Shown one piece after another: positions 1-64,000 of a stretch of DNA of 64,000 nucleotides. This DNA is from Geothrix sp. PMB-07. Its GTDB lineage: Bacteria > Acidobacteriota > Holophagae > Holophagales > Holophagaceae. The notes below the pieces were generated by a model that ran no database searches, was not told the DNA's origin, and saw only the letters and a list, made by a program, of their open reading frames with translations. How positions within the stretch are numbered: position 1 is the first letter of the stretch; each line of letters begins with the position of its first letter. The stretch lies in assembly GCF_030758935.1 (NCBI RefSeq), contig NZ_CP132333.1, positions 2,294,992-2,358,991 on the forward strand, given 5' to 3'. The position numbers and the translations under genes are program-made.

Positions 1-3
1 GAT

Positions 4-1335
4 TTGGTCCCACCATCCAGCAAGAAAGTCTTCGTCCTGGATACGAACGTCCTCCTGCACGATCCGAATTCCATCCTCCACTTCCAGGAACACGATGTGG
101 TGCTGCCCATCGTGGTGATCGAGGAAGTCGACCATTTCAAAAAGGATCAGACCGAGGTTGGCCGCAACGCGCGCACGGTCTCCCGCCTGCTGGACAAGCT
201 GCGCGCCACCGGCAGCCTCAGCCGGGGCGTCCCCCTGGGCGGCGGTGGCACGCTCAAGGTGGACGTGGCCGCCCACAACCTCGACATCGGCATCCTGTCC
301 GCGGACAAGCACAAGGCCGACAACCAGATTCTGGCCTGCGCCCGGGAGCTGCTGCACACCTGCAAGGACCGCGTGGTCCTGGTCTCCAAGGACACGAACC
401 TCCGCATCAAGGCCGATGCCATCGGCGTCCAGGCCGAGGACTACACCACCGACCGCGTGGAGATGGATGAGCTCTACACCGGCCACAAGACCTGGGAGGT
501 GGAGCCCACCAAGATCGACCTGCTCTACGACGGCGGCCTGAAGCCGGACGCGGAACTGTCCCTCTTCCCCAACCAGTATCTGACCCTGGTGGACCAGACC
601 AATCCCAGCCACACGGCCCTGGCCCGGTTCATGGCTGCTGAGGGCCTGCTGCGCCCCCTGCGGCGCATGGAGTCCTATCCCTGGGGCATCAAGCCCCGCA
701 ACCGTGAGCAGCAGTTCGCGCTTGAACTTCTGCTGGATCCCACGGTGCAGGTGGTCACGCTCCTGGGCAAGGCGGGCACCGGCAAGACCCTGCTGGCCAT
801 CGCCGCCGGGCTGCAGCAGGTGGTGGATGACGAATCCTACGACAAGATCCTGGTGAGCCGTCCCGTCATGCCCATGGGCCGCGACCTGGGTTACCTGCCG
901 GGCGACATCAGCGAAAAATTGCGGCCCTACATGCAGCCCATCTACGACAACCTCGAGTTCATCGTGGGGGCCAACACCGAAGCCCGGAAGCGCACCACCA
1001 TGACCGCGGGCCAGCTGGAAGAGGCCGGGTATCTCAGCGTCGAGCCCCTCACCTACATCCGCGGCCGCAGCATCCCCAAGCAGTATCTGGTGGTGGACGA
1101 AGCCCAGAACCTCACGCCCCACGAGGTAAAGACCATCCTCACCCGTGCGGGCGAAGGCACCAAGGTGATCTTCACCGGCGATCCGCACCAGATCGACAAC
1201 CCCTATGTGGATGCCAGCACCAACGGCCTCAGCTTCCTGGCCGAACACTTCAAGCACCTCGACATCTCCGGCCACGTCACCCTGCAGAAGGGCGAGCGCA
1301 GCAAGCTGGCCGAGCTGGCGAGCAACCTCCTCTAG
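4..1335 (+). CDS. phoH: PhoH-family ATPase with N-terminal PIN domain
   Basis: The N-terminal PIN-type nuclease domain spans roughly residues 8-140 and opens with VFVLDTNVLLHD, carrying the metal-binding Asp13. A PhoH ATPase domain follows: Walker A LLGKAGTGKT near residue 254, and a Walker B region YLVVDEAQNLTPHE followed by FTGDPHQID. Proteins of this PIN-PhoH architecture (YlaK/PhoH2 type) are cytoplasmic and linked to RNA unwinding and cleavage in a toxin-antitoxin-like setting; the physiological role here is not evident. The reading frame begins with TTG three bases into the window, so the true start may lie upstream. The next gene starts 9 bases after the stop. Family assignment is firm; the start is uncertain. 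Confidence 0.9.
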   Translation: MVPPSSKKVFVLDTNVLLHDPNSILHFQEHDVVLPIVVIEEVDHFKKDQTEVGRNARTVSRLLDKLRATGSLSRGVPLGGGGTLKVDVAAHNLDIGILSADKHKADNQILACARELLHTCKDRVVLVSKDTNLRIKADAIGVQAEDYTTDRVEMDELYTGHKTWEVEPTKIDLLYDGGLKPDAELSLFPNQYLTLVDQTNPSHTALARFMAAEGLLRPLRRMESYPWGIKPRNREQQFALELLLDPTVQVVTLLGKAGTGKTLLAIAAGLQQVVDDESYDKILVSRPVMPMGRDLGYLPGDISEKLRPYMQPIYDNLEFIVGANTEARKRTTMTAGQLEEAGYLSVEPLTYIRGRSIPKQYLVVDEAQNLTPHEVKTILTRAGEGTKVIFTGDPHQIDNPYVDASTNGLSFLAEHFKHLDISGHVTLQKGERSKLAELASNLL

Positions 1336-1344
1336 GAGCCTGCC

Positions 1345-1896
1345 ATGGCTGATTCTTCCTGGGATAACGGCGGTCAGGGCGTTCCCGTCAAGACGGGCAT
1401 GCCCCTCTGGGTGAAGATCACCATGGGCTGCGGGGTGGCCTTCCTCCTCGCGGTTGTCACCTGCGTGGGGGCGGGTGCCTTCTTCGTCAACAAGGTCAAG
1501 AAGGATCCCGAAGGCTTCAAGAAGCAGGTGCTGGGCTTCGCCATCGACAAGATGAAGCCCGAATGGGAGGACTTCCGGGCCGTGGTGAATCAGCTGCGAA
1601 CCCCGGCCGGCTGTCAGGCCCTGTACACCGCCAATCCGGAACTGGCCAAGACCTGGCCCACTGAAAAAGCCTTCCTGGAGGCCGCTGAAGGCTGGCGGAA
1701 GGACCTGGCCCCCACGCCTGAACTGACGCCGGAGCTCATGGAGCACCACGGCCTGCGCATGAACAAGAACTACGGCGGTCGGGTGGAAGTGGGCTGGAGT
1801 CCCAAGGAGGGCCGGGCCGTCTGCGTCACCTTCGACCGGGCCCGCCTGCCCGGAGACACCGGCCCCCGGCACGTGCTCGAACTGGACGTTCGCTAG
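1345..1896 (+). CDS. Hypothetical single-pass membrane protein
   Basis: The product has 183 residues and I do not recognise it. A short polar N-terminus is followed by one hydrophobic segment (about residues 21-48, VKITMGCGVAFLLAVVTCVG) and a soluble C-terminal domain of about 130 residues containing Trp, Cys and charged positions. The topology suggests an N-terminal membrane anchor with the domain outside the cytoplasm. A GGAGCC purine stretch precedes the ATG. It sits 9 bases after the PhoH gene and 45 bases before tyrS, so co-transcription with phoH is likely. No catalytic motif is visible. Confidence 0.7.
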   Translation: MADSSWDNGGQGVPVKTGMPLWVKITMGCGVAFLLAVVTCVGAGAFFVNKVKKDPEGFKKQVLGFAIDKMKPEWEDFRAVVNQLRTPAGCQALYTANPELAKTWPTEKAFLEAAEGWRKDLAPTPELTPELMEHHGLRMNKNYGGRVEVGWSPKEGRAVCVTFDRARLPGDTGPRHVLELDVR

Positions 1897-1941
1897 CCCT
1901 TCCGCATTGAGCCTGCGCGGTTTTTCCGCCAAGATGCAGTT

Positions 1942-3141
1942 ATGACTGCAGCTTCTGGATCCGTATCTGATGCCCTGGCCCTGCTCACGAAGGGCACGGT
2001 GACCTGCCACAAAATCGAGCAATTGGAAGCGAGGCTCAAGGAAGGCCGCCCCCTGCGGATCAAGGCGGGCTTTGATCCCACGGCCCCGGACCTGCATCTG
2101 GGCCACGGTGTGCTCATCCGCAAAATGGCGCAGTTCCAGAAGCTGGGCCATGAAGTGACCTTCCTCATCGGCGATTTCACGGGCCTCATCGGCGACCCCA
2201 CGGGCAAGAAGGCCACTCGCCCGCCCCTCACCCGGGAAGAGGTGCTGGCCAACGCCGAAACCTACAAGGCGCAGGTCTTCAAGATTCTCGATCCAGAAAA
2301 GACCAAGGTCCGCTTCAACAGCGAGTGGCTGGGCAGCATGGTGGGCGAAGGGTGGATCCGCCTGGCCTCACGGTTCACCGTGGCCCAGATGCTGGAGCGC
2401 AACGATTTCGCCAAGCGCATGGAAGCCCGCGAGCCCATCGCCCTGCACGAACTGCTCTACCCCCTCACGCAGGCCTATGATTCCGTGGCCCTCCAGGCGG
2501 ACGTGGAACTGGGCGGCAACGACCAGCTGTTCAACCTCATGCAGGGCCGCATCCTCCAGGAGGCCTCGGGCCAGAAGCCCCAGGTGGTCCTCACGGTACC
2601 GCTGCTGCTGGGCCTGGACGGCGTCGAGAAGATGTCCAAGTCGCTCGGCAACTACATCGGCTTCATGGAGGATCCAGACACCCAGTTCGGCAAGGCCATG
2701 AGCGTGAGCGACAGCCTCATGTGGGACTGGTATCTGCTGCTGACAGACAAGCTCCCCGCAGCCATCGAAGCCCTCAAACAGGGCCACCCCATGGACGCCA
2801 AGAAGGCACTGGCCCGCCAGATCGTGGCTGATTTCCACGGCCCGGCCGCCGGCCAGGAGGCCGAGGAACGCTGGATCAAACGCTTCTCGGAGCGCAGCCA
2901 GGAGCAGGCCCCCGAGGTGGCGGTCGCCGCCACGGAGGGCGAGGTCCAGCTGTCCCGCCTGCTGGTGGACCGTGGGCTGGCCGCCAGCCGCAAGGAGGCC
3001 GACCGGCTCATCAGCCAGGGCGCCGTGAGCCTGGATGGGCAGAAGGTCGGTGATGCCTCCCTGCGTCTGGCCCTGCAGCCCGGACAATCGCTGTTGGTGA
3101 AGGTAGGCAAACTCAAGCTCGAGCGATGGGTGGTCACATGA
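1942..3141 (+). CDS. tyrS: Tyrosyl-tRNA synthetase
   Basis: This cytoplasmic class Ic aminoacyl-tRNA synthetase charges tRNA-Tyr with tyrosine. The HIGH-type motif is HLGH (residues 52-55) inside [12 protein letters not shown], and the class signature KMSKS is present at residues 230-234. A C-terminal S4 RNA-binding domain covers about residues 334-396 ([20 protein letters not shown]). At 399 residues, with HLGH and the [12 protein letters not shown] segment, it matches the TyrZ (TyrRS-2) branch rather than E. coli TyrS. Its TGA overlaps the ATG of the next gene (ATGA at 3138-3141), indicating translational coupling. Confidence 0.97.
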
Positions 3142-4859
3142 GCCTTCCGGCCCTCAAGGATCTCTTCGCCCGGCACCGGGCGCGCGCCACAGGCCTGTGG
3201 CGGCTGGGCCAGGAGCTCAACCGGACCGTGTTCATGGAGGCGGGCGATATCGTCTTCGCCGCCAGCACCCACCCCCTGGACCGCCTGACCCACCTGCTGG
3301 TGGAGCGCGGAAAGATCACCCAGGCCCAGCTGGACTACGCCATGGCCAGCCTCAACCCGGCCATGTCCATCGGCAAGAACCTCATCGAAATGGGCTTCAT
3401 CACCCAGCGCGACCTGCTGGACGTGGCCCGTGCCCAGGTGGAGCGAGTGGTTTGGGCCTGCATGGCCAATACCGATCAAGTGCCGGTCTTCGAGGAGAAG
3501 GATCTCGATGCCACCACCGTCCGCCTGCCTTTCGACACCGCCGCCATGCTGCTGTCCGGGGTGCTGAACCTGGTGGACCGGGAGCGGGTGCTGGAGGAAC
3601 TCGGCCCCCTCAACCAGGTGGTGGTTCTGGAGGGCCGCCGCCACCAGGAACTGAACCTGCCGCCGGATCTGGCCAAGCTGCCCGCCATGCTGGATGGCAG
3701 CCGCACCCTGATGGAGCTGAGCCGCGAAACGGCGGTGGAGCCCTTCCGGCTGGGAGCTTTCATCTTGTTCCTCCGGGAAATGGGCTGGGCCCGGCTCCAC
3801 GAGCTCCCCCCCCTGGACCGGCGGGCCCTGGAGCTGGCCCTGGATCCACCAGAACCAGCCCAAACCACCCCCGCTCTCCCCGATCCCGCTCCGGCGCCCC
3901 AGCCTTCCCTTTTCGCCGAGATCCACGCCAGCCAGCACCCCACCACCAACCTGGAGCACCTGTCCGAGGCCCTGGACCAGTTGGGCCCAGAAGACGAACT
4001 GGAGGACCCCTTCCCTCCCACGCCCGCTCCCGAACCCGGGGCCCACCCCTTCCTCCCGGCCGAACCAGCGCTGCCCATCTCCCACGAGGCGGAGGGAACC
4101 ACCGAAACCCTGGAGCCGCCCAAGGCAGAGGCCGATGGGGCCAAACCTTCCAAAGCGGTCTTGATCCTGGCGGCCCTGCTGGCTTTGGCGGTGGGTTCCT
4201 GGGCCGGCATCAGTTGGCTGCGTCGGCACCGGTCCACTGCTCCTATCCCCAAAGCCCCTGAAACTGCCTCACTGATCAAACCCAGCCCCAAACCTGTCGT
4301 CGCCGTTCAGCCTTCCCCTGCTCCGCCAAACCCGGAGACGGTCAAACCCGCACCTGAGTCAGAGAAAACGCCTGAACCGAAGCCTGAGCCCAAGCCCGAG
4401 TCCAAACCGGAGACCAAGCGGACCGCACCTGAACCTGCCAAGTCAGCCCCCCCAGCACCTGCCAAGCCCACGCCCCCACCACCTAAACCGGAACCAGCCG
4501 CCACGCCCTCGCGTGGAGAGCGCCTCCAGGCCATCGTTCAAGGTGACATGAAGCGCGCGGTGGCCCAGGGCAGCGCCCAGCGCAAGGCCATCCAGGGCCG
4601 CTGGACCCTCCGGCTGGAGATCGCCTGCCAGACCAACACCGTCCAGCATGCCGCGGACCTGCTCAAGACCCAGGACCCTGACCTGTTCCTGGTCCCCATG
4701 GTCATGCGGGATGGCCGCACCTGTTACCAGATCTTCTTCGGCTCCTATGGTTCCGAAGCCGCGGCCCGGGCCGCGGCCAAGAAGCTGCCCCCACCCTTCC
4801 TGGCCGAGGGGAACCGTCCGAAACCCTTCCGGGCTGCCCAGATTCCCGACCGTCAATAG
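3138..4859 (+). CDS. PATAN (DUF4388)-SPOR domain membrane protein
   Basis: The N-terminal third (about residues 10-230) matches the PATAN/DUF4388 pattern: an [18 protein letters not shown] strand pair, then [17 protein letters not shown], then [20 protein letters not shown] variable acidic-proline region follows, then a transmembrane helix near residues 336-357 ([19 protein letters not shown]), a Lys/Pro/Glu linker of about 100 residues, and a C-terminal SPOR-like domain of about 75 residues. SPOR domains bind denuded septal peptidoglycan; PATAN domains are signalling modules in the cytoplasm. The protein probably links cytoplasmic signalling to the cell wall. I chose ATG 3138, which overlaps the tyrS stop, over an in-frame ATG 12 bases upstream. 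rlpA, another SPOR gene, follows. Confidence 0.75.
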
Positions 4860-4863
4860 CTTT

Positions 4864-4892
4864 TTGCAAATAGAACAACCACAGGGTATATG
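4864..4892 (+). promoter_or_regulatory. Candidate sigma-70-type promoter upstream of rlpA
   Basis: TTGCAA (4864-4869) and TATATG (4887-4892) are separated by 17 bases in an AT-rich gap that contrasts with the GC-rich surroundings. This is a pattern match only. A second arrangement, TTTACA then CATACT at 17-base spacing, lies about 45 bases downstream, so the exact promoter is unresolved. Confidence 0.3.
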
Positions 4893-4927
4893 CCTATTCG
4901 CATGACCGCTCCTTTACAAAAGGTCTA

Positions 4928-4976
4928 ATCTCGTTCATACTTAATATGTATACGAGATGGTTCATTTAATAGAACC
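4928..4976. repeat. Two adjacent inverted repeats before rlpA
   Basis: ATCTCGT (4928-4934) pairs with ACGAGAT (4952-4958). Immediately after it GGTTC (4959-4963) pairs with GAACC (4972-4976) around an AT-only loop. The pair sits between the candidate promoters and the rlpA start and could be an operator or two 5'-leader hairpins. There is no sequence-based identification of a regulator. Confidence 0.4.
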
Positions 4977-4997
4977 AACTGATCTTTGTGGAGTCCG

Positions 4998-5840
4998 ATG
5001 CTGTCCCCCTTTCACCCCACCAATTGGAGTCAGGCCTGTGCGTCGTGGATCCACGAGATCCACATCGCCTTCGACCCTCCAGTCCCGGTGGAGCCTGGCA
5101 AGGGCGGCTTCCTGCGCCTGATGCGCTGGAGCACGCCCCGGGTCGCCGGTCTGGTCATCCTCAGCTTCACCCTCCACTGCACCCGCCCCCCGGCCTACAC
5201 GCCCGCCACGAACACCTCGCGCAGTGGCGGCACAAGCCTGGGTGCCCAGGCCTATGTGGAAGAGGGCATGGCCAGCTGGTACGGCGGCAATGATGATGGA
5301 TTCGCTGGCCGACCGACTGCCAGCGGGGAAATTTTCGACCCCGAGCAGTACACCTGCGCCCATCGCACCCTCCCCTTGGGCAGCTTCGTGGAGGTTGAGA
5401 ACCTCGACAACCACCGGCGTGCGGTCCTCCGGGTGAATGATCGAGGGCCGTTCATCAAGGGGCGGATTCTTGATCTCTCCAAGCGGGGCGCCCAGGATCT
5501 GGGCATCCTCGGCCATGGCACTTCCCGTGTCAGGCTGCGTTCGGTGGATGCCATGGGCCTTCCCACCGCCCTCGATCCCGCTGCCTCCCAGGCCGACCCC
5601 TTTGTTGTACAGGTGGCCTCGCTTTCGGATCCCAAAAACATCGATGCACTTACACGCGAACTTGAAAACACCTTCGGCGTGGTGTCTCTGCAAAGTGCCG
5701 TGGCTCGCAATGGTCAGGCCGTGAAGCGCGTTCGTGTGGGCAGCTACACCACCCGCCAAGACGCCGAGCAGGCCGCCGAACAGATCGCCAAACTCCTGAA
5801 GGACCGCGGTGTCGAACCCTTCATCACCCGCCAGCACTGA
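4998..5840 (+). CDS. rlpA: RlpA-like septal lipoprotein with SPOR domain
   Basis: The RlpA double-psi barrel is clear: GMASWYGG, FAGRPTASGE, the HRTLPLG stretch and VNDRGPF with the conserved Asp, followed by a C-terminal SPOR domain of about 75 residues. RlpA proteins are outer-membrane lipoproteins that cleave peptidoglycan strands lacking stem peptides at the septum. A lipobox-like LHC sits after a hydrophobic stretch (VAGLVILSFTLHC). The signal peptide would fit better if translation began at ATG 5121 (240 residues), but the only Shine-Dalgarno-like GGAG precedes ATG 4998, which leaves about 40 extra residues. The domain call is firm; the start is unsettled. ispD follows after 1 base. Confidence 0.85.
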   Translation: MLSPFHPTNWSQACASWIHEIHIAFDPPVPVEPGKGGFLRLMRWSTPRVAGLVILSFTLHCTRPPAYTPATNTSRSGGTSLGAQAYVEEGMASWYGGNDDGFAGRPTASGEIFDPEQYTCAHRTLPLGSFVEVENLDNHRRAVLRVNDRGPFIKGRILDLSKRGAQDLGILGHGTSRVRLRSVDAMGLPTALDPAASQADPFVVQVASLSDPKNIDALTRELENTFGVVSLQSAVARNGQAVKRVRVGSYTTRQDAEQAAEQIAKLLKDRGVEPFITRQH

Positions 5841-5841
5841 C

Positions 5842-6609
5842 ATGATCCGGGGGGGACCACCTACTCGCTCTGATCGCGATGTCCCCCCCGGAACCCCCCA
5901 CGCGGTGCCCGGGCAGAGCCCGTTCACCACGTCTGACCCCCTGCGCCCCTTCCTGGTGATTCCGGCCGGGGGACGCGGGCTGCGCATGGGTGGCGGACTG
6001 CCCAAACAGTTTCGAGACTGGGATGGCCGCCCCCTCCTCCAGGTCACAGTTGAAGCCTTTTTGGCACCCGGCATGCCGCAACTCGCCGGCATCGCTCTGG
6101 CCGTGCCCGAGTCGCACCTGGAAGAAGCGCGCAGCTGGTCCTTCCAGGTGCCCTGTACGGTGGTGCCCGGCGGAGACACCCGCCAGGAATCCGTGTGGCT
6201 GGCCCTGCGGACCCTGCCCAACCTTCCCCTGGCGCCCGTGATGATCCACGATGCCGTGCGCCCCTTCCCCCCCGCCGCCCCGCTCTGGGAGGCCCTGGAA
6301 GCCCTCAATCGCTATGACGGTGTTCTGCTCGGAGAACCTTCCACCGACACCCTCAAACGGGTAGACTCCCTGGGCCGGGTGCTGCGAACCGAACCGCGGG
6401 AGGAATTCTTCCGGGCCCAGACGCCTCAGATCGCCCGCCTCGGTACCTGGCTTCAAGCTTTCCAATCGGCACATGAAGCAGGTTTTACGGGCACGGACGA
6501 CGTGGCCCTGCTGGAGCGCCTGAGTCTGGCCGTGAAACTCATCCCCAGTCCCAGTTCCAACCTGAAGCTCACCACCCCCGAGGATTGGGAGCGCTCCCGG
6601 CCCCACTGA
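5842..6609 (+). CDS. ispD: 2-C-methyl-D-erythritol 4-phosphate cytidylyltransferase
   Basis: IspD makes CDP-methylerythritol in the cytoplasmic MEP pathway for isoprenoids. The nucleotide-binding motif VIPAGGRGLRMGGGLPKQF matches the family, as do IHDAVRPF and the C-terminal TGTDDVALLE and KLTTPEDW segments. The start ATG 5842 lies 1 base after the rlpA stop; the resulting protein (255 residues) carries about 35 residues before the first strand, longer than usual, so a downstream start cannot be excluded. No ispF is adjacent. Confidence 0.92.
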   Translation: MIRGGPPTRSDRDVPPGTPHAVPGQSPFTTSDPLRPFLVIPAGGRGLRMGGGLPKQFRDWDGRPLLQVTVEAFLAPGMPQLAGIALAVPESHLEEARSWSFQVPCTVVPGGDTRQESVWLALRTLPNLPLAPVMIHDAVRPFPPAAPLWEALEALNRYDGVLLGEPSTDTLKRVDSLGRVLRTEPREEFFRAQTPQIARLGTWLQAFQSAHEAGFTGTDDVALLERLSLAVKLIPSPSSNLKLTTPEDWERSRPH

Positions 6610-6726
6610 CCACAGTGTGTGGTGACAGCGGCCACAGCATGTTGCCAATCATTAATATTTAAATCTTGAAATAATTTGAATAATCATATGGCATAGAAAT
6701 GGCTTGAAGACCTGCGAGGATGCACC
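6610..6726 (+). promoter_or_regulatory. AT-rich upstream region of lpxC
   Basis: This 117-base gap contains a strikingly AT-rich run (about 6649-6700, with AATATTTAAATC and TTGAAATAATTTGAA) between two GC-rich genes, as expected for the lpxC promoter. I could not fix one convincing -35/-10 pair. A GAGG Shine-Dalgarno core precedes the lpxC ATG by 8 bases. Confidence 0.4.
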
Positions 6727-7647
6727 ATGCCCCGCAGCACCACGCCCCAGACCCTGAGCCGCGAGATCACCATCTCGGGTCACGGTCTGCACGGCAACCG
6801 GCCCTGCACGGTCCGGCTGGTGCCCGTATCCAAGGCTTCAGGCTTGGTCTTCGTGCACACCCCCACGGGAACTGAAATCCCCGCCAAGGCCGACCTCGCG
6901 GGTGATCTGGTACTGTCCACCACTCTGGTGAAGGATGGTGTCCGCCTCCAGACCATCGAGCATCTCCTTTCCGCCCTCACCGGCCTGGAAGTTGAGCACC
7001 TCCGCATCGAAGTGGATGCCGAGGAACTGCCCATCCTCGATGGCAGCGCCGCCCCCTGGGTGGACGCCATCCTGCAGGCAGGCGTGAAGGGGCTGGAAGG
7101 CCGCCGCCGCTTCATGAAGATCACCCAGCCCGTGGAAGTGCGGAACGGTGACCGCTGGATCCGCGCCCTGCCCTTCGACGGCCTGCGTCTCCGCTACGTC
7201 ATCGATTTCCCCATTCCCGCCCTGGGCCGCCAGAGCCGTGAGCTGAGCCTCACCCCCGAGAAGTACCGCCGGGAGCTGGGTGCCGCCCGCACCTTCTGCC
7301 TGGCCCAGGAAATCGACATGATGCGCGCCCGGGGTCTGGCCCTCGGCGGCAGCCTGGACAACGCGGTGGTCTTCGGTGCCGATGGCCCTCTGAACGAATC
7401 CCTCCGCTTTGAAGACGAAGCCGTGCGCCACAAAATGCTCGACCTGGTGGGCGACCTGGCCCTGCTGGGCGCGCCGCTGCTGGGTCTGGTCGAGGCTCAC
7501 GCCGCTGGCCATGCCATGCACGTGGCCCTGGCCCAGGCCATCCTGGCCAACCCCAGCCACTGGGAGTGGACCGAGGACGCCGAGCCCGCCAACGTGCGGT
7601 TCTTCTTCCAGCCTTCTGAGCTCAGCATCGCCGCCCAACCGGCCTGA
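6727..7647 (+). CDS. lpxC: UDP-3-O-acyl-N-acetylglucosamine deacetylase
   Basis: LpxC is the cytoplasmic zinc deacetylase of the first committed lipid A step. The family pattern is complete: GHGLHGNRPC near the start, IEHLLSAL (zinc His), EVDAEELPILDGSAAPWV, GGSLDNAVVFG, and RHKMLDLVGDLALLGAPL with the His/Asp metal ligands. The C-terminal AHAAGHAMHVALAQAI holds the catalytic His region. The length of 306 residues is normal. It has its own AT-rich upstream region and is followed by the his operon. Its presence marks a diderm with lipid A. Confidence 0.96.
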   Translation: MPRSTTPQTLSREITISGHGLHGNRPCTVRLVPVSKASGLVFVHTPTGTEIPAKADLAGDLVLSTTLVKDGVRLQTIEHLLSALTGLEVEHLRIEVDAEELPILDGSAAPWVDAILQAGVKGLEGRRRFMKITQPVEVRNGDRWIRALPFDGLRLRYVIDFPIPALGRQSRELSLTPEKYRRELGAARTFCLAQEIDMMRARGLALGGSLDNAVVFGADGPLNESLRFEDEAVRHKMLDLVGDLALLGAPLLGLVEAHAAGHAMHVALAQAILANPSHWEWTEDAEPANVRFFFQPSELSIAAQPA

Positions 7648-7731
7648 TCGCGATTGCCCTTGGGCACGATTCAGGATTTGCGGTTGCGGTTCACGGCATG
7701 ATGCTGGCAGTCTGGTCCCTTCACCTTCGAG

Positions 7732-9069
7732 GTGCACAGGTGTTACTTCATCTCCATCCATGACCTGATCGACCGGGCGGACCTGCCCGGATGGGTGGCC
7801 TCCCTGGCCAGGAACAAGGAGATGGAAGCGGATACCCAGCAGGCCGTGTCGGCCATCCTGGCTGACGTGCGCCTCCGGGGGTTGGCAGCGGTCCGGGATT
7901 GGACCGGGCGCCTGGATGGGGTCCAGCTGGAGCCCTCGGCCCTGCGGTTCCCCGTGTCGACCCTGGAAGCTGCCCGCCTGCACCTGGACCAGACTCAGCC
8001 CGACCTCATGGCCGCCCTTCGGGAACTCATTGCCAACGTGCGCCGCTTCGCCGAAGGCCAGCGCCGCAGCCTGCTGGATCTGGAGCTGCCCCTGCCCGGC
8101 GGCGGCACGGTGGGCGAGCGCTGGTGCCCCTTGCAGACGGCCGGGGTCTACATCCCCGGCGGACGGGCCTTCTATCCTTCCACCTTGGCCATGACCGTCA
8201 TCCCTGCCCAGGTGAGTGGCGTGGCACGCATCGTCGGCGTCACGCCGCCCAAACCTCAGCCCACCCTGCCTGGCGCCTGGGGCGTGGATCCCCTGGTGCT
8301 GGCCTGCGCCGCGGAACTGGGCCTCACCGAGCTGTATCCGTTCGGCGGCGCCCAGGCCCTCGGCTGGCTGGCCCACGGCGAGCCCGCGGTGGATCTCATC
8401 GCCGGGCCCGGCAACCGCTTTGTGGCCGAAGCCAAGCGCCAGCTCATCGGCACCTGCGGGATCGATTCTCTGGCTGGGCCCACGGAGCTGCTGGTGATCG
8501 CCGATGGCAGCGCCGACCCCACCTGGCTGGCCGAGGATCTCATGGCCCAGGCCGAGCACGATCCCGATGCCGCCGCCGTCCTGGTGAGCGAAGACCGGGC
8601 CCTGCTCGAAGCCGTGGCCGCAGAGCTGCAAACCCGCACCGACGCTTCACCCCGCCGAGCCATCCTCGAACAGAGCCTGGCCAACCATGGGCGCCTCGTT
8701 TGCGCCAACCGCGAACTGACCATCGCCCTCGCCCAAACCTGGGCCCCGGAGCACCTGGAGCTTTGCGTTGCAGATGCGGACGCCTGGCTGCCCCACCTCA
8801 CCACCGCAGGCGCCCTGTTCATCGGCAGTGCCAGCGCCGAGGCCTTCGGCGACTATGGCGCGGGCCCCAACCACGTGCTGCCCACGGATCGCAGCGCCCG
8901 CTACGCCAGCCCCCTGGGCGTGGCCACCTTCCTGAAGCGACAGAGCCTCCTCCGCCTGGCACCCGCGGACGCCGCGGCCATGGCCCCCTGGGTGAAACGC
9001 CTGGCCGAAGCCGAAGGCCTCACCCACCACGGCCGCAGCGCCGCCCTTCGCGGCCACCATCATCTCTAG
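7732..9069 (+). CDS. hisD: Histidinol dehydrogenase
   Basis: HisD carries out the last two steps of histidine synthesis, oxidising histidinol to histidine with NAD and zinc. Family motifs are present: GIYxPGG-type GVYIPGGRAFYPS, PFGGAQALGW, GPGNRFVAEAKR, GPTELLVIAD, AQAEHDPDAAAVLV and GAGPNHVLPT. The length of 445 residues is typical. The GTG at 7732 is used; the only in-frame ATG near it (7825) would remove conserved N-terminal sequence. It opens a nine-gene his operon; the 84-base leader has a TGCCC-TT-GGGCA palindrome (7655-7666) but no His-rich leader peptide that I can see. Confidence 0.95.
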   Translation: MHRCYFISIHDLIDRADLPGWVASLARNKEMEADTQQAVSAILADVRLRGLAAVRDWTGRLDGVQLEPSALRFPVSTLEAARLHLDQTQPDLMAALRELIANVRRFAEGQRRSLLDLELPLPGGGTVGERWCPLQTAGVYIPGGRAFYPSTLAMTVIPAQVSGVARIVGVTPPKPQPTLPGAWGVDPLVLACAAELGLTELYPFGGAQALGWLAHGEPAVDLIAGPGNRFVAEAKRQLIGTCGIDSLAGPTELLVIADGSADPTWLAEDLMAQAEHDPDAAAVLVSEDRALLEAVAAELQTRTDASPRRAILEQSLANHGRLVCANRELTIALAQTWAPEHLELCVADADAWLPHLTTAGALFIGSASAEAFGDYGAGPNHVLPTDRSARYASPLGVATFLKRQSLLRLAPADAAAMAPWVKRLAEAEGLTHHGRSAALRGHHHL

Positions 9070-9122
9070 GGAACGCCCGTTGCACCGGCGTTCCGCTTCG
9101 CTTCTCTCCCCAGGAAGCCTGG
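9070..9122 (+). repeat. Two small hairpins between hisD and hisC
   Basis: GGAACGCC (9070-9077) pairs perfectly with GGCGTTCC (9087-9094) starting one base after the hisD stop. CCAGG (9110-9114) pairs with CCTGG (9118-9122). A pyrimidine-rich stretch lies between them. The first is terminator-like without a clean T-run, so it may attenuate transcription or stabilise the hisD 3' end within the operon. Confidence 0.5.
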
Positions 9123-9137
9123 TTTCCTCCTACCCTC

Positions 9138-10916
9138 ATGTCGAGTCCATCCATGTCGCTGCTTCGCCCTGACCTGTCCGACCTGCCCGCCTACCAGCGG
9201 CCTCCCGAGCCCTCCGGCGGCGTACGCCTGCACATGAACGAACCGGCCCAGGACTGGCCCCGGGAAGCCAAGGAGGCTCTGCTGGCGCGGCTCCGCGACC
9301 TGCCCTTCCACCAGTATCCCGAGCGTCAGGCCGAGCTCACGGAAAGGCTGGGCCGACGCCTGGGGGTACCCGAAGGTGGCCTGCTGCTGGGTCCGTCTTC
9401 TGGGGCGCTGCTGGATCTGGTGGCCATGGCCGGGCTGAGCGCGGGAGACACCGTGGCCATCCCCGAGCCCGGCTTCAGCCTCTACCCCATGTTGGTGCGG
9501 CGCCACGGCGGGCGCGTGCGCCTGGTGCCCCAGGGCACGGGCTTTCCCCTGGAGCCCTGGTTCGCAGCCCTGGATTGCCGACAGATCTGGCTGACGCTGC
9601 CGAACAATCCCACCGGCGCCTGGCTTTCGCCCGAAGAACTGGAGCCCCTGCTGGCGGCCATCGCCGCGCGGCCCAACCCACCCCTGGTGGTGCTGGACGA
9701 GGCCTACGCGGAGTTCGCCCCCGCCACCCACCGCCTGGCCGTGGACCGCTATCCCAACCTGCTCCTGCTGCGCACCTTCAGCAAGGCCCTCGCCTCCGCC
9801 GCCTGGCGCATCGGCTATCTGGTGGGAGATCCCACGCTGGTGGCCAAACTCGCCACGCTGCAGCTGCCCTATTCCCTGCCTTCGGCCAGCCTTGAAGCGC
9901 TGGATGTGGCTTTGGATTTCGCGGCGGATTTCGAGGCGGCCGTGCGCGCCGTGCCCGAGCGCCGCGACCGTTTCGCCACGGCCCTGACCAGCTATCAGGC
10001 TGCACCCAGCGCGGGCAACTTCCTGCACATCTCACCGGATCCCTCCTCAGCCCTTGAAGCCGCGGGCCTGAAGGCCCGCCGCCTGCCCGGCACCGACGCG
10101 GCGCGTGTCACCGTGGGCACCGAAGCTGACACCGCCCATGCGGCTTCGGCCCTGGGCGCCACCCTGCCCCCGCCAGCGCCCCGGCCTCGACGCAGGCTGC
10201 TGGTGCTGGACATCGACGGCGTGCTCATCGACGCGGGCCGCAGCTTCATGGATTCCGTGGCTCGGGCCCTGGCGGAGCTGCGCCCGGCGCTGCCCTGGTC
10301 CGACGACACCTTCCAGGCCTTCAAGCGGCTAGGCGGCTTCAACAATGATTTCCGACTCACGGCAGGGGCCCTGGCCCTGACGGAACGACATGGGGATGTG
10401 GATCTCCGGCCCCTGCTGGAAAGCGCCAGAGGCCGCGGCTTTCCCGAGCTCGAGCCGCGCATGCAGGCGCTCGAGCCCATCGCCCAGGGGGTGGTGCAGA
10501 AGCATTACGCGGACACCATCCACAGTGAGCGGCCCACGGTGACGCTGACGGAGCTCCGCAGCACCGGCTGGGATCTGGCCGTGCTGACGGGCCGTCCTCC
10601 CGACGAGCTGGAATTGGCCTGGCAGGTGCTCGGCTTCAAGTTGCCCGCGGTCTGCGACGCCGCTCCCCACCTGCGCAAACCGGAACCGGCGGGCCTGCTG
10701 CAACTGGCCGATGCCTTCCGCGCCGAGGATATCGTTTTCGCCGGCGACACCATCGATGACGCCCGGTGCCTCCGAGCTGCTGCGGCGCTGCGTCCCGAAC
10801 TGCGGTGGCGCTTCGCGGCCATCGGTCCCGACCGCGCCCACTTCGCCGCGCCCCAGGACCTTTCCTTCGCCGGGCTTCGCGAATGCCTGCCCGTGTTGAC
10901 TCAGGAGCTGCCATGA
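9138..10916 (+). CDS. hisC: Histidinol-phosphate aminotransferase fused to HAD phosphatase domain
   Basis: This 592-residue frame encodes two enzymes. Residues about 1-345 are HisC, a fold-type I PLP aminotransferase converting imidazole acetol phosphate to histidinol phosphate; NNPTGAW, VVLDEAYAEF and TFSKALASAAWRIGY with the PLP lysine at Lys216 are visible. After a Pro/Arg linker, residues about 352-592 form a HAD hydrolase: motif I LVLDIDGVLID (Asp358, Asp360), motif II VLTGRPP, motif III Lys in LRKPEP and motif IV FAGDTIDDA. Since no other histidinol-phosphatase is in the operon, the HAD part is a plausible HolPase (inference). The start is ATG 9138 or 9153. Its stop overlaps hisB (ATGA). 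Confidence 0.9.
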   Translation: MSSPSMSLLRPDLSDLPAYQRPPEPSGGVRLHMNEPAQDWPREAKEALLARLRDLPFHQYPERQAELTERLGRRLGVPEGGLLLGPSSGALLDLVAMAGLSAGDTVAIPEPGFSLYPMLVRRHGGRVRLVPQGTGFPLEPWFAALDCRQIWLTLPNNPTGAWLSPEELEPLLAAIAARPNPPLVVLDEAYAEFAPATHRLAVDRYPNLLLLRTFSKALASAAWRIGYLVGDPTLVAKLATLQLPYSLPSASLEALDVALDFAADFEAAVRAVPERRDRFATALTSYQAAPSAGNFLHISPDPSSALEAAGLKARRLPGTDAARVTVGTEADTAHAASALGATLPPPAPRPRRRLLVLDIDGVLIDAGRSFMDSVARALAELRPALPWSDDTFQAFKRLGGFNNDFRLTAGALALTERHGDVDLRPLLESARGRGFPELEPRMQALEPIAQGVVQKHYADTIHSERPTVTLTELRSTGWDLAVLTGRPPDELELAWQVLGFKLPAVCDAAPHLRKPEPAGLLQLADAFRAEDIVFAGDTIDDARCLRAAAALRPELRWRFAAIGPDRAHFAAPQDLSFAGLRECLPVLTQELP

Positions 10917-11509
10917 GGACCGCCACCATTCAGCGCGCCACCGCGGAAACCGAGGTGAAGCTCAGCCTAGGTCTTGATGGGGGCCCCGATGGGGGCGAAG
11001 CCCGCATTCACACGGGCCTGGGCTACTTCGATCACATGCTCATGCAATTGGCCCGGCACGGCGGCTTCGCGCTCGACGTAGAGGCCACGGGCGATCTGCC
11101 CGTGGACAGCCACCACCTGGTGGAGGATGTGGGCCTCTGCCTGGGCGACGCGCTGAAGCAGGCCCTGGGCGAACGTCGCGGCCTGGTGCGCTTCGCCCAC
11201 GCCTACGTGCCGCTGGACGAGGCCCTCGCCCGGGTGGTGGTGGATCTCTCCGGCCGTCCCTGGTGCGAATTCCACGCCGACCTTCCCCCCATCATTCTCG
11301 GCGATGGGTTCCAGGTGGAGATGGTCCGGGAATTCTTCGTGGCCCTGGCCATGCGCGGTGGCCTCGCCATCCACGCCGATCTGCTGCGCGGCGTGAACAC
11401 CCATCACAAGGTCGAGGCCCTGTTCAAGGCCCTGGCCAAGGCCCTGCGCCAGGCCACGCGCATCGAAGGCAGCGAGCTGCCCTCCACCAAGGGAACCCTC
11501 TCCGCATGA
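10913..11509 (+). CDS. hisB: Imidazoleglycerol-phosphate dehydratase
   Basis: HisB dehydrates imidazole glycerol phosphate to imidazole acetol phosphate using manganese. Two internally repeated metal-binding halves are visible: GLGYFDHMLMQLARHGGF with DSHHLVEDVGLCLG, and LRGVNTHHKVEALFKALAKAL. The 198-residue length is the monofunctional form; there is no N-terminal phosphatase domain as in E. coli HisB. The ATG overlaps the hisC stop and its own stop overlaps the hisH ATG. Confidence 0.96.
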   Translation: MRTATIQRATAETEVKLSLGLDGGPDGGEARIHTGLGYFDHMLMQLARHGGFALDVEATGDLPVDSHHLVEDVGLCLGDALKQALGERRGLVRFAHAYVPLDEALARVVVDLSGRPWCEFHADLPPIILGDGFQVEMVREFFVALAMRGGLAIHADLLRGVNTHHKVEALFKALAKALRQATRIEGSELPSTKGTLSA

Positions 11510-12150
11510 GCGAGACTGACGTCATCACCCTGATCGACTACGACGCCGGCAACCTGGCCTCACTGGAGGGCGCCCTGGATCGCCTGGGCCTGCCCTACCA
11601 GCGGGCCGCCACACCGGATGGCATTGCGCCCGGCGGCCCCATCATCCTGCCGGGCGTGGGCCACTTTGAAGCGGCGCAGCGCTCCCTCCGCGACCGCGGC
11701 TGGTGGCGCCTGCTGCCCACCCTCGTGGCCGAGGGCCGGCCCCTGCTGGGCATCTGCCTGGGCCTTCAACTGCTGGCCGAAGGCAGCGAAGAAGCGCCCC
11801 GCGCCTCGGGGCTCGGCCTCATTCCAGGCCTCGTGCGCCGCCTGGGCCCCGGCGTGAAGGTGCCCCACATGGGCTGGAGCCAGGTGAGCGAACACCACAT
11901 GCATCCCGCGCTGCCGGATCTCGACCGTGCCTGGCTCTACTTCGTCCACAGCTACGCGCTGGAACCCACCGTGGAAACAATCTGTATCGCCGAGCACGGG
12001 CGGCCCTTCGCGGCCATCCAGGCCCGGGGGCTGGTGCTGGGCTTCCAGGCGCACCCGGAGAAATCGGGCGAGGCGGGCCTGTCCATGCTGAAGTCCACGC
12101 TCGCCTGGATGGGCGTGGCGGCGCCCGCACCGGAGGTACCGTGCAACTGA
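11506..12150 (+). CDS. hisH: Imidazole glycerol phosphate synthase, glutaminase subunit
   Basis: HisH is the class I glutamine amidotransferase that feeds ammonia to HisF. The nucleophile elbow GICLGLQLL contains the catalytic Cys, and the His/Glu pair lies in FQAHPEKSGEAG. The N-terminal LIDYDAGNLASLEGAL and ILPGVGHF are typical. The product has 214 residues. ATG 11506 overlaps the hisB stop (ATGA); the hisA GTG start lies inside its last codons. Confidence 0.96.
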   Translation: MSETDVITLIDYDAGNLASLEGALDRLGLPYQRAATPDGIAPGGPIILPGVGHFEAAQRSLRDRGWWRLLPTLVAEGRPLLGICLGLQLLAEGSEEAPRASGLGLIPGLVRRLGPGVKVPHMGWSQVSEHHMHPALPDLDRAWLYFVHSYALEPTVETICIAEHGRPFAAIQARGLVLGFQAHPEKSGEAGLSMLKSTLAWMGVAAPAPEVPCN

Positions 12151-12854
12151 TCCCCAGCCTCGACCTCATGCAGGGCCGCCTCGTGCGGCTGCGCCACGGC
12201 GATCCCAGCCAGGCGACCTTCTACGATCTCGATCCCGAAGCCTGGATCGCCAGCCTCGTCGAGGCTGGGGCCCGCCGCATCCACCTGGTGGATCTGGATG
12301 GCGCCTTCGGCCGCCCGCGCCAAGGCCGCTTCACGGAGTTCCCAGCGCGCTTTCCCCAGGTCCGCTTCCAGGTGGGCGGTGGGTTGCGCGACCGCATGGC
12401 CATTGAGGAGGTGCTGGCCCTGGGTTTCGATGCCGTGGTGGGCACCCTCGCCGTGGAGCAGCCTTCCGCCCTGCGCGGACTGCCCGGCAGCCACCTCATC
12501 GCCGCCCTGGATTTGAAGGGGGATCGCATCGTCACCCGCGGCTGGCAGGCCTCCAGCGAATGCGCGTCGACCGATGTCTTCGAGGCCCTGCTCAGTCTGG
12601 GTTTCCACCGCGCCCTGGTCACCGACGTCAGCCGTGACGGAACGCTGGAAGGCCCTGGGCTCGAGGCCGCCGCCTGGGTGGCCCGCGAGGGTTTCCAGGT
12701 GCAGGCCTCTGGCGGCGTGAAGGCTCTGGCGGATCTCAAGCCCCTGGCCCTCCTCCCCGGCGTGGTGGGCGCCATCAGCGGCAAGGCCCTCATGGAAGGC
12801 TTCATCCCCCTGGATGATCCGCGCACGCGCGCGGCGCTGGAAGGAGTGTCCTGA
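12141..12854 (+). CDS. hisA: ProFAR isomerase (HisA)
   Basis: HisA is the (beta/alpha)8-barrel Amadori isomerase acting on ProFAR. The first strand is IPSLDLMQGRLVRL with the catalytic Asp; the second catalytic Asp lies in LVTDVSRDGTLEGPG; phosphate-binding glycines appear in FQVGGGLRD and VQASGGVKA. I chose GTG 12141 because GGAGG (12132-12136) precedes it at correct spacing and it puts the first strand at the N-terminus. The product has 237 residues. It overlaps the hisH 3' end by 10 bases and its TGA overlaps the hisF ATG by one base. Confidence 0.94.
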   Translation: MQLIPSLDLMQGRLVRLRHGDPSQATFYDLDPEAWIASLVEAGARRIHLVDLDGAFGRPRQGRFTEFPARFPQVRFQVGGGLRDRMAIEEVLALGFDAVVGTLAVEQPSALRGLPGSHLIAALDLKGDRIVTRGWQASSECASTDVFEALLSLGFHRALVTDVSRDGTLEGPGLEAAAWVAREGFQVQASGGVKALADLKPLALLPGVVGAISGKALMEGFIPLDDPRTRAALEGVS

Positions 12855-13606
12855 TGCCTGCCAAGCGCATCATCCCCTGCCTGGATGTGAAGCAGGGCCG
12901 CGTCGTGAAGGGCGTGCAGTTCAAGGATCTCCGCGATCTGGGCAACCCTGTGCAGTTGGCCCGCCGCTACGATGCCGAGGGCGCGGATGAACTGGTGTTC
13001 CTGGACATCGCCGCCTCCATCGAGAACCGCGGCACCCGCGAAGCCTGGGTGCGCGAGGTGGCCCACGAACTCAGCATTCCCTTCACGGTGGGTGGCGGCG
13101 TCTCCCACGTGGAGGATGCCCGCAGTCTGCTGCGTGCCGGTGCCGACAAGGTGGCCGTGAACACCGCGGCCGCGCTGCGCCCCGCCCTGGTGCGCGAACT
13201 GGCCGAGGCCTTCGGCCGCCAGTGCGTGGTGGCGGCGGTGGATGTGAAGCGCGATGCGGCTCTGGGCTGGCGGGTCTACCTGAAGGGCGGCACAGAGCCC
13301 ACGGAGCGCTCGGCCCAGGATTGGCTGTGGGAGCTGAGCGAGCTCGGTGCCGGGGAGATTTTGCTTACGTCCATGGATCGCGACGGCACGGGCGAGGGCT
13401 TCGACATCCCGCTGCTCGACCTCGCTTCCAAGCTGCCCATCCCCCTCATCGCTTCCGGCGGCGCGGGCCGGGAGATCCACTTCCTGGAAGCCCTGGAGCA
13501 CGGCGCCGATGCGGTGCTGGCCGCCACCCTCTTCCATGAAGGCATCCTGTCCATCTCCCAGCTCAAGGCCTACCTGGCCCACAACGACCTTTCCGTACGG
13601 ATCTGA
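12854..13606 (+). CDS. hisF: Imidazole glycerol phosphate synthase, cyclase subunit
   Basis: HisF uses ammonia from HisH to close the imidazole ring, giving IGP and AICAR. The barrel begins RIIPCLDVKQGRVVKGV with the catalytic Asp; the second Asp lies in LTSMDRDGTGEGFD; phosphate loops include FTVGGGVSHVEDA and IASGGAGREIHF. The 250-residue length is normal. It is translationally coupled to hisA (TGATG) and separated from hisIE by one base. Confidence 0.97.
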   Translation: MPAKRIIPCLDVKQGRVVKGVQFKDLRDLGNPVQLARRYDAEGADELVFLDIAASIENRGTREAWVREVAHELSIPFTVGGGVSHVEDARSLLRAGADKVAVNTAAALRPALVRELAEAFGRQCVVAAVDVKRDAALGWRVYLKGGTEPTERSAQDWLWELSELGAGEILLTSMDRDGTGEGFDIPLLDLASKLPIPLIASGGAGREIHFLEALEHGADAVLAATLFHEGILSISQLKAYLAHNDLSVRI

Positions 13607-13607
13607 C

Positions 13608-14231
13608 ATGGATATCAACGCCCTCCGCTTCGGCCCCGACGGCCTCATCCCCGGCATCGTGCAGGACCGCGCCGGCGCGGTGCGCATGATGGCCTGGCTC
13701 AACCGAGAGTCTTTGCAGATCACGCTGGACACCGGCTACGTCACCTTCTGGAGCCGCTCGCGCCAGGCCCTGTGGACCAAGGGCGAAACCTCCGGCCACC
13801 GCCTGAAGCTCGTCCAGATCCGGCCGGACTGCGACGCGGATGCGCTGCTCATCCTGGCCGACGCCGAGGGCCCCAGCTGCCATCGGGGGACCTTGACCTG
13901 CTTCGATGGTGAGCAGATGCCTGCCACCCTGCCCTGGCTGGATCAGCTGGAGACACTGCTGCAATCCCGCAAAGCACAGGCCGATCTGGCGGGCAGCTAC
14001 ACCCAGAAACTCTTCGCCCAGGGCGTGGATCGCATCGCCAAGAAAGTGGTGGAGGAGGCAGGCGAAGTGATCCTGGCCGCCAAGAACGAAGATCGCGAGG
14101 CCTTCCTCGGCGAAGCGGCGGACCTCCTCTTTCACCTGGAGCTGCTGCTCATCGAGCGCGGCGCCTGTCTGCAGGAGGTGGTGGAGGTGCTGCACAGCCG
14201 CCATGCGGAACGCTCGGGAGGAACCGCCTGA
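13608..14231 (+). CDS. hisI: Bifunctional PR-AMP cyclohydrolase / PR-ATP pyrophosphatase
   Basis: This is the fused HisIE enzyme catalysing steps 2 and 3 of histidine synthesis. HisI occupies about residues 1-115: MMAWLNRESLQ, TGYVTFWSRSRQALWTKGETSG and the metal-binding Cys/His set in DCDADALLI and GPSCHRGTLTCF. HisE occupies about residues 118-205: AGSYTQKLF, RIAKKVVEEAGEVILAAK and EAADLLFHLELLL. The product has 207 residues. The stop overlaps the hisZ start by one base. Confidence 0.96.
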   Translation: MDINALRFGPDGLIPGIVQDRAGAVRMMAWLNRESLQITLDTGYVTFWSRSRQALWTKGETSGHRLKLVQIRPDCDADALLILADAEGPSCHRGTLTCFDGEQMPATLPWLDQLETLLQSRKAQADLAGSYTQKLFAQGVDRIAKKVVEEAGEVILAAKNEDREAFLGEAADLLFHLELLLIERGACLQEVVEVLHSRHAERSGGTA

Positions 14232-15199
14232 TGCCCGTCCGCACGCCCCACTTCCCCGACCTGCTCTTCGACTCTGCGGCCCGGCTGCGACGCTGGGAGG
14301 GCGCCCTCATGGGCCTGCTGGAAACCCACGGCTACCGCGAGCTGCACCCTTCCCTGGTGCTGCGCGAAGCCATCCCGGAGGGCTCTCTGCGCTTTTTCGA
14401 CGGGGACGACCTGGTGGCCCTGCGCTGGGATTTCACTGTGTCCCTGGCGGGCCTGCTGGCCCGGCGCTTCACCGAACCACCCCCGCGCGTGGCCTATGCC
14501 GGTGCTGTCTTCCGAAGGCCCGTGCAGCCCTGGGAGGCCGTGGAGCGCTTCGAGGTGGGCTGCGAGCGCATCCAGGCTGAAGGCGAGAGCACGGGCGAAG
14601 CCGACGTGGAACTGGCTCGCCTGCTCATGGCCATTCCCGGCGTACTGGGGCTGAAGAGCGCCATCCTTCACCTGGGCCACGCAGCGCTGGTGCGCCGTCC
14701 GCTGGAGGCGGAAGGGCTTGCGCCGGATCTGGCCGAGGCTGTGGTGGCGGCCCTTTCCCGGCGCGCGCCGCACCGGGTGCGCGAAGCCTTGGCAGGCCAT
14801 CCCGCCGCCGCGCGGCTCTCGGCCCACGCCGAGGCCCTGCTCGCCGAACTGGATGGGCCGCGCACGCTGGAAGCCCTCAAAGCTAGCCCCTATGCGGGTC
14901 TGCTGCAGGAGGAGCGGGAGCACATGGAGCGCGCCCTGCAATCCCTGCTGCCCATCCTGCCGCCCAATCTGGAGCTGCGGGTGGATCTCGCCGACGTGGC
15001 GGGCCTGGGCTTCTACACGGGCCCCACCCTGCGCCTGTGGGCCCCGGGCGCGCAGCAGGAACTGGCCGCCGGTGGCCGCTATGATCGCCTCTTTCCTGGC
15101 CTGGGGCGCCCCTGGCAGGCGGCGGGCTTCTGCGTGCGGCTGTCACGGCTGCTGGACCTGGCCACCACCCGCCCTGACCTTTTTGAGCCACTCCCATGA
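14231..15199 (+). CDS. hisZ: ATP phosphoribosyltransferase regulatory subunit
   Basis: HisZ is a histidyl-tRNA-synthetase paralogue without aminoacylation activity; it assembles with short HisG and confers histidine feedback control. Class II synthetase motifs are recognisable: the motif-2-like ALRWDFTVSLAGLLARRF, VAYAGAVFRRP, and GLGFYTGPTLRLW with GGRYDRLF near the C-terminus. There is no anticodon-binding domain (322 residues against about 420 in HisRS), which separates it from hisS. It lies directly before the short hisG, overlapping it by 4 bases, as expected for the pair. Confidence 0.92.
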   Translation: MPVRTPHFPDLLFDSAARLRRWEGALMGLLETHGYRELHPSLVLREAIPEGSLRFFDGDDLVALRWDFTVSLAGLLARRFTEPPPRVAYAGAVFRRPVQPWEAVERFEVGCERIQAEGESTGEADVELARLLMAIPGVLGLKSAILHLGHAALVRRPLEAEGLAPDLAEAVVAALSRRAPHRVREALAGHPAAARLSAHAEALLAELDGPRTLEALKASPYAGLLQEEREHMERALQSLLPILPPNLELRVDLADVAGLGFYTGPTLRLWAPGAQQELAAGGRYDRLFPGLGRPWQAAGFCVRLSRLLDLATTRPDLFEPLP

Positions 15200-15843
15200 C
15201 GCCAGCCTCTATCCTCATCGCCTTCCCTAAGGGCCGCCTCGGCGACGAGCTGGTACCCAAGCTGGCGGGCACCCCGCTCGCCCTGGACGCCGCCGCCCTC
15301 AAGTCGCGGGTGCTGCGCATCCCCACCGCCACGCCCGGCGTGGCCGCCCTGCTCCTCAAGGGCACGGACCTGCCGCGCTACGTGGCCGCGGGCGTGGCGT
15401 CCCTGGGCATCGTGGGCTCCGACACCCTCGATGAATTGGACATGGACCTGCTGGAGCTGGCGGATCTGGGCTTCGGCGCCTGCCGCCTCTCCCTCTGCGC
15501 TCAGGAAGGCGTCACGCTGGAAGCCCTGCGCGCCAAGCCCCATCTGCGCCTGGCCACCAAGTTCCCCAAGGCCACTGAGGCCTGGCTCAGCCGCGAAGGC
15601 CTTACCGCCGAGCTGGTGCCCCTCAGCAGCAGCGCCGAGCTGGCGCCCCTGCTGGGTCTGGCCGACGCCATCGTGGATCTCGTGCAGACCGGCGGCACCC
15701 TCCGGGCCCATGGCCTGGTGGAGACGGCGGTGCTGGGACACTCCTCGGCCCGCCTCGTGGCGGCCCGCGGCGCCTACCTCAGCGAACCCAGCCGCATCCG
15801 GCCCCTGGCGGAACAGCTGCTGGTGGCGCTGCAATCCAGGTAG
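15196..15843 (+). CDS. hisG: ATP phosphoribosyltransferase, short form
   Basis: HisG starts the pathway by joining ATP and PRPP. The N-terminal LIAFPKGRL, the GIVGSDTLDE hinge, and the PRPP-binding AIVDLVQTGGTLRAHGL are characteristic. At 215 residues it lacks the C-terminal ACT-like regulatory domain of long HisG, so it should need HisZ, encoded just upstream and overlapping (ATGA). It is the last gene of the his operon; no strong terminator was seen after it. Having the committed-step enzyme at the operon end is unusual compared with enteric order. Confidence 0.95.
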   Translation: MTPASILIAFPKGRLGDELVPKLAGTPLALDAAALKSRVLRIPTATPGVAALLLKGTDLPRYVAAGVASLGIVGSDTLDELDMDLLELADLGFGACRLSLCAQEGVTLEALRAKPHLRLATKFPKATEAWLSREGLTAELVPLSSSAELAPLLGLADAIVDLVQTGGTLRAHGLVETAVLGHSSARLVAARGAYLSEPSRIRPLAEQLLVALQSR

Positions 15844-15976
15844 GTCACTTAGGAATCACGGGCTCGGGATTTGATTGTGTACTCGAACCAACTAATCAGC
15901 TTCGTCGAAACAGCGTAGAGGAGGTTCCACCCACCGGAAAGATATCCGCCGCGGCCCTCATGAGGTGCTGTTCATC
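15844..15976. other. Gap after hisG with no recognised gene
   Basis: This stretch has lower GC than the his operon. It holds weak inverted repeats (TGATT near 15872 and AATCA near 15892) and a GAGG purine core just before the remnant that follows. No terminator, RNA gene or promoter could be assigned. Confidence 0.4.
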
Positions 15977-16833
15977 ATGCTGATTCCCATTCGCCCCACC
16001 CTCATCTTTGCCATGATGTTTGCACTCGGGCTATCGGCGCTACCTGTAAGTGCCAATCAGGTTGTTCACCCGAGATCTGGGAAGCTGAAAGCGCCAACAA
16101 ACAGCTTTCTTGGAGCCTCGGGTGAACCTCCACAGTTCAGCAAAGTCTTGCCCCGCCAGTCGAGCATTAATGGTGAAGCGCGTTCTGGAGCCTTGGAACG
16201 GAAAAGATCATCCTCGTGGGTCATTCCTTTGGTTCGATTCTCGGACTGCGGATGGTGAAGGCGCGACCTGAATTCTTTCGCGCCTACGTCGGCACCGGGC
16301 AAGTGGCAGACAGCACGCAGAGCGACGCAGCCGCCTACCAGGGCTTGTTGAAGAAGGCCATAGCCAGCGGCAATCTGAGGGCCCTTGCCGCATTGAAAAG
16401 CATGGGTCAGCCTCCCTACGCTTCGGGGCAGGGATACCGCCTTCAGCGGACCTGGGCCAATCACTTCGAGGGGGCTGACCAGTTCCTGTTTGGCACCATT
16501 GGGCTAACGCTGGTTGCCCCCGGAAATTCGGTGCAGGACATCCATGATTCCGTGGCGGGACAGATGCTGAGCGGGGAGCGCCTTGTCCCGCAAACGACCT
16601 CCCTGACACCCAATGAGCTAGGGCTGGAATTCGCAGTGCCAATCCTCTTCTTCCAGGGAAGGGAAGACTTCACCACGCCAACCTCCCTCTCGGAACACTA
16701 CCTCAACGCCATCAAGGCTCCACGCAAAGCATTCGTCCCCTTGGCAGGAGGTCATTTCACCGTATTCATGAACTCGCACCAATTCCTGGCCGAACTGATC
16801 GCGCGCGTCCTCCCTTTATGCGCGGAGAAATGA
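15977..16833 (+). pseudogene. Broken secreted alpha/beta-hydrolase (proline iminopeptidase-like)
   Basis: A good signal peptide starts at ATG 15977 (MLIPIRPTLIFAMMFALGL, then ALPVSANQ) but its frame runs into unrelated sequence and stops at 16258. The hydrolase body continues in another frame: a nucleophile elbow ILVGHSFGS near 16210, a FRAYVGTGQVADS segment, the acid region LFFQGREDFTTP and the catalytic His in LAGGHFTVF, ending at 16833. The upstream oxyanion HGGPG region and first strands (normally over 100 residues) are missing. An internal deletion plus frameshift is the simplest reading. The downstream half could still be translated from ATG 16216, but it would lack half the fold. Confidence 0.75.
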
Positions 16834-16906
16834 TCCATCCTCGGACAAGCCTTCTTCCTCCAGGATTCCTGCTGTTCGAACGTCACCCCTCCACGGGAGC
16901 CGCCCT

Positions 16907-17758
16907 TCAGCGGAACGCCGATCGATGCTCCAGGGCCCACCGGGTGAAGGAGATGGGTTTCCGTCCCAGCACGCGCTCCACGGTGTCCGTTACCGTGGCC
17001 AAGTGCCCCTCCCGGACCGCCCTCCACAAGGCCACAAGGGCCTCCGCCACAGCCGGAGGCAGCCCCTTGTGGCAGAGCCCTTCAAATGCTTCCCCGTCGC
17101 TGATGGGGTGAAACCGCAGAGGTTTGCCGATGGCTCCGCCGATCCTGGCCGCCATTTCGGCATAGCTGAGCGCCTCGGGACCGGTAATGGGCCACGAGGT
17201 TTGATGCGCTCCGGAGAGCAAGGCTTTGACCGCCATCGCCGCGATGTCGTCATCGTGGATCATGGCGATGCGGCCCTCGCCCGTGCTGGCCCGGATGGCC
17301 CCCTCCGCTTGAATCGAGGACGCCCAGGCGAGGGCGTTGGACATGAAGCCCGCTGGTTGCAGGAAGGTATAGGAAAGCCCCGTAGCGCGGATGGCAGATT
17401 CTCCCTCGGCATGCCAGGCACCCACGGAAGATCCATCCGTCCGATGAACATCGAAGGAGGAGAGCTTCACCAGGCGCTTCACCCCCGCTTCCCGGGCCGC
17501 TTCCGCGGCGAGACCATCCAGCTTTCCCAGCGAGGGCCCCCCGTTCACCAGAAACAGGCCTGCCATGCCCTTGAGCGCCACCGAGAGCGAGGGCCTGTCA
17601 CTCAGATCGCCCTCGGCCACCTCCACCCTATCCCCGAAGCGGGCCCAGGCTTTGTCGCGATCGCGCACGAATACCCGCGGGCGCAGGCCGAGGCCCGCAA
17701 GGCGCTCCACGACGCGGCCTCCGATGTTTCCGGTGGCACCAGTGATGAGATAATTCAT
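16907..17758 (-). CDS. NmrA/SDR-like NAD(P)-binding oxidoreductase
   Basis: The Rossmann glycine motif ITGATGNIGGRV opens the protein; conserved features of atypical SDR/NmrA proteins follow (VFVRDRDKA, AEGDLSD, LVKLSSFDV, LQPAGFMSN, IHDDDIAAMAV). The active-site Tyr of classical SDRs is not evident, fitting the NmrA/quinone-oxidoreductase-like subfamily (QorB type), which senses or reduces NADPH/quinones. The product is 283 residues and cytoplasmic. It is divergent from a TetR regulator across a 157-base AT-rich gap containing a palindrome, so TetR control is likely. The substrate is unknown. Confidence 0.82.
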   Translation of the reverse strand: MNYLITGATGNIGGRVVERLAGLGLRPRVFVRDRDKAWARFGDRVEVAEGDLSDRPSLSVALKGMAGLFLVNGGPSLGKLDGLAAEAAREAGVKRLVKLSSFDVHRTDGSSVGAWHAEGESAIRATGLSYTFLQPAGFMSNALAWASSIQAEGAIRASTGEGRIAMIHDDDIAAMAVKALLSGAHQTSWPITGPEALSYAEMAARIGGAIGKPLRFHPISDGEAFEGLCHKGLPPAVAEALVALWRAVREGHLATVTDTVERVLGRKPISFTRWALEHRSAFR

Positions 17759-17844
17759 GAGGTTCTCCCAGTATCTGTATGTTTGCTCATATATTGAAGT
17801 AGCCTATTTGGATGACTCATAAAGATAAACTCGCATACGAAATG

Positions 17845-17862
17845 ACCACGGATATGCGTGGT
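17845..17862. promoter_or_regulatory. Perfect palindrome in nmrA-tetR divergent gap
   Basis: ACCACG-GATATG-CGTGGT is an exact 6-6-6 inverted repeat midway between the divergent starts (17758 minus, 17916 plus). Position and symmetry fit a dimeric TetR-family operator. A second inverted repeat, TGTTC-TAAG-GAACA (17899-17912), overlaps the tetR Shine-Dalgarno region. Confidence 0.5.
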
Positions 17863-17915
17863 TGCGATGGATGCATTCCTTACCTATAAATAAGCTCATG
17901 TTCTAAGGAACACCC

Positions 17916-18527
17916 ATGCCCTCGAAACCCCCTGCGCCCCGCCGAAAACCCATTCAGCAGCGATCCCTCCAGACCGTGGACGCCATCCTGGATTCGGTGG
18001 TGAAGATCCTGAAACGGTGGGGGCTTGAGGCTGTCACCACCAACCGCATCGCCGAGGTGGCCGGAGTCAGCGTCGGTTCCATCTACCAGTATTTCCCCGA
18101 CAAGCGGGCCATCTTCACCGCCCTGCACGAACGCCATGTGGAGGGCATCTGCCGCCTCATCGACCACACCCTCCGCGACCATGCGGCCACCTCGCTGGAG
18201 GCCTTCGTACGAGCCTTGGTGGAAGCTCTGATTGAAGCCCACGAGACCGATCCTGAGCTGCATGACCTGTTGAGTTCTGAGGTTCCCCACGGAGCCCAGG
18301 GCGCCCGCACCTATGACCTGCGTCTCCGCGGCGCCTTCCTGGTGGTCCTCGCCTCGGAATCCCAGTCGCGTCATCCGCCCAGCCACTGGAAGCGGAAGGC
18401 CTTCGTCCTGCCCCATCTGGTCGAGGCCCTATGCCACGGGGCCCTGCGAAACCGACCTTCAGGGCTGCCCCTCAAAGCCGCCAAGGAAGAGGCTGTCCAG
18501 GTCGTCCTCTCCTACCTGGGGCGCTGA
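17916..18527 (+). CDS. TetR-family transcriptional regulator
   Basis: The N-terminal helix-turn-helix matches TetR: RSLQTVDAILDSVVKIL, then TTNRIAEVAGVSVGSIYQYFPDKRAIF at about residues 45-72. The C-terminal ligand-binding half (to residue 203) is variable, as usual. It is transcribed divergently from the NmrA-like oxidoreductase and likely represses itself and that gene through the palindrome between them. It converges with the hxlR-type gene. Confidence 0.93.
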   Translation: MPSKPPAPRRKPIQQRSLQTVDAILDSVVKILKRWGLEAVTTNRIAEVAGVSVGSIYQYFPDKRAIFTALHERHVEGICRLIDHTLRDHAATSLEAFVRALVEALIEAHETDPELHDLLSSEVPHGAQGARTYDLRLRGAFLVVLASESQSRHPPSHWKRKAFVLPHLVEALCHGALRNRPSGLPLKAAKEEAVQVVLSYLGR

Positions 18528-18563
18528 CCCGCAGGATTGGCGACGTCCATGCCAACGACCAAA

Positions 18564-18893
18564 TCAGTCCGGCTGCGCGGCCAGCACCCGCTGGTGGCCC
18601 TCACCCCACCCGGCGATGGCATCGAGCACCGGGCGCAGGGTCCGGCCGTAGGCCGTGAGCGTGTAATCCACCCGCGGGGGAATCTCAGGGTAGATGTGGC
18701 GCTCCACGATGTCGTCCCGTTCCAGTTCCCGCAGGGTCTGGGTCAGCACCTTCTGGGAGATGGGCGGGATGCGCCGCTTGATCTCGCCGAAACGAAGCGC
18801 CTCTTCCCGCAGCACCCAGAGGATCACGGGCTTCCACTTGCCGCCCACCACGGCGAGGGCGGTCATGACGGGACAGGGACTGATCACGGACAC
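18564..18893 (-). CDS. HxlR-family winged-helix regulator
   Basis: The HxlR (MarR-like winged helix) core is clear: CPVMTALAVVGGKWKPVILW, LRFGEIKRRIPPISQKVLTQTLRELERDDIVER, PPRVDYTLTAYGRTL and PVLDAIAGWG. I chose GTG 18893 because GAGG lies 8 bases upstream and the length (109 residues) then fits the family; the open frame extends 43 codons further but without family similarity. The usual Cys just before the winged helix is present (CPV), the position used for redox or electrophile sensing in several members. It is divergent from the cupin gene. Confidence 0.88.
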   Translation of the reverse strand: MSVISPCPVMTALAVVGGKWKPVILWVLREEALRFGEIKRRIPPISQKVLTQTLRELERDDIVERHIYPEIPPRVDYTLTAYGRTLRPVLDAIAGWGEGHQRVLAAQPD

Positions 18894-18920
18894 GGCGGTT
18901 TCCTCGAGGTGACTTGGGCG

Positions 18921-18938
18921 CAAGAAGGTGCTTACTTG
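18921..18938. promoter_or_regulatory. Imperfect palindrome between hxlR-type and cupin genes
   Basis: CAAGAAGGTGCTTACTTG reads as an imperfect dyad (CAAG and CTTG ends, 12 of 18 positions symmetric) located 28 bases upstream of the regulator start. AAGTA-type half sites are common for HxlR proteins, so this is a candidate operator, on pattern alone. Confidence 0.3.
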
Positions 18939-19015
18939 TGGGCCTCCCGGGCGCCCCCTATCGTCCAGCCATGGCAGGGAGCGCGCCGCTCCCATGATCC
19001 TCGAAAGGACCCCCC

Positions 19016-19540
19016 ATGGCATCCCGAATCCTTCGCCTCGGTGTGATCTCCCTGGCCCTCGCCGGTCTCGGCGCCTTCGCCCAGGAGGCCCCGCGCCACA
19101 GCTTCACCTTCGCCGGCAAGCGGCCCTCCTACGACCGCAAGGAAGTGGTGTCGGACATCGCCCTGTCCTCCGTGCAGTCCGAGGGCCGCTTCTCCATCCT
19201 CGATGAGATCTGGCACTCCGACTTCGTGGTTCCGCCGCACTTCCACGCCACCCATACCGAAGTGTTCTACATCCTCGGCGGTTCCGTGGAGTGGACCGTG
19301 AACGGCGAAACCCACGTGATGAAGACGGGCGACATGGTCTACATCCCGCCCCGCTCCATCCATGCGGTCAAGGTGGTGGGCGGCAAGGACGCCCACATGC
19401 TCATGCTCTACGAGGCGGGCGGCTACGAAGAGCACATCCTCCGCGAACAGGCCTACACCGAAGAACAGATGAAGGACCCCAAGCTCAAGGCGGAACTGCG
19501 CAAGCTGAACGACTTCAATCCGGTGACCAAAACAAAGTAG
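19016..19540 (+). CDS. Secreted cupin-domain protein
   Basis: A signal peptide (MASRILRLGVISLALAGLG, cleaved near AFA-QE) is followed by a single cupin barrel. Motif 1 is PPHFHATHTEVFYILGGSVEW with two His and a Glu for metal binding, and motif 2 is GDMVYIPPRSIHAVKVV with the final His. The product is 174 residues and likely periplasmic. AAGGA precedes the ATG. It is divergently paired with the HxlR regulator, suggesting induction by the same signal. The reaction is unknown; quercetinase-like or isomerase-like activities are possible for this fold. Confidence 0.85.
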   Translation: MASRILRLGVISLALAGLGAFAQEAPRHSFTFAGKRPSYDRKEVVSDIALSSVQSEGRFSILDEIWHSDFVVPPHFHATHTEVFYILGGSVEWTVNGETHVMKTGDMVYIPPRSIHAVKVVGGKDAHMLMLYEAGGYEEHILREQAYTEEQMKDPKLKAELRKLNDFNPVTKTK

Positions 19541-19591
19541 GAATCAGCCAGACGAGCATGAATGGCGGGGCCGTCCTTTCCTGGGCGGCCC

Positions 19592-20473
19592 TCAGCTGCC
19601 CAGCCAGAGGAGGCGGCGGAGGAAGGGGATGCCCAGGTTGGAGTGAAGGGTGAACGAGACCACCACTCCCGCGGCAAAGCCAAGGCCGGTGCGGGTTCGG
19701 CACAAAGGCCTCGTGAAGCGGGGAAGGATCGTGCCCCAGAGCAGGCCCACCACCAGGGCCCAGAGGCAAACCCAAGCCGAGGGGTAAAGGACAAAGGCCA
19801 GCCCCAAGAGCACCAGCGGCACCGCGTTTGGCACATGGGAAAGGATCTCTCTCAGCCTGGGCAAACCGGCCACGGCCACGCCCAGGGCAAAGACCGCCAG
19901 CGCTCCAGGCCAGGTGCCCGCGAACTGGAAATCGAAGCCGGGTTTCGGCAGCACCAATCCAAGCAGGGCCGCTGCCCAGAAGGCATTGATGTGATGGGCG
20001 GAAGGCCAGGAGGGTTCTTCCTCGGGCAGTTGGCCAAAGGCCAACAGGAAGCCGGAGAGCCCCGCACCGAGGAGGGTCAGCGTGGGGTGCCAGGTGCCCG
20101 CGTATTCCCAGGCGGCCACCCAGATCCATAGGCCCGTGCCCGTGTGCTCACCGGGATGGGCCTGGGCCACCACCGAGAGGCACAACCCCAGGAGTGCGTA
20201 GACGGCCGCGAGGCCCAGGTGGGTGGTGTCGGCGAAGCCCAGGTTGAAGGTCCGGGTCAGGAACAGGGCGCAGATGAGAGCGATGAGCCCGGCAACCCGA
20301 ATCGTCCCCTTGCGCAGCACCCAGGCCTGGTGACGGCAGATCCAGTCCATCAGAGGCAGGAGCAGGATCGGCAGCAGGAGCAGGAAGGTGGCCGGGCGCC
20401 GGAAATCCAGGCGGTAGAGGGTCAGCAGCCGCATCAGGCAGCCCAGGTAGAGGAAGAGCCAGACGGCGCTCAT
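19592..20473 (-). CDS. Polytopic inner-membrane protein of unknown function
   Basis: The product has 293 residues and is strongly hydrophobic, with about eight to ten membrane segments, starting WLFLYLGCLMRLLTLYRL and including TFLLLLPILLLPLMDWI and LAVFALGVAVAGLP. I do not recognise a family; there are no obvious catalytic motifs, though EEEPSWPSAHHINAFWA in the middle is rich in polar and His residues between helices. Its ATG overlaps the metallophosphoesterase stop (ATGA), placing it last in a three-gene minus-strand operon with an LTA-synthase-like enzyme. A role in envelope lipid or polymer handling is inferred from context only. Confidence 0.7.
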   Translation of the reverse strand: MSAVWLFLYLGCLMRLLTLYRLDFRRPATFLLLLPILLLPLMDWICRHQAWVLRKGTIRVAGLIALICALFLTRTFNLGFADTTHLGLAAVYALLGLCLSVVAQAHPGEHTGTGLWIWVAAWEYAGTWHPTLTLLGAGLSGFLLAFGQLPEEEPSWPSAHHINAFWAAALLGLVLPKPGFDFQFAGTWPGALAVFALGVAVAGLPRLREILSHVPNAVPLVLLGLAFVLYPSAWVCLWALVVGLLWGTILPRFTRPLCRTRTGLGFAAGVVVSFTLHSNLGIPFLRRLLWLGS

Positions 20474-21636
20474 GGGCGACCTCCCTGAAGCCAGGTGCCC
20501 GAGGGCGTGCTGGCGATGGGGGTGGGGCTGGGTTGGCCCGGCAGGTCCTGCGTGTAGCGGACGAGCCTCCCCTTCTCGGTGATCAGAATCCGGTAGCCGT
20601 GGTAGCGCAGGGGCCAGCGGGTCACGCGGCGCAAGGCATCACCCAAGGCTGTGGTCACCACGAATTTCGTACCCGGGAAATCCGGTGTGTCATCGCGGAA
20701 TCGGCCCGCGGCGTCGAACACCGCATCCTGATGCCAGTGCCCGGTGAGCACGATGGGCACCTGGCGGTCCAAGCAGAGCTTGACGAGACCCTCTCGGTAG
20801 CCGAACAGGGGCCCTCCGCTCTTCTCGCCATCCCCATGAATGGCAGGCCCGGGCGGGAAAACGGGATGGTGCAGCTGGATCAGGGGCACCCGGCCCTCCA
20901 GATCATCCAGCTGCCCGCGGAACCACTGGAACTGGCTTGGCGTCAGGCGGTCGCGGCCGTGGGCCGAATCCAGACTGAGGATGGCGAAGGGTCCGAGGTT
21001 GACGCGATGGGTGGTGTTGATGCCGAAGGTGTTCAGGTAGCGTGCCCAACCGCCCCGCTCGTGGTTGCCAGGACAGGCGATCACCGGAATGCCCAGGGCC
21101 TCCAGACGCCGGAATTGACTCACCAGGAAGGCGTACCACTTGGCGCTGGAATCATAGGCCAGGTCACCGGAAGCCAGGATCGCATGGGGTTTCAGGATGG
21201 CCATCTCATCCACGAAGCGCTCGAGCATGGCCTCCTTCCCCGTGCTGGGGAAATCCGCCACATGCACCAGGACCATGCGATCCGGAACTGCCCCTTCGCT
21301 CCAGTGCTCCAGCCCATCCAAGGGCAGCCGCAGCGCGCCCGCAACTGGGGTGGGATCCGCCAGGGTGATCCAGTGCTGGTTTCCCGTCTGGCGGTGGCTG
21401 AGGATGCGGCGTCCGCCCTGCTCCAGCCGCAGGCCCCACTGCCGCTCCAGGGCCGCTGCGGCGGTGCGCCAGGGGACGAAAGGAAGGCTGGTGGCGAAGG
21501 ACACCTCAAAGGCCTTGCCTGCGGGCACGATGGCCGGTGAGCCGAAGCGAGGCGCGTCCAGGCGCGTTTTCAGGGGCAGGCCCACCGCCAGCAAAGCCAG
21601 GACGGCGCAGAAATAGGGGAGGATCCACGGTTTCAT
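20470..21636 (-). CDS. Calcineurin-like metallophosphoesterase, membrane-anchored
   Basis: One N-terminal hydrophobic helix (ILPYFCAVLALLAVGL) precedes an immunoglobulin-like region and then a metallophosphoesterase domain. Motifs visible are GDLAYD (157-162), GNHE (190-193), a paired His in IQLHHP (256-257) and GHWH (299-302). The first metal motif, normally D-x-H, reads DFP at 128-130, so one ligand His is missing. The product has 388 residues from ATG 21636, which overlaps the stop of the preceding sulfatase gene. It is probably periplasmic. The partner genes suggest a phospholipid headgroup or glycerol-phosphate substrate (inference). Confidence 0.85.
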   Translation of the reverse strand: MKPWILPYFCAVLALLAVGLPLKTRLDAPRFGSPAIVPAGKAFEVSFATSLPFVPWRTAAAALERQWGLRLEQGGRRILSHRQTGNQHWITLADPTPVAGALRLPLDGLEHWSEGAVPDRMVLVHVADFPSTGKEAMLERFVDEMAILKPHAILASGDLAYDSSAKWYAFLVSQFRRLEALGIPVIACPGNHERGGWARYLNTFGINTTHRVNLGPFAILSLDSAHGRDRLTPSQFQWFRGQLDDLEGRVPLIQLHHPVFPPGPAIHGDGEKSGGPLFGYREGLVKLCLDRQVPIVLTGHWHQDAVFDAAGRFRDDTPDFPGTKFVVTTALGDALRRVTRWPLRYHGYRILITEKGRLVRYTQDLPGQPSPTPIASTPSGTWLQGGRP

Positions 21637-23798
21637 GGCCGCCTCGCGATGGGCTTGTTGTGGGAAAGCAGGAATTTCGACCACTGGTGAAAGCCCTTGC
21701 CCAGCCGGGTCATGGCCTGGGCGCGCACCGGCTCCTCCGCACCATGATCCCGCGGAACGGCTTCATCCAGCCGATAGAGGCGGGACACGCCATTGGGTTC
21801 CACATTCACATACCAATCGCCCTGGAGCAGCCCCACCCGGGCCGGGCGCCGGAACGTGGTAAAGGTGAAGGCCGCCGCCTGGCCATTCCAGGCTGGATTC
21901 AGGAGATCCTTGCCGAGGGTCTGGTGTTCCAAGGGCCGCCCCATCAGCGAAACCAAGGTGGGCAGCAAGTCCATCTGCGTGCCCACGGTGGAGACCCGCT
22001 GGGGTTTCAGCAGGCCAGGCGCGTAGATGACGCAGGGGATGTGGTGGATGCCCAGGGCCAGGTCGCCGAAGCGCTGGTCGGTCATGCCGCGGGGAATGCC
22101 GTGATCCGCCCAGAGCACGTAGATGGTGTTGGCGAAGGCGGGGCTCTTTTCCGCGCGCTCGAAGAACTTCCGCAGGCTGTAGTCCATGAGCCGCACGGCG
22201 TTGTATTCCTCGTTGTCGACGAAGCCCGCCCGCTCGAGTTCATCGCGGTTCCGCTTCTCCACCTGGAAATCCTTCAGGTGGCCTGGAATGGTGAAGGGCG
22301 GATGGTTGCCGCTGGTCTGGATGTAGGCCCAATAAGGCGCGCTTTCCTTTTCCAGCACGCCCTGCGCTTCCAGCAGGAGATCGGCATCGCAGACGCCCCA
22401 CACATCCACCCTGGGGGCCTTGAAGAAGCCCTCTTCGTACAGCTTCAGATCCTTGAAATTGTTCTTGAGGATGCCGCGCATCTGGGCCCAGTTGGCGCTG
22501 CCGCCCAGGAAGTAGGATTTCCGGTAATCGCCAAAGGCGCTCAGGGCCGAGTGCTGATCCAGCAGCAGCGGGTTGCGAGTGGCATTCTCCACAGAGCTCA
22601 CATCCGGAATGCCGAACAGCGTGGCAAACATGGAGCGGCTGGTGTTCTCCATGGCCACGTAGAAGCGGTCGAAGAAGATGCCCCGCGCCGCCAGGCCATC
22701 CAGGTAGGGCGTGGGCTTCAGGGGATTGCCCAGGATGCCGGTCTTGAAGCCAGCCAGGCTTTCCAACTGGATGAGCACGATGTTGGGCCGACCCTGGACC
22801 AGGGGGCGTGGCTCCTGATGGCGACGCAGGCTGGGCAGGCCCTGGTCGTCGGTTTCGACGGGAATGCCGAAATAGGCCGCCAGATCGGGCTGCGTGGCCT
22901 TCACCTGCGCCAAGTCGAAGCCGCCATCCATGTCCCGCCGGGTTTCCAGGAAAAACAGGACAGGGTTCAGGGCCAGATGCGCATGGAAGCTGGATTTCGC
23001 TTCAAACGCTTCCGACCAGCGCAGCGGATAGGCGCTCCACTTGGCCCACATGAGGGCAATGAGCAGGAACGTAAACGCAACATTCACGGTCCGCCGCGCC
23101 CAGGGCGCAAGCTCGAGCCCACGCAGGCCGCGGACCAGACGGCGGAGTCCCCACAGAGAGGCCAGGGTGAGCAGAATCAGCGCCAGGGCCAGGCGGCCGA
23201 AGGGATAGCTCTCCCACATCATGCGCAAGCTGGTCCGGGCATTCTCCAGGAACATCAGCAGGGTGCCATTGAGCCGTGTATGAATGTAGCCATAGCTGCC
23301 CGCATCCACCATGTAGGCGAAGATCAGCGTGACGATCAGGGCCGTGGCGAAGCTGCCCCAGATCCAGCGTCCGCTGCGCTGGGCGAGCCCGTGGCCTGGC
23401 GTTCCAAAGCGGTAGGCGGGCACCAGGACCAGGAACCCGAGCAGGAAGGGCTGGGCGGCGCGGTCATCCACCATGGCCACCAGCACCAGGGTCACGTAGC
23501 AAGCCAGGGCGAGAATCAGCAGCCAGGGCGCCAGGGCCTTCCGCCATGGCGCCACAGCCGGGGCGGCCTGGCCGTTGCCCAACAGCAGCCAAGTCGGCAT
23601 CACCAGGATGGCGGCCAACCGCAGATCGAACTTCAGCCCCAGGTAGAGCCCACGCCAGGTATCAGGATCTTTCAGGCCACGCAGCCCCTCGAAGCCAGTC
23701 AGGAAGCCAAGACGGGCCAGGTTGAAGACCACGGCCAGGGCCATGAGCAGCAGCACCATGGACAAGAGTTTGGAGCGGTTCGGCGCACTGCGATCCAT
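21633..23798 (-). CDS. LTA synthase-like membrane sulfatase (phosphoglycerol transferase family)
   Basis: About five N-terminal membrane helices (residues 1-240) are followed by an extracytoplasmic sulfatase-fold domain. The nucleophile region is VAMENTSRSMFATLFG (Thr/Ser after Asn), with PNIVLIQLESL upstream (metal-binding Glu), YIQTSGNHPPF, and VLWADHGIPRG (Asp-His metal ligands). This is the LtaS/OpgB/MdoB alkaline-phosphatase superfamily pattern. In diderms such enzymes transfer phosphoglycerol or phosphoethanolamine to glycans or lipids. I chose ATG 23798 (721 residues) because GAGG sits 9 bases upstream; an ATG 9 bases earlier has no spacing for it. First gene of the three-gene unit. 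Confidence 0.87.
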   Translation of the reverse strand: MDRSAPNRSKLLSMVLLLMALAVVFNLARLGFLTGFEGLRGLKDPDTWRGLYLGLKFDLRLAAILVMPTWLLLGNGQAAPAVAPWRKALAPWLLILALACYVTLVLVAMVDDRAAQPFLLGFLVLVPAYRFGTPGHGLAQRSGRWIWGSFATALIVTLIFAYMVDAGSYGYIHTRLNGTLLMFLENARTSLRMMWESYPFGRLALALILLTLASLWGLRRLVRGLRGLELAPWARRTVNVAFTFLLIALMWAKWSAYPLRWSEAFEAKSSFHAHLALNPVLFFLETRRDMDGGFDLAQVKATQPDLAAYFGIPVETDDQGLPSLRRHQEPRPLVQGRPNIVLIQLESLAGFKTGILGNPLKPTPYLDGLAARGIFFDRFYVAMENTSRSMFATLFGIPDVSSVENATRNPLLLDQHSALSAFGDYRKSYFLGGSANWAQMRGILKNNFKDLKLYEEGFFKAPRVDVWGVCDADLLLEAQGVLEKESAPYWAYIQTSGNHPPFTIPGHLKDFQVEKRNRDELERAGFVDNEEYNAVRLMDYSLRKFFERAEKSPAFANTIYVLWADHGIPRGMTDQRFGDLALGIHHIPCVIYAPGLLKPQRVSTVGTQMDLLPTLVSLMGRPLEHQTLGKDLLNPAWNGQAAAFTFTTFRRPARVGLLQGDWYVNVEPNGVSRLYRLDEAVPRDHGAEEPVRAQAMTRLGKGFHQWSKFLLSHNKPIARRP

Positions 23799-23873
23799 CC
23801 GGCGCATCCTCAGGGATTGGTCGAGATCAGGCGGGGCTTGGGTGGGGGGCTGAGAGGTGGAAGTGACTGAACC

Positions 23874-24971
23874 CTAGGGTTGGACTTTGCCGTAGATGTT
23901 GTCGCGCTGCCAGGGTTCGTACCCGGCGGCGGTGATCATGCGGGTCATTTCGTCCTTGTTCACGCTGTAGCAGGTGCCTGCGGCGCTGACGACATTCTCT
24001 TCCAGCATGAGGCTGCCCATGTCGTCGCAGCCGTAGTGAAGGGCCAGCTGCCCGGTCTTGCGGCCCATGGTCACCCAGCTGCTCTGGATGTGTGAGAAGT
24101 TGTCGAGGAAGATGCGGGCCACCGCGATGGTGCGCAGGTATTCCACATCGGTGGGCTTGGGCACCTTGCCTTCCCAGGGCGTGTGGCCGCTCTGGAAGGG
24201 CCAGGCGGCAAACGCCGTATAGCCGCCGCCGTTCTGCCGCGCCAGGGCACGGTCCTGCTGGTTGCGGAGCGCCTCGAAATGGTCGATGCGTTCCGCCAAC
24301 GTCTCCGTGATGCCAAACATCATGGTGCCCGTGGTTTTCACACCTTCTTCGTGGGCGGCCTCCATCACTTCCAGCCACTTCTCGCGGCCGCCTTTGAGGG
24401 GCGCGATCTTCTTGCGGATGCGATCCACCAGAATTTCGGCACCGCCGCCGGGAATGGAGCCCAGGCCCGCGTCACGCAGATCCGCGATGGTCTTGCGAAG
24501 GGTCTGGCCGCTGAGCTTGGCCATCATCTGGATCTCCACAGGCGAGAAGCCGTGCACCCAGATGCCCAGATCGTGATGAAGGTAGCGCACCAGATCCAGG
24601 TAGTAGTCCCAGGGCAGATCAGGATTCACCCCGCCCTGCAGCAGGAAGCCCGTGCCGCCGATGGCCTGCGTTTCTTCGGCTTTCTGCTTCAGCTGCTCCT
24701 TTGTCAGCACGTAGCCGCGGCTGTCACCGGGCTTGTGATAGAAGGCGCAGAAGGTGCAATAGACGTTGCAGACGTCGGTGTAGTTGACGTTGCGGTCGAT
24801 GACATAGCTCACCCGGGCAGGGTCATTGTGCCGGTCGCGCACGGCGGTGGCAGCCACGGCCAGATCGGGCAGGTCCGCCTGTTCCAAAAGGCACAGAGCT
24901 TCCGAAGCGGTGATGCGGCGTCCCTGGAGCACCTCCTCCAGGATCGCCTCGGAGGAGGCGGCTGTGATCAT
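23874..24971 (-). CDS. mqnC: Cyclic dehypoxanthinyl futalosine synthase
   Basis: MqnC is a radical SAM enzyme of the futalosine route to menaquinone, converting dehypoxanthine futalosine to its cyclic form. The cluster motif CNVYCTFCAF (CxxxCxxC) follows VNYTDVC; GGTGFLLQGGVNPDLPWDYY, SIPGGGAEIL and AAWPFQSGHTPWEG are typical. The product is 365 residues from ATG 24971. A zinc-ribbon microprotein gene ends 2 bases upstream, so the two are probably co-translated. Menaquinone fits an anaerobic respiratory lifestyle with the c-type cytochromes elsewhere in the window. Confusion with MqnE or CofH is possible but less likely. Confidence 0.9.
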   Translation of the reverse strand: MITAASSEAILEEVLQGRRITASEALCLLEQADLPDLAVAATAVRDRHNDPARVSYVIDRNVNYTDVCNVYCTFCAFYHKPGDSRGYVLTKEQLKQKAEETQAIGGTGFLLQGGVNPDLPWDYYLDLVRYLHHDLGIWVHGFSPVEIQMMAKLSGQTLRKTIADLRDAGLGSIPGGGAEILVDRIRKKIAPLKGGREKWLEVMEAAHEEGVKTTGTMMFGITETLAERIDHFEALRNQQDRALARQNGGGYTAFAAWPFQSGHTPWEGKVPKPTDVEYLRTIAVARIFLDNFSHIQSSWVTMGRKTGQLALHYGCDDMGSLMLEENVVSAAGTCYSVNKDEMTRMITAAGYEPWQRDNIYGKVQP

Positions 24972-24973
24972 GG

Positions 24974-25138
24974 CTAGGCCTTGTAGCCCATCACCTGGAG
25001 GCAGCGGCGGCAGACGCACTCCTGCCCCTCCACGCCATGCTGGAAGTGATCCAGCGTATAGGGGCTGCGGCACTTCTCGCAGATCTGCGTGGGATCGGTG
25101 CAGGTCTTCGGGGCATACAGGTGCGTGGGATCAGGCAT
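24974..25138 (-). CDS. Small zinc-ribbon-like protein
   Basis: A 54-residue frame starts at ATG 25138 behind a good Shine-Dalgarno (GGAG, 6 bases away). The protein has two knuckle-like Cys pairs: CEKC (20-23) and CVCRRC (41-46), separated by SPYTLDHFQHGVEGQE, a pattern expected for a single zinc-binding ribbon. It has no signal peptide. It lies just after the hpf terminator and stops 2 bases before mqnC, so it shares that transcript. Function unknown; a nucleic-acid or protein-binding role is typical for such ribbons. Confidence 0.7.
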   Translation of the reverse strand: MPDPTHLYAPKTCTDPTQICEKCRSPYTLDHFQHGVEGQECVCRRCLQVMGYKA

Positions 25139-25163
25139 GGGCGACTCCGGACCCTCAAGAATA

Positions 25164-25193
25164 CCAAAGGCGGCCCCGGAGAGCCGCCTTTGG
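25164..25193 (-). terminator. Rho-independent terminator of hpf
   Basis: CCAAAGGCGGC pairs perfectly with GCCGCCTTTGG around an 8-base loop, 17 bases beyond the hpf stop on the minus strand, followed by TATTCTT. An 11-bp GC-rich stem with a T-containing tail is a convincing terminator. Confidence 0.85.
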
Positions 25194-25210
25194 CTGAAAA
25201 GAAGGAAGGG

Positions 25211-25534
25211 CTATTCCTCGACCGCGCCGGCCTTGGCACTGTCGTGGGGGCGGGTGGTGCGCTTGTCCTGGTGCTTGTGGGCCTGGGCCTCGAGCTTGTC
25301 CACAGCCTGAGTGATGCTGCCGTACATGTCGTCGGTGGTCGCCGAGGCCACGAAGGCGCTGGCCCGGGTCTTCAGGGTGATTTCCGCCTCGTGACGGTGC
25401 TTCTCCACGCTCAGGGTGACGTGGACATCGATGATGTCATCCAGGTACGTGGCCATCTTGTCCAGCCGCTCCTTGGTGAACTGCTTCAGGGGCTCGGTGA
25501 GCTCCATGTGGCGGCCGGTAAAATTGACCTTCAT
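25211..25534 (-). CDS. hpf: Ribosome hibernation promoting factor, short form
   Basis: The product is a 107-residue HPF/RaiA domain: MKVNFTGRHMELTEPLKQFTKERL, a DVHVTLSVEKHRHEAEITL strand pair, and DDMYGSITQAVDKLEAQ. It binds the 30S decoding region in slow growth. There is no C-terminal dimerisation domain, so it is the short (HPF/YfiA-like) form. The gene follows rpoN by 55 bases, the same order as rpoN-hpf in many bacteria, and is closed by a terminator. Confidence 0.94.
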   Translation of the reverse strand: MKVNFTGRHMELTEPLKQFTKERLDKMATYLDDIIDVHVTLSVEKHRHEAEITLKTRASAFVASATTDDMYGSITQAVDKLEAQAHKHQDKRTTRPHDSAKAGAVEE

Positions 25535-25589
25535 GGGACACTCCTGAAAGGGGCCGGTTGGCCCGGGATGATGGGGAATCCGACCCTTC

Positions 25590-27158
25590 TTATCGGCGTC
25601 GGCGCTGGGAAGCTGGAGGAATCTTCAACTCCTCCCGGTACTTGTTCACGGTGCGGCGGGCCACCTTGATGCCATCCCGCTCCAGCAGCCCGGCGATGGC
25701 TTCGTCGGACAAGGGCTTGGCCGGATCCTCCGCCTGCACGAAGGCCTTGATGCGGTGCTTCACCACCGTGGCCGAGACATCGGAATCCTTGGGCCGGGCC
25801 GAAAAGAAATAGTTCAGGTCGAAGAGCCCCTGCGGCGTGTGGATGGTTTTGGCTTTCACCACCCGGCTGATGGTGCTCTCGTGGAAGCCCGTGGCCTCGG
25901 CCACATCGCGCAGCACCATGGGCCGCAGCCGCTCGATGCCATGCTCGATGAACTCCTTCTGAAGTTCGACGATCTGAGCGGACACGCGCAGCACCGTCCG
26001 GTTGCGGTCCTCCACGCCGCGGATGAAATCCCGGGCGCTGCGGAAGCGCTCGCGGATGAAATCCTTGTCGGTCTTGGCCTCGCTGGAGGCCATGAAGCGA
26101 GGGTATTCCCCATTGACCTTCAGGCGGGGCAGGCCTTCATCGTTGAGATAGACCTTCCAGTTGCCATCTTCACCCTTGAGCACCACCACATCGGGTTTCA
26201 CCACCCGCTCACCCTCTGGATCGAAGGCGCGTCCCGGCGAAGGGTTGAGGTGCTTGAGCTGCTCCATGGCCTGGTTCAAATCTTCATCGGTGCAGCCCAG
26301 GGCCTTGCGCAGCCGCGCGCTGTCCCGCTGGGAGAGCAGGTCGCAGAAATCCTGGATGATGCGCACAGCGAGATCGTCAGGCTCCGCCCCTGCATGTCGC
26401 AGCTGGAGCAGGAGGCATTCCTGCACCGAGAAGCAGCCCACACCGGAAGGATCGAATTCCTGGAGGACATCCAGGGCCGCGCGCAGCGCCTCTTCGCTGA
26501 CGCCGAGATCGGCGGCCAGCAGGGCCGGAGTGGCTTCCAGCGAGGGCTGATCGGGGTCCAGGCGCAGGAAGCCCTTCGGATCCATGCGATCAATGAGGCG
26601 TTCCACCAGGGGCGCCCGGGGGTCCTCATGCTCCAGGGTTTCGTAGAGCTGGCCCAGCAGGTGGTCCTGCAGGGATTCAAAGGCGCTGAGCCGGTCCTCC
26701 CAGGAGAGGCGATCCTCCTCGGGCAGGTTGCTGGTGCGGGGCAGGTCCTGATCCCAGCTGTTTTCAGCACCCAGTTCGGTCTCCTGCACCTGGGCCACGC
26801 CCTCTTCCGTGAACCGCTCCAGGTCGCCCTCGGGGTTCATTTCCTCGGCGGCATCAAGGAGGGGACCCAGATCGACGGTATCCACCCCTTCCGGCAGTTC
26901 CACACCATCGGCCATCTGCTCGGCGGAGCCTTCAGTCACATCTGAATCGCGCCCCTCTTCGATGGCTTCCAGGGTGGGCACCTCGTCACTGTCGTCGGCC
27001 AGTTCCAGCAGCGGGTTGTCTTCCAGTTCACGCTCGATGGTTTGCGACAGTTCCTGCAGGTTCATCTGCCAGAGCTTCAGCTTCAGCTGCATGGCCGGCG
27101 TCAACGCCAAGGTCTGGCTCTGGGCCAGGCGCTGGGAAAGGAAGGGTCCGGCTGCCAT
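25590..27158 (-). CDS. rpoN: RNA polymerase sigma-54 factor
   Basis: RpoN directs polymerase to -24/-12 promoters with activator ATPases. The N-terminal activator-interacting region is Gln/Leu rich (AQSQTLALTPAMQLKLKLWQ), an acidic region follows (about residues 60-140), then the core-binding domain, the HTH, and the diagnostic RpoN box ARRTVNKYREEL near the C-terminus. The product has 522 residues. Its ATG overlaps the lptB stop (TGATG), so it belongs to the accA-recJ-lptCA-lptB-rpoN-hpf string. The lptB-rpoN-hpf order is widely conserved. Confidence 0.97.
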   Translation of the reverse strand: MAAGPFLSQRLAQSQTLALTPAMQLKLKLWQMNLQELSQTIERELEDNPLLELADDSDEVPTLEAIEEGRDSDVTEGSAEQMADGVELPEGVDTVDLGPLLDAAEEMNPEGDLERFTEEGVAQVQETELGAENSWDQDLPRTSNLPEEDRLSWEDRLSAFESLQDHLLGQLYETLEHEDPRAPLVERLIDRMDPKGFLRLDPDQPSLEATPALLAADLGVSEEALRAALDVLQEFDPSGVGCFSVQECLLLQLRHAGAEPDDLAVRIIQDFCDLLSQRDSARLRKALGCTDEDLNQAMEQLKHLNPSPGRAFDPEGERVVKPDVVVLKGEDGNWKVYLNDEGLPRLKVNGEYPRFMASSEAKTDKDFIRERFRSARDFIRGVEDRNRTVLRVSAQIVELQKEFIEHGIERLRPMVLRDVAEATGFHESTISRVVKAKTIHTPQGLFDLNYFFSARPKDSDVSATVVKHRIKAFVQAEDPAKPLSDEAIAGLLERDGIKVARRTVNKYREELKIPPASQRRRR

Positions 27159-27895
27159 CAGTCCAACCTGAACTTATCGCCGAGGTAAACCCGGCGGATA
27201 TCCGGGTCTTCCGCGATCTCGCTGGGCAGGCCGTGTTTCATGATCATCCCGTCCGCCAAGATATAGGCCCGGTCGGCGATCTGCAAGGTCTCCCGGACAT
27301 TGTGATCGGTGATGAGCACGCCGATGCCTCGCGCCTTGAGGTCGGCGATGAGGGATTGAATCTCCAGGACGGATTTGGGGTCCACACCGGCAAAAGGCTC
27401 ATCCAGCAGCATGATGCGCGGCTCGGTCACCAAGGCCCGGGCCAGTTCGCAGCGCCGGCGCTCGCCGCCGGAAAGGCTCATGCCCAGCGTGTCGCGCACC
27501 TTGCCCAGGTGGAACTCCCCCAGCAGGCGCTCGCAACGCTCGATCTGCTCGGCCTTGGGGATGGGCTGCAATTCGCCCAGGGCCATGAGGTTCTCCCAGA
27601 CCGTGAGCCCACGGAACACGCTCGATTCCTGCGCCAAGTAGCCAATACCGAGGCGGGCCCGGCGGTGCATGGGCAGGGCGGTGACATCGTGCCCCAACCA
27701 GCGGATGCTGCCCTGGTCGGGGGCTTCCACCCCCACCACCATGTAGAAGGTCGTGGTCTTGCCCGCACCGTTGGGCCCCAGCAGACCCACCACTTCGCCC
27801 ATGCCCACGGCGAGGCTGACGTCCCGCACCACGGTGCGGTCGCCATAGCGCTTCTGGAGGTTCACGGCCTCTAGGCAGGGGGTGGGCTCTGTCAT
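27158..27895 (-). CDS. lptB: LPS export ABC transporter ATP-binding protein
   Basis: LptB powers LPS extraction from the inner membrane with LptFG. Walker A is [11 protein letters not shown], the signature [15 protein letters not shown], Walker [14 protein letters not shown], and H-loop [10 protein letters not shown], a sequence characteristic of LptB rather than general ABC proteins. ATG 27895 gives 245 residues, the family's normal size; an in-frame upstream ATG (27913) cannot be ruled out. It lies between an LptC/LptA-like gene and rpoN. lptF/lptG are not in the window. Confidence 0.95.
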
Positions 27896-27966
27896 GGATC
27901 TATCAGAACACATGAGCGCACGCTTTGACTCAGGGGCCGCCTCCAGGACAGAGGAAGTGTGGGACA

Positions 27967-29715
27967 TCACCATCCTGACCCCGAACCTTTGCCCCGCACA
28001 TGGCCCTGCCAGCGCGCCGCCTGAAGCCCCGGCTCCAGTTCAAGCGCTTCGCCCTGCCCCTCGCCCAGGCGACCGCGCAGGGTGATGGCGCCCCGGGCCT
28101 GCACCAGCTGGACCGTGCGATCAGGCGCCAGGGTCACCACCACGGCATCCGCCGCGAGGCGCCAGCCCTGGCCCTGGCATTCCACGCCTCCGGAAAGAAT
28201 GATTTTCTGGGCCTCGCTCTGGCCCCGCTCGGCCCTCAAAAAGAGGTCGCCATCCGCCGCGGCCAGGGTGCCATTCAGCCCCTCCGGGAAGGTCACCAGA
28301 TCGCCCTTCCGCAGGATGCGCGGGCCGGAAAGCCGCTCTCGCAGCCGGTTCCAGGCCGCAGGGCGGCCCGTGAGCGTCCACAAGGCCTCCTCCCATACGA
28401 GCTTGGCGCCGCGCAGGCTGCCGCCGGTGAAGAGGTTCACCTGCACAGGGCCTTCGATGGTCCACACATGGGGATCGCCCTGGGCGGCTCCACCAGAGAA
28501 GGTGCCATCCTCGCTCCGACCCAGCACCGGCCCTTGGAGCTTCCAGCGGCGGGTGGCCCTTTCCACCAGGATGCGCGGCGAGGACAGGCTGCGCCTTCCC
28601 CAGGTGAGTAGCGCCTGGCCTTCGGCCTCGGCGAAACCCACAGGCAGGGATTCAGGCAGATCCTTGCCGGGAGCCTCCCGCAACAGCACCCGAGGGGCCC
28701 GTAACATGAGGCGCTGCCCTTCGGCCGGTTGATCCCAGATGACGTTTCCCTCCAGCCGCAGACCGGCGGGCGTCCAACGGGCACCGTCGGTGCTGAGCTG
28801 TTCCTCGCCGGTGGGCAGGGCCCGGCGGGCCTTGAACCGCTTCAGATCCACCTGCTGGAAGGTGGCGCCCGGCAGGGGCCTTGGCGCCACACCGCTTCGG
28901 GCCTCCCCGCGCCAGCCGTCCGTGCGCTCGAAGGAGAGGGGGCTGGGCCAGGTCACCGTATCGGGGGAAAGATCTGCCACCGAAGCCTGGAGGGAACCTT
29001 CGCTCACCTGGGCCTTCACCCCCTCCAGGTGGCCCGTGAGAAATCCCGGCGTGGCCCATAGCCGCTCGGCATCCATGCCGCGCAGGGTGGGCGGCGCGGG
29101 GCCATCCGCGGGGGCCTGCCAGCGCACCGGGCCCCGCTCCACCCGCAACCGCCCGTCCACCTCGCGGCGCCAACCGGCCGGCAGGTTCCAGGTGCCCCGG
29201 GAGGAGCCCTCCAGGGATTCCCAACGCAGCGGCGCCAGCCCTTCCCAGTCGCCGCCCGTCCAGCGGATGGCGGGCCCCGACGCGTCAATGCGCCCCTTCC
29301 CAAGGGGGACAGAGCTCACCGGATCGGCGACTCCCAGATCCATGGGCCCCTGAAGCGTCCAGATCCCGGCTTGACGACGAGCCGAGGGCGACAGCAAGCG
29401 CCAGCGCCCGGCAGGCTCGTCAAGGCGGCCCGTCACCTGCTCCAGGCGCAGGTCCTGCTCGGAGCCATCGATGGTCTTGTAGGAGAGCACCATGCGGTTG
29501 GGGCCCAGTTGCTCGGTGAGCGTGCCCACGCTGCCCCGGGTGCCTTCGCCGAAGAGGGGGTCACCACCGGCGGCGCGTCCTGGCATCCCGTCACTGCTCA
29601 GCGAAAGGAATGTCGCCGTGAACCCAAGGGTGCCCGCCACCAATACCCAGCCGAGCCCCTGCCAGAGGGGATGCCGGGCCGGAGGCAACTCCCGGAAGAG
29701 GGCGGAAACCTTCAT
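27967..29715 (-). CDS. LptC/LptA-like LPS export bridge protein
   Basis: The product has 582 residues. One N-terminal membrane helix (about residues 17-40, [19 protein letters not shown]) is followed by a long beta-rich periplasmic region. Strand-turn patterns resembling the LptC/OstA beta-taco run through it, most clearly near the C-terminus ([56 protein letters not shown]). The anchor is LptC-like and the C-terminal 150 residues LptA-like, so this may be an LptC-LptA fusion or a long OstA-type protein. Position directly before lptB supports this. The stop of recJ overlaps its ATG. Confidence 0.65.
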
Positions 29716-31379
29716 GGGACCGCCTCGCCAAGCACCGCATCCACCAGCCAGGAGCGGCCCCAGCGAGCACTCCCCTGGGGCGCGGCGGCCACGGCCAGCC
29801 TCGATCCTGGGACGGGCTGTTCGGGTCGCGACGGCCCCGCGAACCAGGTGATGGGATCGGGAAGCCCTGCCAGGCGCACCTTCCAGTGATCCGCCCCGAA
29901 GACCTTGGTGGATTCAACCACTCCCTGCAGGCAGGCCAGGGGTGGCGCGAAGCCCTGCCCAAAGGGCTCCAGTGAGACCAGCTCGGCGTCTCCTGGCAGT
30001 TCTTCCGGAGCGCCATCCACCAGCAGCGGCGGCAGGTCACGGCCTTGGGCCTGGGCCATGGCCCCGCGTTGCAGGGCCTGGCGCACGAAGGCCAACCGAG
30101 ACGCCTCGAAGCTGAGTCCCGCGGCCACACGATGGCCGCCCCCGCCCAGGATGAAGGGCTGGGCCAGGGCCAGCAGTTCGCCGAGGTCGTAGCCTTCCGG
30201 CGCCCGCAGGCTGCAGTGGGCGATGCCATCGATGACCGTGCAGACCCCGGCAGGTCGGCCGCTGGCGCGCATGCGGTGGCCCGCCACGATGCCGATGACA
30301 CCCTTGTGGGCGGTGGGATCCAGCACCAGGTCGAAGGCTTCGGCGGTGGGTTCCGGCAACCGCGCGGCCAGATCCTGCTGGATGCTGCGGCGTTCCTGAT
30401 TGAGGGCTTCCACACGGAGCATCAGCGTCTCCGCTTCTGCCTCGTCCCGGGTGAGCAGCAGGCGCACGGCATCCTCCGCGCCCCCCATGCGGCCCACGGC
30501 GTTGAGCCGGGGCGCGAGGCCGAAGGCGATGTCCTGACCCCCTGGAACGCCTTCCTTTTTCGCAGCCCGCAGCAGGGCGGCCAGACCGGGCCCGTTCTTG
30601 CTGCCCAGCGACTGCAACCCACGCCGCACCAGGAGGGCGTTCTCATCCACCAGGGGCATGACATCGGCCACGGTGCCGATGGCCACCAGCTTGAGCAGGC
30701 CATCCAGAAAGGCCGCGTCCGCCCCCACCGGATGGGGAACGGCGCCCAAGAGAGCCTGGGCCAGCTTGAACGCCACACCCACGCCAGCCAGGAAGGGATT
30801 GGAATACCCATCGAGGTGGGGATGCACCACAGCGCAGGCCGGCGGCAATCCCGCGCCCAGGGCATGGTGGTCCGTGATCACCCAATCAAGGCCCAGCTCC
30901 GCGCTGGCGGCCACCTCGATCACGCTGCGCACGCCGCAATCCACGGAGATGAGCAGGCCGGGATCGCGGCTGGCTTTCAACTCCTGGATGCACTCCAGAT
31001 GCAGGCCATAGCCATCCGAGAACCGATTGGGAATGAAGAAGGAGACCTCCGCTCCGAGTTTTTCGAGCGTGCGCACCAGCAGCGCGGTGGCGGTAACACC
31101 ATCCACGTCGTAGTCGCCGTACACCACGATGCGCTCATGGGCCTCGATGGCGCGGCGGATGCGCGCCACAGCCTGATCCACACCCGGCAGCAGGTGCGGG
31201 TCCGTGCTCCGCGCCCACGAGGCATCCAACCGCCAGGCCAGGGCCTCAGGCCGATCCACGCCGCGCAGCCAGGCCAATCGGGCCAGCCTGGGATCGAGGC
31301 CGCAGGCCTCGGCCAGAACTTTCCAGGGCGCTGTTCCCGCCGGAATGCTCCGGCGGATGCGCCACGGCATGGCTCCCAT
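29712..31379 (-). CDS. recJ: Single-stranded-DNA-specific exonuclease RecJ
   Basis: RecJ degrades single-stranded DNA 5' to 3' in recombination and mismatch repair. DHH-family motifs are complete: VVYGDYDVDGVTATALL, LLISVDCGVRS, VITDHHALG, and the DHHA1 region ILGGGGHRVAAGLSFE. The C-terminal OB-fold covers the last 120 residues. The length of 555 residues is normal. It starts just after accA and its stop overlaps the ATG of the LptC/LptA-like gene, so DNA repair and envelope genes share a transcript. Confidence 0.95.
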   Translation of the reverse strand: MGAMPWRIRRSIPAGTAPWKVLAEACGLDPRLARLAWLRGVDRPEALAWRLDASWARSTDPHLLPGVDQAVARIRRAIEAHERIVVYGDYDVDGVTATALLVRTLEKLGAEVSFFIPNRFSDGYGLHLECIQELKASRDPGLLISVDCGVRSVIEVAASAELGLDWVITDHHALGAGLPPACAVVHPHLDGYSNPFLAGVGVAFKLAQALLGAVPHPVGADAAFLDGLLKLVAIGTVADVMPLVDENALLVRRGLQSLGSKNGPGLAALLRAAKKEGVPGGQDIAFGLAPRLNAVGRMGGAEDAVRLLLTRDEAEAETLMLRVEALNQERRSIQQDLAARLPEPTAEAFDLVLDPTAHKGVIGIVAGHRMRASGRPAGVCTVIDGIAHCSLRAPEGYDLGELLALAQPFILGGGGHRVAAGLSFEASRLAFVRQALQRGAMAQAQGRDLPPLLVDGAPEELPGDAELVSLEPFGQGFAPPLACLQGVVESTKVFGADHWKVRLAGLPDPITWFAGPSRPEQPVPGSRLAVAAAPQGSARWGRSWLVDAVLGEAVP

Positions 31380-31381
31380 GC

Positions 31382-32341
31382 TCAGCTCACGCTGCCCATG
31401 CGGGCGAATTTCTGGTAGCGCTCCTCCACCAGCTGCTCGGCAGAGAGCTCAGAGAGTTCTGAGAAGGCGTCGATGATGGCCTCCTTCAGCGAGGCCGCGG
31501 CAGCGTCGAAGTCCGCATGGGCGCCGCCCAGGGGCTCTTTCACGATGCCATCGATGACCCCCAGCTCCAGCAGGTGCGGAGCCGTGAGCTTCAAGGCTGC
31601 GGCGGCTTTTGGCGCCTGGCTGGAATCTTTCCAGAGGATGGACGCGCAGCCTTCGGGCGAGATCACCGAGTAGATGGCGTTCTCCATCATGAGCACGCGG
31701 TCGGCCACGCCCAGAGCCAGGGCCCCGCCACTGCCGCCTTCGCCGATGACCACCGCCACCACGGGCACTTCCAGCTTGGCCATCTCCAGCAGGTTGCGGG
31801 CGATGGCCTCGGCCTGGCCGCGCTCTTCCGCATCCACGCCGGGATAGGCGCCGGGCGTGTCGATGAGGCAGAGGATGGGGCGCTGGAATTTCTCCGCCAG
31901 CTTCATGAGACGCAGGGCCTTGCGGTAGCCTTCGGGCTTGGGCATGCCGAAGTTGCGCAGGATCTTCTGCTTGGTGTCGCGGCCCTTCTGCTGGCCGATG
32001 ATCATGACTGGGTTGCCCTCGATCCAGCCCAAGCCGCCCACGATGGCTGCGTCGTCGCCGAAACGGCGGTCGCCGTGCAATTCCTCGAAGCGCTCGCAAA
32101 GCCGTTCCAGGTAGTCCAGGGTGTACGGCCGCTTCGGATGGCGTGCCAGCTGGGCCCGCTGCCAATCCGTGAGGTGCGAGAAGAGTTCCGCCTTCAGCTT
32201 GTCGAGCTTCTTTTCCAGCTTCTCCCGCTCCTTGTTCTGGGAGGGATCCATCTCCATGGCCCGAATCTGGGCCTCCAGCTCAAGCACCGGCTTTTCCAGC
32301 TGGGAGAGATCCATGGCCTGTTCGGGGGACGCGTCTTTCAT
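31382..32341 (-). CDS. accA: Acetyl-CoA carboxylase carboxyltransferase subunit alpha
   Basis: AccA with AccD transfers the carboxyl group from carboxybiotin to acetyl-CoA for fatty acid synthesis. Typical segments are [81 protein letters not shown] and [19 protein letters not shown] with [16 protein letters not shown] 32341, preceded by GAGG, gives 319 residues and the usual coiled N-terminus ([15 protein letters not shown]). accD is not in the window. It is divergent from the coaE-tldD gene over 117 bases. Confidence 0.96.
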
Positions 32342-32458
32342 GAAGCCTCGAGCCGAGTTGTTCGACGGTCCAGTGTAGAGGGGCCGGGAAGGATTGGATA
32401 GGGCACCCTGACTTCGAGTAGGCAGGATTCCCCTCCTTCGATTCCCGCCCGCCGGTGC

Positions 32459-34573
32459 GTGGGGCACAATGCCCATCGAGGTGTGTTTCTGTTCCAGGCT
32501 CCCTTCCCCCTTCTCGGCCTCAGTGGCGGCATCGCAGCTGGCAAATCCTTTGTGGCTTCGCGTTTGGCCTCGCGGGGTTGGGTAGTCATTGATGCGGATG
32601 CCCTGGCCCGGGAAGTGGTGGTACCGGGCAGCGAGGGATTGCGGGAAGTGGCAGCGGCTTTTGGCCCCCAGGCCTTGAACGCCGACGGTTCCTTGGACCG
32701 CGTCTGGGTGGGCGCCCAGGTGTTCTCAGACGCCTCAGCGCGGACGAAGCTCAACGCAATCCTTCATCCCCGCATCGAAGCACTTCTGAACTTCCGCTTG
32801 AAGGAACTGCCGGCCAACACCCGCGGGGCCGTGTTGGACGCGGCGCTCTGGGTGGAGCGGGGTATCGCCCATCATTTCGATGCCTTCTGGACCGTGGATG
32901 CCCCGGAATCGCTCCGTCTGGAACGGCTGATGGTTCGGGATGGTATGGACCGCGAGGCGGCGCTGGCCCGGCTGCGGGCCCAGGCGTCCCCTGCGGAACG
33001 GGCCCTGCACGCAGACCTGGTGATTCCCAACGACGGCCGGGACCTTTCGACACTCCTTGAAGGAGCCGAAGCGGCCCTTCTGTCAGACTGGAAGATCCGC
33101 CGCAAGCGGATCTGGAGACCGAACATGCCTGCACCTTTCAGCGCGGACCAGCTGCGCGATGTCCTGACCAGCTTGCTCAGCCGCGGCGGCGACTACGGCG
33201 AAGTCTTCGTGGAGCGGCGCCGGGCTCATGCCCTGGGCATGGATGATGGCCGCATGGAAGATGTGCTGGCTTCGGAAACCTTCGGCGCCAGCCTGCGCCT
33301 GGTGGACGGCGACACCACCCGCTTCGCCGATCTCATCGCGCCCACCTTCGACGAACTGGTGGCTTCTGCCCACACGCTGGCGGCGCCGGGGCACGGGTCC
33401 GCCGCCACCCTTCCGGCTCTGACGGTCAAGGCCTTCCCCACGCCCAGCCCCGTGGCCCAGGATCCCGGCCAGGTGCCCCTGGCGGACAAGGTGGCCCTGG
33501 TGCGCAAAGCCGAGACCATCGCCCGCGAGCACGCGGAAACCCTGCGCCCGGGCGCCCTGAAGCAGGTGGCCGTGGGCTACGGCGACAGCACCCAGCGGGT
33601 GTGGATCGCCGCCGCAGAACTCAAGCAGGGAGCCTGGTCGGGCAGCCTCACCGAAGACCACCGCATCCAGGTGGTGCTCCGCGCCAATGTCACCGCCGGG
33701 GACGGCACCCAATTGCAAACGGGCTATCAGCCCCTGGGCGAGACCCGCGGCTTCGAGCTGTTCACTGATGAGGCCGTCACGCGCATGGTCCACGAAGCGG
33801 TGCGGCTGGCCATCCAGGCCCTGGACGCACAGCCTGCGCCCGCGGGCACCTTCCCCGTGGTGCTCAGCAGCAGCGCCGGTGGCACCATGATCCACGAAGC
33901 CTGCGGGCACGGACTGGAGGCCGATCTCGCGCTCGCGGGGATGAGTTCCTTCGCGGGCAAGCTGGGCCAGAAGGTGGCCGCCGAAGGCGTGACCATCATC
34001 GATGACGGCACCCTGCCCCATAAGCGCGGCAGTCAGGCCATCGACGACGAAGGCAACCCCGTGAGCCGCGTGGTCCTCATCGAGAACGGCATCCTCAAGG
34101 CCTACCTGCAGTCGCGGAAGACCTCGCGCAAGATGGACGTGGAACCCACGGGCAATGGACGGCGCGAGAGCTACCGCCACCTGCCCATCCCCCGCATGCG
34201 CAACACCTTCCTGGCCGCAGGGAGCGAGGCCCCCGAGGCCATCCTGCGCGACCTGGACCGCGGCCTGCTGGTGAAGCACATGGGCGGCGGGCAGGTGGAT
34301 ACCGTCACCGGCAACTTCGTGTTCCAGGTGACCGAGGGCTACTGGGTGGAGAACGGCGAGGCCAAATACCCGGTGAAGAACGCGACCCTCAGCGGCTGTG
34401 GCCCCGAAGTGCTGAAGGGCCTCACCCGCATCGGCAGCGACCTGCACCACTTCGACATCGGCACCTGCGGCAAGGACGGCCAGGGCGTACCCGTCAGCGA
34501 TGCCCTGCCCACCATCCTCTGCCCCGCCCTCGTGGTCGGCGGCACCGCCGAAGCCTTACCGAGCGTGATGTGA
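32459..34573 (+). CDS. Dephospho-CoA kinase fused in frame to TldD metalloprotease
   Basis: One 704-codon frame holds two proteins. Residues 1 to about 205 are CoaE, the last CoA-synthesis kinase: P-loop GGIAAGKS (23-30), [12 protein letters not shown] and HPRIEALL. From Met223 the sequence is TldD, which with TldE forms a zinc peptidase: [14 protein letters not shown] holds HExxxH (His479, Glu480, His483), followed by [14 protein letters not shown] and [14 protein letters not shown]. No stop lies between them. ATG 33125 (Met223) has GGAG 7 bases upstream, so TldD may also be made separately. Start GTG 32459 is tentative. A sequencing error removing a CoaE stop is a possible alternative. pmbA follows directly. 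Confidence 0.9.
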
Positions 34574-34575
34574 CC

Positions 34576-35961
34576 ATGAGTGCCTTTTCGACTTTCCTCC
34601 CCGAATCCCTCGAAGCCCGGCTCCAGGACGGCATCCAGCATGCTCGGTCCCTGGGCGCCGAAGGGGCTGAGGCCTTTGTCTCCCTCTCTCGCTCCCGCAA
34701 GGCCAAGGTGCAGAACGGCGCCCTGGAGGATCTCACCGTCAGCAAGCGCGGCGGCCTGGGCGTGCGCGTCATCCGCGCAGGCGACCAAGGCTTTCGCACG
34801 GGCCTCGCCACCACCACGGATCTCGCGGCCACGGATTTCCGAAATCTCTTTGCCCAGGCCTGGGAGCTGAGCGCCCTGGGCGACGAAGATCCCTGGCTGC
34901 GCCAGGCCGACCCCGCCGGGGCCGATGATCTGCCCAGCCGCTTCGATGCGAGTGTGGAGGCCATCACGCCTGAGCAGCGCATCGCCTGGGCCCTGGAGCT
35001 GGAAACCCAGGCCCGCCGCGCCTCCACCAGGGTGGCCGCGGTGCGGGAATCCTCCTGGAGCGATGGTACGGGCGCCAGCCTCCTGCTTACGCAGAAGGGC
35101 GTGCGCACGCCCGACGTGTGGTCCAGCTGCTCCGCGTCCATTGAACTGGCGGTGGCCGAAGGCGACGAGCGCCAGGCCTCCTGGCACTGGGGTGTGGCCC
35201 GGCGCCCGGGGCTCGACCTCGCCGCCATCGGCGCGGAGGCCGCCCTGAAGGGCGAGCGGAAGCTGAATCCGCAGCGTCTGCCGGCCGGCAGATACTCGGT
35301 GGTGTTGCATCCGGAAGTGGCCGTGGATGTGCTCGGCATCGTGGCGGGCATGCTGGATGCGGAATCCGTGCTCAAGCAGCGCAGCCTCTTCGCGGGCAAG
35401 CTGGGTCAGTCCTTGGCTTCCCCCCTGCTCACGCTGGTGGATGATGGCCGCTTGGCTGAGGCACCGGGCTGTCCGGCCCTGGGTTCCGAGCCCTGGGATG
35501 CCGAGGGCCTGCCCACCCGCCGCAACGTGCTGCTGGAAGGGGGCGTGCTGAGGACCTACCTGCACACCCTCAAGACCGCCGCGGAGATGGGCATGGCCCC
35601 CACCGCCAGCGCGGGCCGCGGCTTCGGCAGTCAGCCCAGCGCCACCACCTTCAACCTGTTCCCCCTGCCCGGCACCACCGAAACGGGGGCCCTGTACCGC
35701 CTGGCTGGCAACGGCGTGCTCATCACCGAGATCATGGGCCTGCACACGGTGGATCCCGTCAGCGGCGACCTCAGCGTGGGCGCCAGCGGCATCCGCATCC
35801 GCAACGGAGAGCTCGCCGAACCTGTGGACAAGCTCACCTTCGCGGGCAACCTGTGTGATTTCCTGACCCGCATCGTGGCCCTGGGCAACGATCTGCGCTG
35901 GTACGGCAGCAGCGCGGGCCTGAGCATTCTGCTGGAAGACATCGCCCTGGGCGGAGCCTGA
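34576..35961 (+). CDS. pmbA: TldE/PmbA-family peptidase subunit
   Basis: TldE pairs with TldD to cleave unfolded peptides and leader peptides of modified peptides; only TldD carries the zinc motif. Here the HExxxH is indeed absent (the aligned region reads VVLHPEVAVDVLGIVAGML), and PmbA features such as SKRGGLGVRVIRAGDQGF, RNVLLEGGVLRTYLHTLKTA, and the C-terminal TGSLxGDLSVGASG-like segment are present. The product is 461 residues. ATG 34576 lies 2 bases after the tldD stop; a GTG 6 bases upstream overlaps that stop. It forms a clear TldD/TldE operon. Confidence 0.92.
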   Translation: MSAFSTFLPESLEARLQDGIQHARSLGAEGAEAFVSLSRSRKAKVQNGALEDLTVSKRGGLGVRVIRAGDQGFRTGLATTTDLAATDFRNLFAQAWELSALGDEDPWLRQADPAGADDLPSRFDASVEAITPEQRIAWALELETQARRASTRVAAVRESSWSDGTGASLLLTQKGVRTPDVWSSCSASIELAVAEGDERQASWHWGVARRPGLDLAAIGAEAALKGERKLNPQRLPAGRYSVVLHPEVAVDVLGIVAGMLDAESVLKQRSLFAGKLGQSLASPLLTLVDDGRLAEAPGCPALGSEPWDAEGLPTRRNVLLEGGVLRTYLHTLKTAAEMGMAPTASAGRGFGSQPSATTFNLFPLPGTTETGALYRLAGNGVLITEIMGLHTVDPVSGDLSVGASGIRIRNGELAEPVDKLTFAGNLCDFLTRIVALGNDLRWYGSSAGLSILLEDIALGGA

Positions 35962-35984
35962 GTTCTGCATCATGATGAAAGGGC

Positions 35985-36090
35985 TGGAACACTGAGCCCA
36001 CGGAGATCCACGGAGGACACAGAGACAAGCCGGTTTGAAACCACCCTCTCTCTGTGTCCTCCGCGGGAATTCTGCGTCCTCTGTGTTCCA
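35985..36090. repeat. Intergenic long hairpin with short direct-repeat arms (copy A)
   Basis: The ends TGGAACAC (35985-35992) and GTGTTCCA (36083-36090) are perfect inverted repeats. Inside, CGGAGGACACAGAGA (36011-36025) pairs perfectly over 15 bp with its complement at 36049-36063. The loop contains a further palindrome, GGTTT-G-AAACC. The left arm is made of repeating units close to CCACGGAGA. It lies 23 bases after pmbA and 40 bases before the phosphohexomutase gene. Similar elements occur at 47044-47203 and 62605-62712. Confidence 0.8.
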
Positions 36091-36130
36091 TTTTCAGGCC
36101 AGTGAAGTAGCCATCCTCTGAGAGGTCCCC

Positions 36131-37831
36131 ATGTCCTTGAGCGCCGCGAAACAATACCTGTCCTACAGCCATCTCGAACCCGAGCTCCGCGCCGATCTCG
36201 AACCACTCGTCCTGGCCGCTGAAACGGGCGACGCCAAGGCCATCGCCGAATTGGAAGATCGCTTCTTCGAGCCCCTGGCCTTTGGCACGGGCGGCCTGCG
36301 GGGTTTCATGGCGGCGGGCCTGCGCCGCATGAACCAGCCCAACGTGCGCCGCACCACCTTGGCCCTGGCGGCGGTGGCCACGGCCCACGCGCCCGGGAAG
36401 AAGGTGGCCGTGGTGGGCTACGACACGCGCATCAATTCCGAAGTGTTCGCCGGCGAAAGCGCCAGGGTGCTTGCTGCGGCGGGCTATGAGGTGTTCCTGG
36501 GCACGCGGCCCCTGCCCACGCCCTTCCTCTGCTTCGCCATGAAGGCCCTGGGTTCGGCCTGCGGCGTGATCATCACCGCCAGCCACAATCCCAAGGAGTA
36601 CAACGGCTTCAAGGCCTATAACGATCTGGGCGGCCAGGTGGTCGACCCCTGGGATGCGGAGATCGAGGCCCACATGGCGACGCTGCCGGTGGTGCCCGAC
36701 CCCCCGGTCGCGCCCTCTGGCCGCATCAAGCCCATCCCGGCGGAGATCGAGCAAGCCTATGTCGCCATGGGAGAGGGCCTGCTCCAGCACCCGGTTAAAT
36801 TCACGCCTGCCAAAATCCTCTACACGCCCTTCCATGGCACGGGCATCGCCTTTGTGCCCACCCTCTTTGAGCAGGCGGGCTTGCCCCTGTCCGTGAGCCC
36901 CAGCCAAGGTGTTCAGGACGGCACCTTCCCCACGGCCCCCCGGCCCAACCCCGAAGAGCTGGCGGCCTATGCCGCCCCCCTGCGGGAGGCCGAAGCCATG
37001 GGTGCGGAACTGGTGCTGGCCAACGATCCCGATGCGGATCGCATCGGCGTGGTGGCCAAGCGCCACGGCGCCTGGGAGCTGATGTCCGGCAACGATCTCG
37101 CGGCCCTCACCCTGGACTACTTCTGCACCCAGAAGGGCCGCCAGGGCGCCGTCGTGAGCACCGTGGTGACCTCGGATTTCATGGCCGAGGTGGCACGTCT
37201 CCACAAGCTGCCCGTGGTCTGGACCCTCACGGGCTTCAAGAACATCGCCGTCTGCATGGACCGGCTGGAAGCGCTGGGCGAAGCCTACGCCTTCGGCGCC
37301 GAGGAGAGCTACGGCATGCTCATCCCGCCCAGCCTGCGCGACAAGGATGGCGTCACCGCCGCCCTGGTGGTCGCCGAGATGGCGGGCCACCACAAGGCGT
37401 TGGGGAAGAGTCTCTTCGATGCCGTGGATGACCTCATGGCCAAGGTGGGCACTTTCCACAATCGCCTGGTGAACCTCGAGGATGCCCGGCCCGGCGGCGC
37501 CAAACGCTTCGCCGAGGCCATGGAGCGCATCCGCACCGCGGGCCTCGCCTCCCTCGGCGGCGAGAAGGTGGCCAGCTGGGAGGACTTCCAGACGGGCCTC
37601 TGCCATGGCCAGGGCCGAAGCGAAACCATCCTAGACCGCCCCGACAACCCCTCGGCTGCCCTGCCCATCCCCCGCAGCAACGTGCTGAAATTTCGCCTGG
37701 AGAGTGGAGCCTTCGCCGCCTTCCGGCCCAGCGGCACCGAGCCCAAATTGAAGGTCTACCTGCAGAGCCGCACCGACGCGGCGCTGCTGGATCGGATGGA
37801 GGCGGAAGCCCGCAAACTCCTCGGCCTGTAA
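36131..37831 (+). CDS. Alpha-D-phosphohexomutase (phosphoglucomutase/phosphomannomutase)
   Basis: The product interconverts hexose 1- and 6-phosphates in the cytoplasm. The catalytic phosphoserine loop is ITASHNPKEYNGFKAYND, the metal loop NDPDADRIGVV, the sugar-binding loop FGAEESYGM, and the phosphate-binding loop FRPSGTEPKLKVYL. The size (566 residues) and GTGGLRGFMAAGLRRMN start fit the PGM2/YbbT-like branch (phosphoglucomutase or phosphopentomutase activity). The ATG is preceded by GAGAGG. A strong terminator follows 20 bases after the stop. Exact substrate preference cannot be told from sequence. Confidence 0.92.
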   Translation: MSLSAAKQYLSYSHLEPELRADLEPLVLAAETGDAKAIAELEDRFFEPLAFGTGGLRGFMAAGLRRMNQPNVRRTTLALAAVATAHAPGKKVAVVGYDTRINSEVFAGESARVLAAAGYEVFLGTRPLPTPFLCFAMKALGSACGVIITASHNPKEYNGFKAYNDLGGQVVDPWDAEIEAHMATLPVVPDPPVAPSGRIKPIPAEIEQAYVAMGEGLLQHPVKFTPAKILYTPFHGTGIAFVPTLFEQAGLPLSVSPSQGVQDGTFPTAPRPNPEELAAYAAPLREAEAMGAELVLANDPDADRIGVVAKRHGAWELMSGNDLAALTLDYFCTQKGRQGAVVSTVVTSDFMAEVARLHKLPVVWTLTGFKNIAVCMDRLEALGEAYAFGAEESYGMLIPPSLRDKDGVTAALVVAEMAGHHKALGKSLFDAVDDLMAKVGTFHNRLVNLEDARPGGAKRFAEAMERIRTAGLASLGGEKVASWEDFQTGLCHGQGRSETILDRPDNPSAALPIPRSNVLKFRLESGAFAAFRPSGTEPKLKVYLQSRTDAALLDRMEAEARKLLGL

Positions 37832-37851
37832 AGAGGTTTGCCCTCAAAGAA

Positions 37852-37879
37852 AAGCGGCGCCCCAGGGGCGCCGCTTTTT
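37852..37879. terminator. Bidirectional terminator between convergent genes
   Basis: AGCGGCGCC pairs with GGCGCCGCT in a very GC-rich stem, followed by TTTTT on the plus strand and TTTTCTTT on the minus strand. It separates the phosphohexomutase gene from the convergent cytochrome gene and can serve both. Confidence 0.9.
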
Positions 37880-37896
37880 CCATTCAGAGCGAAAAA

Positions 37897-38127
37897 TCAG
37901 CCCTTCTTGGAGGTGAACTTGCCATCCACCATGCTGTGGCAGTCCTTGCACTTGTCTTCCTTGTACTTGGGGAACATCTTCTGAGCGGCGGGGACGAACT
38001 TCTTGTCCTTGGGAGCGCCCTCGTGGCAGATGTTGCACTTCGCGCCCTTCACGGTGGTGGGCTTGGCGCTGGCGACAGGGGCCAGGGCAAGGATGAGCGC
38101 GGCGGTGAGCAGGGTGATGCGACGCAT
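37897..38127 (-). CDS. Small diheme c-type cytochrome
   Basis: The product is a 76-residue precursor with a signal peptide (MRRITLLTAALILALAPVASA) and two heme-binding motifs, CNICH and CKDCH, in a Lys-rich mature part of about 55 residues. It is exported to the periplasm by Sec and matured by the cytochrome c system. ATG 38127 is preceded by GAGGAG. It is the distal gene of a three-cytochrome minus-strand set with the 11-heme protein upstream, and may act as an electron shuttle from it (inference). Confidence 0.88.
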   Translation of the reverse strand: MRRITLLTAALILALAPVASAKPTTVKGAKCNICHEGAPKDKKFVPAAQKMFPKYKEDKCKDCHSMVDGKFTSKKG

Positions 38128-38198
38128 GGATGCTCCTCTGTAGGTTGGGCCCGGTTCAAGGTTCGGGTCCTGGTTGGATTGCAAGGGATGTTCCAAGT

Positions 38199-40064
38199 CT
38201 ACTTGGTGTGCTCGTCGGATTGGGAATCTTGCTTCTTCATGAGCTTGGCGTAGTACTCGGGGCGGGTTTCACGGATGTGATCCGCCGAGGCCTTGCCCGT
38301 GAGCCAGGCCATGTCCATGGGATAGACCTCGGGGTCGAAGATCACCAGGTACCAGTGCCACACGAGGATGGAAAGCGTGGCGAGAATCGCCTCATAGTAG
38401 TGCGCGGCTGTTGCAGCATCCATCACCCAGATGGGGAAGCGTCCCAGGCTCCAGTTCTGGGCCCAGAGGAGGACACCGGTCACCGCCATCACCACGGTGC
38501 CCCACATGAAGGCCCAGTATTCCATCTTCTCGGCGTAGCCGAACATGCCGAAGGTGGGCCGTTTTTGGGCCAGGCCCAGGTTGTAGAGAATCGCCTGGAG
38601 GATGTCCTTGGCGTCCTGCAGACCCGGCAGCAGTTCCAGCAGGATGACGCGGTCCTTCTTCACCAGGGCCAGGTGGACCAGGTGCAGCACGGTGGCGCCC
38701 ATGATCATGACGGCCGCGATGCGATGCAGCAGGCCGCGGATGGAGCCGGAGCCACTCAAGCCGAAGATCTTCACCCAGCCCGCTTCGGGGAACTTCAGGG
38801 CAAAGCCGGTGACCACCAGGGTGATGAAGCTGACCATCACCATGCCATGGGTGATGCGGAACCACTTGTTCATGCGGGGCAGCTGCTCACCCGTGCCGTG
38901 GTGCGGCTTGTGACGGCGCACCTTGGCCAGCCAGTCCAGGCCGTTGTGGAACAGCATGAAGCCGATGGTCATGGGGATGAGCATGTAGTACGTGAGGCGG
39001 ATCCACTTCACCGAGATGTGCTCGACGCCGCCCGCCATGCGCACGTGCACCTTGCTCACGGCGATCTTGTCGCCCACGCCCGGGTGGCACTGGCCGCAGG
39101 TCTGCTTCAGGTTCGCGGGGTTGATGGTGGAGCGGATGTCGGCGGAGGGCAGGATGTTGTGAACACCATGGCAGGAGGCGCAGTTGGCGGCAGTCTTCTG
39201 GCCGCCGCGGATGGCCAGGCCGTGGAAGCTGTCCTGGAAGGCCGGCACCTTGTCGCCGAACTCGTAGCGGGAATTCATGCGCTCGTCGCCGTGGCAGCGG
39301 CCGCAGGTCACGGTGGAGACGCGCGCGGCGTTCACCATGGAGCCGGGGTCCTTGGGCGCCAGGATGTTGTGCTCACCGTGGCAGCCGGTGCAGGTGGGCG
39401 AATCATTGGAACCCCGCTTCACGGCCAGACCGTGGACGCTGTCCGCATACACCGTCTGCACATCGGGATGGCACACGCCGCAGGTATCGGCCACGTTGGC
39501 GCGGTTCACCTTGGCCTTGGGATCGCTGGAAGCCAGGATGTCGTGGCTGCCATGGCAGTCGGAGCAGCTGGCGGCGGCGGTGTTGCCCTTGGCCACTTCG
39601 CGGCCGTGGACGCTGGCCCGGTAGGCCTCCACCGGCTTGGCGAAAGGGATCTTGTGCTTGGAGAGGAAGTCGGGATTCGAGTGGCAGGTGCCGCAGGTGT
39701 TCGCCAGGTTCTTCTTGTTCACATTGGAACCAGGCTCGCTGGCACCCAGGATCGTGTGTGGCGAACCGTGGCAGGAAGAGCAAGTGGCCGCGTCGGCCAT
39801 GCCATTCTGTTTGGCCACGCCATGCACGCTCTTGGCGTAAGCCTTCACCTGGTCTTCATGGCAGGTGGCGCACTTCACGGGTGCCGGTTTGCCTTCGTGA
39901 GGCGCCTTCGTGATGCTGCTGTGACAGCCTGTGCAGCCCATGCTCGCGTGCTTGGAGGCTTCGAAGACCTTCAGGTCGACGTCATGACAACCCACGCAGT
40001 CCGAGGGGCTCGGCGCCGCGGCGGAGAGCACGACAGACAGCAATCCTGCGAACAGAAAACGCAT
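38199..40064 (-). CDS. Membrane-bound 11-heme cytochrome c with diheme cytochrome b domain (CbcL-like)
   Basis: The 621-residue protein has a signal peptide and then eleven CxxCH motifs over about 320 residues: CVGCH, CTGCH, CATCH, CSSCH, CGTCH, CSDCH, CGVCH, CTGCH, CGRCH, CASCH and CGQCH. Intervening SVHG and GxHDI-type segments supply distal His ligands. The C-terminal 250 residues form a four-to-five-helix b-type domain like HydC/FdnI with candidate heme His in MLFHNGL, THGMVMV, LLHRIAAV and VLHLVHL. This c-plus-b design matches Geobacter CbcL-type menaquinol oxidoreductases that feed periplasmic cytochromes during metal reduction. GAGG precedes ATG 40064. Confidence 0.92.
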   Translation of the reverse strand: MRFLFAGLLSVVLSAAAPSPSDCVGCHDVDLKVFEASKHASMGCTGCHSSITKAPHEGKPAPVKCATCHEDQVKAYAKSVHGVAKQNGMADAATCSSCHGSPHTILGASEPGSNVNKKNLANTCGTCHSNPDFLSKHKIPFAKPVEAYRASVHGREVAKGNTAAASCSDCHGSHDILASSDPKAKVNRANVADTCGVCHPDVQTVYADSVHGLAVKRGSNDSPTCTGCHGEHNILAPKDPGSMVNAARVSTVTCGRCHGDERMNSRYEFGDKVPAFQDSFHGLAIRGGQKTAANCASCHGVHNILPSADIRSTINPANLKQTCGQCHPGVGDKIAVSKVHVRMAGGVEHISVKWIRLTYYMLIPMTIGFMLFHNGLDWLAKVRRHKPHHGTGEQLPRMNKWFRITHGMVMVSFITLVVTGFALKFPEAGWVKIFGLSGSGSIRGLLHRIAAVMIMGATVLHLVHLALVKKDRVILLELLPGLQDAKDILQAILYNLGLAQKRPTFGMFGYAEKMEYWAFMWGTVVMAVTGVLLWAQNWSLGRFPIWVMDAATAAHYYEAILATLSILVWHWYLVIFDPEVYPMDMAWLTGKASADHIRETRPEYYAKLMKKQDSQSDEHTK

Positions 40065-40153
40065 AACAACCTCATCAGTCCTTTAACCCTAGCCTGACAA
40101 ACCCGTGATGTGCTAGGCGCCGGTGATCTCTGTCACGACTGCTAGCCAAAGCT

Positions 40154-40184
40154 CAAGCCGCCCCGAAAAGCCCGAGGCGGCTTG
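40154..40184 (-). terminator. Terminator downstream of monoheme cytochrome gene
   Basis: CAAGCCGCC (40154-40162) pairs perfectly with GGCGGCTTG (40176-40184), 31 bases beyond the minus-strand stop at 40216. The tail is only moderately T-rich (GAGCTTTGG), so termination may be partial, allowing some read-through into the 11-heme gene. Confidence 0.65.
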
Positions 40185-40215
40185 CCTTTGACAAGATGGT
40201 TGCCATGGCCGTGGC

Positions 40216-40473
40216 TTACTTGCCCTTGTAATCCTTCAGCCAGGCGAGGTCGACTTCAGCGGCCTTCTTGGCGGCCTTGGTCGCCAGCAGGAACTTCCCA
40301 CGCTCGTTGCCTTCGGAGGCGCCCTTCTTGGGCATCTTGTCCACATGACAGTACAGGCAGTTCTTGGCGTCGGCGTAGCCCAGTTCCTGCGCCTTCTTGA
40401 CGAAGGGCAGCTTGGCTTGGGCGGGGACAGCGAGAATCAACGCCGAAGCGGCGATGAGGACAGCGATGCGCAT
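40216..40473 (-). CDS. Small monoheme c-type cytochrome
   Basis: The product is an 85-residue precursor with a signal peptide (MRIAVLIAASALILAVPAQA) and a single CLYCH heme motif. The mature protein of about 65 residues is Lys-rich and has the segment ELGYADAKNCLYCHVDKMPKKG, resembling small class cytochromes with few other features. GGAGG precedes ATG 40473. It is upstream of the 11-heme membrane cytochrome and separated by a partial terminator, so it may be expressed in excess. Likely a periplasmic electron carrier. Confidence 0.85.
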   Translation of the reverse strand: MRIAVLIAASALILAVPAQAKLPFVKKAQELGYADAKNCLYCHVDKMPKKGASEGNERGKFLLATKAAKKAAEVDLAWLKDYKGK

Positions 40474-40663
40474 GACGCCTCCAGTGGATGGGAGTTCCTT
40501 GGAAAGGAACGGCTGAGTTGGGGTTCTTTGCAGCAAGAGTGCCACGGATGCGTCACCAACCCCGGATCAATCCTGTGACCTGGAGCACGGATGCCGCCCC
40601 GCCACCCTTCGGCAAAGGTCAGCCCGGTCCTGGCCGGGAAAAGGCTCATACATGGAGGATGAA

Positions 40664-42319
40664 TCAGAAGACCAGCTGCTCCTGGTATTCGCCGAACTCG
40701 GCCCTCAGGGCATCGCAGATCTCGCCGACCGTGGCCTCGGCCTTCACGGCATCGAGGATGCGCGGCATGAGGTTCTCGCTGCCCGCCGCTGCACTGCGCA
40801 GCGCGGCCAGGCGGGAAGCCACCTCGGTCTGGTTCCGACCCGCCCGCACCGCGGCGATCTGAGTGCGGCGCTGGGCGCCCAGGGCCTCGTCCACCCGCAG
40901 GAGGTCCGGGGCGGTCTCACCGGTCACGGTGAACTTGTTGACCCCCACCACCACCTGCTCGCCCTTCTCCACGGCCTTCTGGTAGGCATAGGCCGCGTTC
41001 TGGATTTCCCGCTGGGGGAAACCCTTCTCGATGGCGCTGACCATGCCGCCCAGGTCGTCCACCTTGGCCAGCAGGGCCGCGGCTCTGGCCTCCAGCTCGT
41101 CGGTGAGCGACTCGATGAAATAGCTCCCGGCGAAGGGATCCACCACATCCGCCACACGGGATTCATAGGCCAGGATCTGCTGGGTGCGCAATGCGATGCG
41201 GGCACTGACTTCGGTGGGCAGCGCCAGCGCCTCGTCGCGGCTGTTCGTGTGCAGGCTCTGGGTGCCGCCGCAGACCGCGGCCATGGCCTGCACCGTGGTG
41301 CGCACGATGTTGTTGTCCGGCTGCTGGGCCGTCAGCGTGCTGCCCGCCGTCTGGGTGTGGAAGCGCAGCATCTGGCTCTTGGCGTCGTCGGTCTTGAAGC
41401 GCTCCTTCATGATGCGGGCCCAGAGGCGGCGGGCCGCCCGGAATTTGGCCACCTCCTCGAAGAACTGGTTGTGGGCGTTGAAGAAGAAGCTGAGCCGGGG
41501 CGCGAAGGCCTCCAGCTTCAGGCCCGCATCCAGGGCCGCCTGCACGTAGGCGATGCCGTCGCCCAGGGTGAAGGCGATCTCCTGGGCCGCCGTGCAGCCG
41601 GCCTCGCGGATGTGGTAGCCCGAGATGGAGATGGTGTTCCAGTTGGGCACCTGCTCGGCGCAGAAGGCGAAGATGTCCGTGATGAGGCGCAGGCTCTGGC
41701 GCGGCGGGAAGATGTAGGTGCCCCGGGCCATGTATTCCTTCAGGATGTCGTTCTGGATGGTGCCGCTCACCTGCTTCCAGCTCACGCCCTGCTCTTCAGC
41801 CACCGCCAGATAGAGGGCCAGCAGCACCGCCGCCGGGGCGTTGATGGTCATGCTGGTGCTCACCTTGTCCAGGGGGATGTCCTGGAAGAGCCGCCGCATG
41901 TCGTGGATGGAGCTGATGCTCACGCCCACCTTGCCCACCTCGCCCAGGGCCATCTCATGATCGGGATCCATGCCGATCTGGGTGGGCAGGTCGAAGGCCA
42001 CGGAGAGGCCCGTGGTGCCCTGCTCCAGCAGGTAGCGGTAGCGGGCGTTGCTTTCCTCGGCAGTGGCGAAGCCCGCGTACTGGCGCATGGTCCAGAGGCG
42101 GCCGCGGTAGCCGGAGGGCTGCACGTGGCGGGTGAAGGGGTATTTCCCGGGGGCGCCCAGATCCTTCAGCGGGTCGAAGTCGGGCAGGTCTGCCGGGGTG
42201 TAGCTGTTCTTCAGCGGAATGCCCGAGCTGGTCTCGAAGCGGGCTTCGCGCAGCTTGGCCGGATCTTCCTTCACCGTCAGCTGGGCGCGCACCTGCTCCA
42301 GGAAATCCCTCTGGTACAT
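40664..42319 (-). CDS. Methylmalonyl-CoA mutase large subunit, catalytic domain only
   Basis: The B12-dependent mutase barrel is well conserved: [74 protein letters not shown] and [20 protein letters not shown]. Tyr71, just before RGRLWTMRQ, aligns with the active-site Tyr of methylmalonyl-CoA mutases. The protein ends at 551 residues without the C-terminal B12-binding domain, so a separate small subunit encoded elsewhere is required, as in many split mutases. Isobutyryl-CoA mutase is a less likely alternative. It is divergent from the amidohydrolase gene. Confidence 0.9.
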
Positions 42320-42396
42320 GAAACCTCCGAAGGTTCCACCTTAGCCCCCGGAGCGGGGCAGACGCTACACTGGGCCTTCCCCCTCGTGAGCTGACC

Positions 42397-44001
42397 ATGC
42401 CCCTGCCGCCGCCTCCCCCTGCCCACGTCCAGATCCTCTCTGGTGCCGACCTGTGGACCGCCCAGGGCCCCCAGAAGGGCCAGGCCGTGGCCATCCAGAA
42501 GGGGAAAATCCTGGCGGTGGGATCGCCAGACAACCTATTGAAGGCGCACCCCAAGGCCCAGGTGGTGGAACTCCATGGCGGCACCCTGCTGCCGGGGCTC
42601 ATCGAAGGCCACGCCCATGTGAGCGGCGTGGGCGCCCTCCGCCGCCAGGTGGAACTGGCGGGCCTCGACAGCCTGCCCGAGGCCCTCGCGCGCATCCGCC
42701 AATGGACCACCGCCCATCCCAGCGGATGGCTGCAGAGCCGGGGCTGGGACCAGAACCGCTGGCCCACCAAGGCCTTCCCCCGGGCCGTGGATCTGGATGT
42801 GGTCACCGGGGCACGCCCCGCCTACTTCCTGCGGGTGGATGGCCACGCCGCCTGGGTGAACACCGCCGCCCTGGCCAAGGCGGGCATCGGAATGGACACG
42901 CCGGACCCCGAAGGTGGACGCATCCTCAAGGATGCCTACGGCAGGCCCACCGGCATCCTGGTGGACGCCGCGGTGAACCTGGTGGCCAAGCACATCCCCA
43001 AGCTCACGCCTGCGGAGCTGGACGCCCAGATCAAGGATGGCCTTCTCGCCCTGAGGGCCGAAGGTTTCACCGCCGTGGCCGACATGGGCATCGGCGCCCC
43101 CGAGCTGGAGGCCTACCGGCGCCTGGCCGCGGCCCACGCCCTGCCCATCCGCGTGTTCGCCTACCTCACCCATGACCACGATCTGATGCTGGGCGAGCTG
43201 AAACACGGCCGCTCGAAGAAGGCCGGCTCCTTCCAGGTGCAGGGTGTGAAGTTCTACATGGACGGCGCCCTTGGCAGCCGGGGCGCGCGGCTGCTCGCCC
43301 CCTATGCCGATGAGCCCTCCACCACCGGACTGTGGGTAACGGACCCTGCCAAAGTCGCCGCCGATGCCGCCATCACCCTCCGGGCAGGCTACCAACCCGC
43401 CATCCATGCCATCGGGGATGCGGCCAACCGCGCCGCCCTGGACCTGCTTGAAAATGCCATGAAGAAACACCGCGGCACGCTGCATCCCCGCATCGAGCAC
43501 GCGCAGATCGTGACCGCCGAGGACGCCGCCCGCTTCGGGAAGCTGGGCGTGGTGGCCAGCGTCCAGCCCGTGCACTGCACCTCGGACTGCAGCTGGACCC
43601 CGGCCCGCCTTGGCCCCGAACGGGTCAACGAAGCCTTCCCCTGGCGCAGCTTCGTCGAAGGCGGCGCCCTGCTGGCCTTCGGCAGCGATGCCCCGGTGGA
43701 GGAGGCCAATCCCTTCGTGAGCTTGGCCGCCGCGGAAACCCGGCAGGACCCCCAGGGCAACCCGCCCGGCGGCTTCCTGCCCAACCAGCGGCTCACCCGG
43801 CTTGAAGCCGTGCGGGCCTACACCAGCGGCAACGCCACCGTGCTGGGCCTGGGCAAGGAACTGGGCACCCTCCAGAAGGGCGCCGTGGCGGATCTGCTCT
43901 GGGTGCAGGCCCCCCTCGGCGACCTCAGCCCCGAGGCCCTTCGCAAAGTGAAGCCAGGGCGACTGTGGGTGAACGGCGTGGAAGCGCCCCTGGCACACTA
44001 G
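42397..44001 (+). CDS. YtcJ-like metal-dependent amidohydrolase
   Basis: Amidohydrolase-superfamily features: [16 protein letters not shown] (HxH metal site), [44 protein letters not shown] and RIEHAQIV (metal His), and [12 protein letters not shown] (catalytic Asp). The length of 534 residues and these segments place it in the YtcJ group of imidazolone/N-substituted formamide hydrolases with unknown physiological substrates. No signal peptide is convincing, so it is probably cytoplasmic. rpe begins 4 bases after its stop. Confidence 0.88.
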
Positions 44002-44005
44002 GGGC

Positions 44006-44660
<655 letters not shown>

Positions 44661-44686
<26 letters not shown>

Positions 44687-45275
44687 CCTCCATAGGACGG
44701 TGCAGCACGGGGCCGCTGTCCCAGAGGATGGTCGCCCAGTAATGCATGTCCCCCGGCGGAATGACATGGGGCAGGTGATCCTTCCGCGAGACATGCGGCG
44801 CGTAGACCGCCACGGCCAGTTCGCTGCAGTAGTAGCGGTCGGGCGCATTCAGGCCGATCAGGCCCGTGAAGTCATAGGGTTTCCCCACCAGCGAGCGGGC
44901 CTTCTCCACGGCCGCGGCCTGGCGTTCCGGCGTGGTGGCCCACATGGGCCGCATGAGGATCACGCGGTGGGCCCGCTGCATGAAGTCCGCCAGGGGCGCC
45001 GTGCGCAGGCCTTTGCCCTCGGCCTCGATGACCTGGCCGCGCTCCGGATCGAGCACCGCCACGTGGCTGAAGGGCGCTGTGGTGACCGTGGCCACCAAAT
45101 TGTCCGTGGCGTGGTAGCCGCGCATCACCAGCCAGTCGCCGGGCTGGCCGAGGCGGGTCACTTCCTTCAGGGCCAGAGCTTCGCGGGCCTCCCGGTCGGT
45201 GGGCGGATGCACCACCATCGGCGTGGTGCACGCGGCCGTCAGGGCCAGCAGGGAGAGAACGGCAAGGTTTCGCAT
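44661..45275 (-). CDS. YiiX/YebB-like permuted papain-fold lipoprotein
   Basis: The signal peptide ends in a lipobox LTAAC (Cys16 in MRNLAVLSLLALTAAC). The mature domain resembles circularly permuted NlpC/P60 enzymes: PGDWLVMRGY, the His in FSHVAVLDPERGQVIEAEGKG, and the Cys in YYCSELAVAVY. Such proteins cleave amide bonds in cell-wall peptides or lipids. ATG 45275 gives 204 residues. It converges with rpe and overlaps its end. The substrate is unknown. Confidence 0.82.
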
Positions 45276-45304
45276 GCAGCATTCTGCCATGGGGCCCTGC
45301 CGGA

Positions 45305-45547
45305 TCAGGCACTCAGGAGGCGCAGCTTCGCGGCCCGCGACAGGCGCTTGACCACCCGCTCGCGCCGCAGGGCCTCGGCTTGGCCGGAGCAGGCTTCGCG
45401 GTAGACCACTTCCAGGGGACCGCGGCCCCGGGTGTACTTGGCGCCCTTCCCATCTCGGTGCTGCTTCAGCCGCGCCTCCACATCCAGAGCGATGCCGCAG
45501 TACAACGTGCCGTCGCCGCAGCGCAGGAGGTACAGCCACCAGGTCAT
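45305..45547 (-). CDS. GIY-YIG domain protein (UPF0213 type)
   Basis: The small GIY-YIG nuclease fold covers the full 80 residues: WWLYLLRCGDGTLYCGI (the GIY/YIG pair as LYL and YCG), the catalytic Arg in DVEARLKQHRDGKGAKYTRGR, and a Glu in EALRREREVVKRL-like sequence. Single-domain members have unclear roles, possibly DNA repair. ATG 45547 overlaps the stop of the SpoIID-like gene (ATGA), tying it to that operon. Confidence 0.88.
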   Translation of the reverse strand: MTWWLYLLRCGDGTLYCGIALDVEARLKQHRDGKGAKYTRGRGPLEVVYREACSGQAEALRRERVVKRLSRAAKLRLLSA

Positions 45548-47019
45548 TGCGCCCGCCAGGAAACCGGAAAGGCCTCGGCGAGAATCTGCTCGGCCGTGGC
45601 GCCCTCGGCGGCACGGAAACGGGCCGTGGCCAGGCAGAGGCCCACGTTGTGGCCCCAGCCGCAGCCATGCAGGCGCAGCGAACCATCCGCCTGCACCTCG
45701 CCTTCGCAGGCATTGCTGGGCCAGGTGGTCCAGCCGAAGCGGCGGCCCGCGGCCAGACGCAGGGCCTCCACCGCGTAGGGTCCTGAATCCCCCAGGCGCA
45801 GCCCCCGCTGACCGGGTGCGAGCCCCGGCCGCACGTCCCGCTTCAGGGCCGCCACCTGGGCGGCGCTGAGCCTGCGCTCCCACCGGGACCAGCGGTCATC
45901 GGGCACCTCCGCGGCCGCGCCTGCCTCCACGGGCCCCAGCCCCCACACCTGCCCGGGGCTGAGCGCCCGGCCTCCCGCCGAACCCGTGAAGAAGGCCCAG
46001 CGGGCATCCAGATCCAGCGGAGGTGACTGCGACACGGCGCGGACGGTATCGGCGGAAGCGCTGCCCCGCACCACGGCACAGTGGGTGAGCGGACAGAGTG
46101 TCCCGCCGGGATGCTGATGCTCATGGCCCTCCCGCCAGCGCCCCAGCAGGGCTGCCAGGGCCCGCCGCGCCTCGAAGGGAGCCTCGGCGCCCAGTTCCCC
46201 TTCCACGGCCGCGGCGATCCACGCGGTGCGGGGGGTCGTCCAGGTCACCTGCCACCCCTTGGCCGCGGCCCGCACCCGCACACGCCCCCGCAGGGGCCCG
46301 ATGGGAAATCCGTCGTTGAAGCGGACGCGCCCCTGGAAGCGCCAGGATTTGCCCACATGATGCGACAACCGCTGTCCATTGACTGAGAGCGTCCCTCGCA
46401 ATCGCTCCGGGGGCCAGACCACGGTCACGGGATCTTCCAGCGGAGCGGCCTCCTTGGTCCAAACGTCCGGCGCAGCTTTCCGGGCCGAAGGCGCTTCCGG
46501 CAGGGGCTCCCCTCGCAGCCAGGCGCGGAGCCAGCGGTAGGCCCAGGCCTGTTCGCGGGTGGTGCCGCCCGCCAGGGCTCGATCAAGGTGATTCTGCAGG
46601 GTGGCGGCAGGTGAAGGCGGCAGTGGCTGGGGCGGCCGATGGTGGGTTTCGGCCCAGAGGCAGCGGGCCTCCTCCTTCCAGCGGCGAAGCCCGGCCTGTG
46701 CCAGGCGCCGATGGGTCAGTTCGTGGCGGAGGATGGCGCCGACATCCCGTCGCCGCAACTGGTCCCAGGGGCGCAGGTGCAGGCGGTCCCCCACCCACTG
46801 GGCGCTGCGGCCCGGCGGGGCTCCCGTGGCCCGCTCAAACGCCGCGGCCTCGGCATGAACCAGCACCTGCCAGGGCCCCGCGGGCCAGTGGCCCTGGGAT
46901 TCCGTGGCCGCAAAGGCCGCCTTCAGCGCCACCTCCACGGCGGCCTGCGCCGCGGGATCGCCCTCGAAAATCGGGGGCGTGAAGGCCTGCGCTGGAACGG
47001 TTAGGATCAGCAGCATCAT
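45544..47019 (-). CDS. Secreted HExxH metalloprotease-like / SpoIID-LytB domain protein
   Basis: The 491-residue product begins with a short signal peptide (MMLLILTVPAQAF). The N-terminal domain has AILRHELTHRRLAQAG, a zinc-protease HExxH (His99-His103), as in gluzincin 'peptidase MA' proteins. The C-terminal half resembles SpoIID/LytB amidase-enhancer proteins: APFEARRALAALLGR in the middle and HGCGWGHNVGLCLATARFRAAEG with ILAEAFP at the end. SpoIID proteins cleave denuded glycan strands. The fusion of a protease with SpoIID is unusual. Together with the next gene it may correspond to E. coli YfaQ/DUF2300 split in two (inference). Confidence 0.75.
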   Translation of the reverse strand: MMLLILTVPAQAFTPPIFEGDPAAQAAVEVALKAAFAATESQGHWPAGPWQVLVHAEAAAFERATGAPPGRSAQWVGDRLHLRPWDQLRRRDVGAILRHELTHRRLAQAGLRRWKEEARCLWAETHHRPPQPLPPSPAATLQNHLDRALAGGTTREQAWAYRWLRAWLRGEPLPEAPSARKAAPDVWTKEAAPLEDPVTVVWPPERLRGTLSVNGQRLSHHVGKSWRFQGRVRFNDGFPIGPLRGRVRVRAAAKGWQVTWTTPRTAWIAAAVEGELGAEAPFEARRALAALLGRWREGHEHQHPGGTLCPLTHCAVVRGSASADTVRAVSQSPPLDLDARWAFFTGSAGGRALSPGQVWGLGPVEAGAAAEVPDDRWSRWERRLSAAQVAALKRDVRPGLAPGQRGLRLGDSGPYAVEALRLAAGRRFGWTTWPSNACEGEVQADGSLRLHGCGWGHNVGLCLATARFRAAEGATAEQILAEAFPVSWRAQ

Positions 47020-47043
47020 GCCGTTTCTCGTTCAATCGTGAAG

Positions 47044-47203
47044 GATGCACCACGGAGACACGGAGCCTGGGCACACAGGGGCCGGTGCCTGGCGCCCCCT
47101 GTGGCTTCCAGCTCCGCTGGAAGCGGCCTTAGGCCTGCCCAGAAAGGAGGGACACGGAGGCCTCTGTACCACCTCCGCGGCCTCGGTGTCTCCGTGGTGG
47201 ATC
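47044..47203. repeat. Intergenic long hairpin with short direct-repeat arms (copy B)
   Basis: A 22-base arm at 47044-47065 (core CACCACGGAGACAC) pairs with 47182-47203 at 20 of 22 positions. Nested hairpins lie inside, including GCTTCCAGC paired with GCTGGAAGC and CTGGGC with GCCCAG. The unit CACGGAG occurs twice in the left arm and again near 47153. It fills most of the 208-base gap between the SpoIID-like and PBP-like genes. No promoter could be read within it. Confidence 0.75.
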
Positions 47204-47227
47204 TCTGTCGTTGATGGCGAATGGGCA

Positions 47228-48037
47228 TCAGTCCTTCAGCTTGAGGATCTGGCGCATGCGCATCAGGCCATCCTGCTTGCCCTTGCCCCGGGGCAGATGG
47301 AGCACCGCCAGCAGGCGACCCCGGCCACCGGCCACCCAGGCGCTGGTGGCGGAGGGATCGCCAGGCACGGGGGCGGTGCCGGTCTTGAACCACCAATCCT
47401 CTTTGCCGAAGAGCGTTTTCACCTCCACCCAGCGTCCCGCCAGAAAGCGCTGGCCGAAGGTGACCACCTCGCTCTGCTGCGGCTCTATGAGCCACCGGAG
47501 AAAGGCGTCGGGACTGGTGCGCAGCAGATCCCCGTCGCCCACCCAGGCGGGCGTCAGGGGCGGCAGGCCCTCACCGGGCGGCAGGCGTCGCCCGAGGAAA
47601 GGTGAGAAGACATCCTCCATACGGGCACGTCCGGCGGCTTCCCCGTAGAGTTCCCTCCAGCGGGACTGAGAATCGGCGATCCAGGCCAGGAAGGCCAGGT
47701 TGCAGCTCTCGGCCAGTGCCTTGCCCACATCCACACGGCCGTGGCCTTCGCGGTTCCAGCAGGTGAAGGACCCGGCGCTGCCCGTGCACTTGTACTGCAG
47801 GCTGCGGCTGGACCATTCCGCGCCCTCCAGCCGCATCCACACCAGCTTGGCCAGGCTGCCCATGGGGGCTTCCTTCGTGGCCTCGCCGTAGGCACGCACC
47901 TCACCGTCGCCGAGCGTGATGGCGAAGCCCTCCCCCGGCAGCAGGAGGGGGGCTGGCATCGCTTCGGGGGCTGGCTGGGCCGCCAGACAAAGGGCAGCCA
48001 ACCAACCCAAAAGCAGCGCCCTAGGGTTCCACATCAA
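47228..48037 (-). CDS. Penicillin-binding-like serine transpeptidase-fold protein (DUF2300-like)
   Basis: The 269-residue product has a signal peptide (MMWNPRALLLGWLAALCLA) and the three active-site motifs of serine beta-lactamase/PBP proteins in correct order: SLAK (61-64), SCN (111-113) and KTG (218-220, in WWFKTGTAPVPG). The QYKCTG to FTCWNREGHG to ALAESCN segment resembles what I recall of DUF2300/YfaQ. Position beside DUF2135, A2M and DUF1175 genes supports that link. It is probably periplasmic; whether it binds beta-lactams or peptidoglycan is unknown. Its 5' end overlaps the DUF2135 gene by 17 bases. Confidence 0.72.
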   Translation of the reverse strand: MMWNPRALLLGWLAALCLAAQPAPEAMPAPLLLPGEGFAITLGDGEVRAYGEATKEAPMGSLAKLVWMRLEGAEWSSRSLQYKCTGSAGSFTCWNREGHGRVDVGKALAESCNLAFLAWIADSQSRWRELYGEAAGRARMEDVFSPFLGRRLPPGEGLPPLTPAWVGDGDLLRTSPDAFLRWLIEPQQSEVVTFGQRFLAGRWVEVKTLFGKEDWWFKTGTAPVPGDPSATSAWVAGGRGRLLAVLHLPRGKGKQDGLMRMRQILKLKD

Positions 48038-48899
48038 AGGTTCCCAGGGTCACAGGTCCTGCGCCCGGAAGGATGAGGCGCTCCCAGGTCCAGCGGCGCT
48101 CTTGATCGGTACCGCCGTCGAGCAGGGCCTCCACCCGCACCCGCGCGGGCTTGGCGCCCCGCCATCCGCCGCTCCACTTCAGCGTGTAGGTGCCGGGCGG
48201 TGGCGTCTCGTGGGTGTACTCGCCTGACCAACGCAGCATGCCGCCGGAGGGCGTGCGGCGTCCCCCTTCGGCCACGGCGCCATCGGGCTCGAGCACTTGG
48301 AGGTTGCCGCTGGCGTACTCGTCCTGGGCCTGGATGGAGACCACGCGCAGGCGGGTGCGCGCCGTGGACACCCACCAGCTGCGCACCACGCGCAAGCCGG
48401 AATCAGGTTCCAGGATCTCCAATCGGTTTTCGCCATTCTGGGCGGTGATCTCCTGGTTCGTGGAATGACCCACCTGCACCGACCAGGTGAGCGTGGCGCC
48501 GTTGAGCCACACTTTGAGGGTGCGCTGGCGCCAGGCGTTGCGGGCTGCTTCCGCTTCGCGGTCGAGGCGGGCCTGCTTCAGCTGCTCTGCTGTCCGGGTG
48601 TCCTGTTCCCCACCTTCGCCGGGGTCGTAGCCGCCTTCCTCATCCTCGTAGTCGAAGCGGCGCGGCTCGTCCTTGGGCGGATTGGGATCCTTGGGATCCA
48701 CCAGCTTGATCCGCAGGGACACCGTGCGGTCGCTGGACCAGCCACCCAGATCCGGGGAGAGGTCCAGGCGCCACTGCTTGAGGTCGGGCGTGTAGGCGAC
48801 CGGAGATGGCTGCTTGGGCTTCGGGGCCTTCTGAGCACCGAGAACGGCGGCGCTCAGGGCCAGCGCAAGGATCAACTGCGTCCTCATCAGCGCTCTCAT
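48021..48899 (-). CDS. Secreted DUF2135 (YfaP-like) protein
   Basis: The 292-residue product has a signal peptide (MRTQLILALALSAAVLGAQ, from Met5). An acidic, Gln/Arg-rich middle (about residues 75-135) precedes a beta-rich C-terminal half with the DUF2135 pattern: a strand ending GNLQVLEPDG, a GGMLRWSGEYTHETPPPGTY turn, and closing TLGTFDVEP. E. coli YfaP has the same domain next to YfaS. ATG 48899 overlaps the macroglobulin stop (ATGA); an ATG 12 bases later (48887) also fits the signal peptide. Confidence 0.8.
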   Translation of the reverse strand: MRALMRTQLILALALSAAVLGAQKAPKPKQPSPVAYTPDLKQWRLDLSPDLGGWSSDRTVSLRIKLVDPKDPNPPKDEPRRFDYEDEEGGYDPGEGGEQDTRTAEQLKQARLDREAEAARNAWRQRTLKVWLNGATLTWSVQVGHSTNQEITAQNGENRLEILEPDSGLRVVRSWWVSTARTRLRVVSIQAQDEYASGNLQVLEPDGAVAEGGRRTPSGGMLRWSGEYTHETPPPGTYTLKWSGGWRGAKPARVRVEALLDGGTDQERRWTWERLILPGAGPVTLGTFDVEP

Positions 48900-51800
48900 C
48901 GGGCACCTCCATCCACCACCTTCAGATCCAGGCCATCGCAGGTGGCCCACTGCCCTTCGTTGGACATGAGGCTCAGCTTGGCCGGGCGCAGCCGGTAGCT
49001 GCCCGCCATGCCCGCCCGCAGGTGGATGCGCACGGACTGCGTGCTCCAACTGTAGGTGCGGTTGAAGAGGAAGGTCACCTTGTCGGGATGCACTTCGATG
49101 CGGGGTTTCATCCAGGCATCGGAAGAGCCCTCATCGGTGAAGGGCTTGCCCTCCAGCACGAAACCTTCCAGCTTCACGGTGGGATTGAGTCCGCCGGGAA
49201 TGGGCACTTCGAGCATCACGTAGTCCGCGTCGCGGTCCGTCCGGAACTGCACCTGCATCCAGGCCTCCTCACCGGCCTTCATCGTTCCGGTCCAGGGCTG
49301 GCGGACCCAGCCCTGACGGGCATTGCCCGTTTCCTGGGGCGTCTTCAGGCGCCACAGGTTCCGCGTCACGGACAAGCGCAGGGCAGAGGACGCATCCCCC
49401 TTGGGCACGCCGGCCGCACTGCCCGGCACCTGGTAGGCGTAGGTCCACACCAGCAGGCCTCGGCCAGAGGCGGTGACGGTCACGGGCTTGGGCTCGGCCA
49501 TGGGATAGCTGCCGGCCCTGGGCTCCCGCGCATTCCAGCGGCGGGTCTCCGGCCGCTCCTTGAACTCGAAGGAGGGCCCACCCTGCACTGCCGCCTGGAT
49601 GGCCAGCGGCCCCCAGTCCAGCTTGCGGGTCTTCATGAGGTAGGGCAGCAGGTCGACGATCTGGCCCGTGCTCCAGGTGGAATACCAGCCGTAGCCGCGG
49701 TATTCGGAGGCCAGGAAGGTCTCGCCCTGACGGATGAGCGGCGATTGCGGACGGGCGAGGCTCAGCGCCTTGAGGGCCATGACCGTGGGCACCACATCGC
49801 CGGAGGCATAGCTCCACCAATCCTCGCGGCGCCCCTCCCAGCGGGCCAGGCCGCCTTTCACCACGGCCTTCTGCTCGAGGGCCGCGACCAGGGCCGCGGC
49901 CTTGGGATGCTTGGCCGTGGCTGCGGCCAGGGCCGTCATGGCATGCACGTGGGCGCCGGTCCACTTGCCGTTCAGCACCTTGTCCGCAGCGCTGTCCAGC
50001 AGGCCTGCGATGGGTTCTCCTGTCTGGGCCAGGGACACCAGCAGGAAGGCCGCATCAGCTTGCGGATCCGCCGACTGCCCGTGCGTGCTTCGCTGACGCT
50101 GGGCGGGCGTGGCTGAGTCCGCCTGCCGGGCCACCTGTTGGAAGAGGCTCAGGGCCGCCTGGCGGCCGCGGCGATAGACGCCTTCATCCACCGCATAGCC
50201 CAGCCGCTTCATGGTGGCGAAGCTCTGGATGGCATAGCCCGTGGTGTGCGGATTGGCGTCCAGACCGAAGTCGTTGGGCGCGTACCAGCCCCAGCCGCCA
50301 TTGGGCTGCTGGTAGCCGTAGACCTTGAACACGCCATCGCGGATGTTGCGGTCCAGGTCTGTCAGCTTCTTCCAGTCCAGGTCGGGCATGGCCCCCTGTT
50401 TCACGAGGTCGGCCACCAGCAGGTTGGGCACGAAGCTCGATAGGGTCTGCTCCACACAACCATAGGGGTAGCCAATGAGATAGGGCAGCGACGGCGCGGC
50501 CAGATGCTCCAGGTTGCCCACGGGTGTGAGCACCAGCGTGGCCTCGCCCTTGGCGGCGGGAGGCGCGGGCACGGTGAAGGTCTGGGCCGAGCCATCCAGC
50601 ACCACGGAGCCCGACAGGGAAGCGGGCACCAGCTGATCCTGCACAGTGACCTTCTGGCGCTCGGCGTCCTTCAGGCCCCCGCCTTCCACCCGGGCCGTGA
50701 CCGTGAGCGGCCCGGTCTTGTCGGAGAAGAGCGGCAAGGCCAGGCGATACTCGCCCTGATCCTGCAGACTGAAGCTGCCTTCGGGCGTGCCTGAGAAGCG
50801 GCCGTTCTGAACCTCCAGCCGGATCTTGCCCTGGATGGGCTGGCCTGACAGGTTGCGCACCAGGGCGATGGCGCGGGCCTCCTCGCCCACACTCAGCGTG
50901 CGCGGCAGCGTGAGCGCCACCTGCAATGGCTTGGACGAGGGCTTGGAGCTGCGGCCCACACCCACCTTGGTGTCGCTGGTCACGGCGGTGGCCGTGGCGC
51001 GCCAGGCCGTGAGGTTGTCCGGCAGCACCAGGTCGACACTGGCCTTGCCATCGCGGCCCGCGGCCACGAAGGGTGCCCAGTGGGCGGTGTCCTTGAAGTT
51101 CTGACGCACCTTGTCGTCGTCATCGGCCTTGAAGTCGCCGCGCTTGGTCTGCTTCAGGCTCCAGACCGGACGCTGGCGGCGCAGCAGGTCATGGAAGCTC
51201 CAGTCCGTCGAACCCGATCGCAACACACCGTGGCGACGCGTGGGATGGAAGAAGCGCACGGGATCGGGATGCAGTTCCTGGCTCAGCGCGTAGATGGCTT
51301 CGTCCACCACGCCCACGCTGAGATCCGCCGCTGAGGGCTTGCCCGCGGCATCGGTGACCGCCACGGAGACCTTCATGGGCTGGCCGGGCTGGTAGCGATC
51401 CTTGTCGGTGGTGACGGCCACCTGCAGGCGGCGGTCGCGCTTGGGCACGCGGAGGGGCACTTCCACCATCTGGCGGCGGCCCTCGGCCACGATCTCGAAA
51501 ACGGCCCAGACATTGGGCTGCATGGCGGCGGTGATGGGAATGTCCACCAGGGCGGTGGTGCCCAGCACGGCGCGGCTCTGCCGCTGGCCCAGGCCCTCAT
51601 GCTCGATGGCCCAGTGGAGGGTGAGCTTGGGCCGGGGCAGCTGCACGAGGATGCGCGCCGTGTCGCCGGGCTGGTATTCGGGCTTGTCGGCCGCGGCGCG
51701 AAGGTCGGGCACCGCGGGCAGCGGTGTGCCTTCGGCGGCCACCGTCATCTGCCGCTGGGCCACCACGGGGCGGCCCTTGGAATCCTTGGCCTCGGCCACC

Positions 51801-53659
51801 AGCAGGAAGGCGCCGCCTTCCGGAATGCTCAGCATGGCCTGCGGCCCCGGCGCCGAAGCCACCGTCTCGCCGGGCTTCAGCGCGCTGGGCCGGGACCACC
51901 AGTAGGCGTTGTCCTTCAGCGCGATGATGCGGGCTGCGCGCAACGTGATGGCCACGCCGGGCACTTCTTTGCCGTCCAGATCCAGCGCCCGCGCCGTCAC
52001 CTGGAAGGGCTTGCCCGGCAGCGCCACCTGGCGGTCCGCGGCGATCATCAGCACCAGGTCGCCCGCGGCGGCGCGCACCTGCGCCTGACCGCTGTTGCGC
52101 TGGCCCGCGGCATCGGCCACCTTCACCACCATGCGCCACAGGCCATCGCTCTCAGCCTTGAAGCTGGGCAGGTCCACCTGGCCTTCGTCGTCCAGATCCA
52201 CCTGGCCGCTCTCCATGAGCTCGGGCGCAGGGCCTGCGTCCTCGTCATCCCAGATCCACTTCGACTTGGGCGGCACCACCTTGTAGAGGAACCAGTCGGC
52301 CTTGGCGCCGCGCACGGCGGCACCGTAGAAGTAGCGGGCGGCGGCGTGGAAGTTCAGTTCATCGCCCAGGCCCACCTTGGACTTCTCGGTGGTGACCTTC
52401 ACCTCGAAGGCGGGCTTCACGAACTGCTCGACCTTGAATTCAGCCTGGCCGGGGCCCTGCGGGCCCTGGAAAACGATGCGGTAGAGGCCGAGGCGACCGG
52501 CGCCCGGCAGGTTGAACTGGGCACCGTAGGTGCCGGTTTCGGCGTTGAGCAGCTTGGCCTGACCCTCGGTGACCTTCGTGTCTTCGGGATCCAGCACCGT
52601 GAAGGCCAGGTTCGCCGCGCCGCTCACGACACGGTTCTCCCCATCATCCACGCGCCGCAGAATGGCCTTGGCGAAGACTTCCTGGCCGGGCCGGTAGAGG
52701 GGCCGTTCCGTGAACGCGTAGAGGCGCTGGCGCACGGAGGCCGCGCTCTGGCCTTCGCTGGCGAGGATGGCGAGGCTGGCGCCACTGCGCGCCACGACGA
52801 TGCGCCGCACCCCGGGGGTGACGGCGACTTCCGCCTTGCCCGCGCCATCGAAGCTGATGGGCTGGGCCTTGGCTCCTTCGAAGATCTGGCCAAGGATCGT
52901 ACCTCCGCCCTTCGGCGCACCGTCGCGGCCATCCACCGCCTGGACACGCAGACGCGCGCCGTCCTGCTCGGAAAGCAGGGCCAGGTCGGACACCATCCAG
53001 GGCACGTAGGCCGCATCGCTGCCGCGCAGCACTTCCACCAGGTAGAGGCCCGCGGCCTGGGCCGGCAGCTCGACGCGGCTGAGGAAACCCTCCTCGCCGG
53101 ATTCGTCATCCTCATGCCCCTTCTTGCCCGCGATGTCCTCGGCGACCTTGGGCACGATCTCGGTGACGAATGTGATGCCGGGTTGGCCCTCCAAGGGCAG
53201 CGCCGAGCCTTCGCGCACATGGGCGGGCGAGGTCTTGGCCGAGGTGAGGCGATCCGTCTGCTTGGCTGCGTCTCGCAGGGATTGGCTGGCGGTGCGGTGC
53301 ACCGTGACGAAGGCGCGGCGGCCTCCCCAAAGCACGGCCTCGCGCAGCACGTCGAGCGGATCCTGCACCCCGCGGCCCCCTTCCGCCGCTGCGGCGCCAC
53401 GGTCCACCAACACCTTCTTGAGGAAGGCGTCAGGATCTTCCACCCGGTAGATGCGAATGCGGGCCTCGGAGGGAATCGGGCCCGCCGCTTCCAGCTGCCC
53501 CGGCTTGCCGGGCAACGTGGGGCGCAGGGTGGCGAAGGCGCCGGTCCAGCCGCCTTCGCGCCAGGGACCATCAGCGCTGCGTTTCTGCGCCGTGCCCATG
53601 GTGGGCAGCAGCAGCAGGGCGGGCATCAGCAAGGTGAGGAGAGGACGGAACCAGCGCAT
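48896..53659 (-). CDS. Alpha-2-macroglobulin family protein with thioester motif
   Basis: The 1587-residue secreted protein has a signal peptide (MRWFRPLLTLLMPALLLLP, no lipobox). MG domains occupy about the first 650 residues (RLYAFTERPLYRPGQEVFAKAILRR is the MG1-2 hallmark), followed by a bait-region equivalent, and the A2M domain (DLSVGVVDEAIYAL, ATAVTSDTKVGV). The thioester motif PYGCVEQT is intact, Cys1068 and Gln1071, and the TED helices follow (GGWGWYAPNDF). Such proteins trap proteases in the periplasm. It has the yfaS-type neighbours DUF1175, DUF2135 and DUF2300-like. ATG 53659 is one base after the previous stop. Confidence 0.93.
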   Translation of the reverse strand: MRWFRPLLTLLMPALLLLPTMGTAQKRSADGPWREGGWTGAFATLRPTLPGKPGQLEAAGPIPSEARIRIYRVEDPDAFLKKVLVDRGAAAAEGGRGVQDPLDVLREAVLWGGRRAFVTVHRTASQSLRDAAKQTDRLTSAKTSPAHVREGSALPLEGQPGITFVTEIVPKVAEDIAGKKGHEDDESGEEGFLSRVELPAQAAGLYLVEVLRGSDAAYVPWMVSDLALLSEQDGARLRVQAVDGRDGAPKGGGTILGQIFEGAKAQPISFDGAGKAEVAVTPGVRRIVVARSGASLAILASEGQSAASVRQRLYAFTERPLYRPGQEVFAKAILRRVDDGENRVVSGAANLAFTVLDPEDTKVTEGQAKLLNAETGTYGAQFNLPGAGRLGLYRIVFQGPQGPGQAEFKVEQFVKPAFEVKVTTEKSKVGLGDELNFHAAARYFYGAAVRGAKADWFLYKVVPPKSKWIWDDEDAGPAPELMESGQVDLDDEGQVDLPSFKAESDGLWRMVVKVADAAGQRNSGQAQVRAAAGDLVLMIAADRQVALPGKPFQVTARALDLDGKEVPGVAITLRAARIIALKDNAYWWSRPSALKPGETVASAPGPQAMLSIPEGGAFLLVAEAKDSKGRPVVAQRQMTVAAEGTPLPAVPDLRAAADKPEYQPGDTARILVQLPRPKLTLHWAIEHEGLGQRQSRAVLGTTALVDIPITAAMQPNVWAVFEIVAEGRRQMVEVPLRVPKRDRRLQVAVTTDKDRYQPGQPMKVSVAVTDAAGKPSAADLSVGVVDEAIYALSQELHPDPVRFFHPTRRHGVLRSGSTDWSFHDLLRRQRPVWSLKQTKRGDFKADDDDKVRQNFKDTAHWAPFVAAGRDGKASVDLVLPDNLTAWRATATAVTSDTKVGVGRSSKPSSKPLQVALTLPRTLSVGEEARAIALVRNLSGQPIQGKIRLEVQNGRFSGTPEGSFSLQDQGEYRLALPLFSDKTGPLTVTARVEGGGLKDAERQKVTVQDQLVPASLSGSVVLDGSAQTFTVPAPPAAKGEATLVLTPVGNLEHLAAPSLPYLIGYPYGCVEQTLSSFVPNLLVADLVKQGAMPDLDWKKLTDLDRNIRDGVFKVYGYQQPNGGWGWYAPNDFGLDANPHTTGYAIQSFATMKRLGYAVDEGVYRRGRQAALSLFQQVARQADSATPAQRQRSTHGQSADPQADAAFLLVSLAQTGEPIAGLLDSAADKVLNGKWTGAHVHAMTALAAATAKHPKAAALVAALEQKAVVKGGLARWEGRREDWWSYASGDVVPTVMALKALSLARPQSPLIRQGETFLASEYRGYGWYSTWSTGQIVDLLPYLMKTRKLDWGPLAIQAAVQGGPSFEFKERPETRRWNAREPRAGSYPMAEPKPVTVTASGRGLLVWTYAYQVPGSAAGVPKGDASSALRLSVTRNLWRLKTPQETGNARQGWVRQPWTGTMKAGEEAWMQVQFRTDRDADYVMLEVPIPGGLNPTVKLEGFVLEGKPFTDEGSSDAWMKPRIEVHPDKVTFLFNRTYSWSTQSVRIHLRAGMAGSYRLRPAKLSLMSNEGQWATCDGLDLKVVDGGAR

Positions 53660-53660
53660 G

Positions 53661-54614
53661 TCAGGACCTTGGGGCGGAAGAAAGGTCGGAGGGCCCATTC
53701 ACCAGCAAGCGCCAGCGATAGAGCCCCAGGAAGGCGGCGTTTTCAGGCAAGGGACGGAAATCGGGATCGGGATGGTGCAGCAGATCATCGAGGCGGGCGC
53801 GGCGCACTTCTCCGGGTTGCGTGCGGACGCCGCTGCCCTCCGGGCCGGTGTGGTAGAGCAGCATGGGCGCTCCGTCCACATCAGGGCGCACGAAGGCCAT
53901 GGCGTGGTCCGGCTGGGCGTGGGCGCCGCCGCGAGCGAAGAAGATCAGGTCACCGGGCTTGGCCAGTTGCAGATCGCGGCCCAGGAATTCGCAGGCGAAG
54001 CGCCGCAGGTAGGCGCCCTTGGCGAAGGGTTGCGGACCATCCGGTGTGGGGAACCCCGCCCGCCAGTCACGAACAAAGCCCGGTGAAGGATCCTGCGCCG
54101 GGGCCCCGGACGTGAAGGCGACGCGTTCACGCCAGGCGGCGGTGTGTGTGGCCAACGCCTCACGGAACGCGAAGCGGAGCAGGCCCGCACAGTCGCGCTG
54201 AGCGGGTTCCCAGGCGGGGCTGGGCGCCTCCACCTGCTGCTCGAGCAGGGCCACGAACCAGGTGCGGAAGGCCTGGCGGTCACCCTCTTCGCTCAGGGCC
54301 AGGGTGATGGCAGGTGAGGCGTCCATGGACAGGGATTGTCTGAACCCCGGCCAGGCCGTGACCATGGCCTGAACGGGCTGCTCGGCCCGCAGAAAGAAGC
54401 CTTCCCGGGCGTTCCCCCACACTGGGGCGCCCGTCACCGCCACGCCCCATCCAGGGCGCCTGAGGCCAACCAGGCTTCGGCTCTCAATGCGGAGGTGGCG
54501 CACCGGGTTTGTGGCGGAAGATTCCACCACCACATGATGGCGCACGGGAACCAGCAGCAGGATGGCGCCTGCGCCCACGGCCAGGGCCGCCGCCAGAACG
54601 CGGACCGGCTTCAT
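53661..54614 (-). CDS. Secreted DUF1175 (YfaT-like) protein
   Basis: The 317-residue product has an N-terminal hydrophobic anchor or signal ([21 protein letters not shown]). The C-terminal half has papain-like NlpC/P60 features typical of DUF1175: [15 protein letters not shown] with a Cys, [12 protein letters not shown], and [11 protein letters not shown] with a His, then [11 protein letters not shown]. It may hydrolyse amide bonds in the periplasm. ATG 54614 overlaps the stop of the upstream 731-codon gene (ATGA), and the A2M gene starts one base after its stop, so the three are tightly coupled, as in yfaT-yfaS. Confidence 0.82.
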
Positions 54615-56806
54615 CGGGGGCGACCCTCCAGGCCAGCGGCGGTCCAATTCCAATCGATCTTCACGGGGCCGAGGGCCTTCACGGCGCCCAGAAAGGGCCC
54701 CAGGCTGAAGGCCAGTTCAGCGGCAGCCTCGTCTTCGGTCGTCGTCTCCCCGATCCACCAGCCGCTGCTGGTGCGGCTACGGAGGAAGGCCAGCAGCAGG
54801 TTCTCCAATTCCTTGGAAGCCCTGGCGCCATCGAGCTCCATGCGACCCCAGGCATTCGACGGGCTGTCGGCCAGGGTGGGCGCCTGGCCCTGAAGGCCCG
54901 CCGACACGGCCTTCACGGCACCTTCGTCGGTGCCCAGCACCAACGTATCGCCCACCAGCGACCAAGCGGGACGGAAGGCCTGGGCTGTGGCCAGGCGATG
55001 GATCTCGGCACTGCCAAAGGCCTGCTTCTGGTTCTGCCCCTTGAAGAGTTTGGGCAGCAGCTTCTTCAGCAGGTTCTCCACCTGGACCCGCTTCGCCCCC
55101 TGCACGGGCAGGGCCAGGGCCAGGCTGGGCGCCATGCCGGGTTCGCCGAAGCCGCCAAACGCCGAGATCTTGCCGTCGCGCTGGGCCTGCATGGCTCGCC
55201 AGGGATCCTCTTTGCGCAGCCTGCCCAACTCGGCCAAGGAGGCCTTTTCGGAGGGGTTCAGCGCAGGGGCGGTCACCCAACCGTTCCAGAACAGCGCCGC
55301 GCCACGGAGATCCAGGCAACCTTGCAGGGCCGTCGCATCCTGCCGGAGTGCCGACCGCTGGCGCTGCCGATCCTGGGCTTTGGCCAGGGCATCCTGGTAG
55401 TTCTTCCGCTGTTCTGGGGTCAGGTTCTGTCCGCCGTTGGCGAAGTCAGGCAACTGCGGCAGGGCGAACTCGCTGTCGTCATCCACGCGAAGGATGCTGT
55501 CCACGAGTTTTTCCGTCGGTCCCGCGCCCAGCGCGAGACTGAGCGCGCCGGTGCGAGGCGCAGCCTTGGCCACGAAGGGATTCGGCCAGGTGCCCTGCTG
55601 GGCGTTGATCCCTCGCCGTCGCAGCGCCTGGATCTCGAAGGAGGCATCGGCACCGATGCGCGGGGCCAGCCAGAAGGAGAGCTCGGTTTCGGGGTTCATG
55701 GCGGATAGCGCCACGCGGGCCCATTCGCGCCGCTCACCCAAGGTGGGGTCGGGCCCAGAGAACAACAGCGCGCGCAAGGGCGCTTCCCGGTCGCTGATCC
55801 ATGTCCCTTCGGCCCGCTGGATCATGTGGAACACGCCGCCGGATCCCCGCAGTTGCTGAACATCCGAGGATGCGCCAGGCCCTGTCCATTTCGCCACCCG
55901 GGATCGCGCGCCCGAACTCAGCGGATTCAGCTTGAGTAGCGACATCATGAGCTGGGTGCGGGTGGGCAGGTCACCGGGGATGAAGACGAGGGTGCCCTGT
56001 AGGTTCCGTCCACCGTCGCGTTCCACCCCGTAGTGCAGCAGCCACGCTTCGCGGTTCGCCAGCGGCTCCAGCGCGGGCGAGGCCTGCTTCAGCCAGGGTT
56101 CCAGGTGACGTGCCGCAAACCCCGCACGGCTGCCCTGGGCCAGGGCGGGCACGATGCCCGCCGCAGGCGCTCCCGTGGTCGGAGCCGCCGTTCCGCCCGC
56201 CAGTGCCACCAGTTTTTCCAGGCCGGGACGGAGCTGCTTCAGGTGGATGAGCACACCAGGCTGGGCCGCGGCCTCCATGCCTTTGGGCAGGGCGGCGCTG
56301 CCCGTTTGCGTGAACAGAGCCGGGCTGGGGATCCACTGGAAGCGCCAGGCCCCACGGTCGAGATGAAGGCCGAGGCCATGGGTCCAGGGCCGCTCCACGC
56401 GGTCTGGCGAGCCCAGATAGGCATAGGCATCCGCCCCGCTCTGGCGGTAGCCGCGCTGGAACAGGAACAGCGCCGCATCGGCCCCGCCGTTCTTCAGGGC
56501 CTCGCCGGCCCAACTGCCCGTGGACCAGGCGGTGAGCGCCCACAGCGCAGCGCGGCGGTCACTGGCGTTGCGCAGCCGCGCCAACGCTTCGGCGCGCTGA
56601 TCATCTGCGGGGGCCTGCTGCCACTTGCGGCTGTTCCATTGCGAATGGCCCTGAGCATCGTAGTGGGACACGTTCCAATCGCGGATGCGCTCGCTGGCCC
56701 AGGCCGGAATCTGGGTTTGCGCCTGAGCAGGCAGCGCCACTCCCATGAACATGAGCGCGCAGAAGCCCTGTGCGAGGTGTCGCCTTCCCAATTCCCTGCC
56801 CTGCAC
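54611..56806 (-). CDS. Large secreted protein of unknown function, first in macroglobulin cluster
   Basis: The 731-residue product has a signal peptide ([20 protein letters not shown]). I do not recognise a family. The mature protein has Trp-rich N-terminal helices ([20 protein letters not shown]), repeated strand-helix blocks with [15 protein letters not shown] and [15 protein letters not shown], and no visible enzyme motif; two recurring FxxxG-type blocks suggest an internal duplication. It heads the overlapping unit with DUF1175 and the macroglobulin, so it is probably a periplasmic partner of the complex (inference from operon structure). Confidence 0.65.
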
Positions 56807-56907
56807 TGGAACCTCCCGGTGTCGAGCGATCCTAACAAGGGATCCCCCCAGCGCCCAGACCGGGAGGCGTGATTTTTTACATCCACCATCCCTGGCAGAC
56901 TGGTGCC

Positions 56908-58116
56908 ATGGCAGACCGTCGCGTCCTCACCAACCTCCGGGGCCTGTGCACCCCCGATCCCGCCCGTGCCTGGGCTGTGGACCGCATTCCCGATGCCGCC
57001 CTGGCCCTCGAAGGTGGCCGGGTGGCTTGGATGGGCCGCGCCGCAGATCTGCCCGCGCACTGGAACGACGCCCCCAAAGTGGACGGCGGCGGCGCCTGGG
57101 CCACGCCGGGCTTCGTGGATCCCCACACCCACCTGCTCTTCGGCGGCAACCGCTCCGGAGAATTCAACCGGCGCCTGGCCGGCGTCAGCTACCAGCAGAT
57201 CGCCGCAGAAGGCGGTGGCATCCGCGAGACCGTGCGGGCCACCCGGGCCGCCACAGTGGAGGAACTGGTCACCACGGGTGAAGCGCGCCTGCAGGCCTTC
57301 CGGCAGCGGGGCGTGGTGCACCTGGAATGCAAGACGGGCTACGGCCTGGAACTGGAGGCGGAATCCCGCATGACAGCCGCCTATGCGGAGTTGAAGCGCC
57401 GGGGCTGGAGCCTGGACGTGACGCTGCTGCCCGCCCACGACATCGCCCCGGAATTCCATGGCGATGCCGAGGCCAACCTCCGTGCGGTTTCCGAAGACTG
57501 GCTGCCGGAACTGGTGCGTCGCCATCCAGGTGTGGCCCGTTTCTGCGACATCTTCGTGGAGACTGGCGTCTACACCCAGGAACAGGGACGCCGCATGTTC
57601 GCCGCGGGCAAGGCCCTGGGCCTCATCCCCCGCGTGCATGCGGACGAGCTCACCTGGACCGGCGGCGCCGAGCTGGCCGCCGAAGTGGGCGCCGCCAGCG
57701 CGGACCACCTGATGTTCTGCAGCGAGGCGGGCATGAAGGCCATGGCAGCCGCCGACGTCACCCCGGTACTGCTGCCCGCCACTACGCTGTTCCTGGGCAT
57801 GCGCGACTGGGCTCCGGCCCGCAAGATGATCGAGGCGGGCTGCCGCGTGGCCCTGGCCACGGACTTCAACCCTGGCTCCTGCCCTTGTGTGGATCCGCTT
57901 ACCGTGCTGCGCCTGGGCTGCCTGCAGCTGCGCATGACCTTCGAGGAGGCCTTTACGGCCATGACGCTCCACGCCGCCCGCAGCCTGCGCCGCGACGACC
58001 TGGGGCACCTGCACCCCGGCGCCAAGGCAGAGGTGCTGCTCTGGGATGTGGAAGAACTGCTCGAGCTGGTCTACTGGGTGGGCGAACCCTACCGCCCGCG
58101 CTTCCTCAACGCCTGA
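56908..58116 (+). CDS. hutI: Imidazolonepropionase
   Basis: HutI hydrolyses imidazolone propionate to formiminoglutamate in histidine degradation. Motifs: GFVDPHTHLLFGGNR (HxH), GGGIRETVRATR, CKTGYGL, PAHDIAPEF, PRVHADELT (metal His and Glu) and LATDFNPGSCPC (catalytic Asp). ATG 56908 gives 402 residues; an in-frame upstream ATG at 56869 adds 13 residues of no family similarity. No hutU/hutH/hutG lies nearby, so the rest of the pathway must be elsewhere or absent. It is divergent from the macroglobulin cluster. Confidence 0.94.
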   Translation: MADRRVLTNLRGLCTPDPARAWAVDRIPDAALALEGGRVAWMGRAADLPAHWNDAPKVDGGGAWATPGFVDPHTHLLFGGNRSGEFNRRLAGVSYQQIAAEGGGIRETVRATRAATVEELVTTGEARLQAFRQRGVVHLECKTGYGLELEAESRMTAAYAELKRRGWSLDVTLLPAHDIAPEFHGDAEANLRAVSEDWLPELVRRHPGVARFCDIFVETGVYTQEQGRRMFAAGKALGLIPRVHADELTWTGGAELAAEVGAASADHLMFCSEAGMKAMAAADVTPVLLPATTLFLGMRDWAPARKMIEAGCRVALATDFNPGSCPCVDPLTVLRLGCLQLRMTFEEAFTAMTLHAARSLRRDDLGHLHPGAKAEVLLWDVEELLELVYWVGEPYRPRFLNA

Positions 58117-58117
58117 T

Positions 58118-58639
58118 TCAGGAAATATCCGCCAGGGCTTTGCGGCGCCGCCGCGCCTTGGCGTGCTCGCCCCAGAGCGGGTCCTCCTTCAGCACGTGCA
58201 CCTTGATCCAGGCGTAAAGCACCTGTGAGAGCTCCAGACCGGCGCTGCGATCGCCACTGGCAATGCGTTGTTGGAAGAGCTGCAGCTGGTGACGGAAGGT
58301 TTGATGCAGGTTCCGGTGATTGGCCAGTCCCGGGAACTCGATGTGCTCCAGATAGGCTTCCTCCAGGGCCAGATGGCCCTCCAGGTGGACTTCCAGGGTT
58401 TTGAGGGCCGCGTCCATCCCCACGGTGTCCGCCCCGGCCTTGATCAGAGCCTGGAATTGCTTGACAAGGCGGAAGAGGATTTCGTACTGCTCATCCAGCC
58501 GGGTGACCCCGCACCGCCACGGTGTCGATCGCTCCCCGGAAGGCGAATGGATCTTGCTTGAGTTCAGGCCAGCAGGCCGAGCGGCGGCATCCTGCGGTTC
58601 CTTCAGGAAAAAGCGTTGGATAAAAGCCTGCAGGCCCAT
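58118..58639 (-). CDS. Bacteriohemerythrin-like protein with substituted iron ligand
   Basis: The 173-residue product is a four-helix hemerythrin domain: TRLDEQYEILFRLV, then HLEGHLALEEAYLEHI, NHRNLHQTFRHQL and AWIKVHVLKEDPLW. Of the seven di-iron ligands, H89, E93, H108, H112, H148 and D153 are present, but the first His, expected in D-x-Q-H, is Tyr52. Bacterial hemerythrins bind O2 or NO. About 45 extra residues precede the domain. ATG 58639 is chosen; the frame is open further upstream. Two direct repeats 32 bp apart lie upstream and probably control it. Confidence 0.8.
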   Translation of the reverse strand: MGLQAFIQRFFLKEPQDAAARPAGLNSSKIHSPSGERSTPWRCGVTRLDEQYEILFRLVKQFQALIKAGADTVGMDAALKTLEVHLEGHLALEEAYLEHIEFPGLANHRNLHQTFRHQLQLFQQRIASGDRSAGLELSQVLYAWIKVHVLKEDPLWGEHAKARRRRKALADIS

Positions 58640-58763
58640 GTACAGGATCCGAAATCGCCTTGGCTGTCTCCGCTCGACAAACGCTGCTGGCACGATGACT
58701 CCTGTGGTGGAAATAACGGATTCCGGATGGGAATCTCCATTCCTACCACACAAAGTCGCTCGT

Positions 58764-58815
58764 AAATCATTAGCAAACGTTAATCAAACCCTTTTAAATC
58801 ATTAGCAAGCGTTAA
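58764..58815 (-). promoter_or_regulatory. Tandem operator upstream of hemerythrin gene
   Basis: A 20-base sequence beginning AAATCATTAGCAA occurs twice (58764-58783 and 58796-58815) with one mismatch, exactly 32 bp apart, about three DNA turns. Each copy contains an imperfect dyad TTAGC-N4-GTTAA, the 5-4-5 geometry used by CRP/FNR-family proteins. It lies 125-176 bases upstream of the hemerythrin ATG. Confidence 0.6.
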
Positions 58816-58823
58816 CAAAAACA

Positions 58824-58851
58824 AAGCCCTGGGACTTCATTCCCAGGGCTT
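58824..58851 (-). terminator. Terminator of the DUF465 gene
   Basis: AAGCCCTGGGA pairs perfectly with TCCCAGGGCTT around a 6-base loop. On the minus strand the stem is followed by TGTTTTTGTT, giving a strong rho-independent terminator 28 bases beyond the DUF465 stop and just before the tandem operator. Confidence 0.9.
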
Positions 58852-58878
58852 CCCCCGCATGGGGTTGATCGGTAACGC

Positions 58879-59112
58879 CTACTGATCAGCGTGTTTGGAG
58901 ACCTCCTGCACGATGTGGTAGATGCGTTCTTTGGCGCGCAGCTTGATCTTCTTCAGCTCCACCTCTTCCAAGGATTCCTTGGCGGAAAGGCTGGGCTTTT
59001 TCTGGAGATCACCCAGCCGCGAGTCGGCGGACTTGTGTTCCTCCATGAGCTTGCGAAATTCGAAATGCTCCTTCATCAGGCGCTCTTGAACATCTGGGCG
59101 CAGGAAATCCAT
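58879..59112 (-). CDS. DUF465 (YdcH-like) small coiled-coil protein
   Basis: The 77-residue product is helical and highly charged: MKEHFEFRKLMEEHKSADSRLGDL, then SLEEVELKKIKLRAKERIYHIV. The HxxFxxLxxxHxxxDxxI-type spacing and the ELKKxKLxxKxxI end are the DUF465 signature. The strong Shine-Dalgarno GGAGGAAGC before ATG 59112 fixes the start. Function of the family is not established. It is transcribed alone, ending in a strong terminator, and is divergent from the OppD-like gene. Confidence 0.87.
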   Translation of the reverse strand: MDFLRPDVQERLMKEHFEFRKLMEEHKSADSRLGDLQKKPSLSAKESLEEVELKKIKLRAKERIYHIVQEVSKHADQ

Positions 59113-59262
59113 GCTTCCTCCATGCCATGGCGGGACCGTTGCGAGTTCCGCAGGGTGATTGGGTGGACCAAGGGTAGGACCGCCATCGGGAACGTCAAGC
59201 CCTATTCCGGGGGGCTTTGGATTTCCTATGACAGCCGTCACTTCCATGCGAACCTTTCGCCC

Positions 59263-60207
59263 ATGTCCCTCACCATCAATGGCTTGGTCCTGCACCGGAC
59301 GGACGGGGTGCGCCTGCTGGGCCCGCTCAGTCTGTGCCTGCATCCGGGCGACCGGGTGGGGCTGGTGGGGGAAAGCGGATCGGGCAAGAGCCTTCTGGTC
59401 CATGCACTCTTCAGGGCCCTGCCTCGTGGCGTGGTGCAAACCGCTGGAGAGAGCCAGGTTTTCGGCACCTTAGTGAGCCAGATCCAGGGTGAGGACCCCA
59501 CCCTGGGTGGGCGCATGACCTGGGTGCCGCAGGACCCGCGGGCAGCACTCAATCCCATGCTGACCCTCGGCGAGCACCTGGCCCTGTTGCCCGGTTTCCA
59601 CAGGAGGGAAAGGCCAGGCGCCGCCTTGGCTCGCTTGAAGCCTTTGCTCGAGCAACTTGGCCTGCCCACGGACCAGGGCTTGCTCGGCCGGTTTCCCCAC
59701 CAAGCCAGCGGCGGCCAGCGCCAGCGGATCTGCCTGGCCATGGCTCTGTCCTGCGACCCCGAACTGCTGGTGCTGGACGAACCCACCACCGCCCTCGATC
59801 CCCTGGCCCAGCGGGAGTTCCTGAACCTGGCCCTGAGCCTGCAGCGGGAGCGCGGCCTTGGTTTCCTCTGGATCACTCACGATCTCGCTCTGGCAGCCGA
59901 GGCCTGTGATCGCCTGCTGGTGATGTACGGCGGGGAAGCCATGGAGGCGGGGCCAACCCGAGTTGTGCTTGCCAGGCCGCGCCATCCCTACACCGCCCGG
60001 TTGTTGTCAGCAGCCCGGCAGGAGCCATCCACGGACGCCGGCTACCTCCCCGCCCCTCAACATCGACTGACCGGCTGTCCATTCCAGCCACGTTGCCTCC
60101 AAAGGGAGGACTCCTGCGCCACCTGGGGGGCCTGGAGCGCTGATGGGGACGTCGATCAATATGGCGTCAAAAAAGGCTTTGGCCTGCGTTGCGAACACCC
60201 CCTCTGA
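59263..60207 (+). CDS. Oligopeptide-type ABC transporter ATPase (OppD/DppD-like)
   Basis: Walker A GESGSGKSLL, Q-loop TWVPQDPRAALNPM, signature ASGGQRQRICLAMAL, Walker B LLVLDEPTTALDP and H-loop ITHDLALAAEA are present. The C-terminal CPFQPRC with a later C is the OppD/DppD extension (oligopeptide/dipeptide transporter C-terminal region). The product has 314 residues from ATG 59263; there is no strong Shine-Dalgarno. Unusually, no permease, binding protein or OppF partner is adjacent, so its transport partner is unknown. A TonB-like gene follows after 19 bases. Confidence 0.87.
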   Translation: MSLTINGLVLHRTDGVRLLGPLSLCLHPGDRVGLVGESGSGKSLLVHALFRALPRGVVQTAGESQVFGTLVSQIQGEDPTLGGRMTWVPQDPRAALNPMLTLGEHLALLPGFHRRERPGAALARLKPLLEQLGLPTDQGLLGRFPHQASGGQRQRICLAMALSCDPELLVLDEPTTALDPLAQREFLNLALSLQRERGLGFLWITHDLALAAEACDRLLVMYGGEAMEAGPTRVVLARPRHPYTARLLSAARQEPSTDAGYLPAPQHRLTGCPFQPRCLQREDSCATWGAWSADGDVDQYGVKKGFGLRCEHPL

Positions 60208-60226
60208 CCCCTATCGTGTGGTCACC

Positions 60227-61057
60227 ATGCACCCGCTGCTCCGATCGCTCGACTTAAACCCAATCGCTGGGAATGAGACCACTGTGTACGGTGTGCATCC
60301 CATTCGAGAAGCTGCTCCAGCTCGATCCAGGGGCATTCCCATCCTCTTCAGTTTGGGAATGACGCCACTGATCCTCTATGGACTTTCCATCAGTCTGACC
60401 CATGGCCATTTGGATTCGTTGATCCGAAGAGAACCAAGCCAGCACCGCGAATCCGTCTCCCTTACGGTTCAGGAAGCAGAAGTAGCCTTTATCAGGCCTC
60501 CGACCAAGTACCTCATGGGATCAGAGTCCCCTGGAGGTGAGGGCCATCGAGAGGGGACCGATGGTCTTGATCCCCGTTTGGTGGCCCATACATCCATCTT
60601 CTCCCAGCCCAGCGACGCCATCGATCCCGATGAACTGACCCTGTCTCCCAGGGCAACACCAGTTTTTTTGTCTCTAAATCCAACCCTTCCGCTTCGAAGC
60701 GGTGGCAATGGTTTGGCAAGCGGAACCGGACGAGATTCAGCCAGGGGTTCTGGCGGGCATATTCGAGAGCAAAAAACCTATGACTTCAAACTCATTCCGA
60801 CTCGACAGGTCAGCGTAAGGCATCAACTGAAGCCGGGCGAACCAACCAAGGTCGCCGCAGATGTCTTGGTGCGGTTGCAGATTGGAGAGGATGGTGTGCC
60901 CATGGATGCAAGTGTCCTCTCCGGCCCGGCCTTCCTTCATGCGGAATCCATCCAGGCAGCCTTGCAGTGGCGGTTTGAGCCCTTGGCCCCCCACGGACTC
61001 AAGGCTCCCTTGTCACTAACCTTGGTGTTCCAGCCTTTCCTGCTGCCGGCGCTATAG
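60227..61057 (+). CDS. TonB-like energy transducer
   Basis: The 276-residue product has one N-terminal membrane helix (IPILFSLGMTPLILYGLSI, about residues 40-60), a variable linker, and a C-terminal TonB domain of about 80 residues: VAADVLVRLQIGEDGVPMDASVLSGP and ESIQAALQWRFEPL. It would transmit proton-motive force to outer-membrane receptors, but no ExbB/ExbD is adjacent. GC content and codon use are visibly lower than in neighbouring genes (for example runs such as TTTTTTTG near 60662), hinting at different ancestry. The start is weakly supported. Confidence 0.72.
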   Translation: MHPLLRSLDLNPIAGNETTVYGVHPIREAAPARSRGIPILFSLGMTPLILYGLSISLTHGHLDSLIRREPSQHRESVSLTVQEAEVAFIRPPTKYLMGSESPGGEGHREGTDGLDPRLVAHTSIFSQPSDAIDPDELTLSPRATPVFLSLNPTLPLRSGGNGLASGTGRDSARGSGGHIREQKTYDFKLIPTRQVSVRHQLKPGEPTKVAADVLVRLQIGEDGVPMDASVLSGPAFLHAESIQAALQWRFEPLAPHGLKAPLSLTLVFQPFLLPAL

Positions 61058-61138
61058 CCCGCCCTGGAACCCGCGCCCCGCCCGTGAGACCATGGGTTGC
61101 AAGGTCCCGCAGGTCGCGGGCCCGGACAAAGGCTTCCC

Positions 61139-62599
<1,461 letters not shown>

Positions 62600-62604
62600 C
62601 CTCC

Positions 62605-62712
62605 ATCAATCCACCACCAAGACGCGAAGCCACCAAGAAAAGCATGACGGACTTGGCAGCCACAGGCCTTGGTGTCTTGGTGTCTTGGTGGTTAGCTTTT
62701 TCTTGGATTGAT
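62605..62712. repeat. Intergenic long hairpin with short direct-repeat arms (copy C)
   Basis: The ends ATCAATCCA (62605-62613) and TGGATTGAT (62704-62712) are perfect inverted repeats. Both arms are built from CACCAAGA-type units of about 8 bases: the left arm has CCACCAAGA and CCACCAAGAAA, the right arm, read on the other strand, has three tandem CACCAAGA/G units. The element occupies nearly all of the gap between guaB and pyrC. Architecture matches copies at 35985 and 47044, with a different unit sequence. Confidence 0.8.
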
Positions 62713-62730
62713 CCCTCCTCGGAGCCTCCT

Positions 62731-64000
62731 ATGTCCTTCCTTGTGAAAAACGTCCGCCTGATCGATCCTGCCCAGGGCTTCGACGGACCAGGAGCCCTGC
62801 TGGTGTCTGAAGGCCAAGTCGTGGCCGCCGGGGTCGAGGCAACAAACCACCCCCAGGCGGCGGGAGCCGAAGTGGTGGATGGCGGCGGCGCGGTACTGGC
62901 GCCCGGCTTCGTCGATCTGCATGTGCACTTCCGCGAGCCCGGCCAGACCCGCAAGGAGAGCATCGAAAGCGGCAGCCGCGCCGCCATCGCCGGCGGCTTC
63001 ACTGCCGTGTGTGCCATGGCCAACACCAAGCCCGTGAACGACTCAGTGGCCATCACCGAGATGATGCTCACCCGCGCCGCCAAGGCCGAGCTCTGCCGCT
63101 ACTTCCCCATTGGCACCGTGAGCCGCGAGATGAAGGGCGAGGAACTGGCCGATATGGGCACGCTGAAGGCCGCGGGCTGCGTGGCCTTCTCCGACGACGG
63201 CCTGCCCATCTCCAACGCCTCGCTCATGCGCCGCGCCCTGGAATACACGCGCTGGCTGGACGTGCCCGTGGTGGCCCATGAGGAGGACAAGGATCTCGCC
63301 GGCAAGGGCTACATGCATGAAGGCGCTGTGAGCGCGTCGCTCGGTTGCCTGGGCATTCCCGCCGCCGCCGAAGAGGCCATGGTGGCGCGCGACATCATCC
63401 TGGCCGAGCACACCGGTGGTCACTTGCACCTGGCCCACCTCAGCACCAAGGGCTCCATGCGCATGGTGCGCGAAGCCAAGGCCCGCGGCCTGAATGTCAC
63501 CTGCGAAGTGACGCCGCACCACTTCGCCCTGTCGGACAAGGAGCTCATGAAGTTCGACAGCGACTACAAGATGAACCCGCCCCTGCGCACCGAGGCCGAC
63601 ATCCAGGCGGTGCTCGAAGCCATTGCCGACGGCACGGTGGATGCCATCGCCACGGACCACGCGCCCCACGGCTGGGATGACAAGGAAGTGGAGCTGCCCA
63701 TCGCCGCCTTCGGCGTCATCGGCCTGGAGACCGCCCTGCCCCTCACCCTGGAGCTGCTGGTGAACCGCGGCGTCATCAGCCTCTCGAAGGCCATCAGCCT
63801 GCTGGCCTGGGAGCCCGCCAAGGTCTTCCACCTCGATCGCCAAGGCCTCGGCAGCCTGAAGCCCGGCGCCCCCGCCGACTTCGTGCTCTTTGATCCCACG
63901 GCCAAGGTGCAGGTGGACCGCGCCTTCATCCAGTCCAAGTCCTACAACACCCCCTTCAAGGGCTGGAGTCTGCCCGGCAAAGTGCTGAGCACCTGGGTGG
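62731..64000 (+). CDS. pyrC: Dihydroorotase, class I (3' end beyond window)
   Basis: Dihydroorotase closes the ring in pyrimidine synthesis. The frame begins at ATG 62731 behind GGAG and stays open to the window edge (423 codons seen). The amidohydrolase motifs are GFVDLHVHFREPGQTRKESIESG (zinc His pair), the metal His in EVTPHHFAL, KMNPPLRTEAD and AIATDHAPHG (catalytic Asp). This class I form (about 430 residues) normally ends soon after the LPGKVL segment at the edge, so only a few residues are missing. Allantoinase-like relatives are less likely given the MNPPLR motif. Confidence 0.94.
   Translation, partial: MSFLVKNVRLIDPAQGFDGPGALLVSEGQVVAAGVEATNHPQAAGAEVVDGGGAVLAPGFVDLHVHFREPGQTRKESIESGSRAAIAGGFTAVCAMANTKPVNDSVAITEMMLTRAAKAELCRYFPIGTVSREMKGEELADMGTLKAAGCVAFSDDGLPISNASLMRRALEYTRWLDVPVVAHEEDKDLAGKGYMHEGAVSASLGCLGIPAAAEEAMVARDIILAEHTGGHLHLAHLSTKGSMRMVREAKARGLNVTCEVTPHHFALSDKELMKFDSDYKMNPPLRTEADIQAVLEAIADGTVDAIATDHAPHGWDDKEVELPIAAFGVIGLETALPLTLELLVNRGVISLSKAISLLAWEPAKVFHLDRQGLGSLKPGAPADFVLFDPTAKVQVDRAFIQSKSYNTPFKGWSLPGKVLSTWV

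Follow-up and report, generated by a model that had tools for sequence, protein, structure and literature searches.

Gene content of the histidine cluster and the aminotransferase half

The window, which is the whole stretch of 64,000 nucleotides of Geothrix sp. PMB-07 that was analysed here, carries a cluster of histidine biosynthesis genes in the order hisD-[hisC-HAD]-hisB-hisH-hisA-hisF-hisI-hisZ-hisG, all on the plus strand. The hisD gene (7732-9069), which encodes histidinol dehydrogenase, the enzyme that acts after the phosphatase, was recognised by PF00815 with 420 bits. It is followed by the hisC-HAD fusion gene (9138-10916), a single unbroken frame of 592 codons that runs from the ATG at 9138 to the TGA at 10914-10916 and encodes a protein of 592 aa; the ATG at 9153 (MSLLRPDL) is an alternative start with a better conservation than the one at 9138. 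The stop of the HAD half and the start of hisB share the ATGA at 10913-10916, and hisB (10913-11509) encodes only the dehydratase, with PF00475 as its sole domain. The remaining genes, hisH, hisA, hisF, hisI(E), hisZ and hisG, span positions 11488-15843 as open reading frames whose order is conserved in the relatives. Family profiles were run on hisD and hisB only; the identities of the other his genes were read from their sequences. Among the genes of this cluster (hisD, hisB, hisH, hisA, hisF, hisI, hisZ and hisG), no phosphatase gene other than the HAD half was found. This observation agrees with the initial annotation, in which the operon was described as having no HisN or PHP-type gene and a HisB that lacks the phosphatase domain.

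The first half of the fusion protein (aa 1-345; 9138-10172, plus strand) is a histidinol-phosphate aminotransferase, HisC, as was determined using TIGR01141, PF00155 and the PLP-site motifs. TIGR01141, the best model for this half, matched aa 10-339 with 181.6 bits (E 1.9e-53) and PF00155 matched aa 29-338; because the TIGR01141 score lies below the cut-off of 276.55, we regard the HisC of the fusion as divergent. All of the HisC motifs are present, i.e., YPER (60-63), NNPTG (156-160), DEAY (187-190), TFSK with K216, R224 and ARVTVG (322-327), and K216 is indeed the PLP lysine that had been named from the sequence. A frameshift or an assembly artefact was ruled out because the fusion is conserved in dozens of genomes, which include almost every genome of the genus and members of several further genera.

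The window's genome also encodes a second, canonical HisC that exceeds the TIGR01141 cut-off (C1:979592-980650) and lies outside the his cluster, and the fusion is therefore not the sole HisC of this genome. Taken together with the low score of the fused HisC, this could mean that both halves of the fusion protein act in a different pathway and that histidine is made by the canonical HisC and some other phosphatase. Such a division of labour is, in our opinion, very improbable, since no his genes were found in the 11 kb that were examined around the second HisC and the fusion gene sits within the his cluster, flanked by hisD and hisB, as it also does in the relatives.

The HAD half and its family

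The second half of the protein (aa 353-592; 10194-10913, plus strand) is a HAD-IA phosphatase domain, for which we propose the function of a histidinol-phosphate phosphatase (HolPase). Its assignment was based on PF00702, TIGR01548 and an AlphaFold2 model. Motif I, LDIDG (10206-10220), contains the nucleophile D358 and the acid/base D360, both of which are invariant in alignments A1 and A2. It is followed by the cap-domain signature GGFNNDF (aa 399-405; 10332-10352), which is common to the whole lineage, and, as determined by alignment and motif reading, by motif II, LTGR with T484 (10584-10595), motif III, RKPEP with K514 (10674-10688), and motif IV, GDTIDD (aa 536-541; 10743-10760), all on the plus strand. 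These are the catalytic residues that were picked out in the initial annotation, and its reading of one frame that encodes a complete HisC and a complete HAD domain was borne out by the open reading frame, by the TIGR01141, PF00155 and PF00702 matches and by the motifs. With four catalytic motifs and a HAD fold, the domain belongs to the HAD superfamily, and the cap between motifs I and II is that of subfamily IA, as had been suggested.

PF00702 matched aa 353-548 with 42.4 bits (cut-off 26.4). The top NCBIfam HAD model was TIGR01548 (HAD-SF-IA-hyp1), which aligned end to end with aa 355-546 (model positions 3-195 of 197) with 62.9 bits (E 2.9e-17) and with the NND signature present. Because its cut-off of 140.2 was not reached, we filed the HAD half as a probable HolPase of a TIGR01548-like HAD-IA lineage rather than as a formal member of the family. 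The same model was also the best match for eight other members of the lineage that were tested (62-228 bits), and the members that were found in the his operons of other lineages scored 62-130 bits. TIGR01548 carries the name ‘hypothetical equivalog’ and has no named substrate; the profile comparison thus did not assign the HAD half to an unrelated substrate class, which the initial annotation had regarded as a possible refutation. The HAD proteins of the his operons have in common D-x-D-G, T/S-G-R, K-P and G-D-xxx-D as well as a cap signature near G-G-x-N-N-D. Neither TIGR01261 nor TIGR01656 (HisB-N, HAD-IIIA) was found among the best 25 of the 64 models that matched the fusion protein.

The AlphaFold2 model of the HAD half had a mean pLDDT of 95.4. 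The nearest solved structure was 6iah according to the profile search (6.6e-32), Foldseek and VIA-align (Z 22.1, 217 residues, rmsd 2.9). This is the Tt82 phosphatase of Thermococcus thioreducens, which carries GSFGDDF at the matching place in the cap, but is a standalone protein with 26% identity to the HAD half of the window. A search for Tt82-like HAD proteins in 393 genomes of the phylum of Haloferax returned weak matches of 28-42 bits, none of which was near Tt82.

Other candidate phosphatases in the genome and the class

Whether the window's genome has another HolPase was judged using family profile searches, and no recognised HolPase of the HisN, PHP, HisB-N or SerB-like type was found, which answers the objection that a dedicated enzyme might be encoded elsewhere. 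No protein exceeded the HisN cut-off (TIGR02067, 275.15 bits); the best candidate, an IMPase, scored 165.7 bits as HisN compared to 203.4 bits as an inositol-1-monophosphatase and resembles SuhB. There was no match to PHP-type hisJ (TIGR01856) and none to the SerB-like HAD-IB HolPases (TIGR01490). A HAD-IIIA protein scored 156 bits against GmhB (cut-off 178) and 57.7 bits against HisB-N (cut-off 140); it is also accepted by the broad TIGR01656 domain model, and looks, based on these scores, like GmhB. Having scores below the HisB-N and HisN cut-offs, the GmhB-like and SuhB-like proteins were rejected as dedicated HolPases.

HAD-IA phosphatases are often promiscuous. With the GmhB-like and SuhB-like proteins in the genome, it could be argued that the HAD half has a broad specificity or a house-cleaning role, e.g., towards damaged or side-product phosphates of the pathway, and that histidinol phosphate is mainly hydrolysed by one of these two proteins. 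We consider this improbable. Apart from the low scores of both candidates, it is at odds with the retention of the HAD beside the his genes across phyla among the matches listed, also after the loss of HisC, and with the requirement of a probable Haloferax member of the family for histidine (PMC4300041), both of which are described below.

Similar observations were made at the level of the class, in which HisN exceeded its cut-off in none of the 93 genomes and PHP-type hisJ was found in one of the 93. Across 297 Acidobacteriota, the HAD of the family (≥50 bits) was present in 47 genomes and a HisN-like protein (E ≤1e-60) in 23, and no genome had both (hypergeometric P 0.016, uncorrected for kinship). 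The sole genome of family f2 without the HAD (G003) has a SerB-like HAD-IB protein over the cut-off. In family f3 of the same class (G084-G092), neither the lineage HAD nor a HisN or PHP protein over the cut-off was found, and the search of three of these genomes for HAD-IB yielded none over the cut-off either.

Distribution and evolutionary history of the fusion

The HAD was found in 77 of the 93 genomes of the window's class. Family f1 has the HAD fused to HisC within the his cluster in genus g1 as well as in g4, g5, g6, g8 and g10. In family f2, the fusion occurs in the order hisG..[hisC-HAD]-hisB-hisH-hisF..hisD, with a HAD that is only approximately 30% identical. Among the other Acidobacteriota, f5, f49, f66 and part of f42 encode the HAD separately, with hisC on one side and hisB on the other; in f6, f9 and f27, it is fused. 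One genome bin, G037, holds two different his clusters with the HAD (C6 and C92, with 79% and 59% identity to the window), which probably reflects contamination.

A contig scan, in which a six-row HAD alignment was the query and the loci were therefore sampled by the HAD sequence alone, yielded at least 42 loci, one of which was not a member of the family. In 27 of the 41 family loci among the matches listed, hisB lies directly downstream; these belong to Acidobacteriota, Nitrososphaerota, Bathyarchaeota, Myxococcota, Melainabacteria and Aminicenantes. The fused loci among the matches listed include four of Myxococcota, four of the Melainabacteria type and one of Aminicenantes. Overlapping matches at L099 in G328 and at the f5 loci were rejected as fusions, as the HisC match is in a different frame. 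In several relatives (some f42 genomes, Bacillota and cyanobacteria), the HAD lies away from the his genes, and hence the wider family may include enzymes with other substrates. The initial annotation assumed that a HAD lineage different from the known HolPases had been recruited and coupled to HisC at this locus. The fusion and the IA lineage stand, but this is not a local novelty, since numerous bacteria and archaea carry an unfused HAD gene that is flanked by hisC and hisB.

A phylogenetic tree of 90 HAD domains placed the f1 domains with the unfused genes of f5 and well apart from the fusions of f2, Myxococcota and Melainabacteria. A single clade of all of the fused rows was rejected by the AU test (p-AU 5e-9), as was one group of f1, including its standalone members, with the other fused rows (p-AU 0.0099, for a grouping that was chosen after the tree had been seen). 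A single origin of the HisC-HAD fusion was thus rejected, and the simplest reading of the tree is that the fusion arose independently at least twice.

Two sister genera, g3 (G057 and G058; L032 and L034) and g9 (G072, G073 and G077, and also G076 at one locus; L038, L041, L059 and L047), have kept only a remnant of HisC in frame with an intact HAD. The remnants comprise approximately 110-200 residues and have lost NNPTG, DEAY and SK...R with the PLP lysine; every HAD motif was kept. With these losses, the HisC half has decayed beyond catalysis in both g3 and g9, and the genomes that carry a decayed half have another HisC. The g9 remnant is still approximately 57-81% identical between species, and may for this reason keep a structural role.

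Besides the remnant, G072 of g9 has a complete his operon without the lineage HAD near the old locus (L116, G072:985000-1004000), and G070 of g7 carries a standalone HAD with a different his operon at a distance of 2 kb (L189). Both operons are complete, have a different gene order and a low identity and are situated approximately 2-20 kb from the remains of the old his locus. This suggests an operon replacement near the same place in both genomes; in g9 and g7, the old his operon appears to have been exchanged for one without a phosphatase, with the HAD being retained. The physical fusion to HisC could also be explained by the HAD half being a regulator or scaffold of HisC with no catalytic role. 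We find this scarcely credible, considering that its catalytic residues are all invariant, that the domain is standalone in many lineages and that it survives the decay of the HisC half.

Archaeal and cyanobacterial members

In Haloferax volcanii, two identical transposon mutants of the HAD hydrolase gene HVO_0431 need histidine, both of which represent one and the same insertion (PMC4300041), and HVO_0431 has also been named as the candidate for the sole gap in the histidine pathway of this species (PMC8305020). In Haloferax prahovense, a single TIGR01548 gene was found (223.7 bits), a short distance ahead of npdG, which corresponds to HVO_0433 of H. volcanii; hisE and pdxT follow on the far side of npdG. 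A TIGR01548 match over the cut-off was also obtained for the H. volcanii control genome. Because of the npdG synteny in the congener and this match, the Haloferax member of the lineage is very probably HVO_0431. The insertion coordinate that is given for HVO_0431 in Table 5 of PMC4300041 (1,198,248) lies 5 bases away from the one listed for the HVO_1312 (tyrosine) mutant and is inconsistent with the place of HVO_0431 in the numbering when HVO_0449 is at 399,114, which is possibly an error in the table.

In the phylum to which the Gastranaerophilales genome belongs, 53 of the 146 genomes that were sampled have a TIGR01548 protein over the cut-off, as does the Synechococcus elongatus control. 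The over-cut-off proteins at L163-L187 have WNNDW in the cap; in those that were read, SGAT replaces TGR at motif II and no his neighbours lie within 1.5 kb. The HisN step of S. elongatus is listed as a true gap (PMC7311316). The TIGR01548 protein is only a candidate for the HolPase of cyanobacteria such as S. elongatus.

Comparison with known systems, proposed function and significance

HAD-type HolPases are not new. E. coli HisB-N (TIGR01261) is, like the HAD of the window, a HAD HolPase that is fused to a histidine enzyme, but it belongs to subfamily IIIA and its partner is the dehydratase and not HisC. The SerB-like HAD-IB HolPases, which are known from genetics (PMC5764234), represent another subfamily (TIGR01490) and are standalone. 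Thermococcus onnurineus has a monofunctional HolPase that, according to the citing paper, is of the HAD superfamily as well (Lee et al. 2008, as cited in PMC5516325). The list of known HolPases in the initial annotation (HAD-IIIA, PHP and IMPase) therefore holds for these types but was incomplete, as it omitted the SerB-like enzymes and this archaeal one, at least as the latter is cited. HisN (IMPase-like) and HisJ/HisK (PHP) carry out the same reaction with unrelated folds. The closest relatives are the TIGR01548 proteins, including HVO_0431, which was already proposed for this step; they share the motif order and the NND cap signature with the HAD of the window, but the Haloferax and cyanobacterial members are standalone. 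What appears to be new is the fusion of HisC to a HolPase, the wide distribution of the family and the possible candidate for the cyanobacterial gap. In the open-licence literature, we found no HisC-phosphatase fusion, no mention of TON_0887 of T. onnurineus and no TIGR01548 in a histidine context. Should the enzyme of T. onnurineus be a member of this lineage, activity within the lineage has already been measured and the novelty lies in the fusion and the breadth.

Several observations point to the HAD half as the probable HolPase. It lies in the operon beside the steps before and after, with no other phosphatase in the cluster and no recognised HolPase found by the family searches in the genome. 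It is retained when the HisC half has decayed or the operon has been replaced. The adjacency of hisB in loci of several phyla, the repeated origin of the fusion and the non-overlap of the HAD-type and HisN-type genomes among the Acidobacteriota argue for the same function, as does the histidine requirement of the Haloferax mutants, with HVO_0431 being identified by synteny.

HisC enzymes use PLP, and HAD phosphatases act via a phospho-aspartate with Mg2+. The fusion protein would be bifunctional and catalyse two successive reactions of the histidine pathway. Its HisC half would convert imidazole-acetol phosphate into histidinol phosphate with PLP on K216, and its HAD-IA half would hydrolyse histidinol phosphate to histidinol via a phospho-aspartate on D358. 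D360 would serve as the acid/base that protonates the leaving histidinol, T484 and K514 would assist, GDTIDD would hold Mg2+, and HisD, encoded just upstream, would take the product. The alpha-helical cap with GGxNND, in which N402 and D404 are located, probably selects the amino-alcohol head of histidinol phosphate. This substrate and the role of the cap are inferred, and the intermediate may be channelled between the two sites. We are highly confident that the fusion joins a transaminase and a HAD-IA HolPase for consecutive steps, and that the phosphatase belongs to a family around TIGR01548 that is often encoded separately between hisC and hisB and was fused at least twice.

We also lean, with distinctly more reserve, towards the view that TIGR01548 and the wider GGxNND HAD-IA lineage are an ancient and widespread HolPase family of bacteria and archaea that is not named as such in the databases that were searched. 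It would fill this step in the window's class and in Thaumarchaeota, and would be a candidate in cyanobacteria; its fusion with HisC, on at least two occasions, would have given a bifunctional transaminase-phosphatase that may hand histidinol phosphate from one site to the other. Of the steps of amino acid synthesis in 148 prokaryotes, the one that was most often assigned with low confidence was the histidinol-phosphate phosphatase, in 28% of the organisms (PMC7311316). A family that can be recognised by its sequence, i.e., by the GGxNND of the cap and the position in the his operon, would close many such gaps at once and would correct predictions of auxotrophy. The fusion is a rare natural fusion of consecutive pathway enzymes that can be used to test substrate passing, and TIGR01548, a hypothetical family, gains a testable function.
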